64,000 nucleotides of DNA from Haloarcula laminariae (GTDB lineage: Archaea; Halobacteriota; Halobacteria; Halobacteriales; Haloarculaceae): contig NZ_JAMZFY010000001.1 of assembly GCF_025457605.1 (NCBI RefSeq), positions 186,001-250,000 on the forward strand. The letters are read 5' to 3'. The notes under the pieces were generated by a model. The model made no database searches. It saw nothing but the letters and a program-made list of their open reading frames with translations, and was not told where the DNA came from. Below are positions 1 through 64,000 of the stretch, piece after piece; position 1 is the stretch's first letter, and every line of letters starts with the position of its first letter. Made by a program: the position numbers and the translations under genes.

Positions 1-258
1 CTCGCGCCATACTCACATATATATTTCACATCTATTTATGGGTTTTGACTCACTTTGAGTTTCGACACAGAATGGGCAAAAGGGCTGAAAGCAACTAAAT
101 TGGCAACTCAGACCGAAATTACACGAACATAATACTCGGGTACCTACTATCCTTAGGATGTACGACCGATTGTAGATTGATTCTTCCCGCTGGCCTTCAC
201 ACACGCGCGTGCTTCAAATAAGAGTCAAGGGGTCCCGGGGGGCACTCCGAAAATAGCG

Positions 259-516
259 CTACCGCGTCCCGCCAGCCGAGCCGGCCGAAACGCCCGTATC
301 AGGCGTCCCGTCTCCCTCGTACCAGGACGAATCGACGGCGTCCTCGTCGAGAACTTTGATGTGCCACTCGCCGAGTTCCTGCATCTGCACGAGCAGCTGG
401 ATGTCAGTGTCGGGCTTGCCGTCCTCGTCGACGAGGCCGCACATCTCGAGTTCGTCTTTCGGCAGCGAGACGAAGCCCGTGTTGTTCGATTTCTGCAGGC
501 TGTTGATTCGGACCAT
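259..516 (-). CDS. small AbrB/SpoVT-like protein
   Basis: An 85-residue acidic protein. The ATG at 516 is preferred over one at 594 because the conserved-looking part begins MVRINSLQKSNNTGFVSLP, which resembles the swapped-hairpin AbrB fold of small haloarchaeal DNA-binding proteins (start of strand, then a G-x-VSLPKDEL turn). The C-terminal 25 residues are low-complexity Gly/Ser/Thr. It stands alone, divergent from the zinc-finger gene at 672. A role as antitoxin-like or plasmid-type regulator is inferred from the fold resemblance only. Confidence 0.55.
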   Translation of the reverse strand: MVRINSLQKSNNTGFVSLPKDELEMCGLVDEDGKPDTDIQLLVQMQELGEWHIKVLDEDAVDSSWYEGDGTPDTGVSAGSAGGTR

Positions 517-671
517 ATGTTGTGTGTGTGCCCACTGTCGTGCGATGAGCACATCGCTGTCTGGGGTCGAAGCACTAGTAAAAGGGTATTCCATTTTGAC
601 ATCGGTGGAGTCCGTGTCAAAATGGGTGTGGGGTTTACTAGCACTCCCGAGTGAGGGGTTTGCGTTCAGCG

Positions 672-1013
672 ATGGTCACCACCGTCACCTGCCAGAACTG
701 CGGCGAACGAGTCACGTCAGAATATGCTCGTGTGTTCGGGAACGACACTAACGAGCTCCATGCCTGTTCGAGTTGTTCGACACAACGTGCGGTCGCTCGT
801 GGCGCCGGTGTCGACGCCGATCGCGACGGCACGCCCTTGGTCCACCGGCCCGACACCGACGAACCGGTTCGAACGGTCACCACTGTCGACGATGACCCCA
901 CCGAACAGCCCGAGCGCTACCGACTCGAGACACTTCGCGATGGGACCTGGGACGGGCCGACTGCCACCTCAAGTACTGGCGATTCTCAATTTGAAGCGCT
1001 GGTCAACCGGTGA
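672..1013 (+). CDS. zinc-finger protein, DUF7563-like
   Basis: 113 residues. The N-terminus has CQNCG, then a second Cys pair (CSSC) about 22 residues later, in the context T-x-EYARVFG. This matches the small haloarchaeal treble-clef/zinc-ribbon family that I recall as DUF7563. A second member lies at 43004-43162 with the same order of motifs (CQNCG, DYVRVF, CPAC). The C-terminal 60 residues are acidic and probably disordered. The ATG at 672 is chosen because the Cys motif follows at once; an upstream GTG at 651 would only add seven residues. Function unknown; nucleic-acid binding is plausible. Confidence 0.6.
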   Translation: MVTTVTCQNCGERVTSEYARVFGNDTNELHACSSCSTQRAVARGAGVDADRDGTPLVHRPDTDEPVRTVTTVDDDPTEQPERYRLETLRDGTWDGPTATSSTGDSQFEALVNR

Positions 1014-1683
1014 GAACCGGGGGGTCCGGTCTGGAATCGGTCCTCTGCAACTCTGTCAGCTGACTGACTGACTGAGGCTGCGTACGCGCGCGCTATTAAA
1101 CGCGGGGGAGGGGGTTATCCGGCGTATTTCTCGGCAAAATCGGCTTTTTGTCTCCCCTGTGATTTCGTTCCCGACTGACTCCTGGACTACCGCCCCTGCA
1201 GCGCCGCTTGACGTCGTTCCACACTGCAGCGAGGTCGCCTTCGCTGAGTGTGTTCTAATTCAATACGAAGACAGTGACCGCTGTCGACGAAGCGCGTAGC
1301 TCACGATTTCCTCGCGGCGGTGCCGTCCGACTCGCCGTCCGCGAACGGGTCGTCGGGCGGCCGCTGGTGCTGCTCTAACGCGCGCGTGTATCTGTTGGGG
1401 CACAGGGGTCCCCCGGGCGTGCGGGCTATTCGTCTGTCAGTGAATACTTTCAGTAGTTCTCTATAGCTGTGTTCTCTGCGCTCCGATTAATCACAACTGG
1501 CTGCCCACAGTCAGAGCAACGCCAATCAAACAGGTGTCTGATTCAGAGAATGGAATTGTCTCAATCTGCTCCGTGCAGTGTGAAAATTCAGTCGTAGGAA
1601 TCGCTATGCTCTCACACTGCTATTGATTCAGGTATTCGTGAAGACCCAGTCGTAGTGATTAGAGATTGTATTAATGACGTGGG
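1014..1683. other. gene-free stretch with decayed coding remnants
   Basis: No intact gene. On the minus strand a reading frame around 1305-1430 ends in an acidic tail (PPDDPFADGESDGTAARKS) without a usable start, and around 1440-1660 another minus frame shows a zinc-ribbon-like CSDCGQPVV interrupted by stops. Both look like fragments of decayed accessory genes. GC is high in the first half and low in the second, which suggests a junction of two DNA segments. Confidence 0.35.
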
Positions 1684-3086
1684 CATCCGTCTTTAGCTAA
1701 GCCAGAAACCGCGTGACAGCAGCGGCTTATCGAGGCTACTTTTTGAGAGGAATGAGGAGGCGACGAGTGTGCACAACGAAGCCTCCTCATCGAGAATTAT
1801 GCGTCGGCTCACTACTCTCTTTCCCTCTGAGTTCCTCGAAGAGCACGCCGAGGAACTCGGCGTGGTCGAGCGAGACGGCAAACTTCAGATTCCAGTCCTC
1901 GTGTGGGCGCTCGTGTTCGGCTTCGCCGCAGGCGAAAGCCGAACACTCGCCGGGTTCAGACGCAGCTACAACTCCACAGCCGATGAGACGATCTCTCCCG
2001 GTGGCTTCTATCAGCGGTTGACGCCGACGCTGGCGGAGTATCTCCGCGACCTCGTCGAGCGCGGCCTCGACGAGGTCGCTGTTCCCGACGCTGTTGACGC
2101 TGATATCGACCGATTCAGGGACGTGATGATCGCTGATGGAACGGTGTTGCGGTTGCACGAGTTCCTCTCTGATGAGTTCCAAGCCCGTCACGAGGAGCAG
2201 GCTGGAGCGAAGCTCCACCTGCTCCACAACGCCACCGAGCAGACGATCGAACGACTCGACGTGACCGACGAGAAAACACACGACAGCACGCTGTTCAACA
2301 CGGGGTCGTGGCTGCACGGCCGACTGGTTTTGTTCGATCTGGCGTACTTCAAGTACCGCCGGTTCGCGTTGATCGACGAGAACGACGGCTACTTTGTGAG
2401 CCGGCTGAAGGACAACGCGAATCCGGTGATAACAGAGGAGTTACGGGAATGGCGCGGGCGCGCCATTCCCTTGGAAGGCGAGCAGATCCAGGATGTCGTC
2501 GATGACCTCTCACGACAGTACATTGACGTGGAGGTCGAAGCCCAGTTCAAGCGAGGCCAGTACGAGGGAACGCGTTCGTTGGATACGAAGCGGTTCCGCG
2601 TCGTCGGCGTCCGCGATTCGGACGCCGACGACTACCATCTGTACATCACGAATTTGCCGAGAGAAGAGTTTCTCCCGGCGGATCTAGGGACGCTGTATCG
2701 GTGTCGCTGGGAAGTAGAGACGTTGTTCCGTGAGCTAAAAACACAGTACGAACTGGACGAGTTCGACACAAGCAACCGTGATGTCGTGGAGATTTTGCTG
2801 TACGCGGCGTTGTTGTCACTGCTGGTGAGTCGTGAGTTGTTGGATCTGGTGACCGAGCAGACTGACGATGAGATCGTGTTTCCGCCGGAGCGCTGGGCGG
2901 CGACCTTCCGGTCGCACGCCCAGCTCATCCTCCACAAACTCGGTGAGTATCTCGGTTACTCGCCACCGCCGTTGCTGGAGCGGCTGATCGAAGATGCGCA
3001 GAAGATTCACCAGCAACGACCAGTCTTACAGGAGACGCTCGCTACCGCTACGCAACCGAGGTGTGAGTCTTAGCTAAAGACGAATG
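1684..3086 (+). mobile_element. ISH8-type insertion sequence (IS4 family)
   Basis: A complete element of about 1403 bases bounded by terminal inverted repeats: left 1684-1701 and right 3069-3086, both reading CAT(C/T)CGTCTTTAGCTAAG with one mismatch. The single transposase gene fills it and its stop codon lies inside the right repeat. Length, ends and transposase match the ISH8 group common in haloarchaea. The bases flanking the two ends show no target-site duplication of the size expected for this family. Confidence 0.85.
1769..3073 (+). CDS. IS4-family transposase, ISH8 type
   Basis: 434 residues with a DDE transposase core. Visible are the first Asp in MIADGTVLRLHE, the second in VLFDLAYFKYRRF and the IS4 signature Y-x2-R-x3-E-x6-K in YRCRWEVETLFRELK, so the catalytic triad is complete. 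The GTG at 1769 is the longest start; the ATG at 1799 (MRRLTTLFP) is the likelier real start. No frameshift is seen, so the element could still be active. Confidence 0.9.
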   Translation: MHNEASSSRIMRRLTTLFPSEFLEEHAEELGVVERDGKLQIPVLVWALVFGFAAGESRTLAGFRRSYNSTADETISPGGFYQRLTPTLAEYLRDLVERGLDEVAVPDAVDADIDRFRDVMIADGTVLRLHEFLSDEFQARHEEQAGAKLHLLHNATEQTIERLDVTDEKTHDSTLFNTGSWLHGRLVLFDLAYFKYRRFALIDENDGYFVSRLKDNANPVITEELREWRGRAIPLEGEQIQDVVDDLSRQYIDVEVEAQFKRGQYEGTRSLDTKRFRVVGVRDSDADDYHLYITNLPREEFLPADLGTLYRCRWEVETLFRELKTQYELDEFDTSNRDVVEILLYAALLSLLVSRELLDLVTEQTDDEIVFPPERWAATFRSHAQLILHKLGEYLGYSPPPLLERLIEDAQKIHQQRPVLQETLATATQPRCES

Positions 3087-3754
3087 GTTGATGGTATTGG
3101 CCGAATTGGCTCGTTCGACTCAATATGATGTGGGTCTGATAGCGCCGGTCGAAACTGGAAATTTACTCGCTTCCGTCCAACATCATCTGTCGAAACGACC
3201 CCAACATTATACTCGAAATATCGACTGCAGCCGTCGACTTCTCTGGGTTTGATATTGCTTTGCCAAGTCGTGATCTTTGACTCGTTATGATTGAACTCCC
3301 ACGTTTCTCCTGCAGCGTTAAACTGGCCGACCGAGTTTCCCTCTGCAATGACGGTACCAGTCTCTGGGTTGCACCCTGTCCATTCAAAATGGCCGTCTAA
3401 CGCTGTTGAAAGTTCTATGAACGGCAGTAAACCCTCGTCTTGGCTGGTGAACAATAGCTTCGCCCCAATCTCGTGAGTTTGGGGCCGAAGAATTGGATCT
3501 GAATCGGGCTCAAATGACCAAACCCGATCCCACTTCGCCTGCTCCGGACAGCGATGGCGATGATGTTCAACTCGGTTGCTGAACTCCTCTTCACACCACC
3601 GGCAGCAGGCCCATGTGAACTCTGACGTTGCATTTGGAGTTCTGTGATCTGAGCGAACTGCCTGATAATTTCCCGTAAGGAGATGTCGCTCTCGTTCAGA
3701 CCGCTGCTGATCTTCTCTGTCAGATACTCGTTCGGATTGATCGGATTTCTTCAT
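3074..3754 (-). pseudogene. hypothetical protein, 3' end replaced by the IS
   Basis: 226 residues read from 3754, but the last three codons (I-R-L) and the stop come from the right inverted repeat of the ISH8-type element, so the original C-terminus is lost. Residues 48-69 hold a zinc-finger-like cluster (C50/C51, C54, H64, H65, H67, C69). The rest is a charged, Trp-rich domain that I do not recognise. It lies upstream of the IS and downstream of the recombinase relative at 3819-4460 on the same strand, so it was probably the last gene of that cassette. Codon use is AT-richer than the chromosome. Confidence 0.6.
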
Positions 3755-3770
3755 CTCCCAGATCTGGAAA

Positions 3771-3796
3771 GCGGGACGGGAATTGAACCTCTATCT
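3771..3796 (-). other. tRNA 3'-end-like sequence, possible attachment site
   Basis: Read on the minus strand, 3790-3771 gives GGTTCAATTCCCGTCCCGC, which looks like the T-loop and acceptor strand of a tRNA. The 5' half of the T-stem upstream does not pair with it, so this is not an intact tRNA but a partial copy. It lies directly downstream of a tyrosine-recombinase gene, where att sites are usually found. The parent tRNA is not in this window. Confidence 0.4.
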
Positions 3797-3818
3797 CGGC
3801 GGTCGAATTGTAGAAAAC

Positions 3819-4460
3819 CTATTCAGGATCAGTTGTGAACTGTTGAGCAGGTTCGAGCGAACTGTAGCCCAGTCGCTCCTTAATCTGGGGCGCTGTCCAG
3901 CCTTCCCTTCCTAACATCATTCCATGTGTAAACCGGAGGTCTTGTGCAGTTACACGCCGATCCAAGCCTGCTTCATCAGCGAGCTGGTTGAGATGATAGT
4001 TGACGCCCCTGTGAGATAGCGGAATGAAGTCGAATCCCCGTTTCCACCAGTCTAGAAGCTCGATTAGCGTTTGGTGGCTTCTGCTGATCCAAATTGTTCG
4101 GGTAGCTGCTGAGGTAGTGGCCTCCCAAAAGTCGTCTTCCCGGTGCGATTTATTTCGACATTTAGTACAGGGCTCACCCCTGTCGTTCAGATTTCTCTGT
4201 TTTCGATTCCCAGCTCCTGTTGGACCAGCCCCTTTGACGCACTCCTCTTTTTCGGGAATGTTGATTAGAAAGTCTTCGTCGTCCGTTGATAGCCACGACG
4301 GACGCATATGATTGTACTCTCCATTCCGCATCCCGGTATGGAGGAGGAACTGCCCAGTTAATGCTCTAACCGGTACATCAGATTGTTCGATTGCCCTTTC
4401 GAAGGCCTGTACTTGTCGGGGAGAGAGCGGCGTGAACTCCTTTCCTGCCATTTTTATCAC
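3819..4460 (-). CDS. tyrosine-recombinase relative, probably catalytically dead
   Basis: 213 residues that correspond only to the catalytic domain of phage-type integrases; the N-terminal core-binding domain is missing. Box I is present (TGMRNGE, Arg45). Box II reads QDLRFTHG, so the usual first His is Gln173 while Arg176 is kept; the later GH is G-Y (Tyr199); and the position of the nucleophile Tyr holds Phe208 (QQFTTD). A Cys-rich insert (C74, C98, C101) may bind zinc. With Tyr replaced, strand cleavage should be impossible. It may be a directionality or DNA-binding factor, or a relic. It sits beside a tRNA-3'-like sequence and after a 60-residue companion gene. Confidence 0.7.
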   Translation of the reverse strand: MIKMAGKEFTPLSPRQVQAFERAIEQSDVPVRALTGQFLLHTGMRNGEYNHMRPSWLSTDDEDFLINIPEKEECVKGAGPTGAGNRKQRNLNDRGEPCTKCRNKSHREDDFWEATTSAATRTIWISRSHQTLIELLDWWKRGFDFIPLSHRGVNYHLNQLADEAGLDRRVTAQDLRFTHGMMLGREGWTAPQIKERLGYSSLEPAQQFTTDPE

Positions 4461-4465
4461 TCCTC

Positions 4466-4654
4466 TTAACTGTCGCTGACTGACTGAAACTGTTCAAGTT
4501 CATTTCGCACCTTATCGACATCTCCATCGTCGCCGTATTCAACAAGAGCAGCAAGACAGAGGCTCCGGACGAATCGGTCGTTACTATGCTTGATGACGTA
4601 TGCGAGCTGGTCTGAGTTTTCATTCACATACTGGTCCGGATCAAGATCTTCCAT
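4466..4654 (-). CDS. small acidic protein upstream of recombinase relative
   Basis: 62 residues from the ATG at 4654 (MEDLDPDQYV); a start at 4663 would add three. Mostly helical with a pattern like one HEAT-type repeat (RFVRSLCLAALVEYGD). Its stop is five bases before the start of the recombinase relative, so the two are co-transcribed. Unknown function; small genes of this kind often accompany integrases in haloarchaeal elements. Confidence 0.5.
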   Translation of the reverse strand: MEDLDPDQYVNENSDQLAYVIKHSNDRFVRSLCLAALVEYGDDGDVDKVRNELEQFQSVSDS

Positions 4655-4945
4655 TACAAGCACCTCCTATCAGTGAGTTCCCGATTTGACATATTTGTCT
4701 CTTGGATGTCGTAGAACCATTCTCTCGACTTTTCTATCGGGTCGGCTTCCTTGGACGACCGCATAATACAACGAAAGAGTGTAGATACGTTGTATCTGAT
4801 TTGCTAAAAATAGGCTAACGAATGGACCCTAAATGGCTTTCAGAAGTGGTTTTTATGGTGTTGTTTGTCGAAATCCGGCTAATACGCCGTAGACCCCTCC
4901 CGACTTTGAACAACCTATTTTACGTATTCACTATACTCAAGGCGT

Positions 4946-5668
4946 ATGGGACAACCGGACGAGTCGAATGGCTTTCTACGTGATGCAGACAAGGATTGGC
5001 TACTGGACGAAACGGACTACGACCATCAATCAACGAAATCTCAACGAAAACGAGAGATACGAGAGCATTTCAAAACAGCAATGGAGGATTTCAATCTATT
5101 GATGGAGAACTGGGATCGGGATCAGTTGCAAATGGCCTTTGAGGAACTGAGACATTCTGAGAGTAACGAACTTCGAGATCCGACTGACATAGAAGATGTG
5201 GCGAACGCTGACAAAGATACAGAAGAGTGGGAAGGCAATCACGCGGTCGAGTGTGTGCGCAATATGGTTGCCCTTTCGTATATTGGATTAGCGCAAATCG
5301 ATGCAGATCTGGCTTCTCCTGAAGGGGTTGCTCATCAAGCACTGGAATTCCATCGAGCAACAAGGAGGGGGATTCAAGATGGGAAGACCGAATTTGGTCA
5401 CTCTCCGGCAGCAGTGCTATTGGCGTCAAACGTGCCACTCTGGGAACTGCCAAGCCCGGAAGAATTCACCAAACAGATTGATTATGACGATGTCGGGAAG
5501 AAGAACGACATACATCAAGCCAGAGAAGGCACACCCGATTATTACATTTCAAAAGATGTAGCTGGGGACGACTATTATGCAGATGCTGTTGCTTCGATTG
5601 GTCAACGTCTCTATTCGCGAAAGCGGAAGGCGAACGTTAGCCTATCTGAATTCCACCTTCAACACTAA
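4946..5668 (+). CDS. conserved haloarchaeal mobile-element protein
   Basis: 240 residues, soluble and acidic. The N-terminus has the pattern DADKDWLLDE followed by a basic helix (KSQRKREIREHFKTAMEDF), which I recall from hypothetical proteins encoded next to integrases in haloarchaeal plasmids and proviruses. No enzyme motif is visible. It is the first plus-strand gene after the recombinase relative, with a gap of about 280 bases holding the divergent promoters. Confidence 0.6.
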   Translation: MGQPDESNGFLRDADKDWLLDETDYDHQSTKSQRKREIREHFKTAMEDFNLLMENWDRDQLQMAFEELRHSESNELRDPTDIEDVANADKDTEEWEGNHAVECVRNMVALSYIGLAQIDADLASPEGVAHQALEFHRATRRGIQDGKTEFGHSPAAVLLASNVPLWELPSPEEFTKQIDYDDVGKKNDIHQAREGTPDYYISKDVAGDDYYADAVASIGQRLYSRKRKANVSLSEFHLQH

Positions 5669-5802
5669 CGAGATCAACCCCGCAGTACTCTATTGTGGCT
5701 ATCTCTAGAGGGTCTGCTCCTTTTTCTCACCCTATACGAGAGAGGGGAAGTAAAATAAAATTTTGCCAAAGTACTATATTCCCCCGACTGCTTCGTATCT
5801 AT

Positions 5803-6393
5803 ATGGACGATCGAGACCCGCCAGAGGAATTTGCGGACGTCAATAAAGCAGTCGGAGAGGAGTGGGAGGCTGAAACGACCCCCTATGAGCGCATTCGGCG
5901 GGTCGTTGCGCATACGTATAGCCCTGTCTCGGCTGATGCAGTTGCTGACGACGCACAGACCGCTCCAAAAACTGCCCGCAAACATCTGAATACACTCGCA
6001 GAGGAAGGCTTCGTCGAGACAGAGACTGGCGAGCACGGTGCTACGCTGTATCGCCGCTCCCCTGAGTCGCTGGTCGTCGAGCAAGCTGCGGATATCCTCG
6101 AGCACGTCTCGACTGACGAACTCATCGCGCGGATCCAGGAGATGCGCGAGCAACTCTCTGAGTATCAGTCAAAGTTTGGCGTCGAGTCACCGGAGGAACT
6201 GGCTGTCGATCAGACTAATCAGGCACTCGCTGCGTCTGACTCCACGCCAGACGAACCCGATCCGGAGACGATTCGTGAGTGGAAGACACTCCGGCGAAAC
6301 CTCGCGTTCGCAAACGCTGCCCTCTCGATCGGGAACGCCGAGCAGTTCGTCGACGGCGATCGTCGCTCCACAGACGATAGCGTCCCCGCGTGA
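5803..6393 (+). CDS. winged-helix regulator, DUF7342-like
   Basis: 196 residues from the ATG at 5803. Residues about 25-80 form a winged helix (PVSADAVADDAQTAPKTARKHLNTL, quoted here in two parts: PVSADAVADDA and TAPKTARKHLNTL) with a wing reading ETGEHGATLYRR. A helical coiled-coil-like C-terminal half follows (DELIARIQEMREQLSEY). It resembles ArsR-like haloarchaeal regulators that I recall as DUF7342. Its stop is three bases before the next start, so it is co-transcribed with the gene at 6397. Confidence 0.7.
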   Translation: MDDRDPPEEFADVNKAVGEEWEAETTPYERIRRVVAHTYSPVSADAVADDAQTAPKTARKHLNTLAEEGFVETETGEHGATLYRRSPESLVVEQAADILEHVSTDELIARIQEMREQLSEYQSKFGVESPEELAVDQTNQALAASDSTPDEPDPETIREWKTLRRNLAFANAALSIGNAEQFVDGDRRSTDDSVPA

Positions 6394-6396
6394 GAT

Positions 6397-6873
6397 ATGG
6401 CGGGCCCACAGGCGGAGGATCATACCCTCCGTGGCGCAATTGATCGGCCAGCACTGCTTTCAATCCGAGATGTCATCGAGGAGATGGAACCGCTTGCGAC
6501 ATCCCGTCTCGACGACTATCTCAATCCATCAGTACTCGAAGTCTCCCTCGATGACGGGCTTTGTGACGCCGACGGAGCTCGGATCGACGTCCAGTGGACG
6601 ACGCAGGACGATTACAAGTTCCATTATACGGATACCGCGGACGTGAATCTTCGCTGGGGAAACCATCTCCACGGCGGGGACTACATCCATGTCTCTGGGA
6701 CAGAACATTACCATCCGCCGCCGGATGCGAGTTCAGATCCTGCTGATGTCGAGGACTCCTGTATCACGCAGTCCCCCGAAGAGTTGGTCACTCGTGCCGT
6801 TCTCAAACTCTGGCGAGTCGCATATCATACAGACTCGTATTCTCCGCTAAACGCTGGAAGCAACCCTCCCTGA
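6397..6873 (+). CDS. partner of winged-helix regulator, DUF7718-like
   Basis: 158 residues, soluble. The centre has an aromatic/His-rich stretch (VQWTTQDDYKFHYTD, then LRWGNHLHGGDYIHV) typical of a haloarchaeal family I recall as DUF7718. It follows the winged-helix gene after three bases; this two-gene layout recurs in haloarchaeal genomic islands. No catalytic motif is assigned. A toxin-antitoxin-like relation is possible but is inference from the gene order only. Confidence 0.6.
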   Translation: MAGPQAEDHTLRGAIDRPALLSIRDVIEEMEPLATSRLDDYLNPSVLEVSLDDGLCDADGARIDVQWTTQDDYKFHYTDTADVNLRWGNHLHGGDYIHVSGTEHYHPPPDASSDPADVEDSCITQSPEELVTRAVLKLWRVAYHTDSYSPLNAGSNPP

Positions 6874-7258
6874 GACAAAAAACGATTGTACGGCATCACA
6901 GAATTCACGGAGAGCAACGAGATGGTTGGAGGCCATCGTTTCACTGGATTCGGCAGTCACCCAGATAGAGCGTCATAAAACCGTTCACACGGTGGTTGTT
7001 TTCGGAAGTATCGGAAATAGATTGTCTGCTCAGTATTCCCTATATTGAGCGGTTGGGGGGTCAGCTAATACGTGCGCCAACTGTTCCATGATGCCTGATC
7101 TCTAGGCTTTGCCAGCTTATAAGGTGTGGTGGTGAGTAGCATAAAATAGGGAGGTCGCTATCGCCAGTGGCGAGAGTAAGGCTCAAGGAAAAGAATAATA
7201 ATCAGGCTGGAAGAAAACACGGACCTGTAAACGTATCCTCGACAAAACTCACTGGAAA
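6874..7258. other. gene-free AT-rich stretch before the three-gene operon
   Basis: 385 bases without a convincing gene. An A/T-rich block (ATAAAATAG near 7141 and AATAATAATC near 7193) offers candidate TATA elements for the operon starting at 7259. No repeats or structured RNA seen. Confidence 0.4.
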
Positions 7259-8365
7259 ATGGAACGGACAGGAACTCTTTACGACTTCGCGGAACACGAG
7301 ACGGAGACTTCCTTCCGTGCATACATTGAAGAGCTTATAGAGGACCGCGAAGAACCTGTCCGGGCCTTAACTGTTATTTCGGAGCGTACTCCGAAGGAGC
7401 TCTTCGACGAATACCCGTTAAAGGAATACAGTGTTTCAATCGAGGATCAAGAGATCTTCACGAGCGGCCGCCTGATTAGAGAGATCGAAGGCGAATCGTA
7501 CGAAGGAGGGTCTCGACAGTTCAAGGATAACTTCTTCATCGTAAGTCACTCCGAGGAGAAGCTATACACCATTTTCACAGTCTCTGACAAGGATTTCTTC
7601 GATAAAGCACTCACCCGTTACATCGAGACTCTGCCTTCGGAGATTACTGGCTCTTTCCTGTCCAGCGAAGATCTCCGCCGCCTTATTCAGAACTTCGACA
7701 ACCGTGTGAACGGTAATCTCGTGGTGAAAAAAGCAGTCCTCAAGTCGACCGGAGAGGACACACAGATTGAATACCACGAGGACAAGCCATACTATGAAGT
7801 TTTCAACGAGGCTTCTACTAACGATCTCTACGTCGATAAAATCGAACTCACCGTTCACAATACGGGTACGGCATTCCAGTTCTTCGTGTCTCGTAACGGA
7901 GCGACTCGTTACATCAGAGGATCCAGCGACCTCTACTTCAACGTCTTGCTGAATAGCTTAGCCTCCTTCATCTCTGACAAAGGAGAACTCTTCCAAGACC
8001 GTGACAGGGAGTACGGGTCCCGAGATACAGACCCAATTAAAATTCAGTACGAAGAAGGCTCGATAACCGGTGTCGAGGAGAACAAACGGCTGATAAAAGC
8101 GTTAAAGGGGTTAAAACGCACCTCTGTTACGGTTTACCACGATAATCCGTATATGCACGCATCTGTCCTCGACTTTGACGACGGAACCAGCGTGGATGTT
8201 TACCTCACCTCGGACAGCGATATCTCGATTATCCCCGGATTCAACGCCTCGAAAAAGTCTCTGAGCCGGATCTGCGACCAGATTAACAAAGGATTCCTTG
8301 AGGGAGAGGTCAAAGCCGAGGAGGAGCAGGAACGCGATTTCGACGACTACTTCTCAGCAGCATAA
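7259..8365 (+). CDS. unknown protein A of a three-gene operon
   Basis: 368 residues, soluble, no signal peptide or membrane segment, and I recognise no family. It looks like an alpha/beta protein in two similar parts: one around 190-240 (YVDKIELTVHNTG, then a helix NVLLNSLASFI) and one around 260-350 (DPIKIQYEEG, SVTVYHDNPYMHASVLDFDDG, here given as two pieces SVTVYHDNPY and ASVLDFDDG, then the helix SLSRICDQINKGFL). A charged tail ends in DDYFSAA. The next gene starts six bases after its stop. Base composition is AT-richer than the chromosome to the right. A sensor or DNA-binding role is conceivable but not shown. Confidence 0.75.
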   Translation: MERTGTLYDFAEHETETSFRAYIEELIEDREEPVRALTVISERTPKELFDEYPLKEYSVSIEDQEIFTSGRLIREIEGESYEGGSRQFKDNFFIVSHSEEKLYTIFTVSDKDFFDKALTRYIETLPSEITGSFLSSEDLRRLIQNFDNRVNGNLVVKKAVLKSTGEDTQIEYHEDKPYYEVFNEASTNDLYVDKIELTVHNTGTAFQFFVSRNGATRYIRGSSDLYFNVLLNSLASFISDKGELFQDRDREYGSRDTDPIKIQYEEGSITGVEENKRLIKALKGLKRTSVTVYHDNPYMHASVLDFDDGTSVDVYLTSDSDISIIPGFNASKKSLSRICDQINKGFLEGEVKAEEEQERDFDDYFSAA

Positions 8366-8371
8366 TCACCC

Positions 8372-9523
8372 GTGACAGAGTCAGATAGTTTCGTACAGTG
8401 CGTTGACCAAACCTTCGATAGATTTGAGAGATACGACAGATACGTCGATGTCGTTTCTGCCTGGGAAGAGTTCCTCGATGACCAATATAGCTCTGAGTTC
8501 CGAGACTTCAGCTTTGATCGTTTTCCCGAGGAAAGTATCCAGTATAATGGGTCAGAGCTGACTCCCACCTTCACAGCCTATTTCGATGAAGACTACGGCA
8601 TCCTGTTTGACGTCTACCATAACCTTCCCCGAGACGAAGAAGATCTGAAGGAGTTTTTAGAGGACATCTCCGGTTATGACCAGGGCTACCCGTTCCGGGT
8701 CAACGGGTCAGAAACCGAGATACCCGAAAAATATGATATCGCCTTACTCATCAGCAATCAGAATGCTCAGACGGCGGAACACAGGGTCCAGAACTTCCTG
8801 TCCAAGGGAGGCCTTCAGTTCGACTCAAATTTAGTACTGCTCAGCTACGATTACGTCGATCAAAACACGAATCCGAAATACGAATTTGGAAGGCTGTCGA
8901 AGGTCAATCAGAACTTCCGAGACGATGTGCTCCCGGAACGTAAGCAGATTAGCACCCGTCTTTCCATAGAGGACGGCGGCTTCGAGACTATCGATTCGCC
9001 ACCTGGATTCTTCGACGACAAGAAATCAACGGGTGTTCTCTGTAACAAGGAACTCTCTGAGCTCTACTTCGCCTGTTACCTCTGGCACAACGTGTTCTTC
9101 AACTGTCTTGATGACACTGAGCAGGTCATCTGGCAGGGTAAGAATCCTCGCCGGATTATCGAGTTCAAAATCACGGTTGACGAACTCTATGCGATGCTCA
9201 ACCGGAAATACATTCCTGGCAACGGAGTTCGGGAAGAGTGGATCCGTTCTACACTGGAGTATCTCGTCGGTGTTGAAGCTGCTGAACAGGTATCTGACGA
9301 CGAGTACCGGGTTAAGTTCCGCAACCTCCAGGACAAACGCAGAGACCACAAAGACGTTGTCACCCGCCGCTCTGATTTGGCTGACCTGGCGCACATCTTC
9401 GCAGAATGGTACTGCGAAAACGCTGTCGACACCGATACTTCTGTTCGGTCAGATGTCCGCGATGATTCTACACAGACTACTATCACGAGTGACCTGACTG
9501 AGCCGGAGAAAGGCGAATACTGA
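8372..9523 (+). CDS. unknown protein B: nuclease-fold-like plus winged helix
   Basis: 383 residues from a GTG start, six bases after gene A. Residues 62-100 read ELTPTFTAYF, DEDYGILFDVYHNLP and a Leu-rich helix ending in GYDQG. The layout is like PD-(D/E)XK nuclease domains (strand with PD, strand with E-x-K, helix), but the Asp is Thr66 and the Lys is Tyr82, so it would be inactive as a nuclease. Residues 265-320 look like a winged helix (TVDELYAMLNRKYIPGNG, then IRSTLEYLVG, wing DDEYRVKF). A disordered acidic tail follows. Four bases separate its stop from the membrane-protein gene. The fold assignment is inference from pattern. Confidence 0.75.
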   Translation: MTESDSFVQCVDQTFDRFERYDRYVDVVSAWEEFLDDQYSSEFRDFSFDRFPEESIQYNGSELTPTFTAYFDEDYGILFDVYHNLPRDEEDLKEFLEDISGYDQGYPFRVNGSETEIPEKYDIALLISNQNAQTAEHRVQNFLSKGGLQFDSNLVLLSYDYVDQNTNPKYEFGRLSKVNQNFRDDVLPERKQISTRLSIEDGGFETIDSPPGFFDDKKSTGVLCNKELSELYFACYLWHNVFFNCLDDTEQVIWQGKNPRRIIEFKITVDELYAMLNRKYIPGNGVREEWIRSTLEYLVGVEAAEQVSDDEYRVKFRNLQDKRRDHKDVVTRRSDLADLAHIFAEWYCENAVDTDTSVRSDVRDDSTQTTITSDLTEPEKGEY

Positions 9524-9527
9524 ATCT

Positions 9528-10250
9528 ATGTCGGAGGTTGAGGAGGAGAAACAGAAGGAAAAGAACGGAGAGGCTTCTGGAGGAGGAGAACAGGCTGTCA
9601 GTTCTAAGCGTGATTTGGCGAATAGATATCAGTCGATGGTGGCCGACCAGTTTCAGTCAGTCTCAAACTTCGAAGATAAGGCCTGGAAGGCTATCAGAGC
9701 GAATATCGCACTCATCGGGATTTATCTCACAGGTCTCTCGGTCCTACTGCGTACCTCAGATTCGACGCCTAGTATCGCCCTGATTGATACTCCACCGGTC
9801 TTGGTCGGGATAGTCGCCTTGTTCGCGTCTCTTGTCTATGCGATTATTGTGATGCTGGGGATCAAGATTGGGTTTGGGCCTTCGACTGATACTGCTGAGT
9901 CTTTGATCAAGAGTGAGTTAGAGGCTGATGAGTATGATTCTATCATAGTTACCAACTATGCCAAGACAGTCAACAGCAACTGGGGTGTTTTGGAGGATAA
10001 GTCCACGCGACTGAGGAAGTCTTTCGCTCTACTCGTTGTCGGTTTGACCGAGACGTCTCTGGGATTGCTGTTCATCATCTCTCCTTCCCACTCACAAATA
10101 GTCGAGATTAAGGCCGGAGCTTTCATCGCTGTCTCAGCGACCGTTGGGTATATCGCATACTACCTCTGGATGAAGGGCTACGAGTCCGAAGATAATGGCG
10201 AGGATGAGGAGGATGATGAGAGAGAAGATACAGACTCGGATGGGCCTTAG
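9528..10250 (+). CDS. unknown protein C: four-helix membrane protein
   Basis: 240 residues: a charged Glu/Lys/Gly N-terminus, an amphipathic cytosolic helix (RYQSMVADQFQSVSNFEDKA), membrane segments near 56-74 and 91-112, a cytosolic loop, segments near 165-185 and 194-214, and a highly acidic tail. The D-K-A-x5-N pattern just before the first membrane helix recalls pore-forming effectors of nucleotide-signal defence systems (PycTM, SLATT and S-4TM families). Four bases after gene B, so it closes the operon. An effector role is inference; a plain membrane anchor is the alternative. Confidence 0.75.
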   Translation: MSEVEEEKQKEKNGEASGGGEQAVSSKRDLANRYQSMVADQFQSVSNFEDKAWKAIRANIALIGIYLTGLSVLLRTSDSTPSIALIDTPPVLVGIVALFASLVYAIIVMLGIKIGFGPSTDTAESLIKSELEADEYDSIIVTNYAKTVNSNWGVLEDKSTRLRKSFALLVVGLTETSLGLLFIISPSHSQIVEIKAGAFIAVSATVGYIAYYLWMKGYESEDNGEDEEDDEREDTDSDGP

Positions 10251-10387
10251 AAGTAGTTGCCAATACGGTTTCTTTATTTATAGTAAGAGCTGAAACAGCC
10301 GGTCAGTACAGATGAGCCACCGATTAATTGGTCCTACTAATGAAACCGCATCAACACTTATCCTCCAACAACTCATAGGTGTCGTGT

Positions 10388-10621
10388 ATGGCCCTCAGTG
10401 TTTGGGAAGTGTTCCTCTCCTTATTCAGAGGAGGTGAGGAACCCAAAGAGAAATCCGGTGAGAAATCCGATGAGGAGGAATCCGAGGGGCGCTTTGTTCC
10501 ATCCCCGCTGGACTTGTCCGTCCGAATCGGTCACGGTGGGTCGGACAGCCAGCGAGTCCGAGAACTCGCCAAAATAAACAAACAAGCAGAAGAAATTGAG
10601 GAACAACGACGCGGTAACTAA
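10388..10621 (+). CDS. small conserved-looking protein after the operon
   Basis: 77 residues from the ATG at 10388 (a GTG three codons earlier is possible). A hydrophobic N-terminus (LSVWEVFLSLFRGG) is followed by a Lys/Glu-rich linker, then FVPSPLDLSVRIGHGG and a helix of charged residues to the end. The FVPS-x-LD-x-SVR-x-x-HGG pattern is one I recall from short haloarchaeal hypothetical proteins. About 140 bases separate it from the three-gene operon, so it has its own promoter. Confidence 0.5.
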   Translation: MALSVWEVFLSLFRGGEEPKEKSGEKSDEEESEGRFVPSPLDLSVRIGHGGSDSQRVRELAKINKQAEEIEEQRRGN

Positions 10622-10809
10622 GCATCTCTACTTACCAATTCAGTTGCCACAGTTCCAGCACCTGTTCTGAATATAGAAATCGCGCTAGCAACTACTGTTA
10701 GTACATTGAGCGGTATTCCTGCCCGGCATATAACACCTAGAATGCAGTTCTATACTGAGCACACATGGCGGGACAGAATGCGGTGTTGTAACTGTTCTAT
10801 GACTTCCTC

Positions 10810-11154
10810 TCAAGAGGGATCCAAATCCTCTTCCCAATCAGTTGTTGCGTATATATCGTCGTCAGGAGCAGTCTCATGTAGGCGTTTAGCGGCGTCTACT
10901 GACTCAAGTCGAGATTTGATATCTTCTGCACGATCTGAGTTGACGTAGTAATCCCCTTGATCGTGTTCAACGAGATTCTTTTCGAGGAGATCATACAGGG
11001 TTTCAGTCGCACTTGCTTCCTTGACGTCTGCGTGTACAGCGATTTCAGAGGGAGTGAACCGCTCACCTCGATTGCGTACAAGGAAGCTGAGGGCCTCGTA
11101 CTCGTCGGTCTCCGGGAGCACTGGGAACGGCTCGTGATCTCGGGAGTCGTCCAT
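10810..11154 (-). CDS. winged-helix protein, antitoxin-type
   Basis: 114 residues. A winged helix fills residues 20-70 (YEALSFLVRNRGERFTPSEI, then ATETLYDLLEKNLVEHDQGD), followed by a helix and an acidic end (TTDWEEDLDPS). It closely resembles haloarchaeal regulators that are usually encoded directly upstream of a PemK/MazF-type toxin gene. Here the 188 bases downstream (10622-10809) contain no toxin. It may be an orphan antitoxin or a general regulator. Confidence 0.65.
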   Translation of the reverse strand: MDDSRDHEPFPVLPETDEYEALSFLVRNRGERFTPSEIAVHADVKEASATETLYDLLEKNLVEHDQGDYYVNSDRAEDIKSRLESVDAAKRLHETAPDDDIYATTDWEEDLDPS

Positions 11155-11255
11155 AATTCTGTTATTGACTGATCACACTGGAGGCCTGTGAACTATTCTA
11201 CGATAGACTTATCTCGGTCAACAGGAACCGAAAGTCGATCTCAATTCCCCTCATC

Positions 11256-12554
11256 TCATTCGACTGCTTCGGTGAAGCTCGCTGCCGCATCGATCAGTTC
11301 CGCATCGCCACCAAGTGCTTCGACGAGCGGTTCCATCTCCTCGAGCGTTTCGAGGAGCTCTGGGTTTTCCTGAGCGATTCGGAGTAGCTTCCGCCGCTGT
11401 TCGTCTTCCTGTTCTTCGAGTTCCTGTACCGCCTCGGGCTCCATTGCTTGGTGACACCAGACGCAGAAGGGTTCGTCACGTGGAGTCTGCTTATCGCACC
11501 GAGGACACGTGAGGGGTGTCCGATCTTCCGTCTTCTCTGTCTGTACCTCGAGCCCTTGAAGCTCTGCGTACTGGTTATTCTCGTTTTCAGGCCCGAACTC
11601 TGCGATGTACCGCCGCGCGTGGTCAGAGGTTGGTTTCCTGCCTTGCCGTTCGTTGATGAACGACTCATTCGCTCCCTGTTTGGCGAGCCAGTAGGTGTTT
11701 GATTTTCGGAAGTTCGTAGGTGTTACAGGCTTATCGATATCTGCTCGCTCTCCTGCCTCCTTGAATCGGCCAAGGAACGTTTGGTAGCTCGCATTATCAT
11801 GAGGTTCGTCGAGATTACACCAGAGGAATGCCTCGTCGTCGTCTGGTGCTGGATGCTTACTGAGCCACTGCTGCAAGTAGGGAACGCTGTTAATCAGGGT
11901 GACTGAATGCTCCCCTTGTTTCCCGTCGAGACTGATCTGGATTCCGTGGTCTGCATCGTTCACTTGCCCCATCCTAACCTCGTGCATCTCCTCTCCTCGC
12001 GGCCCGAGTTCGTGCGCGACTGTGATTAGGGCCTTGTCCCGGGAATTGGTCGTTCCCTCGACCGCCATTCGTTTGGCCTCCTCCCAATCCAGCATATCTG
12101 ACCGGCTGGGCGAGGGGTCGTAGGAATTACTCGTGCCTGTCGGAACCCAAGCTAACGAGTCCGGCACTTCATCATCTGCCATCTTGAGAGTCCGTTTACC
12201 GAAGATACGAATGGCGACCCGATAATCTTGATTCGTCTCTTCACTGTACTCTGGGACGCCTCGTTCCCTGTTGATCCACACGACAACCTCTTCGGCAGCA
12301 TCTCGACTTTCGAGCGCGTCGGCGAGCCCACCAACCTGTTCCGCCATGATGACGCAGTGACGGAGAAGCTTGAGGTGCCTATAGTCGCCGTACTTCGAGC
12401 TAAGTAGGTCGAGTTGCCGGCTGAATTCGAGGAGTTTCTCGGCATCGTCCTCCGATATCGATGGTGCGTCACCGTCGTCAGGAGACTCGTCGCCCATACC
12501 TGACCGTTTCTTGATGCGTTTTTGGAGGTTCTCGATTTGGTCTCTGGTTCCCAT
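11256..12554 (-). CDS. tyrosine recombinase with C-terminal zinc ribbon
   Basis: 432 residues. An N-terminal core-binding domain (about 35-130) precedes a catalytic domain with Arg186 (LGPRGEE), Lys212 (LDGKQGEH), the NFRKS motif around Arg283, Arg307 (QGRKPTSD) and the nucleophile Tyr316 (HARRYIAEFG). A zinc ribbon (C350, C353, C364, C367) and a long acidic helix follow. This is the architecture of haloarchaeal virus and plasmid integrases, and the active site looks complete. A TATA element (TATAAAATA, minus strand 12573-12565) lies just before the start. It marks the right border of the low-GC island. Confidence 0.85.
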   Translation of the reverse strand: MGTRDQIENLQKRIKKRSGMGDESPDDGDAPSISEDDAEKLLEFSRQLDLLSSKYGDYRHLKLLRHCVIMAEQVGGLADALESRDAAEEVVVWINRERGVPEYSEETNQDYRVAIRIFGKRTLKMADDEVPDSLAWVPTGTSNSYDPSPSRSDMLDWEEAKRMAVEGTTNSRDKALITVAHELGPRGEEMHEVRMGQVNDADHGIQISLDGKQGEHSVTLINSVPYLQQWLSKHPAPDDDEAFLWCNLDEPHDNASYQTFLGRFKEAGERADIDKPVTPTNFRKSNTYWLAKQGANESFINERQGRKPTSDHARRYIAEFGPENENNQYAELQGLEVQTEKTEDRTPLTCPRCDKQTPRDEPFCVWCHQAMEPEAVQELEEQEDEQRRKLLRIAQENPELLETLEEMEPLVEALGGDAELIDAAASFTEAVE

Positions 12555-12921
12555 CTCTGCTTATGTATTTTATACGCTGGGCTTTAACCCTTAGCCCTAA
12601 AGCCGGCCCTTGGCTTCTAAACCCGTTCCTGAGCGACGCGAACCAGCGTGGGTTTGAAGCAGGGAACTTCGCTGTGACCGAGGTTCTCATCCGGGACGGG
12701 GAGTGCACCCTTACTACCGCCTGCTCGTCTTGGACCGGGACATCGGGCGTGTAATCCGGAACCGACGACATCGGTAGTCCGGTTGCAACCGCCGTTTCAG
12801 CACAGTGTTCGAACCGACTACGGGTTGTACCAGTACGGGACCGGGCCGGTAGCACCGACCTAAACAGGACCACCCGAACGGTGGTCACGGATTTATCAGC
12901 GGGGCGGCGAAGCGTGGATGT
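12555..12921. other. island-chromosome junction with terminal-hairpin-like sequence
   Basis: No gene. Positions 12580-12604 form a hairpin (GGCTTTA, 11-base loop, TAAAGCC). Left to right the DNA changes from AT-rich to GC-rich. On the minus strand the text upstream of the hairpin (12700-12610) is reminiscent of the 3' end of an IS200/IS605 tnpB gene and its guide RNA (a run like TCACAGCGAAGTTCCCTGC), but there is no tnpB gene. It is best read as a decayed transposon end; I am not sure. Confidence 0.3.
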
Positions 12922-14169
12922 ATGCACGTCGACGTGGACCGTCTGCGCGAGGACATCGAGGCGAACGCGCGGTTCGGGGCGGTCGACGCGTCCGAGGGCG
13001 TCGGTCGGACCGTTCTGACCGGGAGCGAGGCGGACCGACAGGTCAGAGAGCGCTTCGTCGAGCGGCTGGATGCGGCGGGGCTGTCCGTCCGTGTCGACCC
13101 AGTGGGAAACATCGTCGGTCGCTGGGAGCCGGACGGCTGTGACCCGGATGCCGCGCCGGTCGCGGTCGGCAGCCATCTCGACTCCGTCCCACGGGGCGGC
13201 ATCTTCGACGGGCCGCTGGGGGTCTACGCGGCGCTTGAGAGCGTCCGTGCCATGCAGTCGGCCGATGTCTCCCCCGACCGGCCGGTCGAGGTTGTCTCGT
13301 TCACGGAGGAAGAAGGCGGCCGGTTCGGTACCGGGACCCTCGGGTCGTCCGTGGCCGCGGGACAGCGGCCGGCGGCGGAGGCGCTGTCGCTCACGGACGA
13401 CGACGGCGTCTCGCTCGAAGCGGCGCTCCGACAGATCGGCTTTGCCGGGGACGACACGGTCGAGGCCGGCCGCTGGGACTCGTGGGTGGAGTTACACATC
13501 GAACAGGGGACGACGCTTACGGACGCCGGCGCCGGCGTCGGTATCGTCGACTCCATCACCGGCATTACGAACTGCAAGGTGCGCATCACGGGCGAGGCGG
13601 ACCACGCCGGTTCGACGCCGATGGACGAGCGGACCGACGCGCTGGCGGCCGCCTCGGAGTTCGTCCTCGACCTGGAGCGGGCCGGGCGGGAGTGTGCCGA
13701 GACCAGCGACGCCGCGGTGGCGACCGCCGGGAAAGGAACTATCGCCCCGAACGCCCGGAACATCGTCCCCGAGCGCGTGGAGTTGGACCTCGACATCCGG
13801 GACAGCGACCACGACACGATGACGCGGATGGTCGAGCGGTGTCGAGAGAGCCTGACGCGCATCGCGGCGGACCGGGGCGTGGAGACGTCGCTGGACCGGT
13901 ACCGCGACAGCGAACCGACGCCCTGTAGCGACCGGTTTCTCAGTGCGGCCGGGACCGCGGCGACGACGGCCGGCGTCGAGTCGGTACGGCTGTCGTCGGG
14001 GGCGATGCACGACACGGCTAACGTCGCCGCCGTCACCGACGCCGGACTGCTCTTTGCGCCGTCGGAAGGGGGGTACTCACACTCCCCGCGGGAGTGGACC
14101 GACTGGGACGATTGTGCCGCGGCGACGGCCGTCCTCGCCGAGACAGTCCGTGCGCTCGCGTCGGCCTGA
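12922..14169 (+). CDS. M20 amidohydrolase (N-carbamoyl-amino-acid/allantoate type)
   Basis: 415 residues, the usual length for the carbamoylase/allantoate amidohydrolase branch of M20 metallopeptidases. Metal ligands are visible: His85 (GSHLDSVPRGG), Asp96 (GIFDGPLGV), the Glu pair in FTEEEGGRFG (about 129-131), His in ELHIEQG and His near the end (SHSPREW). These enzymes split N-carbamoyl amino acids or ureido compounds into the amino acid, ammonia and CO2. It stands at the start of the histidine-degradation cluster, which lacks hutG, so it may act on formiminoglutamate or N-carbamoylglutamate; this is inference. The start at 12922 gives the expected N-terminus. Confidence 0.85.
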   Translation: MHVDVDRLREDIEANARFGAVDASEGVGRTVLTGSEADRQVRERFVERLDAAGLSVRVDPVGNIVGRWEPDGCDPDAAPVAVGSHLDSVPRGGIFDGPLGVYAALESVRAMQSADVSPDRPVEVVSFTEEEGGRFGTGTLGSSVAAGQRPAAEALSLTDDDGVSLEAALRQIGFAGDDTVEAGRWDSWVELHIEQGTTLTDAGAGVGIVDSITGITNCKVRITGEADHAGSTPMDERTDALAAASEFVLDLERAGRECAETSDAAVATAGKGTIAPNARNIVPERVELDLDIRDSDHDTMTRMVERCRESLTRIAADRGVETSLDRYRDSEPTPCSDRFLSAAGTAATTAGVESVRLSSGAMHDTANVAAVTDAGLLFAPSEGGYSHSPREWTDWDDCAAATAVLAETVRALASA

Positions 14170-14191
14170 ACCGGGGTGTAGTTCCCGTCGA

Positions 14192-14228
14192 GGGGGGTCG
14201 GGCCCCCATCCGGAGGGTGACGTTTTTT
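14192..14228 (+). terminator. terminator-like hairpin and T-run
   Basis: GGGGG at 14193-14197 can pair with CCCCC at 14203-14207, and six T follow at 14223-14228, between the M20 gene and the RidA gene. The spacing from stem to T-run is long for a bacterial-type terminator, but archaeal termination needs mainly the T-run. Confidence 0.35.
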
Positions 14229-14252
14229 CCCGGATATCGGCCATGGTCGGAT

Positions 14253-14696
14253 GTGACCAGTTACGCCATCAATCCCCCGGAGCTGAAAGACGCCCGGGAC
14301 ATCGGATACAACCACGCGCGAATCGACGGCGGGACCTTCTACATGGCCGGGCAGGTCGCCATGGACGCCGACTCGGCGGTCGTCGGCGACGACATCGAGA
14401 CGCAGGCCCGGAAGGCCTACGAGAACGTCGGTATCCTGCTCGGCGCCATCGACAAGGGCTACGAGGACATCGCGAAGGTGACGACACACATCGTCGACCC
14501 CGCCGAGCACTACTACGACGGCTACAAGGCGGTCTACTGGGAGACCTTCGAGGAGCCGTACCCGTGTCACACCGTCCTCGGCCACGACCAGCTCGCCAAC
14601 GAGGACTACCTCGTGGAAATCGAGGTCGAGGTCCCGCTCTCGGCGGCCGACGTCGAGGCCATCGAGCCCGACGGCGAGACGATACGGGAGCTCTAA
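14253..14696 (+). CDS. RidA-family protein (YjgF/UK114)
   Basis: 147 residues from a GTG at 14253 (MTSYAINPPEL); longer starts run into non-coding sequence. The family fold is clear: G-x-FYMAGQVAMD, a central helix TQARKAYENVGILLGAI, KVTTHIVD and, near the end, the VEIEVEVPL strand. RidA proteins hydrolyse reactive enamine/imine intermediates made by PLP enzymes. The usual Arg near the end of the motif VEIE is not evident, so this may be a member of another Rid subfamily. It fits beside the aminotransferase and M20 enzyme of this cluster. Confidence 0.8.
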   Translation: MTSYAINPPELKDARDIGYNHARIDGGTFYMAGQVAMDADSAVVGDDIETQARKAYENVGILLGAIDKGYEDIAKVTTHIVDPAEHYYDGYKAVYWETFEEPYPCHTVLGHDQLANEDYLVEIEVEVPLSAADVEAIEPDGETIREL

Positions 14697-14749
14697 GGTC
14701 GGAAGCCGTCCCGTCGAGCGTCCGCTCGCGAGTCGGGTCCGGCGGGCTC

Positions 14750-15397
14750 TCAGAGTTCGCCGATAAATCCGTCCATCAACTTCTTCTCCCCCCGCCGGAG
14801 GTGTTCTTCCACCGTCCGTCTGCTGATGCCGAGCTCGTCGGCGATTTCGGCCGTCGTCGTCTCCCGAGGGATATCGTAGTAGCCGTTCTCGTAGGCCGTC
14901 TCGATGACCTGGCGCTGGCGCTGCGTGAACTCGGGGACGAGGTTTGCCGGCGCGATGAGCGGCTCACCGTGTTCGACGGTCTGTATCTCCCGTTTGGACT
15001 CGACGGTGACGCTTTTCCCGTCCTCGACGAGGTTCTGGTAGAAACTGGATATCTGGGCGGGTTTCAGCGCGACGACCTGAAAGCGCTTCTCGCCCCGCTC
15101 GTAGCGGAGCGGGGAGATGAGGAGACAGCCGGCGTCCTGTGCGTAGTCCTCCAGGAATCCGCTCGCCCGCTCGCGGAGACAACCCTTCGTGACGATAATC
15201 CCCTCGTCGACCTGACTCGCCTGCCCCTCGACGCCGACGGTAGAGCGGAGCATATCGAGGACCTCGTCGTCGACGGACCCGGCGACGTGGAGCAGGTCCC
15301 GGTCGTCGTTACACCAGAGCCGGATAGTTCGGTTCGTCCGGGCGGTGACGTCGCCGAACGTGCTCGAGTCGTTGACGCTGAATGAGGCGGTGTACAT
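14750..15397 (-). CDS. Bat-type transcriptional regulator (HTH_10)
   Basis: 215 residues. The C-terminal 55 residues are the bacterio-opsin-activator helix-turn-helix (LTQ-like start FTQRQRQVIETAYENGYYDI, then TTAEIADELGISRRTVEEHL). The N-terminal 150 residues match the small sensor half of the shorter Bat-like proteins, without a PAS domain. Such genes usually regulate an adjacent catabolic operon. It is transcribed away from the MFS gene, with 379 bases of shared upstream DNA, so it is a good candidate regulator of the histidine cluster. Confidence 0.8.
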   Translation of the reverse strand: MYTASFSVNDSSTFGDVTARTNRTIRLWCNDDRDLLHVAGSVDDEVLDMLRSTVGVEGQASQVDEGIIVTKGCLRERASGFLEDYAQDAGCLLISPLRYERGEKRFQVVALKPAQISSFYQNLVEDGKSVTVESKREIQTVEHGEPLIAPANLVPEFTQRQRQVIETAYENGYYDIPRETTTAEIADELGISRRTVEEHLRRGEKKLMDGFIGEL

Positions 15398-15776
15398 GGT
15401 TGGGCCGGCGGACGGAGCACTCGTTGTCGACGGTCGCTCCTCACACCGGAACGTGTGTCAATGTCTCCCGATAAATGAAAAGCGTTCTGCTGCTGGCGAT
15501 ATATGGTGCGTGGGGGCGGACGAACGAATCCGTGACACGCCAGGGAGAGTGAACCGAAACCGACAGCGGGCACGATTCGGGATTCTCGAAACCGCTGTGC
15601 TTGGGGTGGCTGACGCTCCGGTCCGAGCCGTATTGCCGAGCAGCTTCAGCCCGCATCTGAGGCCACTTCGTCCCGGAACGCGACGCACGTCATCGCCCGC
15701 CAGCGAACTATCGGCGTCGGCGCGGTACCAAACGGAGGCCCCATACTTAACGGGCGACCTGGCGCACCCTCACTGA
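15398..15776. other. divergent intergenic region, regulator and MFS gene
   Basis: 379 bases without a gene. It must hold the promoters of the Bat-type regulator (leftward) and the MFS transporter (rightward). A weak TATA-like CATACTTAACG occurs at about 15741-15751, some 25 bases before the MFS start. No clear operator palindrome is seen. Confidence 0.35.
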
Positions 15777-17024
15777 ATGCCTCGCCGCACGCTTCCTTTT
15801 TCGCCCTGGTGGCTGGTGGTGGCCGCCGCCATCGCGATGGGGTCCGCGGGCCTCTACCAGTTCACGTGGTCCTCCCTCCGTGGCCCTATCGGCGCCCTGT
15901 TCGGCGCGTCCGAAACGTCGCTCGGCACCGTGTTCACTCTCTTCATCGTCTTCCAGACGGTGTCGCAGGTGCCCATCGGGTGGGTCCGGGACCGGTACGG
16001 CCCGCGGTGGCCGCTCGTCGGCGGCGGGCTCTGTCTCGCGGGCGGCTTCGCTCTGAGCGCCGTCGCGTCCGGGGTCACCGCCGTCTATCTCGCGTACTGT
16101 TTCGGCGGCGTCGGCGCCGGTACCACGTACACCGTCGGAATCAACACCGCCATTAAGTGGTTCGACGCGCGCCGGGGACTCGCGACCGGGCTCATCTCCT
16201 CGATGTACGGTGCGGTGAGCTTTCTGGCGATTCCACTCATCAGGGAGGCCGTTCAGACTGACGTACGGGGGACCCTGCTCGGACTCAGCGTCGTCGCCGG
16301 CGTCGGCGTTTTCGTCGCCGTCCCCGTGCTCAGGGACCCGAGTCGGGCGGACGACGGCTCCGACTCCGAGGAGCGAACGGTGGAGCCGACGGTACGGCGG
16401 GATTACGACTGGCGGGCGACCCTTCGCACGTGGCAGTTCTGGCTCATGTACGGGGTCTTCGTGCTGGCGAGCGGCGTGAGCCTGATGGTCGTCGGCAAGG
16501 CCGTCTCGTTCGCGACGCAGTTCGGGTTCTCGGCGGCGACGGCGACCGGGAGCGCGTCGCTCATCGCGCTCGCGGACGCGACGGGCATCTTCGTGAGCGG
16601 GACCCTCTCGGACCGCTTCGGCCGGGAGACGACGTCGGCCGTCTCGCTCGTGTGTAGCGGCCTCGCACTCGCGGGCGCGGTCCTGGCGGCCGAGGCCGGT
16701 GTGGGTATCGCCGTCATCGCCGCGCTGGCGGCGATGGTGTTCCTCCGGAGCCCCGTCTTCTCGGTGTTCCCGCCGCTCGTCGGCGACTACTTCGGGCCCA
16801 GGCGGTCCTCGACGAACTTCGCGCTCCTGTACAGCGCCAAACTCTGGTCCGGGGTGGGCGGCGGCATCGTGGCCAGTTCTCTCATCGGCTCCGTCGGGTG
16901 GTCCGCGACGTTCCTCGGCGGGGCCGCCCTCGTCGTGCTGGCGGGCCTCGCGACGTTCTTTCTCCGGCCGACCGAGCCGAACGTGGCCGACGGACCGAAC
17001 CGCCATACGGAGGGTGAGCTATGA
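15777..17024 (+). CDS. MFS transporter, oxalate/formate-antiporter-like (OFA)
   Basis: 415 residues with 12 predicted membrane helices. The loop between helices 2 and 3 reads GWVRDRYGPRWPLVGGG, the MFS signature, and SGTLSDRFGRETT repeats it in the second half. The opening (FSPWWLVVAAAIAMGSAGLY) and the WFDARRGLATGLISSMYG segment are typical of the OFA subfamily of monocarboxylate or dicarboxylate transporters. The substrate is unknown; export or uptake of an organic acid linked to the 2-hydroxyacid dehydrogenase next door (25 bases downstream) is plausible. Confidence 0.85.
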   Translation: MPRRTLPFSPWWLVVAAAIAMGSAGLYQFTWSSLRGPIGALFGASETSLGTVFTLFIVFQTVSQVPIGWVRDRYGPRWPLVGGGLCLAGGFALSAVASGVTAVYLAYCFGGVGAGTTYTVGINTAIKWFDARRGLATGLISSMYGAVSFLAIPLIREAVQTDVRGTLLGLSVVAGVGVFVAVPVLRDPSRADDGSDSEERTVEPTVRRDYDWRATLRTWQFWLMYGVFVLASGVSLMVVGKAVSFATQFGFSAATATGSASLIALADATGIFVSGTLSDRFGRETTSAVSLVCSGLALAGAVLAAEAGVGIAVIAALAAMVFLRSPVFSVFPPLVGDYFGPRRSSTNFALLYSAKLWSGVGGGIVASSLIGSVGWSATFLGGAALVVLAGLATFFLRPTEPNVADGPNRHTEGEL

Positions 17025-17049
17025 GGCTCCGTGTTTGTAACTAGGCCGT

Positions 17050-18030
17050 ATGACCGACACTGTGCGTGCGGTGATGCTCGACCCCGACTGGTTTGGCGAT
17101 GTGGACGCGGAGCGGCGACACTTCCGGGAGCTGCTCGACCGCGAGGTGACCGTCGAGGGCATCGACTGTACCGAGGCGGAGATACCGGGCGCGGTGGGGG
17201 AGGCCGACCTGTTGCTCTCCCACTACACGGGCGTCTCGGCGGCGGCGATGGACGCGACGGGCTGTTCGGTCGTGAGCCGATACGCGACCGGTATCGACGA
17301 CATCGACGTGCCGGCGGCGACCGAGCGCGGCGTCCGCGTCACCCGCGTCCCCTCCTACTGTGACGACGAGGTCGGCTCGCACATCGTCAGCTTGGCGATG
17401 GCGCTCGTCCGCGGGCTCCCGATGTACGACGCCGCGACCGAGAGCGGGGCCTGGCAGTGGAAAGACGCGGCGCCGATACGGCCCCCCGAACAGCTGACGT
17501 TCGGCTTCCTCGCGTTCGGTAACAAGGCGCGTGCGGCCGCCGAGCGGGCGGCCGCGCTCGGCTTCGACGTCTGCGCACACGACCCGTTCCTCGACGACGA
17601 GGAGATAACGTCGCGCGGCGCCACGCCCGTCGGCTTCGAGGAACTGCTCGATGAGTCGGACGTACTGTCGGTAAATACGCCGCTCACGCCGGACACGGAG
17701 GGGATGCTCGACGCCGACGCCCTCGCGCGACTGGACGACGACGCCGTCGTCGTCAACACGTCACGCGGGAAAGTCATCGACGAGGACGCGTTGCTCGCAG
17801 CGCTCGAAGCCGACGAACTCCGCGGTGCGGGCCTCGACGTGCTCGCCGAGGAGCCGCCGGCGTCCGGGAACCCCCTGCTCGCGCGCGACGATGTCATCGT
17901 GACCCCCCACGCCGCGTGGTACTCCACCGAGTCCGAGGCGACGCTCCGGCGACGCGGCACCGAAATAGCCGTTGCGGCCTACAACGGGGAGCACGTGGAT
18001 GGCGTGGTCAACCCCGACGCGCTTGAGTGA
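17050..18030 (+). CDS. D-isomer-specific 2-hydroxyacid dehydrogenase
   Basis: 326 residues, close to the family length. Catalytic positions are present: Arg in VVNTSRGKVID, Glu in DVLAEEPPASGNP and His in TPHAAWYSTE. The NAD-binding glycine motif is unusual (GFLAFGNKARAAAERA instead of G-x-G-x2-G), so cofactor binding may be altered. It would reduce a 2-oxoacid to the D-hydroxyacid or the reverse. With the aminotransferase following at once, an imidazolepyruvate/imidazolelactate branch of histidine use can be imagined; this is inference. Confidence 0.85.
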   Translation: MTDTVRAVMLDPDWFGDVDAERRHFRELLDREVTVEGIDCTEAEIPGAVGEADLLLSHYTGVSAAAMDATGCSVVSRYATGIDDIDVPAATERGVRVTRVPSYCDDEVGSHIVSLAMALVRGLPMYDAATESGAWQWKDAAPIRPPEQLTFGFLAFGNKARAAAERAAALGFDVCAHDPFLDDEEITSRGATPVGFEELLDESDVLSVNTPLTPDTEGMLDADALARLDDDAVVVNTSRGKVIDEDALLAALEADELRGAGLDVLAEEPPASGNPLLARDDVIVTPHAAWYSTESEATLRRRGTEIAVAAYNGEHVDGVVNPDALE

Positions 18031-18081
18031 CCGCCGTATGGAGGGGGTGTTGTTTCCGGACCGTCCACACCACCCTGTAGT

Positions 18082-19260
18082 ATGGACGACCTCCCCCTGG
18101 CTGCCCGCGCCGAACGGATGCCCCAGTCCGGCATCCGCGAGATATTCGACAAGGCGCAGTCGTACGACGAGCTCCACGACCTGAGCATCGGCGAGCCGGA
18201 CTTCCCGACGCCGGAGCCGATAGCCGACGCCGTCGCGGGCGCGCTCGGCGACGGCATCGGCGGCTACACCCAGACGGTCGGGCGCGGCGACCTCCGGCGG
18301 GCGCTCTCCGAGAAACTCGATGCGCACAACGGCGTCGACGCCGAGCCCGAGAGCGAAATCATCGTGACGCCGGGAGCGATGGGCGCCCTGTTCGCCGCGA
18401 CACAGGTGCTCTGTGACCCCGGCGACGAGGTGCTCGTTCCGGCCCCCTACTGGCCGAACTACGCGGGCCATCTCGCCGCGGCCGGCACCGAACTCGTCCC
18501 CGTGCCGACCGACATCTCGACGGGGTTCACGCCGCGGGCGGCGGACCTCGAAGCGGCCGCGAGCGAGGACACCGTCGGCGTCCTGCTGAACACGCCGGGG
18601 AACCCGACCGGGGCCGTCGTCCCGTCCGACCGGCTTGAGGCAATCGGCGATACGCTGCGGGAGCGGGACTGGTGGGCCGTCCTCGACGAGACCTACGAGG
18701 ACCTCGTGTACGACGGCGCGACCCATCACTCGCTGGCCAGCGACCCGGCGCTGTTCGAGCGCACCGTCACCGTCCAGAGCTTCTCGAAGTCGTACGCGAT
18801 GACCGGCTGGCGAATCGGCTACGCCACCGGTCCCGCAAACGTCGTCTCGGCGATGCGGGTGTTGCAGGAACACACCGTCTCCAGCGTCGCGGAGCCCGCA
18901 CAGGTCGCCGCGAAGGCGGCATTGGAGAACCGCTCGGTCGTCACGGATATCCACGAGGCCTTCGCCGAGCGGCGGGAGCTCATCCTCGACCGGCTCAACG
19001 ACATCCCGGGCATCGACCCCGGCAGCCCCCAGGGGGCGTTCTACGTGTTCGCGGACGTCTCCGAGATCACGACGGACAGCCGCGCATTCACGGAGACGCT
19101 CCTGGAAGCGGAGCAGGTCGGAACCGTGCCCGGGTCCGTGTTCGGTCCCGGCGGCGAGGGGTACCTCCGGTTCTCGTACGCGGCGGACGCGGGGACGATA
19201 TCGGCGGCGATGGACGGGCTCGAACGCGTCGCCGAGTCCCACGCCGACTACTCGGGATAG
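18082..19260 (+). CDS. PLP aminotransferase, class I
   Basis: 392 residues of fold-type I. The PLP lysine is in VQSFSKSYAMTGWRIGY; the NxPGNPTG motif (LLNTPGNPTGAVV), the DETYEDLVYDG motif and the terminal Arg (GYLRFSYA) are all visible. It belongs with aspartate/aromatic aminotransferases of archaea; the substrate cannot be read from the sequence. It follows the hydroxyacid dehydrogenase by 51 bases, and its last 13 bases overlap the end of the convergent ABC ATPase gene. Confidence 0.9.
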   Translation: MDDLPLAARAERMPQSGIREIFDKAQSYDELHDLSIGEPDFPTPEPIADAVAGALGDGIGGYTQTVGRGDLRRALSEKLDAHNGVDAEPESEIIVTPGAMGALFAATQVLCDPGDEVLVPAPYWPNYAGHLAAAGTELVPVPTDISTGFTPRAADLEAAASEDTVGVLLNTPGNPTGAVVPSDRLEAIGDTLRERDWWAVLDETYEDLVYDGATHHSLASDPALFERTVTVQSFSKSYAMTGWRIGYATGPANVVSAMRVLQEHTVSSVAEPAQVAAKAALENRSVVTDIHEAFAERRELILDRLNDIPGIDPGSPQGAFYVFADVSEITTDSRAFTETLLEAEQVGTVPGSVFGPGGEGYLRFSYAADAGTISAAMDGLERVAESHADYSG

Positions 19261-20369
19261 ACGAGCACGTCCACCGGCTCCCAGCCGACGACGGCGGTGT
19301 CGCCGCGTTCGAATGTTCGCCCGGGGCCCGGGTCCTGCTGTGTCACGTCGATGGTCGCGTCGAGTTCGGGGACCGTCACGGTGTACTGCGTTCTGCTCCC
19401 CTCGAAACCGACCTGTTCGACTGTCGCCTCGTAGCTGTTCTCGGTCGGGACGTCGTCAACCGCGATGACGATGCGCTCGGCGCGGAGCCCGAGCCGGACG
19501 CGCTGTTCTAGCTCGAACTCCGCGTCCGTCTCGAACGTTATCTCGCCCCTGCCGACGGCGGCGATACCGTGCTGGCCCTCTTCCCCGGCGATGGTGCCGT
19601 CGAGCATCGTCGTGTCGCCGATGAACTCGGCGGCGAACGGCGTCGCGGGATTCGCGTATATCCCCTCGGCGGTGTCGAGCTGTTCGAGCCTGCCGTCGTT
19701 GATAACCGCGATGCGGTCGGCCATCGAGAGCGCCTCCGTCTGGTTGTGGGTGACGTGGACGATGGTCAGGTCTGTCTCGGCGTGGATGCGGGTGAGCTCC
19801 GAGCGCATCTCCTCGCGGAGCTTCTTGTCGAGGGAACTGAGCGGCTCGTCAAGCAGGAGGAGCGTCGGCTCGTAGACGATGGCACGCGCGAAAGCGACCC
19901 GTTGCTGCTGGCCCCCCGAGAGGTCGCCGACGGGCTTGTCGCGGTAGTCGACGGGCAGCCGGACGAGTTCGAGCGCCTCCTCGACTTGCTCGTCGATGTC
20001 GTCGGGGTCCTCCCGGCGCATCTTCAGCGGGAACGAGATGTTCTGCTGTACGGTCATATGCGGGAACAGCGCCAAGCTCTGGAAGACGAGACCGATGTCC
20101 CGCTCGTAGGGCGGCTCGTCGGATATCGGCTGGTCGTTGATGTATATCTCCCCCTCGCTGGGGGTATCGAAACCCGCAATCATATGCAGCAGCGTCGTCT
20201 TCCCCGCGCCGCTCGGCCCCAGAATCGTGAGGAACTCCCCGTCGCGTATCGGTATCGATACGTCGTCGACCGCGGTGAGGCTCCCGAAGTTCTTGGTCAC
20301 GCCGTCGATGTGTACGACTGACTCGTGCTCCGCCGGTGGGTCCCTGGTATCGGTCTCGCGTAAGGCCAT
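19248..20369 (-). CDS. ABC importer ATPase, spermidine/putrescine (PotA) type
   Basis: 373 residues from the ATG at 20369 (a GTG at 20384 is the longer option). Walker A GPSGAGKTT, Q-loop VFQSLALFPHMTV, signature DLSGGQQQRVAFARA, Walker B LLLLDEPLSSLD and the switch His (VHVTHNQTEAL) are intact. The last 110 residues form a TOBE domain. It is the ATPase of the importer whose binding protein and permeases lie at 22520-25460, but it is encoded on the opposite strand, divergent from hutH. Confidence 0.9.
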   Translation of the reverse strand: MALRETDTRDPPAEHESVVHIDGVTKNFGSLTAVDDVSIPIRDGEFLTILGPSGAGKTTLLHMIAGFDTPSEGEIYINDQPISDEPPYERDIGLVFQSLALFPHMTVQQNISFPLKMRREDPDDIDEQVEEALELVRLPVDYRDKPVGDLSGGQQQRVAFARAIVYEPTLLLLDEPLSSLDKKLREEMRSELTRIHAETDLTIVHVTHNQTEALSMADRIAVINDGRLEQLDTAEGIYANPATPFAAEFIGDTTMLDGTIAGEEGQHGIAAVGRGEITFETDAEFELEQRVRLGLRAERIVIAVDDVPTENSYEATVEQVGFEGSRTQYTVTVPELDATIDVTQQDPGPGRTFERGDTAVVGWEPVDVLVYPE

Positions 20370-20495
20370 ACGAGTGCCGTCCACCTCGCAACAAGTAAGT
20401 ATGACCCTCCGAATGGTGGGTCACCTAAGTGTCTGAGCGTTGATTTTATCGCCATCTCCCGCCGTCCGCCCAGCGACGACGGCGTTCCAGCGGAG

Positions 20496-20528
20496 AGTAT
20501 ATTTAAACGAACCGCCATATGACGGTTC
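20496..20528 (+). promoter_or_regulatory. hutH promoter with palindromic operator
   Basis: A TATA element (AGTATATTTAAAC, 20496-20508) is followed at once by GAACCGCCATATGACGGTTC (20509-20528), a palindrome with one mismatched pair. A transcript would start at about 20530, so a bound regulator would block initiation. It lies in the 333-base region between the divergent ABC ATPase gene and hutH. The leader would then be about 170 bases and contains a 47-codon frame from the ATG at 20567 whose stop (20710) overlaps the hutH start. Confidence 0.55.
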
Positions 20529-20702
20529 TATCTCTTTGCGATGTATTCGCATATCTCCAAGCGAACATGAGCGACTACAGTGAGCCGTCGGACGGGACAC
20601 ACCACAGTATGTGGATGGCGCCGCGGGCGCGGACCGACGTATCCCGCTGTGAGCACGTCCCGCCCGACTTCGGCGCCGCCGAGAGCGGTGGGGTGGTCGT
20701 CC

Positions 20703-22271
20703 ATGGATGAGGTCGTCGTCGACGGCGAGAGTCTCACGCCTGCGGACGTCGAGGCGGTCGCGCGCCACGACGCGCACGTGACCATCGCCGACGGTGCGCG
20801 CGAGGCGGTCCGCGAGTCCCGGGCGCGCATCGAGGACATCCTCGAAACCGACGAGGCGGTGTACGGCGTCAACACCGGGTTCGGCGAACTCGTCCAGCAG
20901 CGTATCCCCGAAGAAGACATCGGCACGCTCCAGCGGAACCTGCTCCGGAGCCACGCCGCGGGCGCGGGCGACGAACTCGGCACGCCCGAGGTGCGCGGGA
21001 TGTTGCTCACCCGACTGAACACGCTCGCGAAGGGGTTTTCCGGTATCCGTGTGCGGGTCGTCGAGCTCCTCGCCGACATGCTGAACGAGGGGGTCCATCC
21101 CGTCGTGAAATCCAAGGGGAGCCTCGGCGCGAGCGGTGACCTGGCCCCGCTCTCGCACCTCGCGCTCGTCACCATCGGCGAGGGCGAGGCGTGGGTCGAC
21201 GGCGAACGGCTGTCCGGCGGGGCGGCGCTCGACCGGCGGGGGCTCGACCCCGTTCGGTTGCGCGCCAAGGAGGGGCTGGCCCTCATCAACGGGACGCAGT
21301 TGACGGTCGCGCTCGGCGCGCTGGTCCTGCGGGACGCCGAGCGGGCCGTCCGGGCCGCCGACATCGCCGGCGCGCTCACCACGGAAGTCACGATGAGTAC
21401 CAGCGCGTCCGCCCACCAGCGCATCCAGGACGTGCGCCCCCACGCGGGTCACGCGGAGACCGCGCGGAACATCCGGGAACTCACGCGCGGCTCCGGCATC
21501 ATCGAGTCCCACCGGAACTGCCACCGCGTGCAGGACGCCTACTCGATACGGTGTATGCCACAGGTCCACGGCGCCGTCCGGGACGCCGTCGACCACCTCC
21601 GGGACGCCGTCGAGACGGAGCTCAACAGCGCCACCGACAATCCGCTGGTGTTCGACGCCGAACGGGTGGACGACCGCGCGAGCGGGACCGACCGGGCCGC
21701 CGTCCTCTCCGGCGGGAACTTCCACGGGGAGCCGCTCGCGTTGCCCCTCGATTACGTGACCGGCGCACTCACGGATCTCGCGGCCATCTCCGAGCGCCGC
21801 ATCGACCGGCTTCTCAACCCCAACATCCAGGAGGACCACCTCCCGCCGTTCCTGACCGACGACGACGGGCTCGAATCGGGGTACATGATAGCGCAGTACA
21901 CGGCCGCGGACCTCGTGAGCACGAACCGCTCTATCGGCCGGCCCGCCACGGACAACATCACCGTCAGCGGAAACCAAGAGGACCACGTGAGCATGAGTGC
22001 GACGAGCGCCTACCGCGCCCAGGAGGCGGTCAACAACACGCTGTACGTGCTCGCGAGCGAACTCACCTGCTCGGCCCAGGCCATGGAGTTCGTCCCGGAA
22101 CACGAGCCCGGGCGGGGAACTGGGGCGACGTACACGGCCATCCGAGAGCGGGTACCGCCGCTGGAGGAGGACCGGCCCGTCGGCGAGGACGTCGACGCCG
22201 TTCTCGAACTCGTCGTCAGTGACGAGTTGACGGAGCGCGTCGAATCCGTAATAGATACGTACGTCCGCTAG
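20703..22271 (+). CDS. hutH: histidine ammonia-lyase
   Basis: 522 residues, typical length. Deaminates L-histidine to trans-urocanate. The Ala143-Ser144-Gly145 triad that forms the MIO cofactor lies in GSLGASGDLAPL; the catalytic Tyr54 loop (YGVNTGFGEL), the TGTALI-like LINGTQLT and the QEDHVSM motif near the C-terminus are all present. The ATG at 20703 gives the normal N-terminus; the open frame extends 41 codons upstream but without family resemblance. It is separated from hutU and hutI by the ABC importer genes. Confidence 0.95.
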   Translation: MDEVVVDGESLTPADVEAVARHDAHVTIADGAREAVRESRARIEDILETDEAVYGVNTGFGELVQQRIPEEDIGTLQRNLLRSHAAGAGDELGTPEVRGMLLTRLNTLAKGFSGIRVRVVELLADMLNEGVHPVVKSKGSLGASGDLAPLSHLALVTIGEGEAWVDGERLSGGAALDRRGLDPVRLRAKEGLALINGTQLTVALGALVLRDAERAVRAADIAGALTTEVTMSTSASAHQRIQDVRPHAGHAETARNIRELTRGSGIIESHRNCHRVQDAYSIRCMPQVHGAVRDAVDHLRDAVETELNSATDNPLVFDAERVDDRASGTDRAAVLSGGNFHGEPLALPLDYVTGALTDLAAISERRIDRLLNPNIQEDHLPPFLTDDDGLESGYMIAQYTAADLVSTNRSIGRPATDNITVSGNQEDHVSMSATSAYRAQEAVNNTLYVLASELTCSAQAMEFVPEHEPGRGTGATYTAIRERVPPLEEDRPVGEDVDAVLELVVSDELTERVESVIDTYVR

Positions 22272-22393
22272 CCCCTTTCGTCCGTCCCGCTCACTCCCGC
22301 TGCGATTTTAATATATAATATATAATAAGGTAGAATTCCCCGGTTCCCCGTGCCAGAGCGAGCATATATTCTCGTTTATACAGATATAGCTCC

Positions 22394-22416
22394 GTAACAC
22401 TGTGTGTATGTGTTAC
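22394..22416. promoter_or_regulatory. inverted repeat upstream of the binding-protein gene
   Basis: GTAACAC (22394-22400) and GTGTTAC (22410-22416) form an exact inverted repeat with a 9-base spacer, in a very AT-rich 248-base gap. Several TATA-like blocks are nearby (22306-22325 and 22456-22475). It could be an operator for the importer operon that starts at 22520. Confidence 0.4.
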
Positions 22417-22519
22417 TTTAGGCCAACAGCAAAAACGAATACGGGGTTGTGGCGTATATAAATGTATATCCATATGGTGTATCTATTTGTATGTCCGTTG
22501 TTTCGCATGTTAAAGTGTC

Positions 22520-23641
22520 ATGAGCAACAGAACGACTGATTCGAACCGAACTGTAACGCGCCGGGCGTTCCTCGGGACCGCCGGCGGGGCGTCGGCGATA
22601 GCGCTTGCCGGCTGTAACGGGCTGGGCGGGAACTCATCGTCGGACGGCGAACCGTCGAAACCGGATAGCCTCGTCGTCCGCGCGTGGGGCGGCGCCTGGC
22701 AGGAGAATCTCCAGAGCGAGGTCGCGGAACCGTTCACCGACGAGACGGGCATCGAAATCGAGTACGACAACACCAGCGAAGAGGTCATGCAGGGCCAGAT
22801 TCGGACGGCGCTGAACCAGAACCGCGCGCCGCCGGTCAACGTCAACTGGTCGACGACGCTCCAGTCGTACAAGGCCGCGGACGCGGACCTGATGGTGCCG
22901 CTCGACACCGACGTGGTGACGAACCTCTCGGGGCTCCTTCCGGCCGCGCAACCCAACATCGGCGACGCCGACTGGCCGTTCGCGAGTCTCTACTCGTACG
23001 TGTACTCGCTGTCGTACAACACGGACAAAGTCGACTCGGCACCCACCTCGTGGGAGGAGCTGTGGGGCGACGGATGGAGCGACGGCCTCGGCTTCTATCA
23101 GGGCGGCACCGGGTTCGTCCCGGTGCTCGCAACGCTCGCGGACGAAGAGCTGGACGGGGACATGTCCGCGACGTGGGACCGCCTTGAGGAGCTCTCCGGG
23201 AACGTCGGCCTCATCGGCGACGACGACCAGCTCACGACGAACCTCATCGACGGCGAGATATCGGCGTGTACTCTCATCGGGGCGAACACGTACAACGCGA
23301 TGCAAGACGACCAGCCGGTCGACTACACGGTCCCCGAGGAGGGGGCCGTCGCGAAGCGCGACGCGATGTACACGCCACGGGGCCAGGAGGACGGCGCCGT
23401 CCACTGGGGCCAGGAGTTCATCAACTACGCAGCCAGCGCCGACATAAACGGCCCGTGGTCCGAGGGCCTCGGCGTCGCGCCGCTTCACGGCGACGCGGAA
23501 GTCCCCGACTGGATGGCCGAGTCCGAGATGTTCCCGACCAGCGAGGAGCAGTTCAACAGCATGATAACGGTCGACCCAGCCAACTACGTTGAGAACAGCT
23601 CGTACTGGTCCAGCCAGTTCAACGAGATCACGCAGTCGTAA
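22520..23641 (+). CDS. ABC substrate-binding lipoprotein (PotD-like)
   Basis: 373 residues. The N-terminus is a twin-arginine signal (TRRAFLGTAGG, Arg14-Arg15) with a lipobox ending in Cys32 (ALAGC), so the protein is exported folded and lipid-anchored. The mature part (LVVRAWGGAWQ, FTDETGIEIEYDN) matches periplasmic polyamine-type binding proteins (family 1, PotD/PotF). First gene of a binding protein-permease-permease operon. Inside a histidine-degradation cluster, histidine or urocanate is a likelier ligand than polyamine; inference. Confidence 0.9.
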   Translation: MSNRTTDSNRTVTRRAFLGTAGGASAIALAGCNGLGGNSSSDGEPSKPDSLVVRAWGGAWQENLQSEVAEPFTDETGIEIEYDNTSEEVMQGQIRTALNQNRAPPVNVNWSTTLQSYKAADADLMVPLDTDVVTNLSGLLPAAQPNIGDADWPFASLYSYVYSLSYNTDKVDSAPTSWEELWGDGWSDGLGFYQGGTGFVPVLATLADEELDGDMSATWDRLEELSGNVGLIGDDDQLTTNLIDGEISACTLIGANTYNAMQDDQPVDYTVPEEGAVAKRDAMYTPRGQEDGAVHWGQEFINYAASADINGPWSEGLGVAPLHGDAEVPDWMAESEMFPTSEEQFNSMITVDPANYVENSSYWSSQFNEITQS

Positions 23642-23682
23642 CCGCGACTGTCGACTTTCACCCCGACAACCCCAACCCAAGC

Positions 23683-24645
23683 ATGAGTATCCGGGAAAAC
23701 ATACACCGCCGTCGTCTCCGCGTACAGTGGCGCGTGATGGACGCCCTCATCGAAGCCAAGAACCGCACCCCTGTGGACTTCTCACAGGGCATCGGTGACC
23801 GGTTCGGGTATGCTCTCATCGCGCCGGGCTTCCTCCTCATCAGCTTTCTCGCCGTCGGCATGGCGCTGCTGACGTGGTACAGCTTCCTCACCTACGACCC
23901 GGTCGAGATATTCACCTACGAGTACACCCTCGAGAACTGGATTCGGTTCGTCGAGACGCCGGCACACCACCGGATACTGTTCCGGACGCTGCTGTACTCT
24001 GCCGTCGTCACCGTGGTCTGTGTCGCCCTGTCGATACCGTACGCCTACCTCATCATCCGAACGAAGAACAGCCTGTTCCGCAACCTGCTGTTGTTCGGGC
24101 TGTTCGTCCCCTTCTTTACCGGCGTCATCATCCGCGCGTACGGCTGGCTCATCATCCTCGGCGAGAACGGCATCGTCAACTGGCTGCTAGCGAGGGTCGG
24201 CATCAGTTCCATCGGGTTCATCGGCACGCCGTTTGCCGTGCTGGTCGGGCTGATACAGTACATGCTCCCGTTCGGGGTGTTGATGCTGACGCCGGCGATC
24301 GCAAGCATCGACGAGGACCTCGAACGGGCGGCACAGAACTGTGGCGCGAACCAGCTCGAGACGTTCCGCTACGTCGTGCTCCCCCTGGCGCGGCCGGGGC
24401 TCTCGGCGTCTATCATCGTGATATTCACGCTCTCGGTCGCGAACTACTCGATTCCGAACCTGCTCGGCTCCGGGCAGCTCAGCTTCGTCGCGAACTTCAT
24501 CTACAACAAGCTGTTCACGACGCTTAACTATCCGTTCGCCGCGGTGCTGAGCCTCATCCTCGTCGGCATCGCGTCACTCGTCGTGATGGCGATATTCAAG
24601 CTGTACGGCACTGGCACCCTCGGCTCGGAGGTCGATGGCGCATGA
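23683..24645 (+). CDS. ABC importer permease (PotB-like)
   Basis: 320 residues with six membrane helices and the BPD-transport EAA loop (DLERAAQNCGANQLETFRYV followed by LPLARPG). A 60-residue cytosolic N-terminus is slightly long for the family. It follows the binding-protein gene by 41 bases, and its stop overlaps the next start by four bases (ATGA at 24642), so the two permeases are translationally coupled. Confidence 0.9.
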   Translation: MSIRENIHRRRLRVQWRVMDALIEAKNRTPVDFSQGIGDRFGYALIAPGFLLISFLAVGMALLTWYSFLTYDPVEIFTYEYTLENWIRFVETPAHHRILFRTLLYSAVVTVVCVALSIPYAYLIIRTKNSLFRNLLLFGLFVPFFTGVIIRAYGWLIILGENGIVNWLLARVGISSIGFIGTPFAVLVGLIQYMLPFGVLMLTPAIASIDEDLERAAQNCGANQLETFRYVVLPLARPGLSASIIVIFTLSVANYSIPNLLGSGQLSFVANFIYNKLFTTLNYPFAAVLSLILVGIASLVVMAIFKLYGTGTLGSEVDGA

Positions 24646-25460
24646 TTGGCATCCGGTCCTCCCTCCGGGCGCTCCGGACCGACCACCCCTTCCTGCTCGG
24701 GTTTGCGCTCCTGGAGATGGTGTTTCTCATTCTCCCCTCGGCCATCGTGCTGGTCGTCTCTATCGGGCCGAGCGAAATCGTCACCTTCCCCCCGTCCGGG
24801 TTCACGCTGAGGTGGTACGGCTCGCTGCTCGGCGACGCGGGGTACGCGGAGCCGTTCGTACACAGCCTCTACGCGGCGACGCTGTGTACCCTGCTCTCGA
24901 TTCCTATCGGCGTCGCCACCGCCATCGGCCTGAACCGGTACGACATCCGGTTCAAGGACGGGTTCCAGACGTACTTCCTGCTCCCGTTTACCGTCCCGCT
25001 GGTCGTCTCGGGGGTCATCCTGCTCATTCTCTTCGGCCGCATCGGGTGGATCGGCGACCTCTGGGCCGTCGGGCTGGCGCTGACGATAATCAACCTCCCG
25101 TTCATGATATGGAGCGTCGCGTCGAGCGTCAACGCGTTCGACCCGACTCTGGAGAACGCCGCCAAGAGCCTCGGTGCCGAAGAGATACAGACGTTCACGC
25201 ACGTCACCTTCCCCTCGCTGATGCCCGGAGTCATCTCCGGGGCGCTGTTGATGTTCATGCTCGGTCTCAACGAGTTCCTGGTGAGCCTCATCATCACAAC
25301 TCGGACGACTGAGACGCTTCCAGTCGCCATCTACAGCGCCATCCGCGGGAACATCAGCCCACAGATAGCGGCCATCGCGAGCGTCTACGTCATCATCGCC
25401 GTCGTCGCCATCGTCGTCGCCGACCGCGTCGTCGGTCTGGACCGGTTCCTGCACTCGTGA
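24642..25460 (+). CDS. ABC importer permease (PotC-like)
   Basis: 272 residues, six membrane helices, EAA loop LENAAKSLGAEEIQTFTHV with FPSLMPG. Forms the heterodimeric pore with the preceding permease and uses the ATPase encoded at 19248-20369. The last helix (IAAIASVYVIIAVVAIVVAD) is typical of PotC. Confidence 0.9.
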   Translation: MIGIRSSLRALRTDHPFLLGFALLEMVFLILPSAIVLVVSIGPSEIVTFPPSGFTLRWYGSLLGDAGYAEPFVHSLYAATLCTLLSIPIGVATAIGLNRYDIRFKDGFQTYFLLPFTVPLVVSGVILLILFGRIGWIGDLWAVGLALTIINLPFMIWSVASSVNAFDPTLENAAKSLGAEEIQTFTHVTFPSLMPGVISGALLMFMLGLNEFLVSLIITTRTTETLPVAIYSAIRGNISPQIAAIASVYVIIAVVAIVVADRVVGLDRFLHS

Positions 25461-25688
25461 GGCGACGGCGCCTGCGCCCCTTCTCGTCGACGACCGTCCC
25501 GAAGTACATAGGCGAGTCTGTCGCGGAACCCGGACGTACTGTGCGGGCGCCTGTGACGGGCGGATTTCACCCCCAGAGTAGCCGGACTCCAGCGTCCGGG
25601 TCGCTCCCGGCTGGTCTTTGGACCGGTTAAAAATCCCCCTCCCTTCGGTGGCGAGTCAGTGTTTTCGGTGTGCGACTACAGTACGCGT

Positions 25689-27437
25689 ATGAGTCAGGAC
25701 GGACTCGAACCGTCGAGTGAGACGCCCAGCGACGAGTGGCTCTCGTATCAGGGAGCGCCGACAGGGACGGACATAGAGTGTGAGGGGTGGCGACAGGAGG
25801 CCGCCCTCCGCATGCTCAACAACAACCTCGACCCCGAGGTCGCCGAGGACCCGGAGGACCTCGTCGTCTACGGCGGGGCCGGACGCGCGGCCCGTTCCTG
25901 GGACGCCTACGACGCCATCCTCTCGGAGCTCCGGGAGCTGGGTGACGAGGAGACGCTGCTCGTCCAGTCGGGCAAACCGGTCGGCCGGTTCCCGACACAC
26001 GAACGGGCCCCGCGGGTCCTCATCGCGAACTCGAACCTGGTCGGGCACTGGGACAACTGGGACCACTTCCACGAACTCGAAGCCGACGGGAAGATAATGT
26101 ACGGCCAGATGACGGCCGGCTCGTGGGCCTACATCGGGACCCAGGGCATCATCCAGGGGACCTACGAGACGCTCGCCGAACTCGCCAGACAGGAGTACGA
26201 CGGCGACCTCCGGGGCAACACCGTCGTCACCTCGGGACTGGGCGGGATGAGCGGCGCCCAGCCGCTCGCGGTGACGATGAACTACGGCGTCTGTATCGTC
26301 GCCGAGATCGACGAGTCGCGTATCGACCGCCGCATCGAGACCGGCTACTGCATGGAGAAAGTCGGGACGCTTGACGAGGCCATCGAGCGCGCGTCGGAAG
26401 CCGCCGAGGCGGGCGAACCGTACAGCGTCGGCGTCCACATGAACGCCGCCGAGATGCTCGAAGAGATGCTGGAGCGGGACTTCGTCCCCGACGTCATCAC
26501 CGACCAGACCAGCGCCCACGACGTGATGGAGGGGTACTACCCGTCGGGCTACACGACCGAGGAGGCCGAGGAACTCCGCGAGCGCGACCCCGACCGGTAC
26601 CGCGAGGAGAGCCTCGACACCATGGAGCGGCACCTCGACGCCATCCTGACGATGCAGGACCGCGGCGCGGTCGCGTTCGAGTACGGCAACAACATCCGCG
26701 GGCAGGTACAGGAACACCGCGACCGGGACGACGCCTTCGACTTCCCCGGGTTCGTGCCGGCGTACATCCGTCCGCAGTTCTGCCGTGGCCGGGGCCCGTT
26801 CCGCTGGGCGGCTCTCTCGGGGGACCCGGAGGACATCTACCGCACCGACGAGGCGGTCCTGGAGCTGTTCCCCGAGAAGGAGCGCCTCGCCCGGTGGATC
26901 GACCTCGCCCAGGAGCAGGTGCAGTTCCAGGGGCTCCCGAGCCGCGTCTGCTGGCTCGGATACAACACCGACGGCGAGGGCGACGAGAGCGAGGAGTCCC
27001 TGACCGAGCGCGCTCGCTTCGCCCTCCGCATCAACGAACTCGTCGCCGAGGGTGAGATAGCGGCCCCCATCGTCGTCACCCGGGACCACCTCGACGCCGG
27101 CAGCGTCGCCAGCCCGTTCCGCGAGACCGAGGACATGAAAGACGGCACCGACGCGGTCGCCGACTGGCCCATCCTCAACGCCCTGCTCAACTGCGCCGCC
27201 GGCGCCGACATCGTCAGCGTCCACGACGGCGGCGGCGTCGGCATCGGCAACTCGCTGCACGCGAACAACCACGTCGTCCTCGACGGCTCGGAGCTGGCCG
27301 CCGAGAAGGCCCGCCGCGTCTTCACGACGGACCCGGGGATGGGCGTCGTTCGCCACGCCGACGCCGGCTACGAGGAAGCCATCGACGAGGCCGACGAGTC
27401 CGACGTGCCGATTCCCATGCGGGACAACGAGACATGA
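25689..27437 (+). CDS. hutU: urocanate hydratase
   Basis: 582 residues from the ATG at 25689. Converts urocanate to 4-imidazolone-5-propanoate using tightly bound NAD. The dinucleotide loop [13 protein letters not shown] (about 182-194), the motif [11 protein letters not shown] with the active-site Cys365 and the NAD-contact segment GNNIRGQ are intact. The frame stays open to 25659, but the conserved part starts after 25689. A 228-base gap upstream suggests its own promoter; hutI follows after 43 bases. Confidence 0.95.
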
Positions 27438-27480
27438 CGTCGGTTCGCCACGCTGTGGGGCCGGTGCTCGGGGGGCGACC

Positions 27481-28698
27481 GTGAGCTACACCGTCGTTCA
27501 CGACGCCGGGGAAGTCGTCACCGGTCCGGCCGACGGGGACGAGACGCTCGAAACGGTGACCGACGCGGCCGTGGTAATCGAGGACGGGACGGTCAGCGAG
27601 GTGGGGCCGTCCGAGGAGATTGCCGCCGCGCATCCGCCGGAGAACGCCGAAGCCGCCGTCGACGCCGACGGGAACTGCGTCCTCCCCGGCTTCGTCGACT
27701 CGCACACCCACGCGCTCTTCGCCGGCGACCGGTCCGACGAGTTCGAGGCGAAGCTCTCGGGGGAGTCCTATCAGGACATCCTCGCCGAGGGCGGCGGTAT
27801 CCTCCGGACCGTCCGCAACGTCCGGGAAGCGACCGACGCCGAACTCGCCGAGGGGCTCCGGGCCCGTCTCGACGTGATGCTGGAACACGGGACGACGACG
27901 GCCGAGGTGAAGTCCGGGTACGGGCTCGACACCGAGACCGAACTGCGGATGCTCTCGGTCATCGACCGGGTCGACGAGGGCCACCCGGTCGACCTCGTCC
28001 CGACGTTCATGGGCGCACACGCGGTCCCCGAGGATACGACCGCCGAGGCGTACACGGAGTCGGTCGTCACCGAGCAACTCCCCGCGGTGGCCGACCAGGG
28101 CATCGCGCGGTTCTGTGACGTGTTCTGTGAGGCGGACGTCTTCTCCGTCGAGCAGTCCCGCCGCATCCTCGACGCCGGCCGGGAGCACGGGCTCACGCCG
28201 AAAATCCACGCCGACGAGTTCGAGCGACTCGGCGGCTCGGGGCTCGCCGCCGAACTGGGCGCGGCCAGCGCCGACCACCTGCTGCAGTCGACCCCCGATG
28301 ACGCCGCGCGTCTCGCCGACAGCGGCGTCGTACCCGTGTTCCTCCCCGGGACCGCGTTCGGCCTCGACGGCGAGTACCCGGCCCTGGAGCCCTTCCGGGA
28401 GCGGGGGACGCTGCCGGCGGTCGCGACCGACTTCAACCCCAACTGTTACGCGCCGACGCTGGGCTTTGCGGCGACGCTCGCCTGCGTCGGTATCGGCATG
28501 ACGCCCGCCGAAGCCGTGCGCAGCATCACCGAGCGCGGCGCCGCGGCCATCGATCGCACCGACGGCAGCGGGACCGTCCGCCCCGGTGCGCCCGGCGACG
28601 TGGTCGTCCTCGACGCCCCGTCGTACCGACACCTCCCCTACAAGTACGACATCAACCTCGTCGAGACGGTCGTCAAGAACGGCGCCGTGGTCGTCTGA
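27481..28698 (+). CDS. hutI: imidazolonepropionase
   Basis: 405 residues from a GTG at 27481. A metal-dependent amidohydrolase that opens imidazolone-propanoate to N-formimino-L-glutamate. The metal site HxH is in VDSHTHALFAGDR; the lysine/glutamate region (AEVKSGYGLDTETE), the His in KIHADEF and the Asp in ATDFNPNC are present. In most haloarchaea hutG lies between hutU and hutI; here only 43 bases separate them. Confidence 0.95.
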   Translation: MSYTVVHDAGEVVTGPADGDETLETVTDAAVVIEDGTVSEVGPSEEIAAAHPPENAEAAVDADGNCVLPGFVDSHTHALFAGDRSDEFEAKLSGESYQDILAEGGGILRTVRNVREATDAELAEGLRARLDVMLEHGTTTAEVKSGYGLDTETELRMLSVIDRVDEGHPVDLVPTFMGAHAVPEDTTAEAYTESVVTEQLPAVADQGIARFCDVFCEADVFSVEQSRRILDAGREHGLTPKIHADEFERLGGSGLAAELGAASADHLLQSTPDDAARLADSGVVPVFLPGTAFGLDGEYPALEPFRERGTLPAVATDFNPNCYAPTLGFAATLACVGIGMTPAEAVRSITERGAAAIDRTDGSGTVRPGAPGDVVVLDAPSYRHLPYKYDINLVETVVKNGAVVV

Positions 28699-28829
28699 CA
28701 GCGCCACGGACCCCTCCCGGCCACAGGCGGCTTTGACCGCCACGACCGACAAAGAGTCGCACGGCAGTGGCTCCCTTCGGGCGGGGTTAGACGCTCCTTT
28801 CTAATGTATATCTGGTCGCTCTATCGCCT

Positions 28830-30227
28830 ATGGAACGGTCACGCAGAGGGATGCTGGCTTCTGTCGCCGGCGTGCTCGCGCTCGCGGGCTGTGGGCGGCC
28901 AGAGAGCGCCGGGCCGGACGAGCGATCCACTATCGCGGCCAGTCTGGAAACCCGCGCAAAACAGCAGATGGACGAACCGAACGAACAGCGCGTTTCGACC
29001 GAGGCGCTCGTCGACGAGTACGAGGCGGACCGCTACGTTCTCGCCCGGGGCGAGCAGTTTCACGCCATCGACGATGCGGAGGAAACCCTGGTACGGGCCG
29101 ACGACCTCGGACGCGCCATCAACGAGGCGCAGGCGACCCTCACGGACGGCCGTGTCCTCGTGGCCGCCAGCGGCCTGCTGGGCGTCCCAATCGAGCAAGC
29201 GGACCAGATATCCCTCGCCGGTCTCGACGAGCGGGGGGAGCTGACGCCGACCGAGGACGCCGGCGAATCCTACGCGCTCTACCGAGCATCGGACGGGACG
29301 ACCGGAGGCCGGTTCGAATCGCTCACGCTCGATATGCAGTACCGGGGCGGGTCAGCTATCTCCGTTGACCGGTGTTCTGGGTTGGTTCTGAACGACCTCG
29401 ACATCGACAATGTCGGGGTAGCCGGAGTCGTCCTCTCCGGCAGCGAATCGGTCGATATACGCGATTCCCGGTTCGAGGGCATCAGCAAGGAGGCGGTCTC
29501 GCTCACGAACTGTTCGGCTGTCCGGGTCGAGTCGTGTACCGTGACCGAGGCAAACAATGCCGCTGCCGTGGCAAACTCGTCGGATATCACTATCAGTGCC
29601 GTCGACGCTCGGGCAACGGATTACAGCGCCTTCACCATCGAGGACTACACCACGAACTGGGAAGTGAGCGACTGTACGGCCATCGACAGCGGGAGCACGC
29701 CCTTTAGCGCGTCAACCGCACTCAACGGCGCGTTCGTCGGCTGTGTCGCCGAAGGGATGACGAAAGCAAACGAGGCCGGGTTCGAAATCGAATACAACTC
29801 GGACCAGGACGAGGAGAACCGTCGGAACCCGGTCCGTGGCTGTTCCGTCGTGTCGTGTACGGCCCGGGACTGCAACGTCGGCTTCTACACCCGGGAGGAC
29901 GAAGCGCACGATACGGGGACCCCCGTCATCAGGCCGCGATTTATCGACTGTACTGCGACCGGCTGTGACACCGGGCTCTTCATCGGCGCCAACGTCGAGG
30001 AGGCGATAGTCGAGAACTTCGACGCGGTCGACTGCAACACCGATATCGTCGACAACGGGGTGCGGACGATAATCGACGGGAAGAGCGAGAACGCGGGTAA
30101 CCCGTCGTCCGAGGGGCAGTGGTTCGGGCAGGCGGCAACGGCCGCGGAACTCGATGTCGTCGTCGAGGACACGTCGGACGGAACCCAGTACACCGCGACG
30201 GAGCAGGGCGGCTGGCAGCCCCGCTGA
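28830..30227 (+). CDS. secreted beta-helix lipoprotein
   Basis: 465 residues. The N-terminus has a twin-arginine-like SRRGMLAS and a lipobox ending in Cys21 (ALAGC). Residues about 150-400 are parallel beta-helix repeats (segments such as GLVLNDLDIDN, VDIRDSRFEG, VRVESCTVTE, IRPRFIDCTATGC), rich in Asp, Thr and Cys. Such folds bind or cleave polysaccharides, but I see no clear catalytic motif. It follows hutI by 131 bases on the same strand and does not belong to the pathway by content. Confidence 0.75.
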   Translation: MERSRRGMLASVAGVLALAGCGRPESAGPDERSTIAASLETRAKQQMDEPNEQRVSTEALVDEYEADRYVLARGEQFHAIDDAEETLVRADDLGRAINEAQATLTDGRVLVAASGLLGVPIEQADQISLAGLDERGELTPTEDAGESYALYRASDGTTGGRFESLTLDMQYRGGSAISVDRCSGLVLNDLDIDNVGVAGVVLSGSESVDIRDSRFEGISKEAVSLTNCSAVRVESCTVTEANNAAAVANSSDITISAVDARATDYSAFTIEDYTTNWEVSDCTAIDSGSTPFSASTALNGAFVGCVAEGMTKANEAGFEIEYNSDQDEENRRNPVRGCSVVSCTARDCNVGFYTREDEAHDTGTPVIRPRFIDCTATGCDTGLFIGANVEEAIVENFDAVDCNTDIVDNGVRTIIDGKSENAGNPSSEGQWFGQAATAAELDVVVEDTSDGTQYTATEQGGWQPR

Positions 30228-30378
30228 CCGTCCGGGCCGGCTGACACGCCACCGCGGCGTCCCAGCAGTCGACGGCGCGGCGTACGGCATCGATACCTCC
30301 AATCGCGGGCGACTTCGGGCCGTCTCCGGGACGCTCGAAAAGTAATCATTAAACCACGCCGCGACTGACAGTTGGAAT

Positions 30379-31239
30379 ATGCAACGACGAGCCGCGGCGG
30401 CGTACTTCCTGTTCTTCCTCGTCGCCAGTGTCGCAGCGTACTCGTACATTGGCGTCGCGGAGAGTCAGCGGCCGGAGGTGCAACTCGACGGGCCGGAGCT
30501 GACAAACGACAGCACCTTCACCAGCGAGGGCCAGACCTACACCGTCTCGAACATCCATATGTCGAGCGGCGGTGGCGGCCACGGCGGCGGTGGCGGTTCG
30601 ATGGCCGCCGACCTCTCGTGGACGAACAACTCCTCACAGTACACTGCGACGTTAGAGAGCGGGTCCACGACAACCCGGGACAACACGACGTACAACGTCA
30701 ACACAGACGACTCGGCGAACACGCTGACCCTCACTGCCGAGCAGAACGTGACCCAGCTGCTCCGCGAGGACGACGCAGTCGAGAACTCCCTCGCGACCCG
30801 GGACGGCAACGAGTACGTCGTCTACCGACAGAACGACACGCTCCGCCCGCTCTCGGAGTGGCTTCCGGAGCCGGAGACGGTGACGTACACGGCCGGTGAC
30901 CAGTACCAGTACCAGGCCGACAGCGGCACGCAGACGACGACCATCACGAACGTGACAAGCGACGGTGCGACTCTCGAGTGGGTCGCGCCGCGACAGCGGA
31001 CGGTCGAACTCAGCGAGGGCGGCAACGTCACGCTCGCGGACGGGCAGTACTTCGCTCACTTCCCCGACCACAGTACGGTCCAGGTCGTCAGCGTCGACCA
31101 GTATCCGCAGTACCAGGAGACGCTCGCCGACCAGGACTACTTCCACGAGCGCAAGAACGGGCTCTGGGGCATCTCGATACTCAGCGGCATCGCGTCGGTG
31201 CTGATGCTCGGGATGGCGTATCTCCCGAACCGCGGCTGA
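30379..31239 (+). CDS. membrane-anchored surface protein
   Basis: 286 residues with one membrane helix at the N-terminus (about 7-25) and one near the C-terminus (about 264-282), so the long middle part faces outside. The ectodomain has a Gly/His-rich loop (SSGGGGHGGGGGS near 63-75) and many N-x-S/T sites, and is strongly acidic. A TATA-like ATCATTAAAC (30346-30355) about 25 bases upstream suggests a leaderless transcript. Function unknown. Confidence 0.7.
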   Translation: MQRRAAAAYFLFFLVASVAAYSYIGVAESQRPEVQLDGPELTNDSTFTSEGQTYTVSNIHMSSGGGGHGGGGGSMAADLSWTNNSSQYTATLESGSTTTRDNTTYNVNTDDSANTLTLTAEQNVTQLLREDDAVENSLATRDGNEYVVYRQNDTLRPLSEWLPEPETVTYTAGDQYQYQADSGTQTTTITNVTSDGATLEWVAPRQRTVELSEGGNVTLADGQYFAHFPDHSTVQVVSVDQYPQYQETLADQDYFHERKNGLWGISILSGIASVLMLGMAYLPNRG

Positions 31240-31302
31240 GACGCGCCGGCGTTCCGACACCCCGACCGCTAGAAACTACAACACTCTCCGCAGAACGCGG
31301 CT

Positions 31303-31515
31303 TTACTCGTCGTTCCAGCTAACGTACGCGAGCGCGGCGCCGACCACTCCCATTAGCACCGAGCCGACCACCTGCAGGGCTGCGCTGCTCATGGTCGCGT
31401 GTGTCGTCCACGGCGTGCCGGCGATCGTACCCGCCGCTGCGAGCACGAGGAAGACGCCACCGGCGACACCCAGGGGTTTCAGCGGGTCGTCGAGTCCGTC
31501 GGTGAGTACGTTCAT
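31303..31515 (-). CDS. small two-helix membrane protein
   Basis: 70 residues with membrane helices at about 14-35 and 43-65 and a short acidic end (SWNDE). Convergent with the surface-protein gene. Conserved-looking small haloarchaeal membrane protein of unknown role. Confidence 0.6.
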   Translation of the reverse strand: MNVLTDGLDDPLKPLGVAGGVFLVLAAAGTIAGTPWTTHATMSSAALQVVGSVLMGVVGAALAYVSWNDE

Positions 31516-31567
31516 ACACCACCACTGAACCGAGAGGGTTCTAAATCATCCGGTCTGGACTCCCCGG

Positions 31568-31766
31568 CCCGGTTGTGGGGCCAGACGTACTCCTTTCGTT
31601 GCGCGTGACTGGTAGGATTGTAACTCCGCTCGCTGTCGCTCGCGGATATCTCACGGGCCGGGAGGGAGTTGAACCGGAGCCAGACGTGCTCACTTCGTTG
31701 CGCGCGACTAGCAGGGTTCAACTCCTCCGTGACCGCTTTACTCCTCACGTCCGTTCGTCGCAAAAG
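31568..31766 (-). repeat. decayed partial copies of tRNA-Lys
   Basis: Positions 31655-31675 repeat exactly the 21 bases of the tRNA-Lys 3' end (31768-31788). Directly after comes GAGCCAGACG, which matches the anticodon-arm side of the same tRNA, so the copy is internally deleted. A second, more decayed version starts with GGCCAGACGTACTC at 31578, and the two units share TTCGTTGCGCG. They lie immediately 3' of the tRNA and look like scars of integration events. Confidence 0.55.
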
Positions 31767-31840
31767 CGGGCCGGGAGGGAGTTGAACCCCCGACCATCTG
31801 GTTAAAAGCCAGACGCTCTGCCTAACTGAGCTACCGGCCC
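31767..31840 (-). tRNA. tRNA-Lys (UUU)
   Basis: 74 bases. The acceptor stem pairs GGGCCGG (31840-31834) with CCGGCCC, the D-arm reads TAGCTCAGTTAGGCAGAG, the anticodon loop is CTTTTAA giving UUU, and the T-arm contains GGTTCAACTCC. No intron and no encoded CCA. Confidence 0.95.
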
Positions 31841-31874
31841 GCAGTAGCAGGTGGGGGAACTGGCGGCTAAGTAC

Positions 31875-32540
31875 TTACGGTCCGTCGCCGAGCGTCGATT
31901 CCAGCGACTCCGTGACGACGCTGCTGGGGTCGGTCGCATCGAGTGCGGCGCGGCGGCGGAGTTTGCAGTAGGCGTCGGTGTCGATGTCGATGGTGAGCTC
32001 GCCGAGCCGGTACCCCTCGGCCGCGAGGGCGTCCTCGATGGTCGAGCCGTTGTTGACGCCGCTGGCGACGGCGCGTATCTGTCGCACCGTCAGGTCGTGG
32101 TCCAGCGCGGCCCAGGCGAGCAGGAGGCGGGCCTCGCCGGCCAGCCGGGCGATGTGTTTCGCGGCGGTCGGGGCGATTTCCCCCTTGGCGACGTGGACGC
32201 GAATCGAACGGGGGAGGTCGTGGACGCGGGACCACTTCCGGATGAAGGCGACGGTGGCGTCGCCGCCCGCTCGTTCCGCAGCGGCCTTGTAGGACCCCTC
32301 ACCGCGGACGAGCGCGGCACACGCCGCTGCGCCGCGCAGCATGTAGACGTTGTCGTCGGCTCCGGCGGTGTTCTCGGAGAAGCGCCGCACGGTCTGTGCG
32401 GCGAGTTCGAGGCTGTCGGGGTCGTCGGGGTCGAACTCGACGGCCTCGTCGGCGTGTTCCCCGGCAAACGTCGGGTCGCCACGGATGACCGGCTTCCCGA
32501 CCGGCGACTCCCGGCCGGTCGACGGTGCGTCGTCAGGCAT
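31875..32540 (-). CDS. conserved haloarchaeal protein, DUF7119-like
   Basis: 221 residues, soluble. The middle (about 85-170) is helical and recalls the ParB-type helix-turn-helix region (EIAPTAAKHIARLAGEARLL, then LTVRQIRAVASG). The C-terminus reads IDIDTDAYCKLRRRAALD. I recall this as a haloarchaeal family of unknown function, DUF7119. Located just behind the tRNA-Lys gene on the same strand. DNA binding is plausible. Confidence 0.65.
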   Translation of the reverse strand: MPDDAPSTGRESPVGKPVIRGDPTFAGEHADEAVEFDPDDPDSLELAAQTVRRFSENTAGADDNVYMLRGAAACAALVRGEGSYKAAAERAGGDATVAFIRKWSRVHDLPRSIRVHVAKGEIAPTAAKHIARLAGEARLLLAWAALDHDLTVRQIRAVASGVNNGSTIEDALAAEGYRLGELTIDIDTDAYCKLRRRAALDATDPSSVVTESLESTLGDGP

Positions 32541-32617
32541 CAGTACGCCGTTAGCGGTCCCGGCACAAAAGCATCCCGTCCGGTCGTGGCACGGTGCGGG
32601 CGGTCGAAAACGGGCCG

Positions 32618-32812
32618 CTAGTCGTCCGAAGCGCTCTCGCGCTCTTCGGACATGTGTTCCCAGATCTCGGTGCAGCCGCAGCCGTCCTCGACGTCGTCGA
32701 GGTGGTCGGTGGTTGGTTCGTCGACTTCAGCGTCGGCATCGTCGTGCGTTTGGTGTGCGTTCGTCATCGTTTCTGTATCCGGCGACGGGTATCGTCGCGT
32801 GTCGCTACTCAT
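32618..32812 (-). CDS. small CGC-motif protein
   Basis: 64 residues from the ATG at 32812. A disordered acidic N-terminus is followed by a conserved-looking DHLDDVEDGCGCTEIWEHMS. The two cysteines could bind metal, perhaps in a dimer. I recall close relatives as hypothetical proteins across haloarchaea. Seventy-odd bases upstream of the DUF7119-like gene on the same strand. Confidence 0.6.
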   Translation of the reverse strand: MSSDTRRYPSPDTETMTNAHQTHDDADAEVDEPTTDHLDDVEDGCGCTEIWEHMSEERESASDD

Positions 32813-33032
32813 GCATAACGGCCCGTTTACCTTAAGCGCGCACTCTCCTGTAAGAACGACCCACACTGCGGCTTACCGGCAACGCGTGCAGCTACCTTGT
32901 ACGGAAGTTGACAGCTCAGGAGTCACGGTACCGGACCGCACGCACCGACAGAGGGCGGCCGATTTTCCGCGGCACCGGCGAAAGTTGACAGCGCCGATGC
33001 CCTCAGGTGTCTCGGGAATCTAATGAGATGTA

Positions 33033-33371
33033 ATGACGACCGACGTTCATCAGCTCGACGACGGTGCGTGGATATCCGTCAACGACTCCCGTGAGGTGAA
33101 CGTCTCCGACCTGTGGCGGTTGGCGAATACGGACTTCTGTCGGTGTGAGCTCGCCGATTTCCTCGCCGAAGGGTTCGTGGAAGTCGGCGTCGACTACCCG
33201 GATATCGAGGCTCGCGTCGCCGGCCAGTGTATCGCCTGCGGCGAAAGCGGCGTAACTGACTGGCTGACGGTCGGCCGCGTCGTCGACCCCGATTCGGGCG
33301 AATTCTACGGCGTTGTCCACGAGAGCGTCCACTTCCCGGGCAAACACGCCGGCGATGGCGATTCGGAATAG
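33033..33371 (+). CDS. zinc-binding-like small protein
   Basis: 112 residues with two Cys pairs (FCRCELADF and QCIACGES) that could make a zinc site, and a strand-rich rest. About 95 bases upstream of the sulfite/nitrite reductase gene and on the same strand. I recall this as a haloarchaeal family of unknown function. Confidence 0.6.
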   Translation: MTTDVHQLDDGAWISVNDSREVNVSDLWRLANTDFCRCELADFLAEGFVEVGVDYPDIEARVAGQCIACGESGVTDWLTVGRVVDPDSGEFYGVVHESVHFPGKHAGDGDSE

Positions 33372-33466
33372 TCAGCAATATTTTCCTATTTCGGGGAGTG
33401 GGGGAGACGGTTGACGAGAAGGCGTACCGTATAAGTCCGGCCCGCTAGGACTGTTACAGAACTAGT

Positions 33467-35230
33467 ATGCCGACAAAAGTCGAAGGATGGAAAGACGAAA
33501 TCTACGGCAACGAGATCCGCGAGCACCTCATGGAGTTCGCGGAGGAGGGATGGGAGTCCATCCCGGAGGACGAACACGACGCGTGGTTCGAGCGCTTCAA
33601 GTGGTGGGGGCTGTACCACCAGCGCTCGGGTCAGGAGTCGTACTTCATGATGCGCATCGGGACGCCCAACGGCGTCATCAAACCGGGTCAGCTGGAGGTC
33701 ATCGGCGAAATCGCCCGCGACTACGCCAGCGGTCCCGCCGACAACCCAGAGTTCGGGCCGGCGGTCTGTGACTGGACGACGCGCCAGTCCATCCAGCTCC
33801 ACTGGATAAAGATAGAGGACATCCCGGAGATATTCGAGAAGCTCGAATCCGTCGGCCTCTCGACCCAGCAGGCCTGTGGCGACTCCTGGCGTAACATCGT
33901 CGGCTGCCCGGTCGCCGGCAAGGACAAGCACGAACACGTCGACGCCTGGCCGGTCGCCGAGGAGCTCCACGAGACGTTCAAGGGCAACGACGACTACGCG
34001 AACCTCCCGCGCAAGTGGAAAGTCGCCATCACCGGCTGTGACGAGGGCTGTGGCCAGGGCGACATCAACGACCTCGCCTTCGAGCCCGCCGAGAAGAACG
34101 GCGAAGTCGGCTTCAACGTCCGCGTCGGCGGCGGCCTCTCCCGGAAGGAGGCCCGCCTCGCCCGCGACATCGACGTCTGGGTCCCGGCCGACCAGGCCGC
34201 CGACGTCGCCCACGGCATGTCCTCGCTGTTCCGCGAGTATGGCGACCGCGAGGACCGCTTCAACGCCCGCATCAAGTTCCTCATGGACGAGTGGGGCCCC
34301 GAGAAGATGCGCCAGGTCCTCCAGGACGAGTTCGTCGACTTCGAGCTCGAAACTGCCGGCGAGGACATGCGCGACCAGTACACCTACAACTCCGGCGGCC
34401 AGACCGGCCACAACGACCACGTCGGTATCCACGAACAGCCCGACGGCAACTACTACGTCGGCCTGAACGTGCTGGTCGGCCGGATGGGCGCCGAGGACAC
34501 GCTGGAACTGGCCGAACTCGCCGAGGAGTACGGCTCCGGCGAGGTCCGGCTCACGCAGCGACAGAACGTCATCATCATGGACGTTCCCGAGGAGAACCTC
34601 GATGACCTCAAGAGCGAGCCCCTGCTCGAGGACTACTCGCCGAACCCGTCGCCGTTCATGCGCGGCTCTATCGCCTGTACCGGCACCGAGTACTGCTCCC
34701 TGTCAATCGTCGAGACGAAGAACCGCCAGGTCCGCTACGCCCGCTGGCTCAAGGACAACGTCTCCCTGCCCGACGACCACGAGGACTTCCACATCCACCT
34801 CTCGGGCTGTACGGCCTCCTGTGCCCAGCCCCAGATCGCCGACATCTCCCTGCGCGGCATGAAGACCCGCAAGGACGGCGAACCGGTCGAGGCGCTGGAC
34901 ATCGGCCTGGGCGGCGGCCTCGGCGAGGACCCGCGCTTTGCCGACTGGGTCGAGATGCGCGTCCCCGCCGACGAGGTGCCCGGCGCCATCCAGAACCTCG
35001 TCAACAGCTTCAAAGAGCTCCGCGACGACAGCGAGACGTTCCGCGACTTCGTCGAAGCGCGCGACGAGGACACCCTCGCTGACCTCGTCGAGCCCGAGGA
35101 GACCGACTACCACGACCCCTACATGCACAACACGAAGATGACGTGGTACCCCTACGCCGAGGACGACGACATGCAGTCCTCGCCGGCCCCGACCGACGGG
35201 GACGGACAGCCGCTCCCCTCCGACGACTGA
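33467..35230 (+). CDS. ferredoxin-dependent nitrite/sulfite reductase
   Basis: 587 residues with the two-fold repeated siroheme-reductase layout. The [4Fe-4S]-siroheme cysteines are Cys404, Cys410 (CTGTEYC) and Cys448, Cys452 (CTASC). Siroheme-contact residues lie in TTRQSIQLHW and LTQRQNVII. It reduces nitrite to ammonia or sulfite to sulfide by six electrons from ferredoxin. No nitrate reductase or sulfate genes are near, so I cannot tell NirA from Sir. A solitary gene followed by RNase P RNA. Confidence 0.9.
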   Translation: MPTKVEGWKDEIYGNEIREHLMEFAEEGWESIPEDEHDAWFERFKWWGLYHQRSGQESYFMMRIGTPNGVIKPGQLEVIGEIARDYASGPADNPEFGPAVCDWTTRQSIQLHWIKIEDIPEIFEKLESVGLSTQQACGDSWRNIVGCPVAGKDKHEHVDAWPVAEELHETFKGNDDYANLPRKWKVAITGCDEGCGQGDINDLAFEPAEKNGEVGFNVRVGGGLSRKEARLARDIDVWVPADQAADVAHGMSSLFREYGDREDRFNARIKFLMDEWGPEKMRQVLQDEFVDFELETAGEDMRDQYTYNSGGQTGHNDHVGIHEQPDGNYYVGLNVLVGRMGAEDTLELAELAEEYGSGEVRLTQRQNVIIMDVPEENLDDLKSEPLLEDYSPNPSPFMRGSIACTGTEYCSLSIVETKNRQVRYARWLKDNVSLPDDHEDFHIHLSGCTASCAQPQIADISLRGMKTRKDGEPVEALDIGLGGGLGEDPRFADWVEMRVPADEVPGAIQNLVNSFKELRDDSETFRDFVEARDEDTLADLVEPEETDYHDPYMHNTKMTWYPYAEDDDMQSSPAPTDGDGQPLPSDD

Positions 35231-35320
35231 GGACTGTCCTCGGCACCTTCCGATTTTCGCGCCTGTCCGACGCTTCGGACCGAGAGAAGCAACCTTAATC
35301 AGCGCCAGTAGCGTAGCCCC

Positions 35321-35700
35321 GGCTGGCAGCGGGAGGCCGGCCCCCGTGGCGCGAGCCATGAGGAAAGTCCCCCCACCCGTCGGACAGGTGACCGGGCACA
35401 AGCCCGGGGCGGGAGACCGTCGGCTATGGAACAGCAACGACACGTCGTCGCGGGACCGATGAGGTGCGCGAATCCCGAGTGCAAACGAGGGAGCGTTAAC
35501 CCACCGAGGGCTCTTCGTGGACCGTGCGCGGCACTCCGTGCCCCACACGCCCCACGCTCCCCGCGACGGACCGATGGAACGGCGAATCCTCACCGGTGCA
35601 AGGCCGCGTCGACAGGTAGTCCGACACCGCGCGCAAGCGCCGGACGCGGCCGCTCAGCCGAATGCCGGCCCGAACAGAAGGGGGCTTACTCCCCGCAGCC
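35321..35700 (+). ncRNA. rnpB: RNase P RNA, archaeal type A
   Basis: About 380 bases. The conserved core near the 5' end (GAGGAAAGTCC, 35360-35370), the internal GGAACGGCGAATCC (35576-35589) and the 3' core (ACAGAAGGGGGCTTA, 35674-35688) are in the right order. The ends GGCTG (35321-35325) and CAGCC (35696-35700) pair as P1. It is the catalytic RNA that removes tRNA 5' leaders. The downstream lipoprotein gene starts 37 bases later. Confidence 0.92.
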
Positions 35701-35736
35701 ACAACCTACAATTACGCCGAGTGCCACGAGTAGCCA

Positions 35737-36708
35737 ATGGATAGACGACGCGCCGGCGTGTTAGCTCTCCTGCTCGTCGCGGGCGGGGTGGCCGGCTGTG
35801 GCGCGCTCGTCGAGCGGACCGACGACCTGACCGAGAGCGACGAGCATCCCTTCGCCGACGAGACGGTGACCGTCTCCGTGGCGGGAACCGACCGAGAGCG
35901 GGCGCTGGCCGCCGACGGACTGGCCTACTGGGCGGACAACGCGAGCGAGTACGCCGGCTTCGGCGTCGACTTCCGGGTGCTTTCACCCGGTGTGACGCCG
36001 ACGGACGGGCCAGATGTCGACCTGCGCTTCGTCGGGACGGTGGGCGCCTGTGGCGACACCGAGTTCCCGGCCGGCTGTGCGCCCCGAGTCAACGCCTCGA
36101 CCGGCGTCGACCGCCCGGCGACCGTCGAGATACGGCGGGGACTGGACGACGAGTCGACGCGGGTGGTCGTCCGCCACGAGGCGGGCCACCTGCTGGGGCT
36201 CACCCACGCCGACCGGCCGCGCGCCGTGATGGCCCACGAGCGGGACCTGGCGACGCTGCCCCGGCCGAACGCCACCGAGCGCGCGAACCCCTGGAACGAC
36301 ACGTCGCTGACGGTCGCACTGGCCACGGAGGGCGAGCAGCGGGACCGCTATCGGACGGAACTCGACTACGCGCTCGACTACGTCCGCGACGGCGCCGACG
36401 GGGCCGTTCCAGAGGGCGTCTCCGTTCGCGTCGTCGCGGACCCCGAGGCCGCCGACGTGACCGTCCGCCCCGTCCCGACGGACGACTGCACCGCGGATGC
36501 GGCGTCGTGTCTGCTGCTCGAAGGGGCCGACCCGGACAGGGACGGCGCCATCGAGACCTACACGGGCGCCGAGATACGCCTCGTCGGGCTCGACACCGAC
36601 GCCGCGAGCTGGCACATCGCCTCGCAGTTCGTGCGGACGTTCCACACCGGCGACAGCCCCGACCGGCTGGCCGACGCCACCGACCGGCGGGGCGACTGGC
36701 ACGGATAG
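35737..36708 (+). CDS. metzincin-like lipoprotein protease
   Basis: 323 residues. The signal sequence ends in a lipobox at Cys21 (VAGC). The zinc-protease motif HEAGHLLGLTH is at 147-157 (His147, Glu148, His151, His157) and Met165 in RAVMAHE fits the metzincin Met-turn. This places it near matrixin-like peptidases on the cell surface. The C-terminal 120 residues (DYALDYVRDG, LRLVGLD-like IRLVGLD) are a separate domain with no family I know. Starts shortly after rnpB. Confidence 0.8.
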   Translation: MDRRRAGVLALLLVAGGVAGCGALVERTDDLTESDEHPFADETVTVSVAGTDRERALAADGLAYWADNASEYAGFGVDFRVLSPGVTPTDGPDVDLRFVGTVGACGDTEFPAGCAPRVNASTGVDRPATVEIRRGLDDESTRVVVRHEAGHLLGLTHADRPRAVMAHERDLATLPRPNATERANPWNDTSLTVALATEGEQRDRYRTELDYALDYVRDGADGAVPEGVSVRVVADPEAADVTVRPVPTDDCTADAASCLLLEGADPDRDGAIETYTGAEIRLVGLDTDAASWHIASQFVRTFHTGDSPDRLADATDRRGDWHG

Positions 36709-36757
36709 GCGGCCCGGGTCCGATGGTTACAAGCCCGCGCCGGGCCCAATCGTGGGT

Positions 36758-37363
36758 ATGACCGCCGCCGACCTCATCGACGCCGTCCGAGACGACAAGC
36801 AGACCGAGCTCTCCCGGCTGGGCTCCTCGAAGACGCTGTACGCGGACACCCGCGGGGAGATGGAGCCCGACGCCATCCACGCGGCCGCCGCGGCCCGCGA
36901 GGCCGCCGCTGTCGACACCTTCGAGGCCTGGGCCGACGACGAGAGCGACGACGCCGCCGGCCTCTTTGCCGACGCCGCTGCCGATGCGGACGGCCGGCTG
37001 GGCGACGCCGACCCCGCCGACCGCGCGTTCCACATGCACGACGAACTCGACGGGCTGGAGACGACCGTCGAGCGACTGGGCGGGCTCGTCGGCTGGACGC
37101 TCGTCGACAAGAAGGTCAAGGAGCAGCTCACCGGCTTCTTCACCGGGCAGGCCGACCCCCAGACCGCGAGCACCTACCGCAGCGCGGGCGGCGAGGTCGT
37201 CGAGCTGCGGGAGGACGCCGCCGACCTGCTCGATTCGACCTGCGACGGTGACGACGACTGGGACGCCGCGGAGGCGGCCGCCGTCGCCGTCGTCGCGGCG
37301 GCCTACGACGACTACGTCGAGACGCTGGAAGAGCTGGGCGTCAATCCGAAAGACGTCTGCTGA
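36758..37363 (+). CDS. rubrerythrin-like helical protein
   Basis: 201 residues, nearly all helical, acidic and Ala-rich. It starts MTAADLIDAVRDDKQTELSR; Glu/His positions in the helices (EMEPDAIHAAAAAREAAA, FHMHDELDGLE) suggest a ferritin-like bundle. Close relatives upstream of uvrB in haloarchaea are named transcription anti-termination factors or rubrerythrin family in annotations I recall. Forty bases upstream of uvrB and probably co-transcribed with it. Confidence 0.65.
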   Translation: MTAADLIDAVRDDKQTELSRLGSSKTLYADTRGEMEPDAIHAAAAAREAAAVDTFEAWADDESDDAAGLFADAAADADGRLGDADPADRAFHMHDELDGLETTVERLGGLVGWTLVDKKVKEQLTGFFTGQADPQTASTYRSAGGEVVELREDAADLLDSTCDGDDDWDAAEAAAVAVVAAAYDDYVETLEELGVNPKDVC

Positions 37364-37402
37364 CCCGCGCCGCTCAAGTCCCTCCAGCCCTTCCTTCCGT
37401 CA

Positions 37403-39463
<2,061 letters not shown>

Positions 39464-39553
39464 TACCGGCCGGCGTCGGCTCCCGGCCCGCGGCGGTCGC
39501 CGTCCGCTGTGCCCGCCACGGGTATTTATTCAGACCGCCGTCGTTGTCCCGCT

Positions 39554-40039
39554 ATGACGGTCTACGAGACCGACGTTCCCGGCGTCGGCAAGAAGTTCGA
39601 GGTCGAAATCGGCGGCGACGAACGGCTGGTCGTCCTGTTGCACCACGACGGGAAGCGGGAGGTGTTCCACAGGCCGGACTCGGACACCGACGCCGAGCGG
39701 CTGTTCACGCTCGACGGTCGGCTCGCTCGCGAGGTCGGCGCCATCCTCCAGGGGGCGTACTTCCAGCCCGTCGAGACCGACAACGTCGGGGTGCCCCTGG
39801 GCGGGGCCATCATCGAGTGGCTCGACGTGGGCGAGGGGTCGCCGGTGGTCGACAAGACGCTCGCGGAGTCCGGCGTCAGGACGGAGACCGGCGTCTCCGT
39901 CATCGCGATTCAGCGGGGCGCGGAGACCGTCCCCAACCCCGACCCGACGGAGACCATCGCCGCCGGAGACATCCTCGTGACGCTGGGGACCCGCGAGGAG
40001 CAGTCCGCGGCCGGGTCGCTGGTCAGCGACGATGGCTGA
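39554..40039 (+). CDS. RCK C-domain regulator of the adjacent antiporter
   Basis: 161 residues from the ATG at 39554. The second half is a TrkA-C/RCK-C domain (LAESGVRTETGVSVIAIQRG, then TIAAGDILVTLGT). The N-terminal half (TDVPGVGKKFEVEIGGDERL) is a small domain seen in haloarchaeal partners of CPA2 antiporters. Its last eight bases overlap the transporter start (40032), so the two are translationally coupled and likely form one complex. Confidence 0.85.
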   Translation: MTVYETDVPGVGKKFEVEIGGDERLVVLLHHDGKREVFHRPDSDTDAERLFTLDGRLAREVGAILQGAYFQPVETDNVGVPLGGAIIEWLDVGEGSPVVDKTLAESGVRTETGVSVIAIQRGAETVPNPDPTETIAAGDILVTLGTREEQSAAGSLVSDDG

Positions 40040-41219
40040 GCTGCTCCTGGAGCTCGGCGTCGCCGTCGCCGCCATCGCGCTCGCGGGGGCTCTCGCCGGC
40101 CGTATCGGCCTCTCCGTCATCCCGGCGTACATCGTCGCCGGCCTGCTGCTCGGGCCGAGCCAGCCGCTGGCGCCGGTCGGCGTCACGCTGCCGGTCGTCG
40201 CCTACGGCGAGGTCATCCAGCTACTGGCCGAACTGGGCATCGTCTTCCTCCTCTTCTTCCTGGGCCTGGAGTTCAGCGTCGACCAGCTGCTGCGGGACCG
40301 CCGGAAGATAACCGCCGTCGGGCTCATCGACTTCGCCGTCAACTTCGGCATCGGCGCGGCAATCGGCCTCGCGTTCGGATGGACGCTCCTGGAGACGCTG
40401 TTTCTGGCCGGACTCGTCTACATCTCGTCGTCGGCTATCGTCACGAAGTCGCTCATCGAGACCGGGTGGATCGCCAACGACGAGTCAGCCCCCATCCTCG
40501 GGACGCTCGTCTTCGAGGATATCCTCATCGCGGTCTACCTGGCGCTGCTGGCCGCCGTCGCGAACGGCGGGAGCCTGCGGGAGGCCGGCGTCTCCGTCGG
40601 CGTCGCCTTCCTGTTTCTCGGCGGGCTCTCGGCCGTCGCGTGGTACGGCTCGGCGTGGTTCGAGCGGCTCTTCACGACGGGTTCGGACGAGCTGTTCGTC
40701 CTGCGTGTCGTCGGTCTGACGACGCTGGTCGCGGGCGCGGCGCTGGCGCTGGGCGTCAGCGAGGCCGTCGCCGCCTTCTTCTTCGGCACGGGGCTCAGTC
40801 AGACGAGCCACGTCGAGCGCATCGAGCGTCTCGTCTCGCCCGCTCGGGACCTCTTTGCCGCCGTCTTCTTCTTCGCTATCGGGCTCTCGACGGACCTGAC
40901 ACTGCTCGCCGGCGTCGCCGTCCTCCTGGTGGTGGCCGTCGTCACGACGACGGCCGGCAAGCTCGTCAGCGGCGTCCTCTCGGGGCGGGTCTACGGGCTG
41001 GACCGGCGCCGTTCGCTCCGCGTCGGGCTGGGGCTGGTCCCCCGCGGGGAGTTCTCGCTGGTCCTCGTGGCGCTCGCGGCCGGCGTCGGCACCGGCCGGC
41101 TGGGGTCGGTCCTGCCCGCCTTCGCGGTCGGCTACGTGCTGGTGATGAGCGTCGTCGGAAGCCTCCTCGTGGCTCGGGCCGACGCCATCACCGACGCTAT
41201 CGCGGCCGCTCGCGGGTGA
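40032..41219 (+). CDS. CPA2-family cation/proton antiporter (KefB-like)
   Basis: 395 residues, 12 to 13 membrane helices, only the Na/H-exchanger domain. Family signs are FLLFFLGLEFSVDQLL, the SSSAIVTKSLIE stretch and VPRGEFSLVLVALA. Moves K+ or Na+ against protons. The usual C-terminal NAD-binding domain is missing; the regulatory RCK part is supplied by the preceding overlapping gene. Confidence 0.88.
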   Translation: MAELLLELGVAVAAIALAGALAGRIGLSVIPAYIVAGLLLGPSQPLAPVGVTLPVVAYGEVIQLLAELGIVFLLFFLGLEFSVDQLLRDRRKITAVGLIDFAVNFGIGAAIGLAFGWTLLETLFLAGLVYISSSAIVTKSLIETGWIANDESAPILGTLVFEDILIAVYLALLAAVANGGSLREAGVSVGVAFLFLGGLSAVAWYGSAWFERLFTTGSDELFVLRVVGLTTLVAGAALALGVSEAVAAFFFGTGLSQTSHVERIERLVSPARDLFAAVFFFAIGLSTDLTLLAGVAVLLVVAVVTTTAGKLVSGVLSGRVYGLDRRRSLRVGLGLVPRGEFSLVLVALAAGVGTGRLGSVLPAFAVGYVLVMSVVGSLLVARADAITDAIAAARG

Positions 41220-41267
41220 CACGTCCGTCCCGCTTCTCGTGTGACAACTGTTGGCAAAACCGGTAGT

Positions 41268-41276
41268 TCTATATAC
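41268..41276 (+). promoter_or_regulatory. TATA box of the zinc-finger gene
   Basis: TCTATATAC lies 24 bases before the ATG at 41300, the distance expected for a leaderless haloarchaeal transcript. Confidence 0.5.
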
Positions 41277-41299
41277 TGGTGTGTTATACCATAGCATGT

Positions 41300-41479
41300 A
41301 TGGCGAGCGCACCGAGATCCGACGAAATGTTCGACGAGTTCCTCTCGCAGCGCGGTCACGAGGTCGACGACGTTGGATGGGAAGAAAACTACAACAAGAA
41401 ACAGTGTCCCGACTGTGGCGGGCTTCACGGCTCGGCCGCGAGCGAGTGCTCGGTGTGTGGCTGGACACCAGTAAACTGA
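41300..41479 (+). CDS. HVO_0416-family zinc-finger protein
   Basis: 59 residues. Two Cys pairs CPDCGG and CSVCGW close a zinc ribbon; the N-terminus (MASAPRSDEMFDEFL) and NKKQCPDCGGLH match the small zinc-finger family named after HVO_0416 of Haloferax. Has its own TATA box and a T-run after the stop. The role is unknown; such small zinc-finger proteins are common in haloarchaea. Confidence 0.85.
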   Translation: MASAPRSDEMFDEFLSQRGHEVDDVGWEENYNKKQCPDCGGLHGSAASECSVCGWTPVN

Positions 41480-41480
41480 A

Positions 41481-41503
41481 CGCGATTCCGCGGTCCGTTT
41501 TTT
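41481..41503 (+). terminator. T-run terminator
   Basis: Six T at 41498-41503 within 25 bases after the zinc-finger gene's stop, preceded by GC-rich sequence (CCGCGG). Fits archaeal T-tract termination. Confidence 0.45.
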
Positions 41504-41635
41504 CGCCCGTGTACCGACCCGCGAGCCGCGGCTGACGGGTACCGGCTAGCTATCCCCGGCTCCGTCCTTTCCCGATGTGATGCCGTGAAGCCAAACCCCG
41601 GCCGGCCGGGAAAGGATAGAGAGAGACGTGGAATG

Positions 41636-42133
41636 TCAGACCGCGTCGAGCGACGCGTGCAGGAACATTCCGATGACGAAATGCCTGTATGCCGCTTCCT
41701 CGATGCGCGACGCCGCCGTTTCGGCGTCGTCGATCGAGTACTGCTTGGTCTGCACCAGTTCGTGAACGGCGAGCGTGTTCTCCGCTTCGAGGTCGTGCAG
41801 ACGCGGATACACCGTGCCCGGACTCAACTGCGCGTCGAACAGACGCGACAGTGCCTCCATGAGCCCTGTCCCGTGTGTCTCATCGTCCGACAACGCGATC
41901 ATCGCGAGCAGGATTTCGTCCAGACTTTGGGTTACGAGCCCGTCGCCGACGGCGAGTTCGCCGTCGTCGATGTCGTCGATGACCGAAGCCAACAGCGACT
42001 CCGGGATGGCGTCACGGCCGGCACTCCCATGGGTGGTTGGGTCGGTCGACCCGACGAGGGGGGTCAGTCGCTCGTCGAGTCGGTCACCCATCGTCTTGCC
42101 GGTCGCCACGCGACGGAGGTTGTCTCCGGACAT
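41636..42133 (-). CDS. PadR-family transcriptional regulator
   Basis: 165 residues. The C-terminal 100 residues are a PadR winged helix (SLDEILLAMIAL, DDETHGTGLMEALSRLF, LSPGTVYPRLHDLEAE, YSIDD). The N-terminal 65 residues are a haloarchaeal extension, acidic and probably disordered. Divergent from the ArsR-like gene at 42265, sharing a 131-base promoter region with mirror-image TATA boxes. Confidence 0.85.
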   Translation of the reverse strand: MSGDNLRRVATGKTMGDRLDERLTPLVGSTDPTTHGSAGRDAIPESLLASVIDDIDDGELAVGDGLVTQSLDEILLAMIALSDDETHGTGLMEALSRLFDAQLSPGTVYPRLHDLEAENTLAVHELVQTKQYSIDDAETAASRIEEAAYRHFVIGMFLHASLDAV

Positions 42134-42173
42134 CGTTTATCTGGACGCAATCCGCAATACAGTGTACCGGGGC

Positions 42174-42242
42174 GGTTATCATATAAACACCTCAGCGTTT
42201 TCGGAGCGTGAAACAGCCTCCCCGCTCGTAAACGTTTATATG
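42174..42242. promoter_or_regulatory. divergent promoters with mirror-image TATA boxes
   Basis: CATATAAAC (42180-42188) and GTTTATATG (42234-42242) form an exact 9-base inverted repeat. The right one is 23-31 bases before the GTG at 42265, fitting a leaderless transcript; the left one, read leftward, lies about 47-55 bases before the PadR gene start at 42133. The two could share one regulator. Confidence 0.5.
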
Positions 42243-42264
42243 AAATGGGGAGAAGGAATTGATA

Positions 42265-42615
42265 GTGGCAGAGGACAAGAGTATCGAGGAGGTCCTCGAT
42301 ACAATCGGTGACCAGCACGCGCGACGCGTCCTGGCCGCCATCAGCCGGGAAGCCCAATCCGCGAAAGACCTCGCCGAGCAGTGCGACCTCTCTTTACCGA
42401 CCGTCTACCGTCGTATCGAGCTCCTGGACGAGTACGACCTGGTGAAAGACCGCACGCTCGTCGCGGAGGACGGCAACCACTACAAGGTGTACGAGTCCAA
42501 CTTCGAGTCGACGGTCATCTCGCTGGAGGACGAGGAGTACAAGGTCCGCATCTACCGCGAGGAGAACCTCCCCGACCGCTTTAGCCAGCTGTGGGACGAG
42601 CTAAACCCCGAGTAA
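42265..42615 (+). CDS. ArsR-like winged-helix regulator
   Basis: 116 residues from a GTG (MAEDKSIEEVLDTIG). A winged helix covers residues 5-80 (ARRVLAAISREAQSAKDLAE, LSLPTVYRRIELLDEYDLV) with the wing TLVAEDGNHYKVYES. Two bases separate its stop from the membrane protein gene, a pairing that I recall from other haloarchaea, where both belong to one operon. Confidence 0.85.
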   Translation: MAEDKSIEEVLDTIGDQHARRVLAAISREAQSAKDLAEQCDLSLPTVYRRIELLDEYDLVKDRTLVAEDGNHYKVYESNFESTVISLEDEEYKVRIYREENLPDRFSQLWDELNPE

Positions 42616-42617
42616 CC

Positions 42618-42917
42618 ATGCAAAGCGGGGTCGCCATCGCGCGCGGGGCGCTCGTGTTGATGCGGATGGTCGTGTTCGGGCTCACGCTCGGCATCACGCT
42701 CATCAGCTTCCAGGCCTACCGGAAGCGACCCTCCGAACGGCTGCAGTACGCGTTCGTCGGCTTCGCGTTCATCAGTATGGGCGTCGCCGTCACAAGCGTC
42801 ATCACGCAGCTCTCTACCGGGCGTATCGGGCCGCTCGCCGTGGTGTTCTTCCAGATGGCCGAGACCATCCCCTTCATCATCGGGTTCGCGATGCTGTACG
42901 TCTCGCTGTATCGGTAG
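42618..42917 (+). CDS. small three-helix membrane protein, DUF7521-like
   Basis: 99 residues with membrane helices near 10-32, 45-66 and 74-96. Haloarchaeal family of unknown function, I recall DUF7521, normally encoded after an ArsR-like regulator as here. Perhaps a membrane sensor or stress protein controlled by its partner. Confidence 0.7.
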   Translation: MQSGVAIARGALVLMRMVVFGLTLGITLISFQAYRKRPSERLQYAFVGFAFISMGVAVTSVITQLSTGRIGPLAVVFFQMAETIPFIIGFAMLYVSLYR

Positions 42918-43003
42918 GAGTTCTGACATTCCATAGTTATATATTGGCTGACAGCAATCACTCGGTAGATGCTGTCCGCTACCGCGACAGTATCGGAGAG
43001 AGG

Positions 43004-43162
43004 ATGCCAGAGTGCCAGAACTGTGGGTCCTTCGTAACGAAGGACTACGTCCGCGTGTTCACGCCGTCCGACACTGACGGCCCCCGGGTCTGTCCCGCCT
43101 GCGAGGACATGATCCGTGACGGGGCGGAGATACGGGAGGCGCGCTCGCCACGGCAGCCGTAG
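43004..43162 (+). CDS. zinc-finger protein, DUF7563-like
   Basis: 52 residues from the ATG at 43004. CQNCGSFVTKDYVRVF and CPACEDM make a small zinc site. It is a paralogue of the protein at 672-1013 but without its long acidic tail. Unknown role. Confidence 0.7.
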   Translation: MPECQNCGSFVTKDYVRVFTPSDTDGPRVCPACEDMIRDGAEIREARSPRQP

Positions 43163-43275
43163 CACCGCCGGACAGCCGCGTCTCGGACGACTGTCAGCGC
43201 GTTCGGGCTGGCTGTGTACGACCGAGAGCCGACCGTTTTTCCAAAACACGTTGTTTATTGGGGCGGCCCCCTAGT

Positions 43276-45126
43276 ATGTGTGCAATGACTGATTCGACCA
43301 CCGAGGTTGTCCGCCTGTTCGGTGGGCCGGGGAGCGGGAAAACGACTGCTCTGCTGGACCGCGTCGAGGAGTTGCTCGAAGACGAGACTGTCGACTTCCG
43401 TGACGTGCTCGTGGTCTCGTATACGCGTGCGGCGGCCGCCGAGATACGCGAACGGCTGGCCGAACGGCTCGACGTGACCCCCCGCGCTCTCCAGGGGAAC
43501 GTCTGTACGATGCACGCGAAGGCCTACGAGCTGCTCGACCTCTCGCGGGGCGACGTGGTCGGCGAGAGCGACAAGGAGGAGTTCTGCGACCAGTTCGGCA
43601 TCGACTTCGAGGACGAGTACGAAGGCTCGCGGCGACGGTCGGCCCGCTCGACGACCCTCGGCAACAAGATCATCGCGACGAGCCAGTGGCTCCAGCGCAC
43701 CCGCCGCGACGTGGCCGACTGGTACGACGTGCCCTTCAAGTGGGACGACGAGGAGGTCCGGCTCCCGCCCGAAATCGACGACAACGCCCAGACCGGCAAC
43801 AAGTACACCCCGACGTGGCCCACCGACGACGACCGCGTCGACGTGCCCGAAGCCATTCGGGGGTGGCGGACCTACAAGGGCGACAACGACGTCATCGGCT
43901 TTGCCGACATGCTCGAACGGGTCGCCCAGCGCTCCCTGCTCCCCAACGTCGACTACCTCATCATCGACGAGTTCCAGGACATCACGACGCTGCAGTACGA
44001 CGTCTACGAGGAGTGGAAACCCCACATGGAGCGGGTCCTCATCGCCGGCGACGACGACCAGGTCGTCTACGCCTGGCAGGGCGCCGACCCGGACCTCCTG
44101 CTCGAAGAGACGGTCACCACCGACGAGATTCTCCCCAACTCCTACCGGCTCCCCTCCCGCATCCTGAACGTCGTCAACCGCGAGGTGCGCCACATCGAGA
44201 AGCGCCAGGAGAAAGACCTCAACCCCCGCAAGGAGGGCGGCCGCGTCGAGGCGGTCCGGAACCCCTCGATGTTCGACCTCGCTCGCAACGTCATCGGCAC
44301 CGTCGACCAGTCCGACGAGACCGTGATGGTCCTCTTCCGGGCGCGCTACCAGATGTTCCAGTTCATCGACGAGTTCATCGACGAGGGGATTCCCTTCTCC
44401 TGTCTGACCGACCAGCGGATGTGGACGGACCGGCTGAGCCAGTACGTCGCCGCCGTCGAGGCCGTCGAGAACGACGAGCCACTCTCCGTGCTGGAGGCCC
44501 GCCGCCTCGCCGACATGCTCGCGGATTCGGCCTTCGGCACCGGCGAACGCGACGACCTCTTCGACGCCTTAGAGGACATCGAGGAGGCACACGATGCCGA
44601 CGACATCGCCGAAATCGAGATCGAACCCGACGTCGTCACCGAACACGTCCCCTTCGCCCCCGACCCGGCCTCCGCGAGCGACATGCTCCGGAAGGTCACC
44701 AACTTCCAGGAGCGCTCCGTGGGCGCGTACTTCGCCGGCGACTACCGGGGGATGGAGCCGGACCGCGTCCGCCTGGGCACCATCCACTCCGCGAAGGGCC
44801 GCGAGGCCGACCACGTCTTCGTCGGCACCGACCTCACCGAGAAGGTCGTCGAGCAGATGGCCGCCACGGTCGAGCAAAACGGCATCGAGGTCCCCGAGGT
44901 CGACGAGTTCACCAAACACACCAGCCCCGTCCCCACGCTGACCGACAACGAACGGCGGGTCTTCTACGTCGGGATGTCACGCGCCCGGGAACGCCTCGTC
45001 CTCATGGAGAACCTCGTCGACGGCGCGCCGACGCTTCCCATCGACGTGTTGCTGGAGAACAAACCGAGCGACCGCTCCATCGACGAGCTCCTCGACGAGG
45101 CCGGCGAGACCATCACCGCCGACTGA
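43276..45126 (+). CDS. UvrD/REP-type superfamily 1 DNA helicase
   Basis: 616 residues from the ATG at 43276 (a second ATG at 43285 is as good). Walker A GGPGSGKTTALL, motif II DEFQDITTLQ, motif III AGDDDQVVYAWQGA, motif V GTIHSAKGREADHVFVG and motif VI YVGMSRARERL are all visible. ATP-driven 3' to 5' unwinding in repair or recombination. A TTTATTG element at 43254-43260 gives the promoter. Convergent with the next gene, stops one base apart. Confidence 0.92.
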   Translation: MCAMTDSTTEVVRLFGGPGSGKTTALLDRVEELLEDETVDFRDVLVVSYTRAAAAEIRERLAERLDVTPRALQGNVCTMHAKAYELLDLSRGDVVGESDKEEFCDQFGIDFEDEYEGSRRRSARSTTLGNKIIATSQWLQRTRRDVADWYDVPFKWDDEEVRLPPEIDDNAQTGNKYTPTWPTDDDRVDVPEAIRGWRTYKGDNDVIGFADMLERVAQRSLLPNVDYLIIDEFQDITTLQYDVYEEWKPHMERVLIAGDDDQVVYAWQGADPDLLLEETVTTDEILPNSYRLPSRILNVVNREVRHIEKRQEKDLNPRKEGGRVEAVRNPSMFDLARNVIGTVDQSDETVMVLFRARYQMFQFIDEFIDEGIPFSCLTDQRMWTDRLSQYVAAVEAVENDEPLSVLEARRLADMLADSAFGTGERDDLFDALEDIEEAHDADDIAEIEIEPDVVTEHVPFAPDPASASDMLRKVTNFQERSVGAYFAGDYRGMEPDRVRLGTIHSAKGREADHVFVGTDLTEKVVEQMAATVEQNGIEVPEVDEFTKHTSPVPTLTDNERRVFYVGMSRARERLVLMENLVDGAPTLPIDVLLENKPSDRSIDELLDEAGETITAD

Positions 45127-45372
45127 TTACTCCTCTTTCGACTCCTCGGTCTCGACGATGTTCCCGACCGTCTTCTCAGCCACCTTCCCCGGGATGTCCG
45201 TCGGCGTCGTGAGATACTGCTCGATGACCACCAGCCCGACCGCGATACCGACGTAGGCGACGCCCGCGAACAGTTCCCCGCGGACGAGATGTTCCGCGCC
45301 GAACAGCGCTATCGGGATGGCGAGCATCAGCGTGGCCGCCAGTCCGATGGTTTCGAGGATTCCCCGTGCCAT
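45127..45372 (-). CDS. small membrane protein, DUF7533-like
   Basis: 81 residues with two membrane helices (about 6-26 and 33-52) and a charged C-terminus (GKVAEKTVGN, ETEESKEE). The ATG at 45372 (MARGILETIG) is chosen over longer frames. Unknown haloarchaeal family. Confidence 0.65.
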   Translation of the reverse strand: MARGILETIGLAATLMLAIPIALFGAEHLVRGELFAGVAYVGIAVGLVVIEQYLTTPTDIPGKVAEKTVGNIVETEESKEE

Positions 45373-45523
45373 GGCTAGGGACTGGTCGGTGCGGGTCAAA
45401 AGGGTCGCGGGTCGCAGCCAGCGGCCGTCGGCGGCGGAGCGGACCGCGCTGGTCCCGACAGTTCCAGTCGCCCACTCACGACCGAGGAGTACGTTCTTAT
45501 CCTCGGACACAGAACACCGACCC

Positions 45524-46015
45524 ATGCTGGTCGGTATCGTCTCGGACACGCACGACAACGGGGCACAGGTCGAGGCGGCGGTCGAGACGTTCGAAGAGAG
45601 GGACGTCGAGGCGGTCGTCCACTGCGGCGATTTCGTCGCACCGTTCTCCGTGACGCCGTTCGACGGCGACTGGGAGTTCTACGCCGTTCGCGGGAACAAC
45701 GACGGCGAGTGGGCCGTCGAGGCCACCGTCGAGGAGTTCGGCACGTACATGGGCGAGATGGGCGAGCTGACCCTCGACGGACAGGAGGTCGCCGTCTACC
45801 ACGGCACCAGAGGCGCCATCGTCGACGCCCTGGTCGAGTGTGGCACCTACGACTACGTCTTCCACGGCCACACCCACGAAGCGGGCACCGAAGCGTACGA
45901 GGGAACGGTGCGGGTCAACCCCGGGGGCATCTCGATTCCGCCGGCGCCGGGCGCGTTCTCGGTGGCGACGCTGGAGACGGGAAGCGAAGAACTAGCGTTT
46001 CACGAACTGGGGTAG
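45524..46015 (+). CDS. YfcE/MJ0936-type metallophosphodiesterase
   Basis: 163 residues. Metal ligands lie in GIVSDTHDN, VVHCGDFV, VRGNNDGEW and the HGHTHEAG motif, as in MJ0936 and YfcE phosphodiesterases. Likely a dimetal enzyme acting on phosphodiesters; the natural substrate is unknown. Single gene, convergent with azf. Confidence 0.88.
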   Translation: MLVGIVSDTHDNGAQVEAAVETFEERDVEAVVHCGDFVAPFSVTPFDGDWEFYAVRGNNDGEWAVEATVEEFGTYMGEMGELTLDGQEVAVYHGTRGAIVDALVECGTYDYVFHGHTHEAGTEAYEGTVRVNPGGISIPPAPGAFSVATLETGSEELAFHELG

Positions 46016-46019
46016 AAGC

Positions 46020-46793
46020 TCAAACGTCCGGCTCGACGACCCGCTCGTCGCCCTCGAAGTGCGCGGAGTTGTCCTGTGGACGGTAGTTCAGGACCTCTTT
46101 GGCGCGGTCGATGGAGTAGTACTTGCGGTCGTTGTCCGAGATTCCGTAGACGGTCTCGTACTCGTAGTCGGCCTCCAGCGCGCACTGGTGGATGTGGGCG
46201 CAGTCGGGGTAGGAGAGCCACATCGCCTGCCCGCGCTCGTAGTCGATGGGCGGGTGGCCCCGCGTGAGGTTGCCGATGCGGATGTTACACACCTTGATGC
46301 CGTACTTGTCGTGGTAGTACCGACCGAGCACCTCGCCGGTCGCTTTGGAGACGCCGTAGAGGTTCCCGGGGCGGGGGAACTCCGTCCCGTCGAGGCGGAA
46401 GTCGTCGTCCGGCCGGTACATGTCGGGCTTGCGGTCCTCGGTCTCGAAGGAGCCGACGGCGTGGTTCGAGGAGGCGAAGACGAACTTCTCGACGCCCGCA
46501 TCGACGGCGGCCTCGTAGAGCTTCTGTGTGCCGTCGATGTTGTTCGACAGCACCGAGTCCCACGGGGCCTCGGGCCGGGGGTCGCCTGCGAGGTGGATGA
46601 CCGCGCCGACGCCCTCGACGGCCTCCCTGACGTCGTCCGGGTTGTCGACGTCGCCGATGAGATACTCGTGGTTGGGCTGCTCTGCGGGCGGATTGTGGAA
46701 CATCAGCTTCCAGTAGTACTCCTCTTCGAGGCCCTCGAGGATGGCCTCCCCGACCGCGCCGCCCGCACCTGTGAGTAGAACCGGGTCGTCCAT
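46020..46793 (-). CDS. azf: NAD-dependent glucose-6-phosphate dehydrogenase, SDR type
   Basis: 257 residues of the extended short-chain dehydrogenase family. The NAD loop is LLTGAGGAVGEAIL, the catalytic Ser is in FASSNHAVG and the Tyr/Lys pair in NLYGVSKATGE. The run of motifs (HLAGDPRPEAPWDSVL, RKPDMYRPDD, GHPPIDYERGQAMWLSY, GISDNDRKYYS) matches what I recall of Haloferax Azf (archaeal zwischenferment), which feeds an oxidative pentose-phosphate route. A uronate dehydrogenase is the alternative. Confidence 0.8.
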   Translation of the reverse strand: MDDPVLLTGAGGAVGEAILEGLEEEYYWKLMFHNPPAEQPNHEYLIGDVDNPDDVREAVEGVGAVIHLAGDPRPEAPWDSVLSNNIDGTQKLYEAAVDAGVEKFVFASSNHAVGSFETEDRKPDMYRPDDDFRLDGTEFPRPGNLYGVSKATGEVLGRYYHDKYGIKVCNIRIGNLTRGHPPIDYERGQAMWLSYPDCAHIHQCALEADYEYETVYGISDNDRKYYSIDRAKEVLNYRPQDNSAHFEGDERVVEPDV

Positions 46794-46909
46794 TCGTATT
46801 GAGTGGATAGGTATGACACAATAGGTAGCTTGCGGTTCGGGTATGTTCAACCGCGCCGGCGGGCCCGGGAGCGCGGCCTTCTTATCGCGGGCCCGCCCAG
46901 GGTACCGGT

Positions 46910-47260
46910 ATGGACCCCACGTCACCGCAGGTCGCCTGCTTCGAGGCCGGCATCAAGTTCGGGTCGCTCTACCACCAGTTCGCCGGGACGCCGGTGAGCC
47001 CCGACAGCGCCGACTCGCTGGCCGCGGCCATGGAGGAGTCAATCGAGAACCAGCCCCACTGCGAGGCCGTGACCGTCGAAATCCGCGAGGAGCCCCTTCG
47101 GGCGGCTATCGCGGAGGCGGGCGCCGACTACACCGAGCTGACCGGGCGGTTTCTGGACGTCTCGATGACCATCGACTACGAGGGGTGTGTCGTCGAGACG
47201 AGCATGGCGATGGAGGACGGCTATCCGCTGATGCAGGTCGATTCGGTCGGGGCCCAATAG
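46910..47260 (+). CDS. mptD: archaeal dihydroneopterin aldolase
   Basis: 116 residues, the length of MptD (PF04038). The conserved opening CFEAGIKFGSLYHQFAGTPV is nearly invariant in the family, followed by VTVEI and FLDVSMTIDYEG. It splits dihydroneopterin to 6-hydroxymethyl-dihydropterin, a step to folate or tetrahydromethanopterin. Divergent from azf, with 116 bases between. Confidence 0.88.
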   Translation: MDPTSPQVACFEAGIKFGSLYHQFAGTPVSPDSADSLAAAMEESIENQPHCEAVTVEIREEPLRAAIAEAGADYTELTGRFLDVSMTIDYEGCVVETSMAMEDGYPLMQVDSVGAQ

Positions 47261-47299
47261 TACGAAAATTTTACACGTGCCCGCTGTGCAGTTACGGTG

Positions 47300-48364
47300 A
47301 TGTCCCTCCACGCGATTGACGATATCGGCGACGCGATAGACGCGACGAAGTCGCTCCTGTTACCATTTGCCGCCCGAACCTGGCTCAAACTGGCAGTCGT
47401 CGTCTTCTTCATCGGCGGCGGTGGCGGCGGGTTCAACGGGCTCCAGAACGCCGGGAACTTCGGCGGGCAGGACCAGCCGACCGACGGCGGGGCCGGCCAG
47501 CCGGTCTTCGACGGCGGAGCCCCGACGACGGTCGACGGGGTGATGAGTGCAATCAGCCCCGAGCTCCTCGTCATCCTCGGTGTCGTCTTCCTGCTCGTGT
47601 TGGTCTTCGGGCTCCTGAGCAACTTCATGGAGTTCGTCTTCGTCGAGTCGCTCGTCTCCCGCGAGGTCCATATCCGCCGGTACCTCCGCGAGAACGTCGG
47701 CAACGCCCTCCGGCTGTTCGGGTTCCGGCTGGTGGTCTCTCTGGTCTCGCTCCTGCTCGTCGTCGGGTTCCTCTACACCGTCTTCGTCACCGCCTTCGGC
47801 GGGAATTTCGACAACGTCACGACCACGGCGCTGTTCAGTGTCCTCCCCGTCGCTATCGCCTTCTTCGTCGTCCTCGGCATCCTCCAGGGGCTCATCACCG
47901 GCTTTACCACCGTCTTCGTCGTTCCGATGATGCTCACGGGCGACCGGGGAGTCGTCGGGAGCTGGAAGCGCCTCCTGGGGTCGATGCGGCGGAACGTCAA
48001 GCAGTATCTGGCCTATCTCGCCTTCTCCATCGTCCTGGGTATCGGCGTCGGTATCATCAGCAGCATCGCGAGCGTCATCGCCACGTTGCTCCTGGCCATC
48101 CCGTTCGTATTGCTGGGCGCCGTCGCCTGGTTCGGGCTCGGCGGCGGCACCATCGCGCTGGCGCTGCTCGCTATCGCCGTCGTGGCGTTTGTCCTCGTCC
48201 TGCTGCTTGCGACGACCCTCATCCAGGTGCCGCTGCAGGCGTTCCTGCGCTACTACGCGATGCTCGTGCTGGGCGATATCGAGGAGCCGCTGGACCCGCT
48301 TCCAGAAGTCCGTGCGGACATCCGTCCGGACGAGCCCGACGGGGCGGCGTCCGAACCTATCTGA
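47300..48364 (+). CDS. multi-helix membrane protein, DUF7544-like
   Basis: 354 residues with about six membrane helices and a Gly-rich loop (FFIGGGGGGFNG). The N-terminus MSLHAIDDIGDAIDATKSLL, followed by a helix, is a form I recall from the haloarchaeal DUF7544 family. A segment VFVVPMMLTGDRGVVGSWKR resembles glycerophosphoryl-diester-phosphodiesterase-type membrane domains. Starts 39 bases after mptD; a shared operon is possible. Function unknown. Confidence 0.7.
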   Translation: MSLHAIDDIGDAIDATKSLLLPFAARTWLKLAVVVFFIGGGGGGFNGLQNAGNFGGQDQPTDGGAGQPVFDGGAPTTVDGVMSAISPELLVILGVVFLLVLVFGLLSNFMEFVFVESLVSREVHIRRYLRENVGNALRLFGFRLVVSLVSLLLVVGFLYTVFVTAFGGNFDNVTTTALFSVLPVAIAFFVVLGILQGLITGFTTVFVVPMMLTGDRGVVGSWKRLLGSMRRNVKQYLAYLAFSIVLGIGVGIISSIASVIATLLLAIPFVLLGAVAWFGLGGGTIALALLAIAVVAFVLVLLLATTLIQVPLQAFLRYYAMLVLGDIEEPLDPLPEVRADIRPDEPDGAASEPI

Positions 48365-48468
48365 GTCGGACCGTTTTCGGTTTCTCGAATTCGCTCCCGC
48401 TCACGTCGTGCGGTTTCACTTCCACTTTCAGGCGGGCTTTTAACCCACTCCCACGTCAAGTGGTACCT

Positions 48469-48909
48469 ATGAGTCAGACCAGTCTGGACGACGACGAGCT
48501 GTTCGGCGAGGCCGCAACCGAGATGCGAAGCGACGTCGAGGCGTCCCTCGCGGCGGCCCGCGGGGCGCTCCCCGAGGCCGACGCCGTCTGGGACGTGGAG
48601 GCCGACAACACGCTTGGCGTGCTCAACGCGCTCAAGACGGCCCTGGACGTCGGCGACGCCGAGGACCACCTGCGGGACGCCAAGAAGTGGTACACCATGG
48701 GCGAACGCGCCGACGCCTTCGAGGACGCCGCCGACCTCGCCGAGGAAATAGAGACCGTCGCGGCCCTCATCGAGGACGTCGAGGACGCCCGCGAGCAGGT
48801 GGGCGACCTCACCGCGACGATTCCCCAGCTACGCAGTACGCTGGAGGAGTTCGAGGAGGAGGCGGCCGACGCGGAGGCCGACGCGGACGCCGAAGAGGCC
48901 GAAGCGTAG
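48469..48909 (+). CDS. acidic helical protein, DUF5790-like
   Basis: 146 residues, all helix, strongly acidic, with a coiled-coil-like C-terminus (VEDAREQVGDLTATIPQLRS, then EEFEEEAADAEAD). The N-terminus SLDDDELFGEAATEMR fits a haloarchaeal family that I recall as DUF5790. Its stop abuts the convergent creatininase-family gene. Confidence 0.7.
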   Translation: MSQTSLDDDELFGEAATEMRSDVEASLAAARGALPEADAVWDVEADNTLGVLNALKTALDVGDAEDHLRDAKKWYTMGERADAFEDAADLAEEIETVAALIEDVEDAREQVGDLTATIPQLRSTLEEFEEEAADAEADADAEEAEA

Positions 48910-49617
48910 TCACCGCTCGGTCACGCGGTCGAGCAGCGTCGCCAGCGCCGCCGTCGCTTCGTCCAGCAGCGCCTCCCCCCGCTGGGCGCTCCCGTCTCCG
49001 GGGTCGCCCACACAGCCGTTCTCGCTGAACTCGCTACTGTCGTAGGCCAGGTTCACGCCGCTGACCCACTCCCCCCAGCCGTCGGCACCCTCGGCGGCGG
49101 CCTCGTCGAGGCGGTCCTCGCGGACCAGGTCGGGCCGTACCGCTTGCAGGAGGCTCGTCTCGACGGGTCCGCCGTGGCCCATGTCGGGCGCATCGACGGC
49201 GTCGAACCAGGTGAAGGCCCACGCGTCGGCGTCGTCGTGGCGGGTGATGCGGGCACAGACCTCCCGCAGCGGGTCGACGTTGCCGCCGTGGCCGTTGACG
49301 ACGACCACGCGGGTCCAGCCGTGGTGGGCGAGGCTGTCGACGGTCTCGCGGACGTAGTCGCGGAAGGTGTCCTCGCTGACCCACAGCGTCCCCGAAAAAT
49401 CGCGGTGTTCCTCCGCGACGCCGACCTGAATCGTCGGAGCGACGACGACCTCGCCGTCGTAGGCGGCTTCGGCGGCGTCGGCGACCGCCCGTGCGGTCAG
49501 CGAGTCGGTTCCCAGCGGGGCGTGTGGCCCGTGTTGTTCGGTGCTGCCGACCGGGAGCAAGGCGAGGTCGGTCTCCGCGGCCTCGGCGTCGGGCCACGTG
49601 GCATCGCGCAAGTGCAT
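48910..49617 (-). CDS. creatininase-family hydrolase, possibly ArfB
   Basis: 235 residues from the ATG at 49617. The metal site is seen in LPVGSTEQHGPHAPLGTD (Glu, His, Asp) and in VVNGHGGNVDPLR. In archaea this family includes ArfB, the formamide hydrolase of flavin and deazaflavin (F420) synthesis, and creatinine or mycofactocin-type relatives. The haloarchaeal setting favours ArfB. mptD, another enzyme of cofactor synthesis from GTP, lies 1.7 kb away. Confidence 0.8.
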   Translation of the reverse strand: MHLRDATWPDAEAAETDLALLPVGSTEQHGPHAPLGTDSLTARAVADAAEAAYDGEVVVAPTIQVGVAEEHRDFSGTLWVSEDTFRDYVRETVDSLAHHGWTRVVVVNGHGGNVDPLREVCARITRHDDADAWAFTWFDAVDAPDMGHGGPVETSLLQAVRPDLVREDRLDEAAAEGADGWGEWVSGVNLAYDSSEFSENGCVGDPGDGSAQRGEALLDEATAALATLLDRVTER

Positions 49618-49812
49618 ACGCCGACGTGGACGCGGGGACACACAAACGTGGGGGTCCCCAGCCGGACGCGGCGGTCCCGCGAACGGATGAGCCGCTCGTA
49701 CTTGGCCGGCACACGCCGAACCCAGGCCGCAGGAACTCGCCCCAGTGCGGTCATCCGACGCGCTCCCCGCAGAGTGCCCGCAGCCTCGGCTCTCGCCGGG
49801 TTCAGCCCGCAA

Positions 49813-50451
49813 TCAGTAGCCGGTCCCGAGGTAGGTGTAGACGGCGTTTGCCTCCTCGAGTTCGTCCACGAGCGCGATGGCGAAGTCCTCCATCGAGATG
49901 TAGCTGTCGCCGTCGTCGTCGGCCACGAGCTCGCGGTCGGCGGTCCGGTACTCGCCGGTCCGCTCGCCGGGCTCGATGAGTGCGGCGGGCGCGACGTACG
50001 TCCATTCGATGTCTTCGACCTCGCTGAGGCGGTCGTACGCGTCGATGGCCGCGCGGGCGACCGGCACCCACTCCTCGGGGAAGTCGTCCGTTTCGATGAG
50101 CAGCGTCTCCGGGCCCACCCTGAGTCCGCCCGCTCCGCCGGTCCAGACGAGCCTGTCGACGGCCGCGCGCCGGAGCCCCTCGATTACGGCGTCTATCATC
50201 TCCGTGAGCACCTCGGCCGGTTCGTCCTCGCCCGGACCGAGGGCCGAAACCACGGCGTCGTGGCCCGCGGCGAGCCTCGCTACGTCGTCGGGGTCGGTCG
50301 CGTCCCCGGCGACGGCGACGAACTCGTCGTCGTCGATTCCCTCGACTGTGCCGCTCCGGGAGACGCCCGTGACGGCGTGGCCACGGGAGAGGAGTTCGGC
50401 GGCAGTTCGCTGTCCGATTCGTCCGCTCGCACCGAGTAGCAGTACGTTCAT
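49813..50451 (-). CDS. NAD(P)-binding SDR, atypical (NmrA/SDR_a5-like)
   Basis: 212 residues. The Rossmann loop is LLLGASGRIGQRTA, followed by SRGHAVTGVSR and VVSALGPGEDE. The Tyr-x3-Lys pair of true SDRs is not evident, as in the atypical SDR group (BLVRB, NmrA-like) whose members act as flavin reductases or redox sensors. Ends in TYLGTGY. Single gene with a long upstream region. Confidence 0.82.
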   Translation of the reverse strand: MNVLLLGASGRIGQRTAAELLSRGHAVTGVSRSGTVEGIDDDEFVAVAGDATDPDDVARLAAGHDAVVSALGPGEDEPAEVLTEMIDAVIEGLRRAAVDRLVWTGGAGGLRVGPETLLIETDDFPEEWVPVARAAIDAYDRLSEVEDIEWTYVAPAALIEPGERTGEYRTADRELVADDDGDSYISMEDFAIALVDELEEANAVYTYLGTGY

Positions 50452-50798
50452 TTTGTAAATGGGGTCGCTGATTGTCGGCACACGATACCGGGACGCCCGC
50501 TCGAACGGGGGTCACTTCGCCACGTCTGATTGTTACGCTTCCCCGTAATATAGTTCAGCGAACGTTCGCCTGACCACGTTACACTGATGTCACCGGGTGC
50601 GGCCCCTGCAGCGACATACGGGCCTATCGCTTTCCCGTAGCGTTCGCCGGTCAACGGCCGGCGGCGCTGATTTCCCCTGCCCGTTCGAACTGCTTCACGA
50701 ACCTACCGGCGACAATCACCGATTGTTATTCGGACCCGTGTAAAGAATTGCCAATTATTGCCGGAAAAATTTTATCGCAGTCGGCCGTACACCGGTGT
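50452..50798. other. intergenic region with palindromes
   Basis: 347 bases with no gene. GCGAACGTTCGC (50553-50564) is a perfect 12-base palindrome about 100 bases upstream of the leftward SDR gene. AAAAATTTTATCG (50765-50777) is a TATA element 24 bases before the small gene at 50799. ATTGCCAATTATTGCC (50748-50763) is a short direct repeat. Confidence 0.4.
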
Positions 50799-50936
50799 AT
50801 GTCACACGAGCAGCCGGAGGCCGACTGGACCGCGCGCCACGCCCGCACGCGACCGACCGAGCGCGCGGGTTCGGTCGTTCGGGTCGAGAGCGCGACCGAC
50901 GATTGGGCGCGCCGTCACAGCGAGACCGACCGCTAG
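50799..50936 (+). CDS. very small protein, unknown
   Basis: 45 residues, hydrophilic (MSHEQPEADWTARHARTR to ATDDWARRHSETDR), with two similar W-A-R-H segments. Supported by a well-placed TATA element 24 bases upstream. Its stop overlaps the end of the convergent pgk gene by four bases. No family known to me. Confidence 0.4.
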   Translation: MSHEQPEADWTARHARTRPTERAGSVVRVESATDDWARRHSETDR

Positions 50937-52135
50937 CGCTTGAGAGCTTCGACGCCGGCGAGTTCGTCCCCGGTGAGCGCGCGGATGTACGCGCCGCCGG
51001 CGATGGAAACGTGGTCGAAGGAGTCCTCGCTCATCCCGTACATCGTGATGGCCCGGGACGTGTCGCCGCCGCCGACGACGGAGAAGCAGTCGGTCTCGGC
51101 GATGGCACGCAGGACGCTGACGGTCCCGGTCGAGAACTTCTCGTCCTCGAAGACGCCCAGCGCGCCCTTGACGAAGACGGCGTCCGAGTCACGGACCACG
51201 TCGGCGTAGTGCTCGGCGGTGTCGGTGCCGACGTCCATGACGCCCAGCCCCTTCTCCTCGACGTCCTCGACGTCGGCCTCGACGCGCTCGCCGTCCTCGG
51301 CGTAGGCCACGTCCGTCGCGACCGTTATCTGGTCGCCCCGCTCTTCGAGAATCTCCTCGATTATCTCGTGGTTCTCCTCCCACTGGCTGGTGTAGAGGTC
51401 CATGTCGCCGACGTCGTAGCCGATGGGGTACCCCTCCGCCCGGAGGAACAGCTGGCCGGCGATACCGCCAAGCAGGAAGTCGTCTATCTTGTCGCCGATG
51501 TGGTCGATGACGCCGATGACGTCCGTGGCCTTCGTCCCGCCCATGGCCATCGTCACCTGGCCGTCGAACTCCTTCTCGGCGATGGCGGTGTTTGCCTCGT
51601 ACTCGGTCTCCATGACGCGGCCGGCGTAGGCGTCCATCACGAGCGGGAAGCCGACCAGCGAGGCGTGAGAGCGGTGGGCCGCCGAGTAGGCGTCGTTGAC
51701 GTAGGCGTCGAACTCCGGCGCCAGCGTCTGGACGAACTCCGTCTCGGCTTTCACCTCGGGCTCCTCCTCGGGCAGTTCGCCGTCGGCCATCCGGGTGTTC
51801 TCCAGGACGAGCACGTCGCCGCCCGCCAGGTCGTCGATGGCGTCGAGGGCCTCGTCCCCGAAGGTGTCGGCCACGAAGTCGACGTCGTGGTCGACGTGGT
51901 CGGACAGAATCTCCGCGTGCTGGGAAAGGGAGAGGAAGTCGTCGTCGCCCGGGCGGCCCTGGTGGGCCATGACGGCGACGGCGAAGTCGCGGTCGATTAG
52001 CTCGCTGAGCGTCGTTGCGTGCCGACCAAAGCGGCGGTTGTCCTGTACCTCCCCGTCCTCGACCGGCGAGTTCAGGTCGAAGCGGACGAGGACTTGCTGT
52101 CCGTCGTCGAGGTCGTCGAGCGTCTGGAACGTCAT
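50933..52135 (-). CDS. pgk: phosphoglycerate kinase
   Basis: 400 residues. VRFDLNSPVEDG, the substrate-binding segment (DNRRFGRHATTL), VLENTRMADGE, MAMGGTKATDV and the ATP-side VFVKGALGVFEDEKFSTGT with VVGGGDTSRAI mark a complete enzyme. The usual KVSDKI lysine region reads GGIAGQLFL as in other haloarchaea. Transfers phosphate between 1,3-bisphosphoglycerate and ADP. gap lies 111 bases upstream on the same strand. Confidence 0.96.
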   Translation of the reverse strand: MTFQTLDDLDDGQQVLVRFDLNSPVEDGEVQDNRRFGRHATTLSELIDRDFAVAVMAHQGRPGDDDFLSLSQHAEILSDHVDHDVDFVADTFGDEALDAIDDLAGGDVLVLENTRMADGELPEEEPEVKAETEFVQTLAPEFDAYVNDAYSAAHRSHASLVGFPLVMDAYAGRVMETEYEANTAIAEKEFDGQVTMAMGGTKATDVIGVIDHIGDKIDDFLLGGIAGQLFLRAEGYPIGYDVGDMDLYTSQWEENHEIIEEILEERGDQITVATDVAYAEDGERVEADVEDVEEKGLGVMDVGTDTAEHYADVVRDSDAVFVKGALGVFEDEKFSTGTVSVLRAIAETDCFSVVGGGDTSRAITMYGMSEDSFDHVSIAGGAYIRALTGDELAGVEALKR

Positions 52136-52246
52136 ACGCGAGACCTCTCCCGCCGCCCGTTTAACCGTTTCCGAGTCGCCCTATCCGCGATGGAAAAACA
52201 CCATAGTTGGGACTCGATGGGCGAAAAAACGACAGAAACCGGCGGC

Positions 52247-53254
52247 CTAGTTCTCGGTGATGTACTCGGCGACGTCGAGCATGCGACACGAGAAGCCGTA
52301 CTCGTTGTCGTACCAGGTGAGAATCTTCGTCAGGCCGTTGACGATGTTCGTCGAGTTCAGGTCGACCTGCGAGGAGTAGGGGTCACCGAGGATGTCCGAG
52401 GAGACGATCTCCTCGTCGGTGACGCCCAGCGTCCCCTCGAGCTCGCCCGATGCGGCGTCCTCGAAGGCGGCGTTGACCTCCTCCTCGGTCACGTCGTCCT
52501 CGAGGTCGACGACCAGCTCGGTGATGGAGCCGTTCGGGACCGGGACGCGGATGGCCATCCCGTCGAGCTTCCCCTCAAGCTGGGGGAGGACCTCGGTTGC
52601 CGCCTGTGCGGCGCCCGTCGAGGTCGGGATGATGTTCTCCGCCGCGGCGCGGCGCCGGCGGGGCTTGCTGTTGGGGCCGTCCATCAGGTTCTGGGAGCCG
52701 GTGTAGGCGTGGACGGTCGTCAGCTGGCCAGACTCGATGCCGAACGCGTCGTCCAGCACCTTCGCGACCGGCGTGATGGAGTTCGTCGTACAGGAGGCGT
52801 TCGAGACGACGTCCTCGCCGTCGTACTCGTCCTCGTTGACCCCGTAGACGATTTGCTTGACCTCCTTGTCGCCTTTCGGCGGGGCGGAGATGAGCACCTT
52901 GTCGGCGCCCGCTTCGAGGTGCTGGGCGGCGTCGTCGTAGGTGCGGAAGATGCCGGTCGCCTCGAAGGCGACGTCGACGTCGAGCTCGTCCCACGGCAGC
53001 TCTGTGGGGTCGGTCTCGTGGAAGACGCCGGCCTCGAAGTCCGTCCCGTCGACGCTCAGGACGCCGTCCTCGACGCCCGCTCCGGGCAGTTCGCCCATGA
53101 CGGTGTCGTACTTGGCGAAGTAGTCGATCTCGCTGTCGTCCATCACGTCGTTGATACCGACGATCTCGACGTTGTCGTTGTCCAGCGAAGCGCGCATTAC
53201 GTTGCGGCCGATACGGCCGAAGCCGTTCAGGCCGACGCGGACTGGGTCACTCAT
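52247..53254 (-). CDS. gap: glyceraldehyde-3-phosphate dehydrogenase, bacterial type I
   Basis: 335 residues. NAD loop GLNGFGRIGRNVMR, catalytic Cys155 in SNASCTTNS, His182 in TTVHAYTGSQ, and NIIPTSTGAA. This is the bacterial-type (class I) enzyme rather than the archaeal type II enzyme. Next to pgk in the same orientation, so the two glycolytic steps are co-regulated. Confidence 0.96.
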   Translation of the reverse strand: MSDPVRVGLNGFGRIGRNVMRASLDNDNVEIVGINDVMDDSEIDYFAKYDTVMGELPGAGVEDGVLSVDGTDFEAGVFHETDPTELPWDELDVDVAFEATGIFRTYDDAAQHLEAGADKVLISAPPKGDKEVKQIVYGVNEDEYDGEDVVSNASCTTNSITPVAKVLDDAFGIESGQLTTVHAYTGSQNLMDGPNSKPRRRRAAAENIIPTSTGAAQAATEVLPQLEGKLDGMAIRVPVPNGSITELVVDLEDDVTEEEVNAAFEDAASGELEGTLGVTDEEIVSSDILGDPYSSQVDLNSTNIVNGLTKILTWYDNEYGFSCRMLDVAEYITEN

Positions 53255-53443
53255 TCCTCTAGTGAAGCGCCGACCCGGAGTAAAGAGTTTTCGGAGTTAA
53301 CTCGGTTCCGAATTGTATTTTCCCCTCTCATGTATCGTCCAGAAGGTGTGCCGGCTGCCGCTGTACCCGCCGACGGCCGCCCCGGCGGCGGGCCGTGTCC
53401 GTCAGAAGGCTTTTGAGACAGTCGCACATACCACCCGCTACTG

Positions 53444-53827
53444 ATGAGACGGGACGACGACGACCCCTTCGACGAGTTCTTCCGGGAGATAGAGCGGATG
53501 ATGGACGAGATGATGGGCTCGGAAGGGGACGTCCACATCGACCGCGATGGGCCCGCCGACGGCGGTGACCTCCACGTCGACGTTCACGAGACCGACGAGC
53601 ACGTCCGCGTCGTCGCCGACATCCCCGGCGTCGAGAAGGACGGCATCGACCTGAAATGCGACGGGAGCGTCCTCACCATCGACGCCGGCACGCACAACCG
53701 CGAGTACCACGAGCGGCTCACCCTCCCCAGCCGCGTCGACGAGCACTCCGCCTCGGCAACCTACAACAACGGCGTCCTCGAAGTCACCTTCGACCGCGAG
53801 GACGAGTCCGCCGACATCGAGCTGTAA
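53444..53827 (+). CDS. Hsp20-family small heat-shock protein
   Basis: 127 residues. Acidic N-terminus with FREIERMMDEMMG, an alpha-crystallin domain (DLHVDVHETDEHVRVVADIPG is quoted here in part: DEHVRVVADIPGV), the LTLPSRVDE strand and the NGVLEVTF motif. The C-terminal I-x-I anchor is replaced by ADIEL. ATP-independent chaperone that prevents aggregation. Divergent from gap. Confidence 0.9.
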   Translation: MRRDDDDPFDEFFREIERMMDEMMGSEGDVHIDRDGPADGGDLHVDVHETDEHVRVVADIPGVEKDGIDLKCDGSVLTIDAGTHNREYHERLTLPSRVDEHSASATYNNGVLEVTFDREDESADIEL

Positions 53828-53845
53828 GGTCCCGTCGACGCTGTT

Positions 53846-54709
53846 TTACCCGTTCGCTGTCGCCCGAACCAGCGCCGCCACTCCGTCCCAGAACCCCGCC
53901 TCGTACTTCGTCGCGCTGTCGATGGTCGGCCGTGCGTTGGTCTCGTTGACCACCGTCCGGTCGTCGGTCACGAGCAGGTCGACGCCGAGGTAGTCGATAT
54001 CGAGGGCGTCGGCGGCCCGCTCGGCCAGCCGCCGGAGGTCGTCGGGCAGGTCGACCCCCTCGGCGACCGCGCCCCGGTGGACGTTGTGCTTCCAGCGGCC
54101 GCGCTCGCGGGCGTCGGTCGGCAACCGTCGCTCGACCGCGCCGACGTACTCGCCACCGACGACCATCGCCCGGTAGTCGCGGGCGCCGGGGAGGAACTCC
54201 TGGACGAGGAAGGAGCGGTCGCCGGTCGCCCGGTAGTCGTGGACCAGGTCGAGGTAGTCGGCGATGCCCAGGAAGGAATCCAGGTCCCGGGCCGTCGTCA
54301 CGCCGACGCCGCGGGTCGTGGAGTTGGGCTTGACCACGACCGGCGGGTCCAGCGCCTCGTAGGCCGCGACCAGCTCGGACTCGTCGGCCGGGTTCGACAC
54401 CATGACGCTCTCGGGGACCGGCACGTCCGCCCGGCCCAGCCGGGCCAGCACGTCGGCCTTGTTGCGCGACCGGAGGACGGCCTCGCGGCCGTTGACCCAC
54501 GGCACGGAGAGCATGGCGTCGGCGACCCCGCCCTCCATCATCCGCGACGGGTAGACAAAGCCCACGTCGTAGTCGTCGTAGGGACTCCCCGCGAGGGGAA
54601 TCGCGCGCTCGGTTGTGGCGACGTGACCGACCTCGATGCCCCGGTCGGCCAGGGGCTCGCGCATGCGCTCGTAGGTCTCGCTGTTCGTGGCGACCGCGAG
54701 CCGTAGCAT
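53846..54709 (-). CDS. RimK-like ATP-grasp ligase
   Basis: 287 residues. ATP-grasp features are PVVVKPNSTTRGVGV, LVQEFLPGARDYRAMVVGG, the metal-binding DYLGVDLL and VNETNARPTI. The N-terminal domain (MLRLAVATNSETYERMREPL) fits the RimK group, which ligates amino acids such as glutamate to proteins or small molecules. The stop is 18 bases from the convergent Hsp20 gene. Substrate unknown. Confidence 0.88.
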   Translation of the reverse strand: MLRLAVATNSETYERMREPLADRGIEVGHVATTERAIPLAGSPYDDYDVGFVYPSRMMEGGVADAMLSVPWVNGREAVLRSRNKADVLARLGRADVPVPESVMVSNPADESELVAAYEALDPPVVVKPNSTTRGVGVTTARDLDSFLGIADYLDLVHDYRATGDRSFLVQEFLPGARDYRAMVVGGEYVGAVERRLPTDARERGRWKHNVHRGAVAEGVDLPDDLRRLAERAADALDIDYLGVDLLVTDDRTVVNETNARPTIDSATKYEAGFWDGVAALVRATANG

Positions 54710-55327
54710 ACCCGCCCGTTCGCTCGGACGGACAAAAGTGTACGGTCGGCCGACGCAGTATGATCGGGTCCGATTCTGTAGCTGTCGAGAGAGCAGTGCC
54801 CACTGTCACTGATGACTACCGCTGGAAAGCCCTCACCCGCTCGCGGTCGCTGGCCGACATATCTCGCTCGCTGCGCTCGCTCGACAGGGGTCGCCCAGCG
54901 ACCGCCACCGGGCTCGCCCTTTCAGTCCACCAGGGACAGTAATATGCGCGACAGAGCACTCACGTATCACTCGCCAATCTCTACGGCTCACTCCGTTAAC
55001 CGCTCCGTCGCGAGGAATCTCCTTACGGTCCATTCCTCGCCTTCCCCGGTCGCTCGCATCTGCGAGCGACACGCGTTTTGAGTATCAGTAGCGACTGCTG
55101 TGGCCGGGAGCGCGTTTCATCGCGCGACGACGGGGAAGGGCAGGCCTGCCTGCGCGAAGACAAGCTAGTCAGCAAGAAACGTCCGGCGGCGTAGCCGCCG
55201 GTTCGACCGCAGCGCGCGGACCGCCACGCGGCGAAGCCGCGTGAAGGGAGCACGCCGCGGTTTTCCCCAAGTTTTCACACGACGGAGGGCGCCGTAGGCG
55301 CCCGACGGAGTTGCAAAAAGTGGGAGC
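54710..55327. other. 618-base gene-free region with repeat-like and structured parts
   Basis: The segment 54812-54940 translates in one frame to a phrase (TRSRSLADISRSLRSLDRGR) that I recall as spurious short proteins all over haloarchaeal genomes, so it is probably a dispersed non-coding repeat. The right part, 55183-55303, carries three perfect hairpins (separate entry). No convincing gene. Confidence 0.45.
55183..55303 (-). terminator. three hairpins behind the L10e gene
   Basis: Three exact stem-loops with 3-base loops: 55183-55201 (CCGGCGGC, GTA, GCCGCCGG), 55225-55243 (CACGCGGC, GAA, GCCGCGTG) and 55287-55303 (GGGCGCC, GTA, GGCGCCC). They lie within 150 bases 3' of the rpl10e stop and would all be in its transcript. 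They may protect or terminate the mRNA. Confidence 0.45.
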
Positions 55328-55861
55328 TCAGGAAATGAGGAGCTCTTCGCCCTTTTCGACCTTGATGCGACAGGCGGGCGTGATCTTGTTGTACGCACGG
55401 CGGAACGCCTCCTTGACGTGGTCGGCGTCCTCGACGTTGCAGTAGGCGGTAAAGAGCTGCTCGCCGGCCTGCATCCGGGCGGCGGTGCCGACAATCTTCC
55501 CGAAGGCGGCCCGCATCCCGTCGGAGACACGGTCGGCGCCGGCGCCGGTCGCCTGCTTGTTCTCGCGCAGGACCTGGTGGGGGAACTTCCGCAGGGTCAT
55601 GCGGTAGTCACCCTCCTCGCCGATGGTCTTGATGAGGTGGCGGTTCGCGGAGAGGCGCGAGGCCTCCAGCGAGCCGTGACGGAGCTGGACCTCTTCCTCG
55701 ACGATGAGGCTGATCTGGACGGGGTACTCGTCCTTGTCTTTGGTCTTGCGACCCATCTCGTGCTGTGCGATCTTCGAACCGGGGATGCCCGTGATGTACT
55801 CGCGCCGGGTGTAGGACGGCTTGTCGATGTCCCGGTACATCGAGGCTGGTTTGTCGGACAT
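55328..55861 (-). CDS. rpl10e: 50S ribosomal protein L10e (uL16)
   Basis: 177 residues, the archaeal length. The start [20 protein letters not shown] and [13 protein letters not shown] are diagnostic for archaeal L10e, equivalent to bacterial L16. It sits near the peptidyl-transferase centre and helps tRNA placement. A single gene, as in other haloarchaea. Confidence 0.95.
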
Positions 55862-56036
55862 AGGTACTCTTGGTGGAGACGTGGCCGAGCGTCGGGATAA
55901 GAGCTTCGAAGGGCCGACGAACGGATGTGTCGGGGTGACATGGCCCCCGATTGGGGCAGCTGCGGCGCTCTGACCGGTAACGCGCGTGTAACCTCGCTTG
56001 GGTGTTTATGCCGGTCGGGCGCGAAGAGCGGGTATC

Positions 56037-57086
56037 ATGAACATGCTCGTCGACGGCGAATGGCGGACAGACGCGTATCAGAGTACGAACGAGGACGGGG
56101 AGTTCGACCGACAGGAGACCAGTTTCCGCGACCGAATCAGGGCGTCGCCACGCGACGCCGAACAGTCGAGCGGCGACGAGCCGCGAGACGAGGACGACCC
56201 CGACGCCCGGTTCCAGCCCGAGGCCGGCCGCTATCACCTCTACGTCTCGAAGGCCTGCCCGTGGGCCCACCGCACGCTCCTCGTTCGGGCGCTGAAAGGG
56301 CTGGAAGACGCCATCAGCGTCGACGTGGTCGACCCGTTCCGCGACGAGGGCGGCTGGCAGTTCACGCCCGAGAAGGCCGGCTGCACCGAGGACTCGCTGT
56401 ACGGCTCCGACTACCTCCGGGAGCTGTACGTCGAGGCCGACCCCGACATGACCGGCCGCGTGACGGTGCCGGTCCTGTGGGACAAGCAGGAGGAGACCAT
56501 CGTCAACAACGAGTCCAAGGAGATTCTCCGGATGCTCGACACCGAGTTCGACGGTGTGGCCGAACACGACGTCGACCTCTACCCGGAGGGGTACCGAGAG
56601 GAGGTCGACCGCATCATCGAGGACATCTACGAGCCCATCAACAACGGCGTCTATCGCTCGGGCTTTGCCGACACGCAGACGGCCTACGATAACGCCGTCT
56701 CGGAGCTGTTCGACGCGCTGGACCACTGGGACCAGGTCCTCGAAGACCAGCGCTACCTCGCCGGGGACCGCCTCACCGAGGCGGACATCTGCATGTTCAC
56801 CACGCTTGTTCGCTTCGACGAGGTGTACCACACCCACTTCATGTGCAACCACAAGCTCATCCGCGAGTACGACAACCTCTGGCCCTACCTGCGTGACCTC
56901 TACCAGACGCCGGGCGTCGCCGGGACGGTGAACATGGACCACATCAAAGAGCACTACTACACCACCCACCCCGACGTGAGTCCCAAGCGCATCGTCCCGA
57001 TGGGGCCCGACCCCGACTTCGAGGCGCCCCACGACCGCGACGAGCTACCGGGTGAACCGCCCGCGGACCTGCTCGCGACGGCCTAA
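56037..57086 (+). CDS. glutathionyl-hydroquinone-reductase-like protein (GST Xi class)
   Basis: 349 residues from the ATG at 56037. The active-site Cys74 is in SKACPWAHR, and FRDEGGWQF, TVPVLWDKQEETIVNNES and the C-terminal GST helical domain (AGDRLTEADICMFTTLVRFD, here as AGDRLTEADICMF) identify the ECM4/YqjG family. These enzymes reduce glutathionyl-hydroquinones. Haloarchaea use gamma-glutamylcysteine instead of glutathione, so the thiol substrate probably differs. Overlaps the convergent next gene by four bases. Confidence 0.9.
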   Translation: MNMLVDGEWRTDAYQSTNEDGEFDRQETSFRDRIRASPRDAEQSSGDEPRDEDDPDARFQPEAGRYHLYVSKACPWAHRTLLVRALKGLEDAISVDVVDPFRDEGGWQFTPEKAGCTEDSLYGSDYLRELYVEADPDMTGRVTVPVLWDKQEETIVNNESKEILRMLDTEFDGVAEHDVDLYPEGYREEVDRIIEDIYEPINNGVYRSGFADTQTAYDNAVSELFDALDHWDQVLEDQRYLAGDRLTEADICMFTTLVRFDEVYHTHFMCNHKLIREYDNLWPYLRDLYQTPGVAGTVNMDHIKEHYYTTHPDVSPKRIVPMGPDPDFEAPHDRDELPGEPPADLLATA

Positions 57087-57805
57087 TCCGTCGCGTCGTT
57101 CGCTAGCTTCTCCGCGACCAGTTCTCTATCTCCCGGCTCGTTGACGTTGTGACACCACCCCGTCAGCTCGACGGTCTCGACGCGGTGGCCCCGGCCCACC
57201 AGGTCGTCGATGGCGTCGGTAATCTCGTACTCGCCGCGCGCTGAGGGAGCGATGCGGTCGAGCGCGGGGCCGATTTCGGGCCCGAAGGCGTAGAACCCCC
57301 GATTGACGAGCGTCGATGGCGGGTCGTCCGGTTTCTCGACCAGTCCCACCACGCGCCCGTGGTCGTCGGTCTCGACGACGCCCGTCGTTTCGGCTTGCCC
57401 CCGCGCGACGGACTCGACCAGCAGCGTCGCCGCGGCGGCGGTCTCCCGATGGCGCTCGACCACGCTGTCCAGGTTCGCCCGGCAGACGTTGTCGCCGTTC
57501 ATGACGACGAACGGCGCTTCGACGGCTGGCATCGCCTGCCGGAGCGCGTGGGCCGTCCCCAACTGCTCGGCCTGCTCGACGTATTCGACAGGGGTGTCGC
57601 GGTAGCTGTCGCCGTAGTGGGCGACGATATCGTCGCCTCGGTAGCCGACCACGACCGCGAGACGGTCGACGCCGACCGACAGCAGCGCGTCGAAGGCGTA
57701 CGAGAGCAGCGGCCGGCCGGCGACCGTGACGAGGGCCTTCGGCTGCTGGGCCGTCAGCGGGCGCAGCCGCGTCCCCTCACCGGCGGCCAGAACGACGCCG
57801 TCCAT
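57083..57805 (-). CDS. sugar-phosphate nucleotidyltransferase
   Basis: 240 residues. Nucleotide-binding start VVLAAGEGTRLRPLT with KALVTVAGRPLL, then VMNGDNVCR (Asp for metal) and VEKPDDPPS. Makes an NDP-sugar from NTP and a sugar-1-phosphate, for surface glycan or related paths. It lacks the C-terminal beta-helix acyltransferase part of GlmU-type proteins. Which sugar is used cannot be told. Confidence 0.85.
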   Translation of the reverse strand: MDGVVLAAGEGTRLRPLTAQQPKALVTVAGRPLLSYAFDALLSVGVDRLAVVVGYRGDDIVAHYGDSYRDTPVEYVEQAEQLGTAHALRQAMPAVEAPFVVMNGDNVCRANLDSVVERHRETAAAATLLVESVARGQAETTGVVETDDHGRVVGLVEKPDDPPSTLVNRGFYAFGPEIGPALDRIAPSARGEYEITDAIDDLVGRGHRVETVELTGWCHNVNEPGDRELVAEKLANDATD

Positions 57806-57877
57806 AGGTGGGTCGTCGGTCGCCACCCTCAAAATGGCCGGGTCAGATTTTTGCGCCCGCGCCACCGATACCCGACG

Positions 57878-58618
57878 ATGGTCGAGGACCGCTACGTTGG
57901 CGTCGCGTACCGTGACGGGTCGTGGCTGGCAGTGACGTTCACCGAGGCCGGCTACGAGGAGACGACCGTCTTCGACGGTATCGGCGACTGCTGGGCGGCC
58001 TACGAGGAGGCGGCGCGCCTGATTCTGGTCGACGTTCCAATCGGGCTCGTCGAGTCCGGTGACCCCGTCCGCCGGTGTGACGCGCTCGCCCGCGACCTGT
58101 TGGGACCGCGCAGGGGGGCCGTGTTCGACCCCCCGGTCCGGGAGGCGACCCGAAAGCGGCGCTACTCGGCGGCGAACCGGGTCCACGAGCGCAAGGCCGA
58201 CGCGGCGCTCTCGGCGGCGGCCTTCGAGCGCAGCGACGCCATCGCGATGTGTGACGAACTGCTCGCGGAGGTCCCCGAGGCCGCCGCGGTCGTCCGCAGC
58301 GCCCATCCGGAGCTCTGCTTTCGGGCCTTCGCGGGCGCGCCGCTGGAACACGATACGACGACCGCCGCGGGTTACGCCGAGCGGATGCGGACGCTCGCCG
58401 GGCGGGACCGCGACGCGCCGCCGGTCGTCCAGAGGGTGGCCGAGGCGACCGCGGGACACGCCGTGCCCGTGGCCGCGGTGCTCGATGCCGTGGTACTCGC
58501 GTATACGGCCGCGCCCGGCGGCGGCGAGCTACGGACGCTGCCCGCCGAGGCGCCGACCGACGGCAGCGGCCGCCCGATGGAACTGGTCTACCGGGCGGGC
58601 GCGCCGCTGGTCGGGTGA
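57878..58618 (+). CDS. DUF429-family RNase-H-fold protein
   Basis: 246 residues. YVGVAYRDGSWL, ILVDVPIGLVESG and the C-terminal AVLDAVVLAYTA give the acidic residues of the DUF429 RNase-H-like fold; AHPELCFRAFAG is the family signature. Function not known. Starts 72 bases from the divergent nucleotidyltransferase gene. Confidence 0.85.
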   Translation: MVEDRYVGVAYRDGSWLAVTFTEAGYEETTVFDGIGDCWAAYEEAARLILVDVPIGLVESGDPVRRCDALARDLLGPRRGAVFDPPVREATRKRRYSAANRVHERKADAALSAAAFERSDAIAMCDELLAEVPEAAAVVRSAHPELCFRAFAGAPLEHDTTTAAGYAERMRTLAGRDRDAPPVVQRVAEATAGHAVPVAAVLDAVVLAYTAAPGGGELRTLPAEAPTDGSGRPMELVYRAGAPLVG

Positions 58619-58686
58619 GAATACAGCCGTGGTGACGGGACCGTCACTCGGGTGTGTATAAACTGACTGCAGACAGAAAGCCCGTC

Positions 58687-58881
58687 TTACAGTCGCTCGA
58701 GGTTGGTCGCTCGCGGACCCTTGTCCGCTTGCTCGATGTCGAACTCGACTTCCTGACCCTCTTCGAGGTCAGGGCCGCCGACATCTTCCATGTGGAAGAA
58801 GACGTCCTCGTCTTCCTCGTCAGTGTCGATGAAGCCGTAGCCGCCGGTGTCGTTGAAGAAATCGACTTTGCCTTTCGCCAT
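58687..58881 (-). CDS. cspA: cold-shock protein, tandem copy 4 of 4
   Basis: 64 residues, the usual size. RNA-binding motifs RNP1 (GGYGFID) and RNP2 (VFFHMED) are present. The protein is identical to copies 2 and 3. Genes are on the minus strand and this is the last of the row; two bases separate it from the preceding copy. An RNA chaperone that melts secondary structure. Confidence 0.95.
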   Translation of the reverse strand: MAKGKVDFFNDTGGYGFIDTDEEDEDVFFHMEDVGGPDLEEGQEVEFDIEQADKGPRATNLERL

Positions 58882-58883
58882 CG

Positions 58884-59078
58884 TTAGAGACGCTCCAGGT
58901 TGGTCGCTCGCGGACCCTTGTCCGCTTGCTCGATGTCGAACTCGACTTCCTGACCTTCTTCGAGGTCCGGACCGCCGACATCCTCCATGTGGAAGAAGAC
59001 GTCCTCGTCTTCCTCGTCAGTGTCGATGAAGCCGTAGCCGCCGGTGTCATTGAAGAAATCGACTTTGCCTTTCGCCAT
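58884..59078 (-). CDS. cspA: cold-shock protein, tandem copy 3 of 4
   Basis: Identical in protein sequence (64 residues) to the copies at 58687 and 59081, but the DNA differs by several silent changes (for example GGTCCGG for GGTCAGG near 58965). Same two-base spacing, so the copies repeat every 197 bases. Confidence 0.95.
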   Translation of the reverse strand: MAKGKVDFFNDTGGYGFIDTDEEDEDVFFHMEDVGGPDLEEGQEVEFDIEQADKGPRATNLERL

Positions 59079-59080
59079 CG

Positions 59081-59275
59081 TTAGAGACGCTCCAGGTTGG
59101 TCGCTCGCGGACCCTTGTCCGCCTGCTCGATGTCGAATTCGACTTCCTGACCCTCTTCGAGGTCAGGGCCGCCGACATCCTCCATGTGGAAGAAGACGTC
59201 CTCGTCTTCCTCGTCAGTGTCGATGAAACCGTAGCCGCCGGTGTCGTTGAAGAAATCGACTTTACCTTTCGCCAT
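59081..59275 (-). CDS. cspA: cold-shock protein, tandem copy 2 of 4
   Basis: 64 residues, identical in protein to the two following copies. RNP1 GGYGFID and RNP2 VFFHMED intact. Starts two bases after the stop of copy 1, so the four genes must be read from one mRNA. Confidence 0.95.
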   Translation of the reverse strand: MAKGKVDFFNDTGGYGFIDTDEEDEDVFFHMEDVGGPDLEEGQEVEFDIEQADKGPRATNLERL

Positions 59276-59277
59276 CG

Positions 59278-59472
59278 TTAGAGCCTCGTGACGTTGTTGG
59301 CTCGCGGACCCTTGTCCGCCTGCTCGATGTCGAATTCGAGCTCCTGTCCTTCCTCGAGGTCCGGGCCGCCGATGTCTTCCATGTGGAAGAAGACGTCCTC
59401 GTCCGCGTCCTCAGTATCGATGAAACCGTAACCGCCAGTGTCGTTGAAGAAATCAACCGTTCCTTTCGCCAT
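59278..59472 (-). CDS. cspA: cold-shock protein, tandem copy 1 of 4 (diverged)
   Basis: First gene of the row, 64 residues from the ATG at 59472. Same fold, with nine or so replacements against the other copies (MAKGTVDFF; DTEDADEDVF; EDIGG; GQELEF; end RANNVTRL). The best-placed copy to be the ancestor of the row. The shared promoter should lie in the 164 bases up to 59636. Confidence 0.94.
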   Translation of the reverse strand: MAKGTVDFFNDTGGYGFIDTEDADEDVFFHMEDIGGPDLEEGQELEFDIEQADKGPRANNVTRL

Positions 59473-59636
59473 TGCAACCAAAGAGAGGCCGGGATGACGG
59501 ATAACAGTGTCGGTACAGTGTGAACCCCGAAAATCCGATAACCGCTAGACAGCGGCTGTGTGCTGTGTGATACGAACCACCAAGGGGTGGGTTCGGAGTC
59601 CCACCGTTCTTGGGACTCGGGGGTGACAGTGTCCGT

Positions 59637-60146
59637 ATGTTGCGTCGACTCCGCGAGAACGGCCCAGTCGTGCTCGTCCCGCTGGCGTGGACCTTCGCGA
59701 CCGCCGCACATCTGGACCTGCTCGCCCGTCGAACCGTCCTCATCGCTCATCTGGTGATGGTCGCCATCATCGCGGCCTTCACCGTCCTCTCCTGGCGGGA
59801 GATGACGGCGGGCGTCCTGCTGGTGTGGCGCCGCGTCCTCGTGGCCGGACTCGCGCTCACGCTCGTCGGGACGGCCGCGCTGCTTGTCGAGCCGCCGGTA
59901 GGCCCGCTGCTATCGGTGACTGTCGTCGGGTGGATGCTCGTCCCAGCGGCCGGTCTCGTCGCGACCGGGCGGCGAATCGACCGGCGCCCGCGGGCCTATA
60001 CGGGCGGCGGCGCGCTGAGCGCCGCCGGGGCCGCCATCTACGTCGGCGGCGTGGTCGGAACCGTTCCGGGGCTCGTCCTCGCCGGGCTGACTGTGACAAC
60101 CGTCGGCCAGACAGCCGGCATCGTCGCCGCGGTCTACGATTACTAG
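59637..60146 (+). CDS. five- or six-helix membrane protein
   Basis: 169 residues, mostly hydrophobic; membrane helices near 10-28, 33-52, 65-85, 93-112, 125-145 and 146-166. No family recognised. Divergent from the cold-shock row. The ATG at 59637 (MLRRLRENGPVV) places two arginines before the first helix. Confidence 0.65.
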   Translation: MLRRLRENGPVVLVPLAWTFATAAHLDLLARRTVLIAHLVMVAIIAAFTVLSWREMTAGVLLVWRRVLVAGLALTLVGTAALLVEPPVGPLLSVTVVGWMLVPAAGLVATGRRIDRRPRAYTGGGALSAAGAAIYVGGVVGTVPGLVLAGLTVTTVGQTAGIVAAVYDY

Positions 60147-60157
60147 CCCTGCGACGT

Positions 60158-60421
60158 TCAGAACGAGGCCAGTCCCTGCTTGAACTTCCGGATGATGTCC
60201 TTCTGCTGGAGGTAGCTCGCGGCCGCGAGCATCGTCGGCGCCCAGAGCCCGACGAAGATGCCGGTCTGTTTCTCGCCCCTGATGTAGAAGTTGTACCAGG
60301 AGAACAACACCGAGGCGGCCGCGGCGGCCGCGATGGGGTCGCCCGCGGACATCGGCGTCGAGTCCGCCACCTCGTCTATCTTCTCCCGTGCGTTCGCGTC
60401 GTCCTGCTGGAGCACTGACAT
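60158..60421 (-). CDS. small membrane protein
   Basis: 87 residues. A soluble acidic N-terminus (QQDDANAREKIDEVADSTPM), then two helices (DPIAAAAAASVLFSWYNFY and TGIFVGLWAPTMLAAASYL) and a basic tail. Convergent with the preceding gene. Unknown function. Confidence 0.6.
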   Translation of the reverse strand: MSVLQQDDANAREKIDEVADSTPMSAGDPIAAAAAASVLFSWYNFYIRGEKQTGIFVGLWAPTMLAAASYLQQKDIIRKFKQGLASF

Positions 60422-60530
60422 TGCGTTCGGACAAGGCGCGGCGTTTGCCTCGTCGTGGTGCCTGCAACTGCGGCCAGTTTATTGTCCCCGCTCGCCCGGC
60501 GGCGTCACGGCCCTGAGAGGGTACTCGTGC

Positions 60531-62738
60531 TCACCCTCCCCGGTCGAACAGCGTCGGCGTGTCGAGGACTGCCAGGCGGTCGACTTCGACGGTGACGGCG
60601 TCCTCGCTTCGGGCCGCGGCCACGTCGTCCCCGGTGAACTGGTCGGTGGTGTCGACGACCGGGCGGAGGTCTACCCGGCGCGAGTCGGCGGCGAAGTTGA
60701 CGACGACCACCCGCTTCTCGTCGCCGGCGTCGCGGCCGAAGACGAGCACGTCCTCGGGCCGCTCGGTCCGGTAGGCCGCACGGACCAGGTCGGCCGAGGG
60801 CCCGAACGCGGGCGAATCGTGATAGAACGAGACGAGCGCCCGGTAGAAGTCGAGGTGGGCCTCGGGGTAGTCGTCCCAGTTCACGAACGCGCGCTTGTAG
60901 GGGTCCCGCTCGATGTCGTCGGCTTTCCCGGGGTCGTCGGCGTAGGGGAGCGCGCGGCGCTCGCCGTACTCGGTGATGAGCCGCTCCTGGCCGTAGTACA
61001 GCATCGGGACGCCGGGGAGGGTAAACGCCGCCGCGGCCGCCGCCCGCGCGACCGCCGCCGGCTCCCCGCGGCGGCCCACGGCGGCTTCGTGGGCCAGGCG
61101 CGCCTCGTCGTGGTTCTCCGTGGCGTTCAGCAGCCGTGCGTAGCGAGGGAACCCGTCGCGGTCGCGGGCCTCGACGGCGTCGAGCAGGTCGCCGGGCGGG
61201 CGCTCGCCGCGGGCGACGGCGTGGGCCGTCTCGGTGAACCCGGTCGTGTCGAAGTGGCAGTCGAACTCCGAGGCCGCGAAGGCGGGCGTCCGGGGGATGG
61301 CCTCGTCGAGCAGGAGGAACTCGGCGTCGACGGCACGCACCCGTTCGCGGACCTCCGCCCAGAAGCTATGGGGGACGCCCCAGGCGATGTCACAGCGGAA
61401 GCCGTCGACCCGCTCGGCCCAGAACTCGACGGCGGCGAGCAGGTGCTCCCGCAGCGCGACGTTCCCGTGGTTGAGGTTGGGCTGGAGCCGCACGCCGAAG
61501 AAGCTCGTCTGTGCCGGCGAGGCGTCGTGGCGGCTGGCCCCCCGCTGGCGGTCGACCCAGTCGAAGTACTTCGAGGACACGTCCCACGACTCGACGTCCG
61601 GGAACTGGGACGGCTCCTCGGGCTCGGGCCCGCGCTCGGCGATGGTGTCCTGGAAGAACGGATGGGTCCAGCCGCAGTGGTTCGCGACGAGGTCGAAACA
61701 GACCCGGATTCCGTGGTCGTGACACCGGTCGACGAACGCCTCGAAGTCAGCGAGGGTCCCCAGGTCCGGGGCCACGTCGAAGTAGTCCGCCGTGCTGTAG
61801 CCGTGCGGGCCGCCCGGCGCCGCGTCGACGGTTGGGCTCCAGGCCGGCACGACGGGCGTCAGCCACACCACGTCGACGCCCAGCCCGTCCAGATAGTCGA
61901 CCCGCTCGCGGAGCGCCTCGAAGGTGGTCGCCCCCGGCTCGCCCGCGAACGAGCGCGTGAATATCTCGTAGACGACGGCGTCGTCGAGCCACTCGGGCGG
62001 TCGGTTGGGCAGGGAAACGGTCTCGGAGTCGGGGTCCAGCACTATCTCGTCGCGGACGCCCACGCGACGGCCGTCGAAGGGCGCCGCGTAGAGGCTCGCC
62101 GCGCCGTCCATCGCGGCCGCGGGAATCCGGGCCGTCGACCCCTCGACCGCGATGTCGGCCGCGTCCAGGCCGCTCGCGTCGTGGGGGAGGAACTCCACGT
62201 CCAGGTCGGCGTCGACGGCGTGGCTGTCGGACGCGAGTTCGGGGTTCGACGCCACGACGAACTCGTCGGTCGCGTCGTCGTAGTACCCGTCGAGTTCGAT
62301 ACGGGGCGGGCCGCCGCCGGCTGGCCCGCTTGCACCGACGCCGTCGGTCGTCCCGCCGTCCCGCCGGTCGCCGTCGAACACGCGAACTGTCAGCTCGTGA
62401 GTCCCGTCGGGGGCGTCGAGTTCGAGGACGTAGGTCCCGGGCTCGTCGGGCTCGAACTCGGCGGTGTTGTGGAGCCCGTGGTCGTACCGGTCGCGGTCGT
62501 CGTGGGGCGTCGGCGCGTACTGCACTGTCGCCTCGCTTCCGGCCGGCCGGGCGGCAATCGACCACGCGAACGCGTCGGCGCCGTAGTTCTCCGGGTCCCG
62601 CTCGGGCGCGCCCGCTATCGTGGGCGCGAGGTTGTCCCGGTCGAACCCGTGGTCGCCGTCGACGAAGGCCGGGTCGACGATGCGCTGACCGACCTGCATG
62701 AACCGCGGCGGTCCGGGCTGGTGGCTGTCGAATCCCAT
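60531..62738 (-). CDS. GH13 alpha-amylase-family glycoside hydrolase
   Basis: 735 residues from the ATG at 62738 (MGFDSHQPGPPRFM). About 250 N-terminal residues form strand-rich carbohydrate-binding/Ig-like domains. The barrel shows VDVVWLTPVV, the nucleophile Asp in GFRCDIAW (near 449), the acid Glu in LLDEAIPRT (near 478) and the third Asp in NATENHDEAR (near 543). A C-terminal beta domain ends the protein. No signal peptide, so it acts in the cytoplasm on alpha-glucans or maltodextrins. Confidence 0.9.
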   Translation of the reverse strand: MGFDSHQPGPPRFMQVGQRIVDPAFVDGDHGFDRDNLAPTIAGAPERDPENYGADAFAWSIAARPAGSEATVQYAPTPHDDRDRYDHGLHNTAEFEPDEPGTYVLELDAPDGTHELTVRVFDGDRRDGGTTDGVGASGPAGGGPPRIELDGYYDDATDEFVVASNPELASDSHAVDADLDVEFLPHDASGLDAADIAVEGSTARIPAAAMDGAASLYAAPFDGRRVGVRDEIVLDPDSETVSLPNRPPEWLDDAVVYEIFTRSFAGEPGATTFEALRERVDYLDGLGVDVVWLTPVVPAWSPTVDAAPGGPHGYSTADYFDVAPDLGTLADFEAFVDRCHDHGIRVCFDLVANHCGWTHPFFQDTIAERGPEPEEPSQFPDVESWDVSSKYFDWVDRQRGASRHDASPAQTSFFGVRLQPNLNHGNVALREHLLAAVEFWAERVDGFRCDIAWGVPHSFWAEVRERVRAVDAEFLLLDEAIPRTPAFAASEFDCHFDTTGFTETAHAVARGERPPGDLLDAVEARDRDGFPRYARLLNATENHDEARLAHEAAVGRRGEPAAVARAAAAAAFTLPGVPMLYYGQERLITEYGERRALPYADDPGKADDIERDPYKRAFVNWDDYPEAHLDFYRALVSFYHDSPAFGPSADLVRAAYRTERPEDVLVFGRDAGDEKRVVVVNFAADSRRVDLRPVVDTTDQFTGDDVAAARSEDAVTVEVDRLAVLDTPTLFDRGG

Positions 62739-62921
62739 CGGCTGGTGGTATCTGGCCCGGCCCGGAGATGAGCGTTTGGGCTCGCCCCGCCACCCGGTGG
62801 GCTCCCGGTCCGGGAGCACCGTCCGCGGACGGTCGGCGATGCTTCCGCCGGTCCCCGGGACGGCCGGCTCCCCGAGATAAGCGTCGCATAACAATACCGT
62901 CGATATCACTACGGTGGTACG

Positions 62922-63602
62922 ATGTCACACGCGGACTGGGCGATACAGGACGGCGCCGTCGTCGAGCAGCCCCGCGACATCCAACGCCACCCCCTACTGG
63001 CGGCGATTTACGACAGCCACGACGAACTCATCGCGGAGTACCTGCCCGACGGCGAGACGCTCGAACTCGCTTTCGGTCAGCACCTCCACCCGCAGGCCGA
63101 CGTCGGGACGGAGGCGTGGCGGTCGAACGCGGTCGGCGTCGGGCGGCCGGCCGTCCTCGGGGACGCCCGTTCGCTCCCCTTCGACGACGGCGTGTTCGAC
63201 GCCGTCGTCGGCCGCCGGTTCCTCCATCACGTCCCCGAAGCGGACCGGCCCGATATCCTGCGGGAGACCCGACGGGTCCTGAAACCGGGCGGGCGGGTCG
63301 TCCTCGTGGAGGGGACGCCGGGGCTGTACCGGCGGCTGACGAAAACCGTCGCCTTTCGACTCGGACTGCTGGAGGCGGACAACGACCGTTACGGCCACCT
63401 GTCGGAGGCGGCGGTCGCCGGCCTCGTCCGGGACGCCTTCGAGGTGGTCACCAAGCGGACGCTGGGCTCGCCGCTCATGCTCGCAAGCATCGCACAGACC
63501 CCGCTCGCGGCGTCGCTGTTTCCGCTGTACCAGCGGACACAGTGTGTCAAGTGGTGGACGTTCGTCGTCGGCCGGAAGCCGGCGGACGACACGACCGACT
63601 AG
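62922..63602 (+). CDS. class I SAM-dependent methyltransferase
   Basis: 226 residues. The post-I and motif II-III region is clear (LGDARSLPFDDGVFDAVVG, FLHHVPEADRPDIL, RRVLKPGGRVVLVEG), as in UbiE/Ubie-11 type enzymes. Motif I is odd: LELAFGQHLHP instead of a Gly-rich D-x-G-x-G loop, so SAM binding may be unusual. It overlaps the convergent lipoprotein gene by four bases. Substrate unknown. Confidence 0.8.
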   Translation: MSHADWAIQDGAVVEQPRDIQRHPLLAAIYDSHDELIAEYLPDGETLELAFGQHLHPQADVGTEAWRSNAVGVGRPAVLGDARSLPFDDGVFDAVVGRRFLHHVPEADRPDILRETRRVLKPGGRVVLVEGTPGLYRRLTKTVAFRLGLLEADNDRYGHLSEAAVAGLVRDAFEVVTKRTLGSPLMLASIAQTPLAASLFPLYQRTQCVKWWTFVVGRKPADDTTD

Positions 63603-64000
63603 TCGTCGGCCAGGCCGACGTCCTCGACGAGGAACTGGATGTCGTTGTCGCTGCCCTCCTCGGGCGCGAACGGGATTCCGGTCGCCTGGGCGCAGTCGCC
63701 TTCGCCGACGTTCTGGGCGGTGAACCCGCCAAACAGCGTCGTCAGCTTCGCCGTCCCGGTCCCGTCGTCGACGATGACCGCGTTGTCCCCGATGGACTGT
63801 ATCTCGCCCGTGATGCTCGCGCTCTCCCTGTCTTCCGTCGAGGCCTCCGCCGCGGTCGAGGTCGCCCCGCCCTCGTTGACCTCCTCGGCCAGCGTCCCGA
63901 TTTCGTCTTCGCCCGGCCCACAGCCGCCGCCGAGTATGCCACTGCAACCCGCCACGGACGCGCTGACGCCTGCGGCACCCACGATTTTCAATGTCTTGCG
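63599..64000 (-). CDS. lipoprotein, 5' end beyond the window
   Basis: At least 133 codons; the frame is open to the right edge. The visible start of the reading (RKTLKIVGAAGVSASVAGC) is the second half of a twin-arginine signal with a lipobox Cys. The mature part is acidic, with a beta-rich region (ITGEIQSIGDNAVIVDDGTG, then AKLTTLFGGFT) that could be an OB-like fold. Function unknown. The start codon is not in this window. Confidence 0.75.
   Translation of the reverse strand, partial: RKTLKIVGAAGVSASVAGCSGILGGGCGPGEDEIGTLAEEVNEGGATSTAAEASTEDRESASITGEIQSIGDNAVIVDDGTGTAKLTTLFGGFTAQNVGEGDCAQATGIPFAPEEGSDNDIQFLVEDVGLADD

Follow-up and report, generated by a model that had tools for sequence, protein, structure and literature searches.

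Among the closest described systems are regulators of the HTH_10 family. Bat is a member of this family, the UAS of the Halobacterium bop promoter lies upstream of the TATA box and serves activation, and the known Bat-family members are mostly activators. NarO and its relatives are HTH_10 regulators of haloarchaeal anaerobic respiration, and the NarO-type operator is CGAA-N4-TTCG. The denitrification promoters of Haloferax mediterranei carry the semi-palindrome CGAAYATDKTYG; according to that report, the species has no NarO homologue and a link between the motif and NarO is not established there (PMC10062603). In bacteria, hut genes are described as controlled by HutC, a repressor of the GntR family (PMC12977541). 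The hut enzymes of Haloferax volcanii have been assigned to HVO_A0562 (hutU), A0561 (hutG), A0560 (hutI), and A0559 (hutH), a cluster described as not experimentally verified (PMC8305020). No study of the HVO_A0563-type regulator or of the putative haloarchaeal hut operator described below was found in searches of open-licence literature, and none of the papers retrieved in one of these searches mentioned HVO_A0563.

Here, we analyzed a stretch of 64,000 nucleotides from Haloarcula laminariae (NCBI RefSeq assembly GCF_025457605.1, contig NZ_JAMZFY010000001.1, positions 186,001 to 250,000 of the forward strand; hereafter the window). It carries a cluster with the same enzymes as the probable hut cluster of H. 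volcanii. From the locus numbers, we infer that HVO_A0563, the Pfam source name for the N-terminal domain of the window regulator, adjoins hutU in H. volcanii. The window cluster differs in that hutH and hutU are each the first gene of a unit of their own, transporter genes are included, and the regulator lies several kb off. Like Bat and NarO, the window regulator belongs to the HTH_10 family. The dyad described below lies downstream of the TATA box, in contrast to the bop UAS. Like the H. mediterranei motif, it is a short haloarchaeal promoter dyad whose halves are 4 bp apart, but its half-sites are of the type TCC/GGA instead of CGAA/TTCG and it belongs to another pathway; at the three window sites GCC/GAC, TCC/GGT, and TCC/GGT were found in place of the NarO-type half-sites CGAA and TTCG. 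If the repressor reading preferred below holds, the system would resemble HutC in the local control of histidine catabolism, although the regulator is no member of the HutC family but of an unrelated one, and a Pfam scan of 10 window proteins gave no GntR match.

Results

The hut cluster and its Bat-type regulator

The hutH gene (20703 to 22271, plus strand) encodes histidine ammonia-lyase of 522 amino acids, as assigned by similarity and family knowledge; its start at 20703 was our choice from comparison with the related cluster of Natronomonas sp. CBA1123 (locus L003). An ORF of 47 codons (MSDYSEPSDGTHHSMW...) at 20567 to 20710 lies between the predicted transcription start and hutH and overlaps the hutH start (ATGGATGA). 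A search of 142 family genomes gave no match beyond the own genome except for a weak stretch of 19 residues, which we judged to be due to chance. Downstream follow an ABC-transporter binding-protein gene (22520 to 23641, family from Pfam) and hutU (25659 to 27437, probable start 25689), assigned to urocanase by Pfam. An ABC-transporter ATPase gene is located on the minus strand at 19248 to 20384. Elsewhere in the window (58687 to 59472), a 197-bp unit is present in four tandem copies that are 92% matching; their minus strand resembles repeated small cold-shock-type (CspA) genes.

The candidate DNA-binding protein P0003 is encoded on the minus strand at 14750 to 15397, several kb from the hut promoters. 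Pfam assigned residues 4 to 147 to HVO_A0563_N (152.7 bits, cut-off 27) and residues 157 to 209 to HTH_10 (77.5 bits, cut-off 23.1), so the genome encodes a Bat-family regulator of the HVO_A0563 subfamily. Relatives at E ≤ 1e-30 were found in 167 of 391 Halobacteria genomes. The structural model had a mean pLDDT of 86.4. A fold search with it gave six matches at E ≤ 0.001 whose query TM-scores of at most 0.39 are not meaningful, with no informative match for the N-terminal domain; the HTH part resembled sigma region 4 (E 0.066), and no solved structure was related by sequence at E ≤ 0.01. In 55 aligned regulators, two cysteines (29 and 73) are invariant and a third (91) is nearly so, and the sensing domain may therefore possess a metal or redox site.

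A near-palindrome next to the TATA box of hutH

The near-perfect 20-base palindrome noticed in a sequence-only reading was borne out by a dyad search: 9 of the 10 pairs of GAACCGCCATATGACGGTTC (20509 to 20528, no strand assigned) are complementary. It begins 1 base 3' of the TATA box TATTTAAA (20500 to 20507, plus strand). Archaeal transcription starts approximately 27 nt past the TATA centre. If this rule holds, hutH transcription is predicted to start near 20530, and the 20-bp dyad covers about −21 to −2. The position directly behind the TATA box, as proposed in that reading, was correct, but the dyad would lie between the TATA box and the predicted start, not over the start. An RNA hairpin was dropped as an explanation because the dyad precedes the transcription start, which is predicted, not mapped.

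The proposed search of the genome for further copies found the palindrome to be unique at up to 2 mismatches; a single match with 3 mismatches lies on another contig, in what we read as coding sequence. Among 146 family genomes, 9 including the own one contain the full palindrome at up to 2 mismatches, counted regardless of genomic context. The inner 14 bp (20512 to 20525) are common to relatives, whereas the outer GAA/TTC arms are not conserved, and chance may account for the complementarity of the three outermost pairs. Dyads of 20 bp with at most one mismatched pair occur 13 times in the 64-kb window versus a mean of 4.35 in 20 Markov-1 simulations. When the 318-nt hutH upstream region was simulated 2000 times, 1.65% of the runs contained at least one. 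Taken alone, the palindrome is therefore modestly unusual and weak evidence.

A dyad at fixed distance from the TATA box in hutU promoters

The reading had also proposed to look for conservation upstream of hut genes in relatives. The hutH loci of relatives gave no promoter to compare because hutH directly follows hutI in most loci read; the regulator was therefore used as query, which yielded comparable hut promoters. We took 130 regulator loci, which are part of the relatives found and to which some genomes contributed two: 30 from the relative search, including the window and L003, and 100 fetched in addition. In 109 of them, hutU lies divergently beside the regulator; the window and L003 are outside these 109 promoters, which served for training. 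Six promoters with a misplaced anchor (L132, L135, L136, L152, L241, and L252) were dropped from the residue-base counts, the tree, and the start-codon distances reported below.

Promoters were anchored on the TATA box without regard to symmetry, with the offset defined as the distance of the dyad centre from the last A of the TATA box. The hutU promoters contained a dyad of the type TCC-N4-GGA whose centre lies 11 nt past the TATA box: pairing, averaged over six positions, peaked at 0.58 at offset 11 and did not exceed 0.36 anywhere else between offsets 4 and 29. With the fixed anchor, 85 of 109 promoters had CC-N4-GG at offset 11 and 10 had it at offset 13; no other offset between 4 and 40 accounted for more than 7. 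After a centring step the count rose to 97 of 109, but this step favours such sites, and the counts with the fixed anchor give the fairer picture. The window palindrome is also centred at offset 11, as are the dyads of the window hutU and binding-protein promoters. Conservation upstream of the hut genes of relatives was thus found as a dyad of the same type, at the same distance from the TATA box, beside regulator orthologs. The central window sequences are CC-CTTC-GG (hutU), CC-ATAT-GG (binding protein), and CC-ATAT-GA (hutH), the latter as in the L003 hutU promoter; GA in place of GG departs from the consensus.

Matrix scan of the window and of the Natronomonas cluster

A structure-free covariance model (R1), for which 85 of 102 distinct promoters were selected manually, hit two places in the own genome, neither in the window. 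Unfiltered, it gave 11.4 bits for the binding-protein site, 10.2 for hutU, and 6.9 for hutH, the last among background. These low scores were attributed to a null model that is not GC-adjusted, and a GC-corrected TATA+dyad matrix was used, trained on the 109 promoters with none from the window. On both strands of the 64 kb, its top three matches were at 22455 (binding protein, 26.0), 25626 (hutU, 20.4), and 20500 (hutH, 18.6); the next-best match scored 9.2, and 30 simulated windows reached no more than 16.2. A reduced matrix from 84 promoters, which left out 22 of the window's family and L135, L136, and L152, gave 26.3, 20.8, and 17.6 in the same order (next 8.3). On 172,827 bases of other haloarchaeal loci no score reached 15, the best being two copies of one sequence at 14.9. 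Without the TATA box, the dyad part reached at most 15.7 in the window and did not stand out from simulations (mean 14.8, maximum 17.0).

The best match comprises TATATAAA followed by the putative operator TATCCAT/ATGGTGT (22455 to 22480, plus strand) 5' of the binding-protein gene. The second consists of the TATA-like box GTTAAAAA with CCTCCCT/TCGGTGG (25626 to 25651, plus strand) before hutU, and the third contains the putative hutH core CCGCCAT/ATGACGG (20512 to 20525, no strand assigned), with the hutH TATA box in register with the TATA columns. The minus-strand element TGACCCTCCGAATGGTGGGTCA (20402 to 20423) preceding the ATPase gene is an imperfect dyad; as a TATA+dyad match it scored 7.3 on the plus strand, below the simulated maximum. 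With its weak TATA box, this low score, and an L003 counterpart at 11.9, under the L003 simulated maximum, it can be considered a fourth operator only tentatively. When the own genome was searched with a loose operator pattern, 6 matches were obtained versus 13 for the reversed control, and no wider regulon is therefore claimed.

The Natronomonas cluster has another gene order and carries CTATTTAAATTAATCACCATATGACGGTTCTATGTCTTTG before hutU. The right part of this site is identical to the window hutH promoter; the left outer arm differs, and the left half of the core (ATCACC) departs from the consensus. The L003 binding-protein and hutU promoters scored 22.2 and 19.3 (simulated maximum 14.9). 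The sequence CCATATGACGGTTCTATNTCTTTG was found at up to 3 mismatches in 2 of 391 class genomes, the own one (G000) and one other (G131), probably that of Natronomonas sp. CBA1123. Two further elements were observed in L003. A perfect 24-bp palindrome, GGTGACCCGAATATTCGGGTCACC (10661 to 10684), lies just 3' of hutH at the start of the next ORF and is not a hut operator. Between the regulator and an aminotransferase gene (4599 to 4624, minus strand) there is a weak matrix match of 9.4 (13.0 without the window's family), possibly the regulator's own site.

These data bear on whether the palindrome has any function. That it arose by chance would fit the 13 such dyads in the GC-rich window, where they are not rare, the 1.65% probability in the upstream region, and the lack of the outer arms in L003. 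This reading has a very small probability in view of the independent matrix match in register with the TATA box and of a 24-mer with one free position that the window hutH promoter has in common only with the hutU promoter of one other genome among 391.

Hut loci with and without the regulator

As controls, 15 hut loci from family genomes were picked by hand. The five with the regulator adjacent gave matrix scores of 29.8, 25.6, 25.5, 22.0, and 10.8. In the ten without the regulator beside them (L261 to L267 and L270 to L272; hutU in view in nine, none in L262), scores were at most 6.7 over the fetched 8 kb and the operator was absent. Ten related genomes thus retain hut genes without an adjacent regulator and without the operator. 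In L264, an HTH-only match of 34% identity lies about 3 kb from hutU. In 8 of the 10 genomes, the regulator has no relative at E ≤ 1e-20, and in the other two only one of 31 to 32% identity. Physical linkage of the two elements in most genomes weakens the control, since the joint loss of regulator and operator is then not fully independent; it is strengthened because they lie apart in the window and in L003.

The suggestion that the Bat-type regulator of the cluster is a candidate is supported, the dyad accompanying its orthologs and being absent from the ten hut loci without it. Alternatively, another protein encoded elsewhere might bind the dyad, with the Bat-type regulator as a mere frequent neighbour that has another target. 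This would agree with the location of the regulator away from the hut promoters in both the window and L003, but it is quite improbable given the with/without pattern and the regulator content of the ten genomes. The fixed TATA distance could also point to a core-promoter element, such as an extended TATA box or initiator context, and not to a regulator site. The dyad symmetry, the absence from hut promoters without the regulator, and the lack of scores of at least 15 in the other haloarchaeal loci leave this explanation hardly any probability.

Recognition helix and operator bases

Residue X of the motif RRTxE[X]HLRR was tallied in 100 loci; three more rows were dropped, their helix being outside the text pattern. 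In raw counts, X = E goes with C at −6 (37/37) and G at +7 (35/37), and X = H with A at +7 (23/24). In the window regulator, X is E. The window hutH site carries CC at −7 and −6 and GG at +6 and +7; the window binding-protein site differs from this pattern, with TA and GT. When mapped on a tree built from the N-terminal domains, X changes only five times. Supported branches provide two independent pairs; 1.4 to 1.6 of them agree on average and the others show no difference, a test that lacks power. The association of the recognition-helix residue with the outer operator bases is suggestive only. Raw arm-to-arm pairing exceeded that of shuffles at ±7 (56/100 versus 29.7), ±6 (55 versus 41.7), and ±5 (59 versus 50.5), with no excess at ±1 (25/100 versus 29.0). 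Among the pairs listed, arm-to-arm covariation was unsupported on the tree in a tree-aware test that likewise lacks power, and the pair −5A/+5T runs the opposite way where it differs.

Discussion

The palindrome, whose sequence, recurrence in type across the class, fixed spacing to the TATA box, and co-occurrence with the regulator are established, is probably the hutH copy of a local hut-regulon operator with a core bound by a dimer of an HVO_A0563-type HTH_10 regulator. The same-type sites before hutU and the binding-protein gene, and tentatively that before the ATPase gene, would then constitute one local hut regulon. The dimer would directly bind the core CCGCCAT/ATGACGG, a site of the TCC-N4-GGA type. 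Less certainly, the dimer bound between the TATA box and the start may block polymerase loading, since the dyad occupies about −21 to −2. With similar caution, histidine or urocanate might release the bound dimer, where both the inducer and the sign of the control are conjectural.

We prefer repression relieved by histidine or urocanate, in line with the repressor site suggested in the sequence-only reading, with activation as the main rival. The same dimer at the same operator could activate hut, for example by assisting TFB or polymerase at the neighbouring TATA box in the presence of histidine. Its HTH_10 membership would suit this role, known Bat-family members being mostly activators, and a dyad abutting the TATA box at fixed spacing could suit contact with basal factors. 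However, the dyad is on the downstream side of the TATA box, in the zone that polymerase must occupy, whereas known archaeal activator sites lie upstream of the BRE, and we consider activation unlikely.

In 102 of 103 divergent promoters, the regulator start codon and the centre of the hutU TATA box are 24 to 30 nt (rounded) apart. With this distance, one TATA box might be shared by hutU and a leaderless regulator mRNA; 72% of the protein-coding transcripts of H. volcanii were reported to be leaderless (PMC4983044). On the repression reading, it is conceivable, though we would not bet on it, that the Bat-family protein is a widespread hut repressor in Halobacteria and that one TATA box serves both directions, with one operator picking which of them fires.

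An archaeal local regulator with its operator is an ordinary kind of thing; here the comparative signal is clear, and the concrete regulator was not previously assigned. Judged from sequence comparison, a switch sequence of the same type lies beside histidine-breakdown promoters in many salt-loving archaea. A regulator family known by a locus-tag domain name and present in 167 of the 391 Halobacteria genomes thereby gains a probable function and binding site, within a compact promoter architecture that is testable in genetically tractable haloarchaea. If the repressor reading is true, it would extend the Bat family to a TATA-proximal operator of a catabolic pathway.
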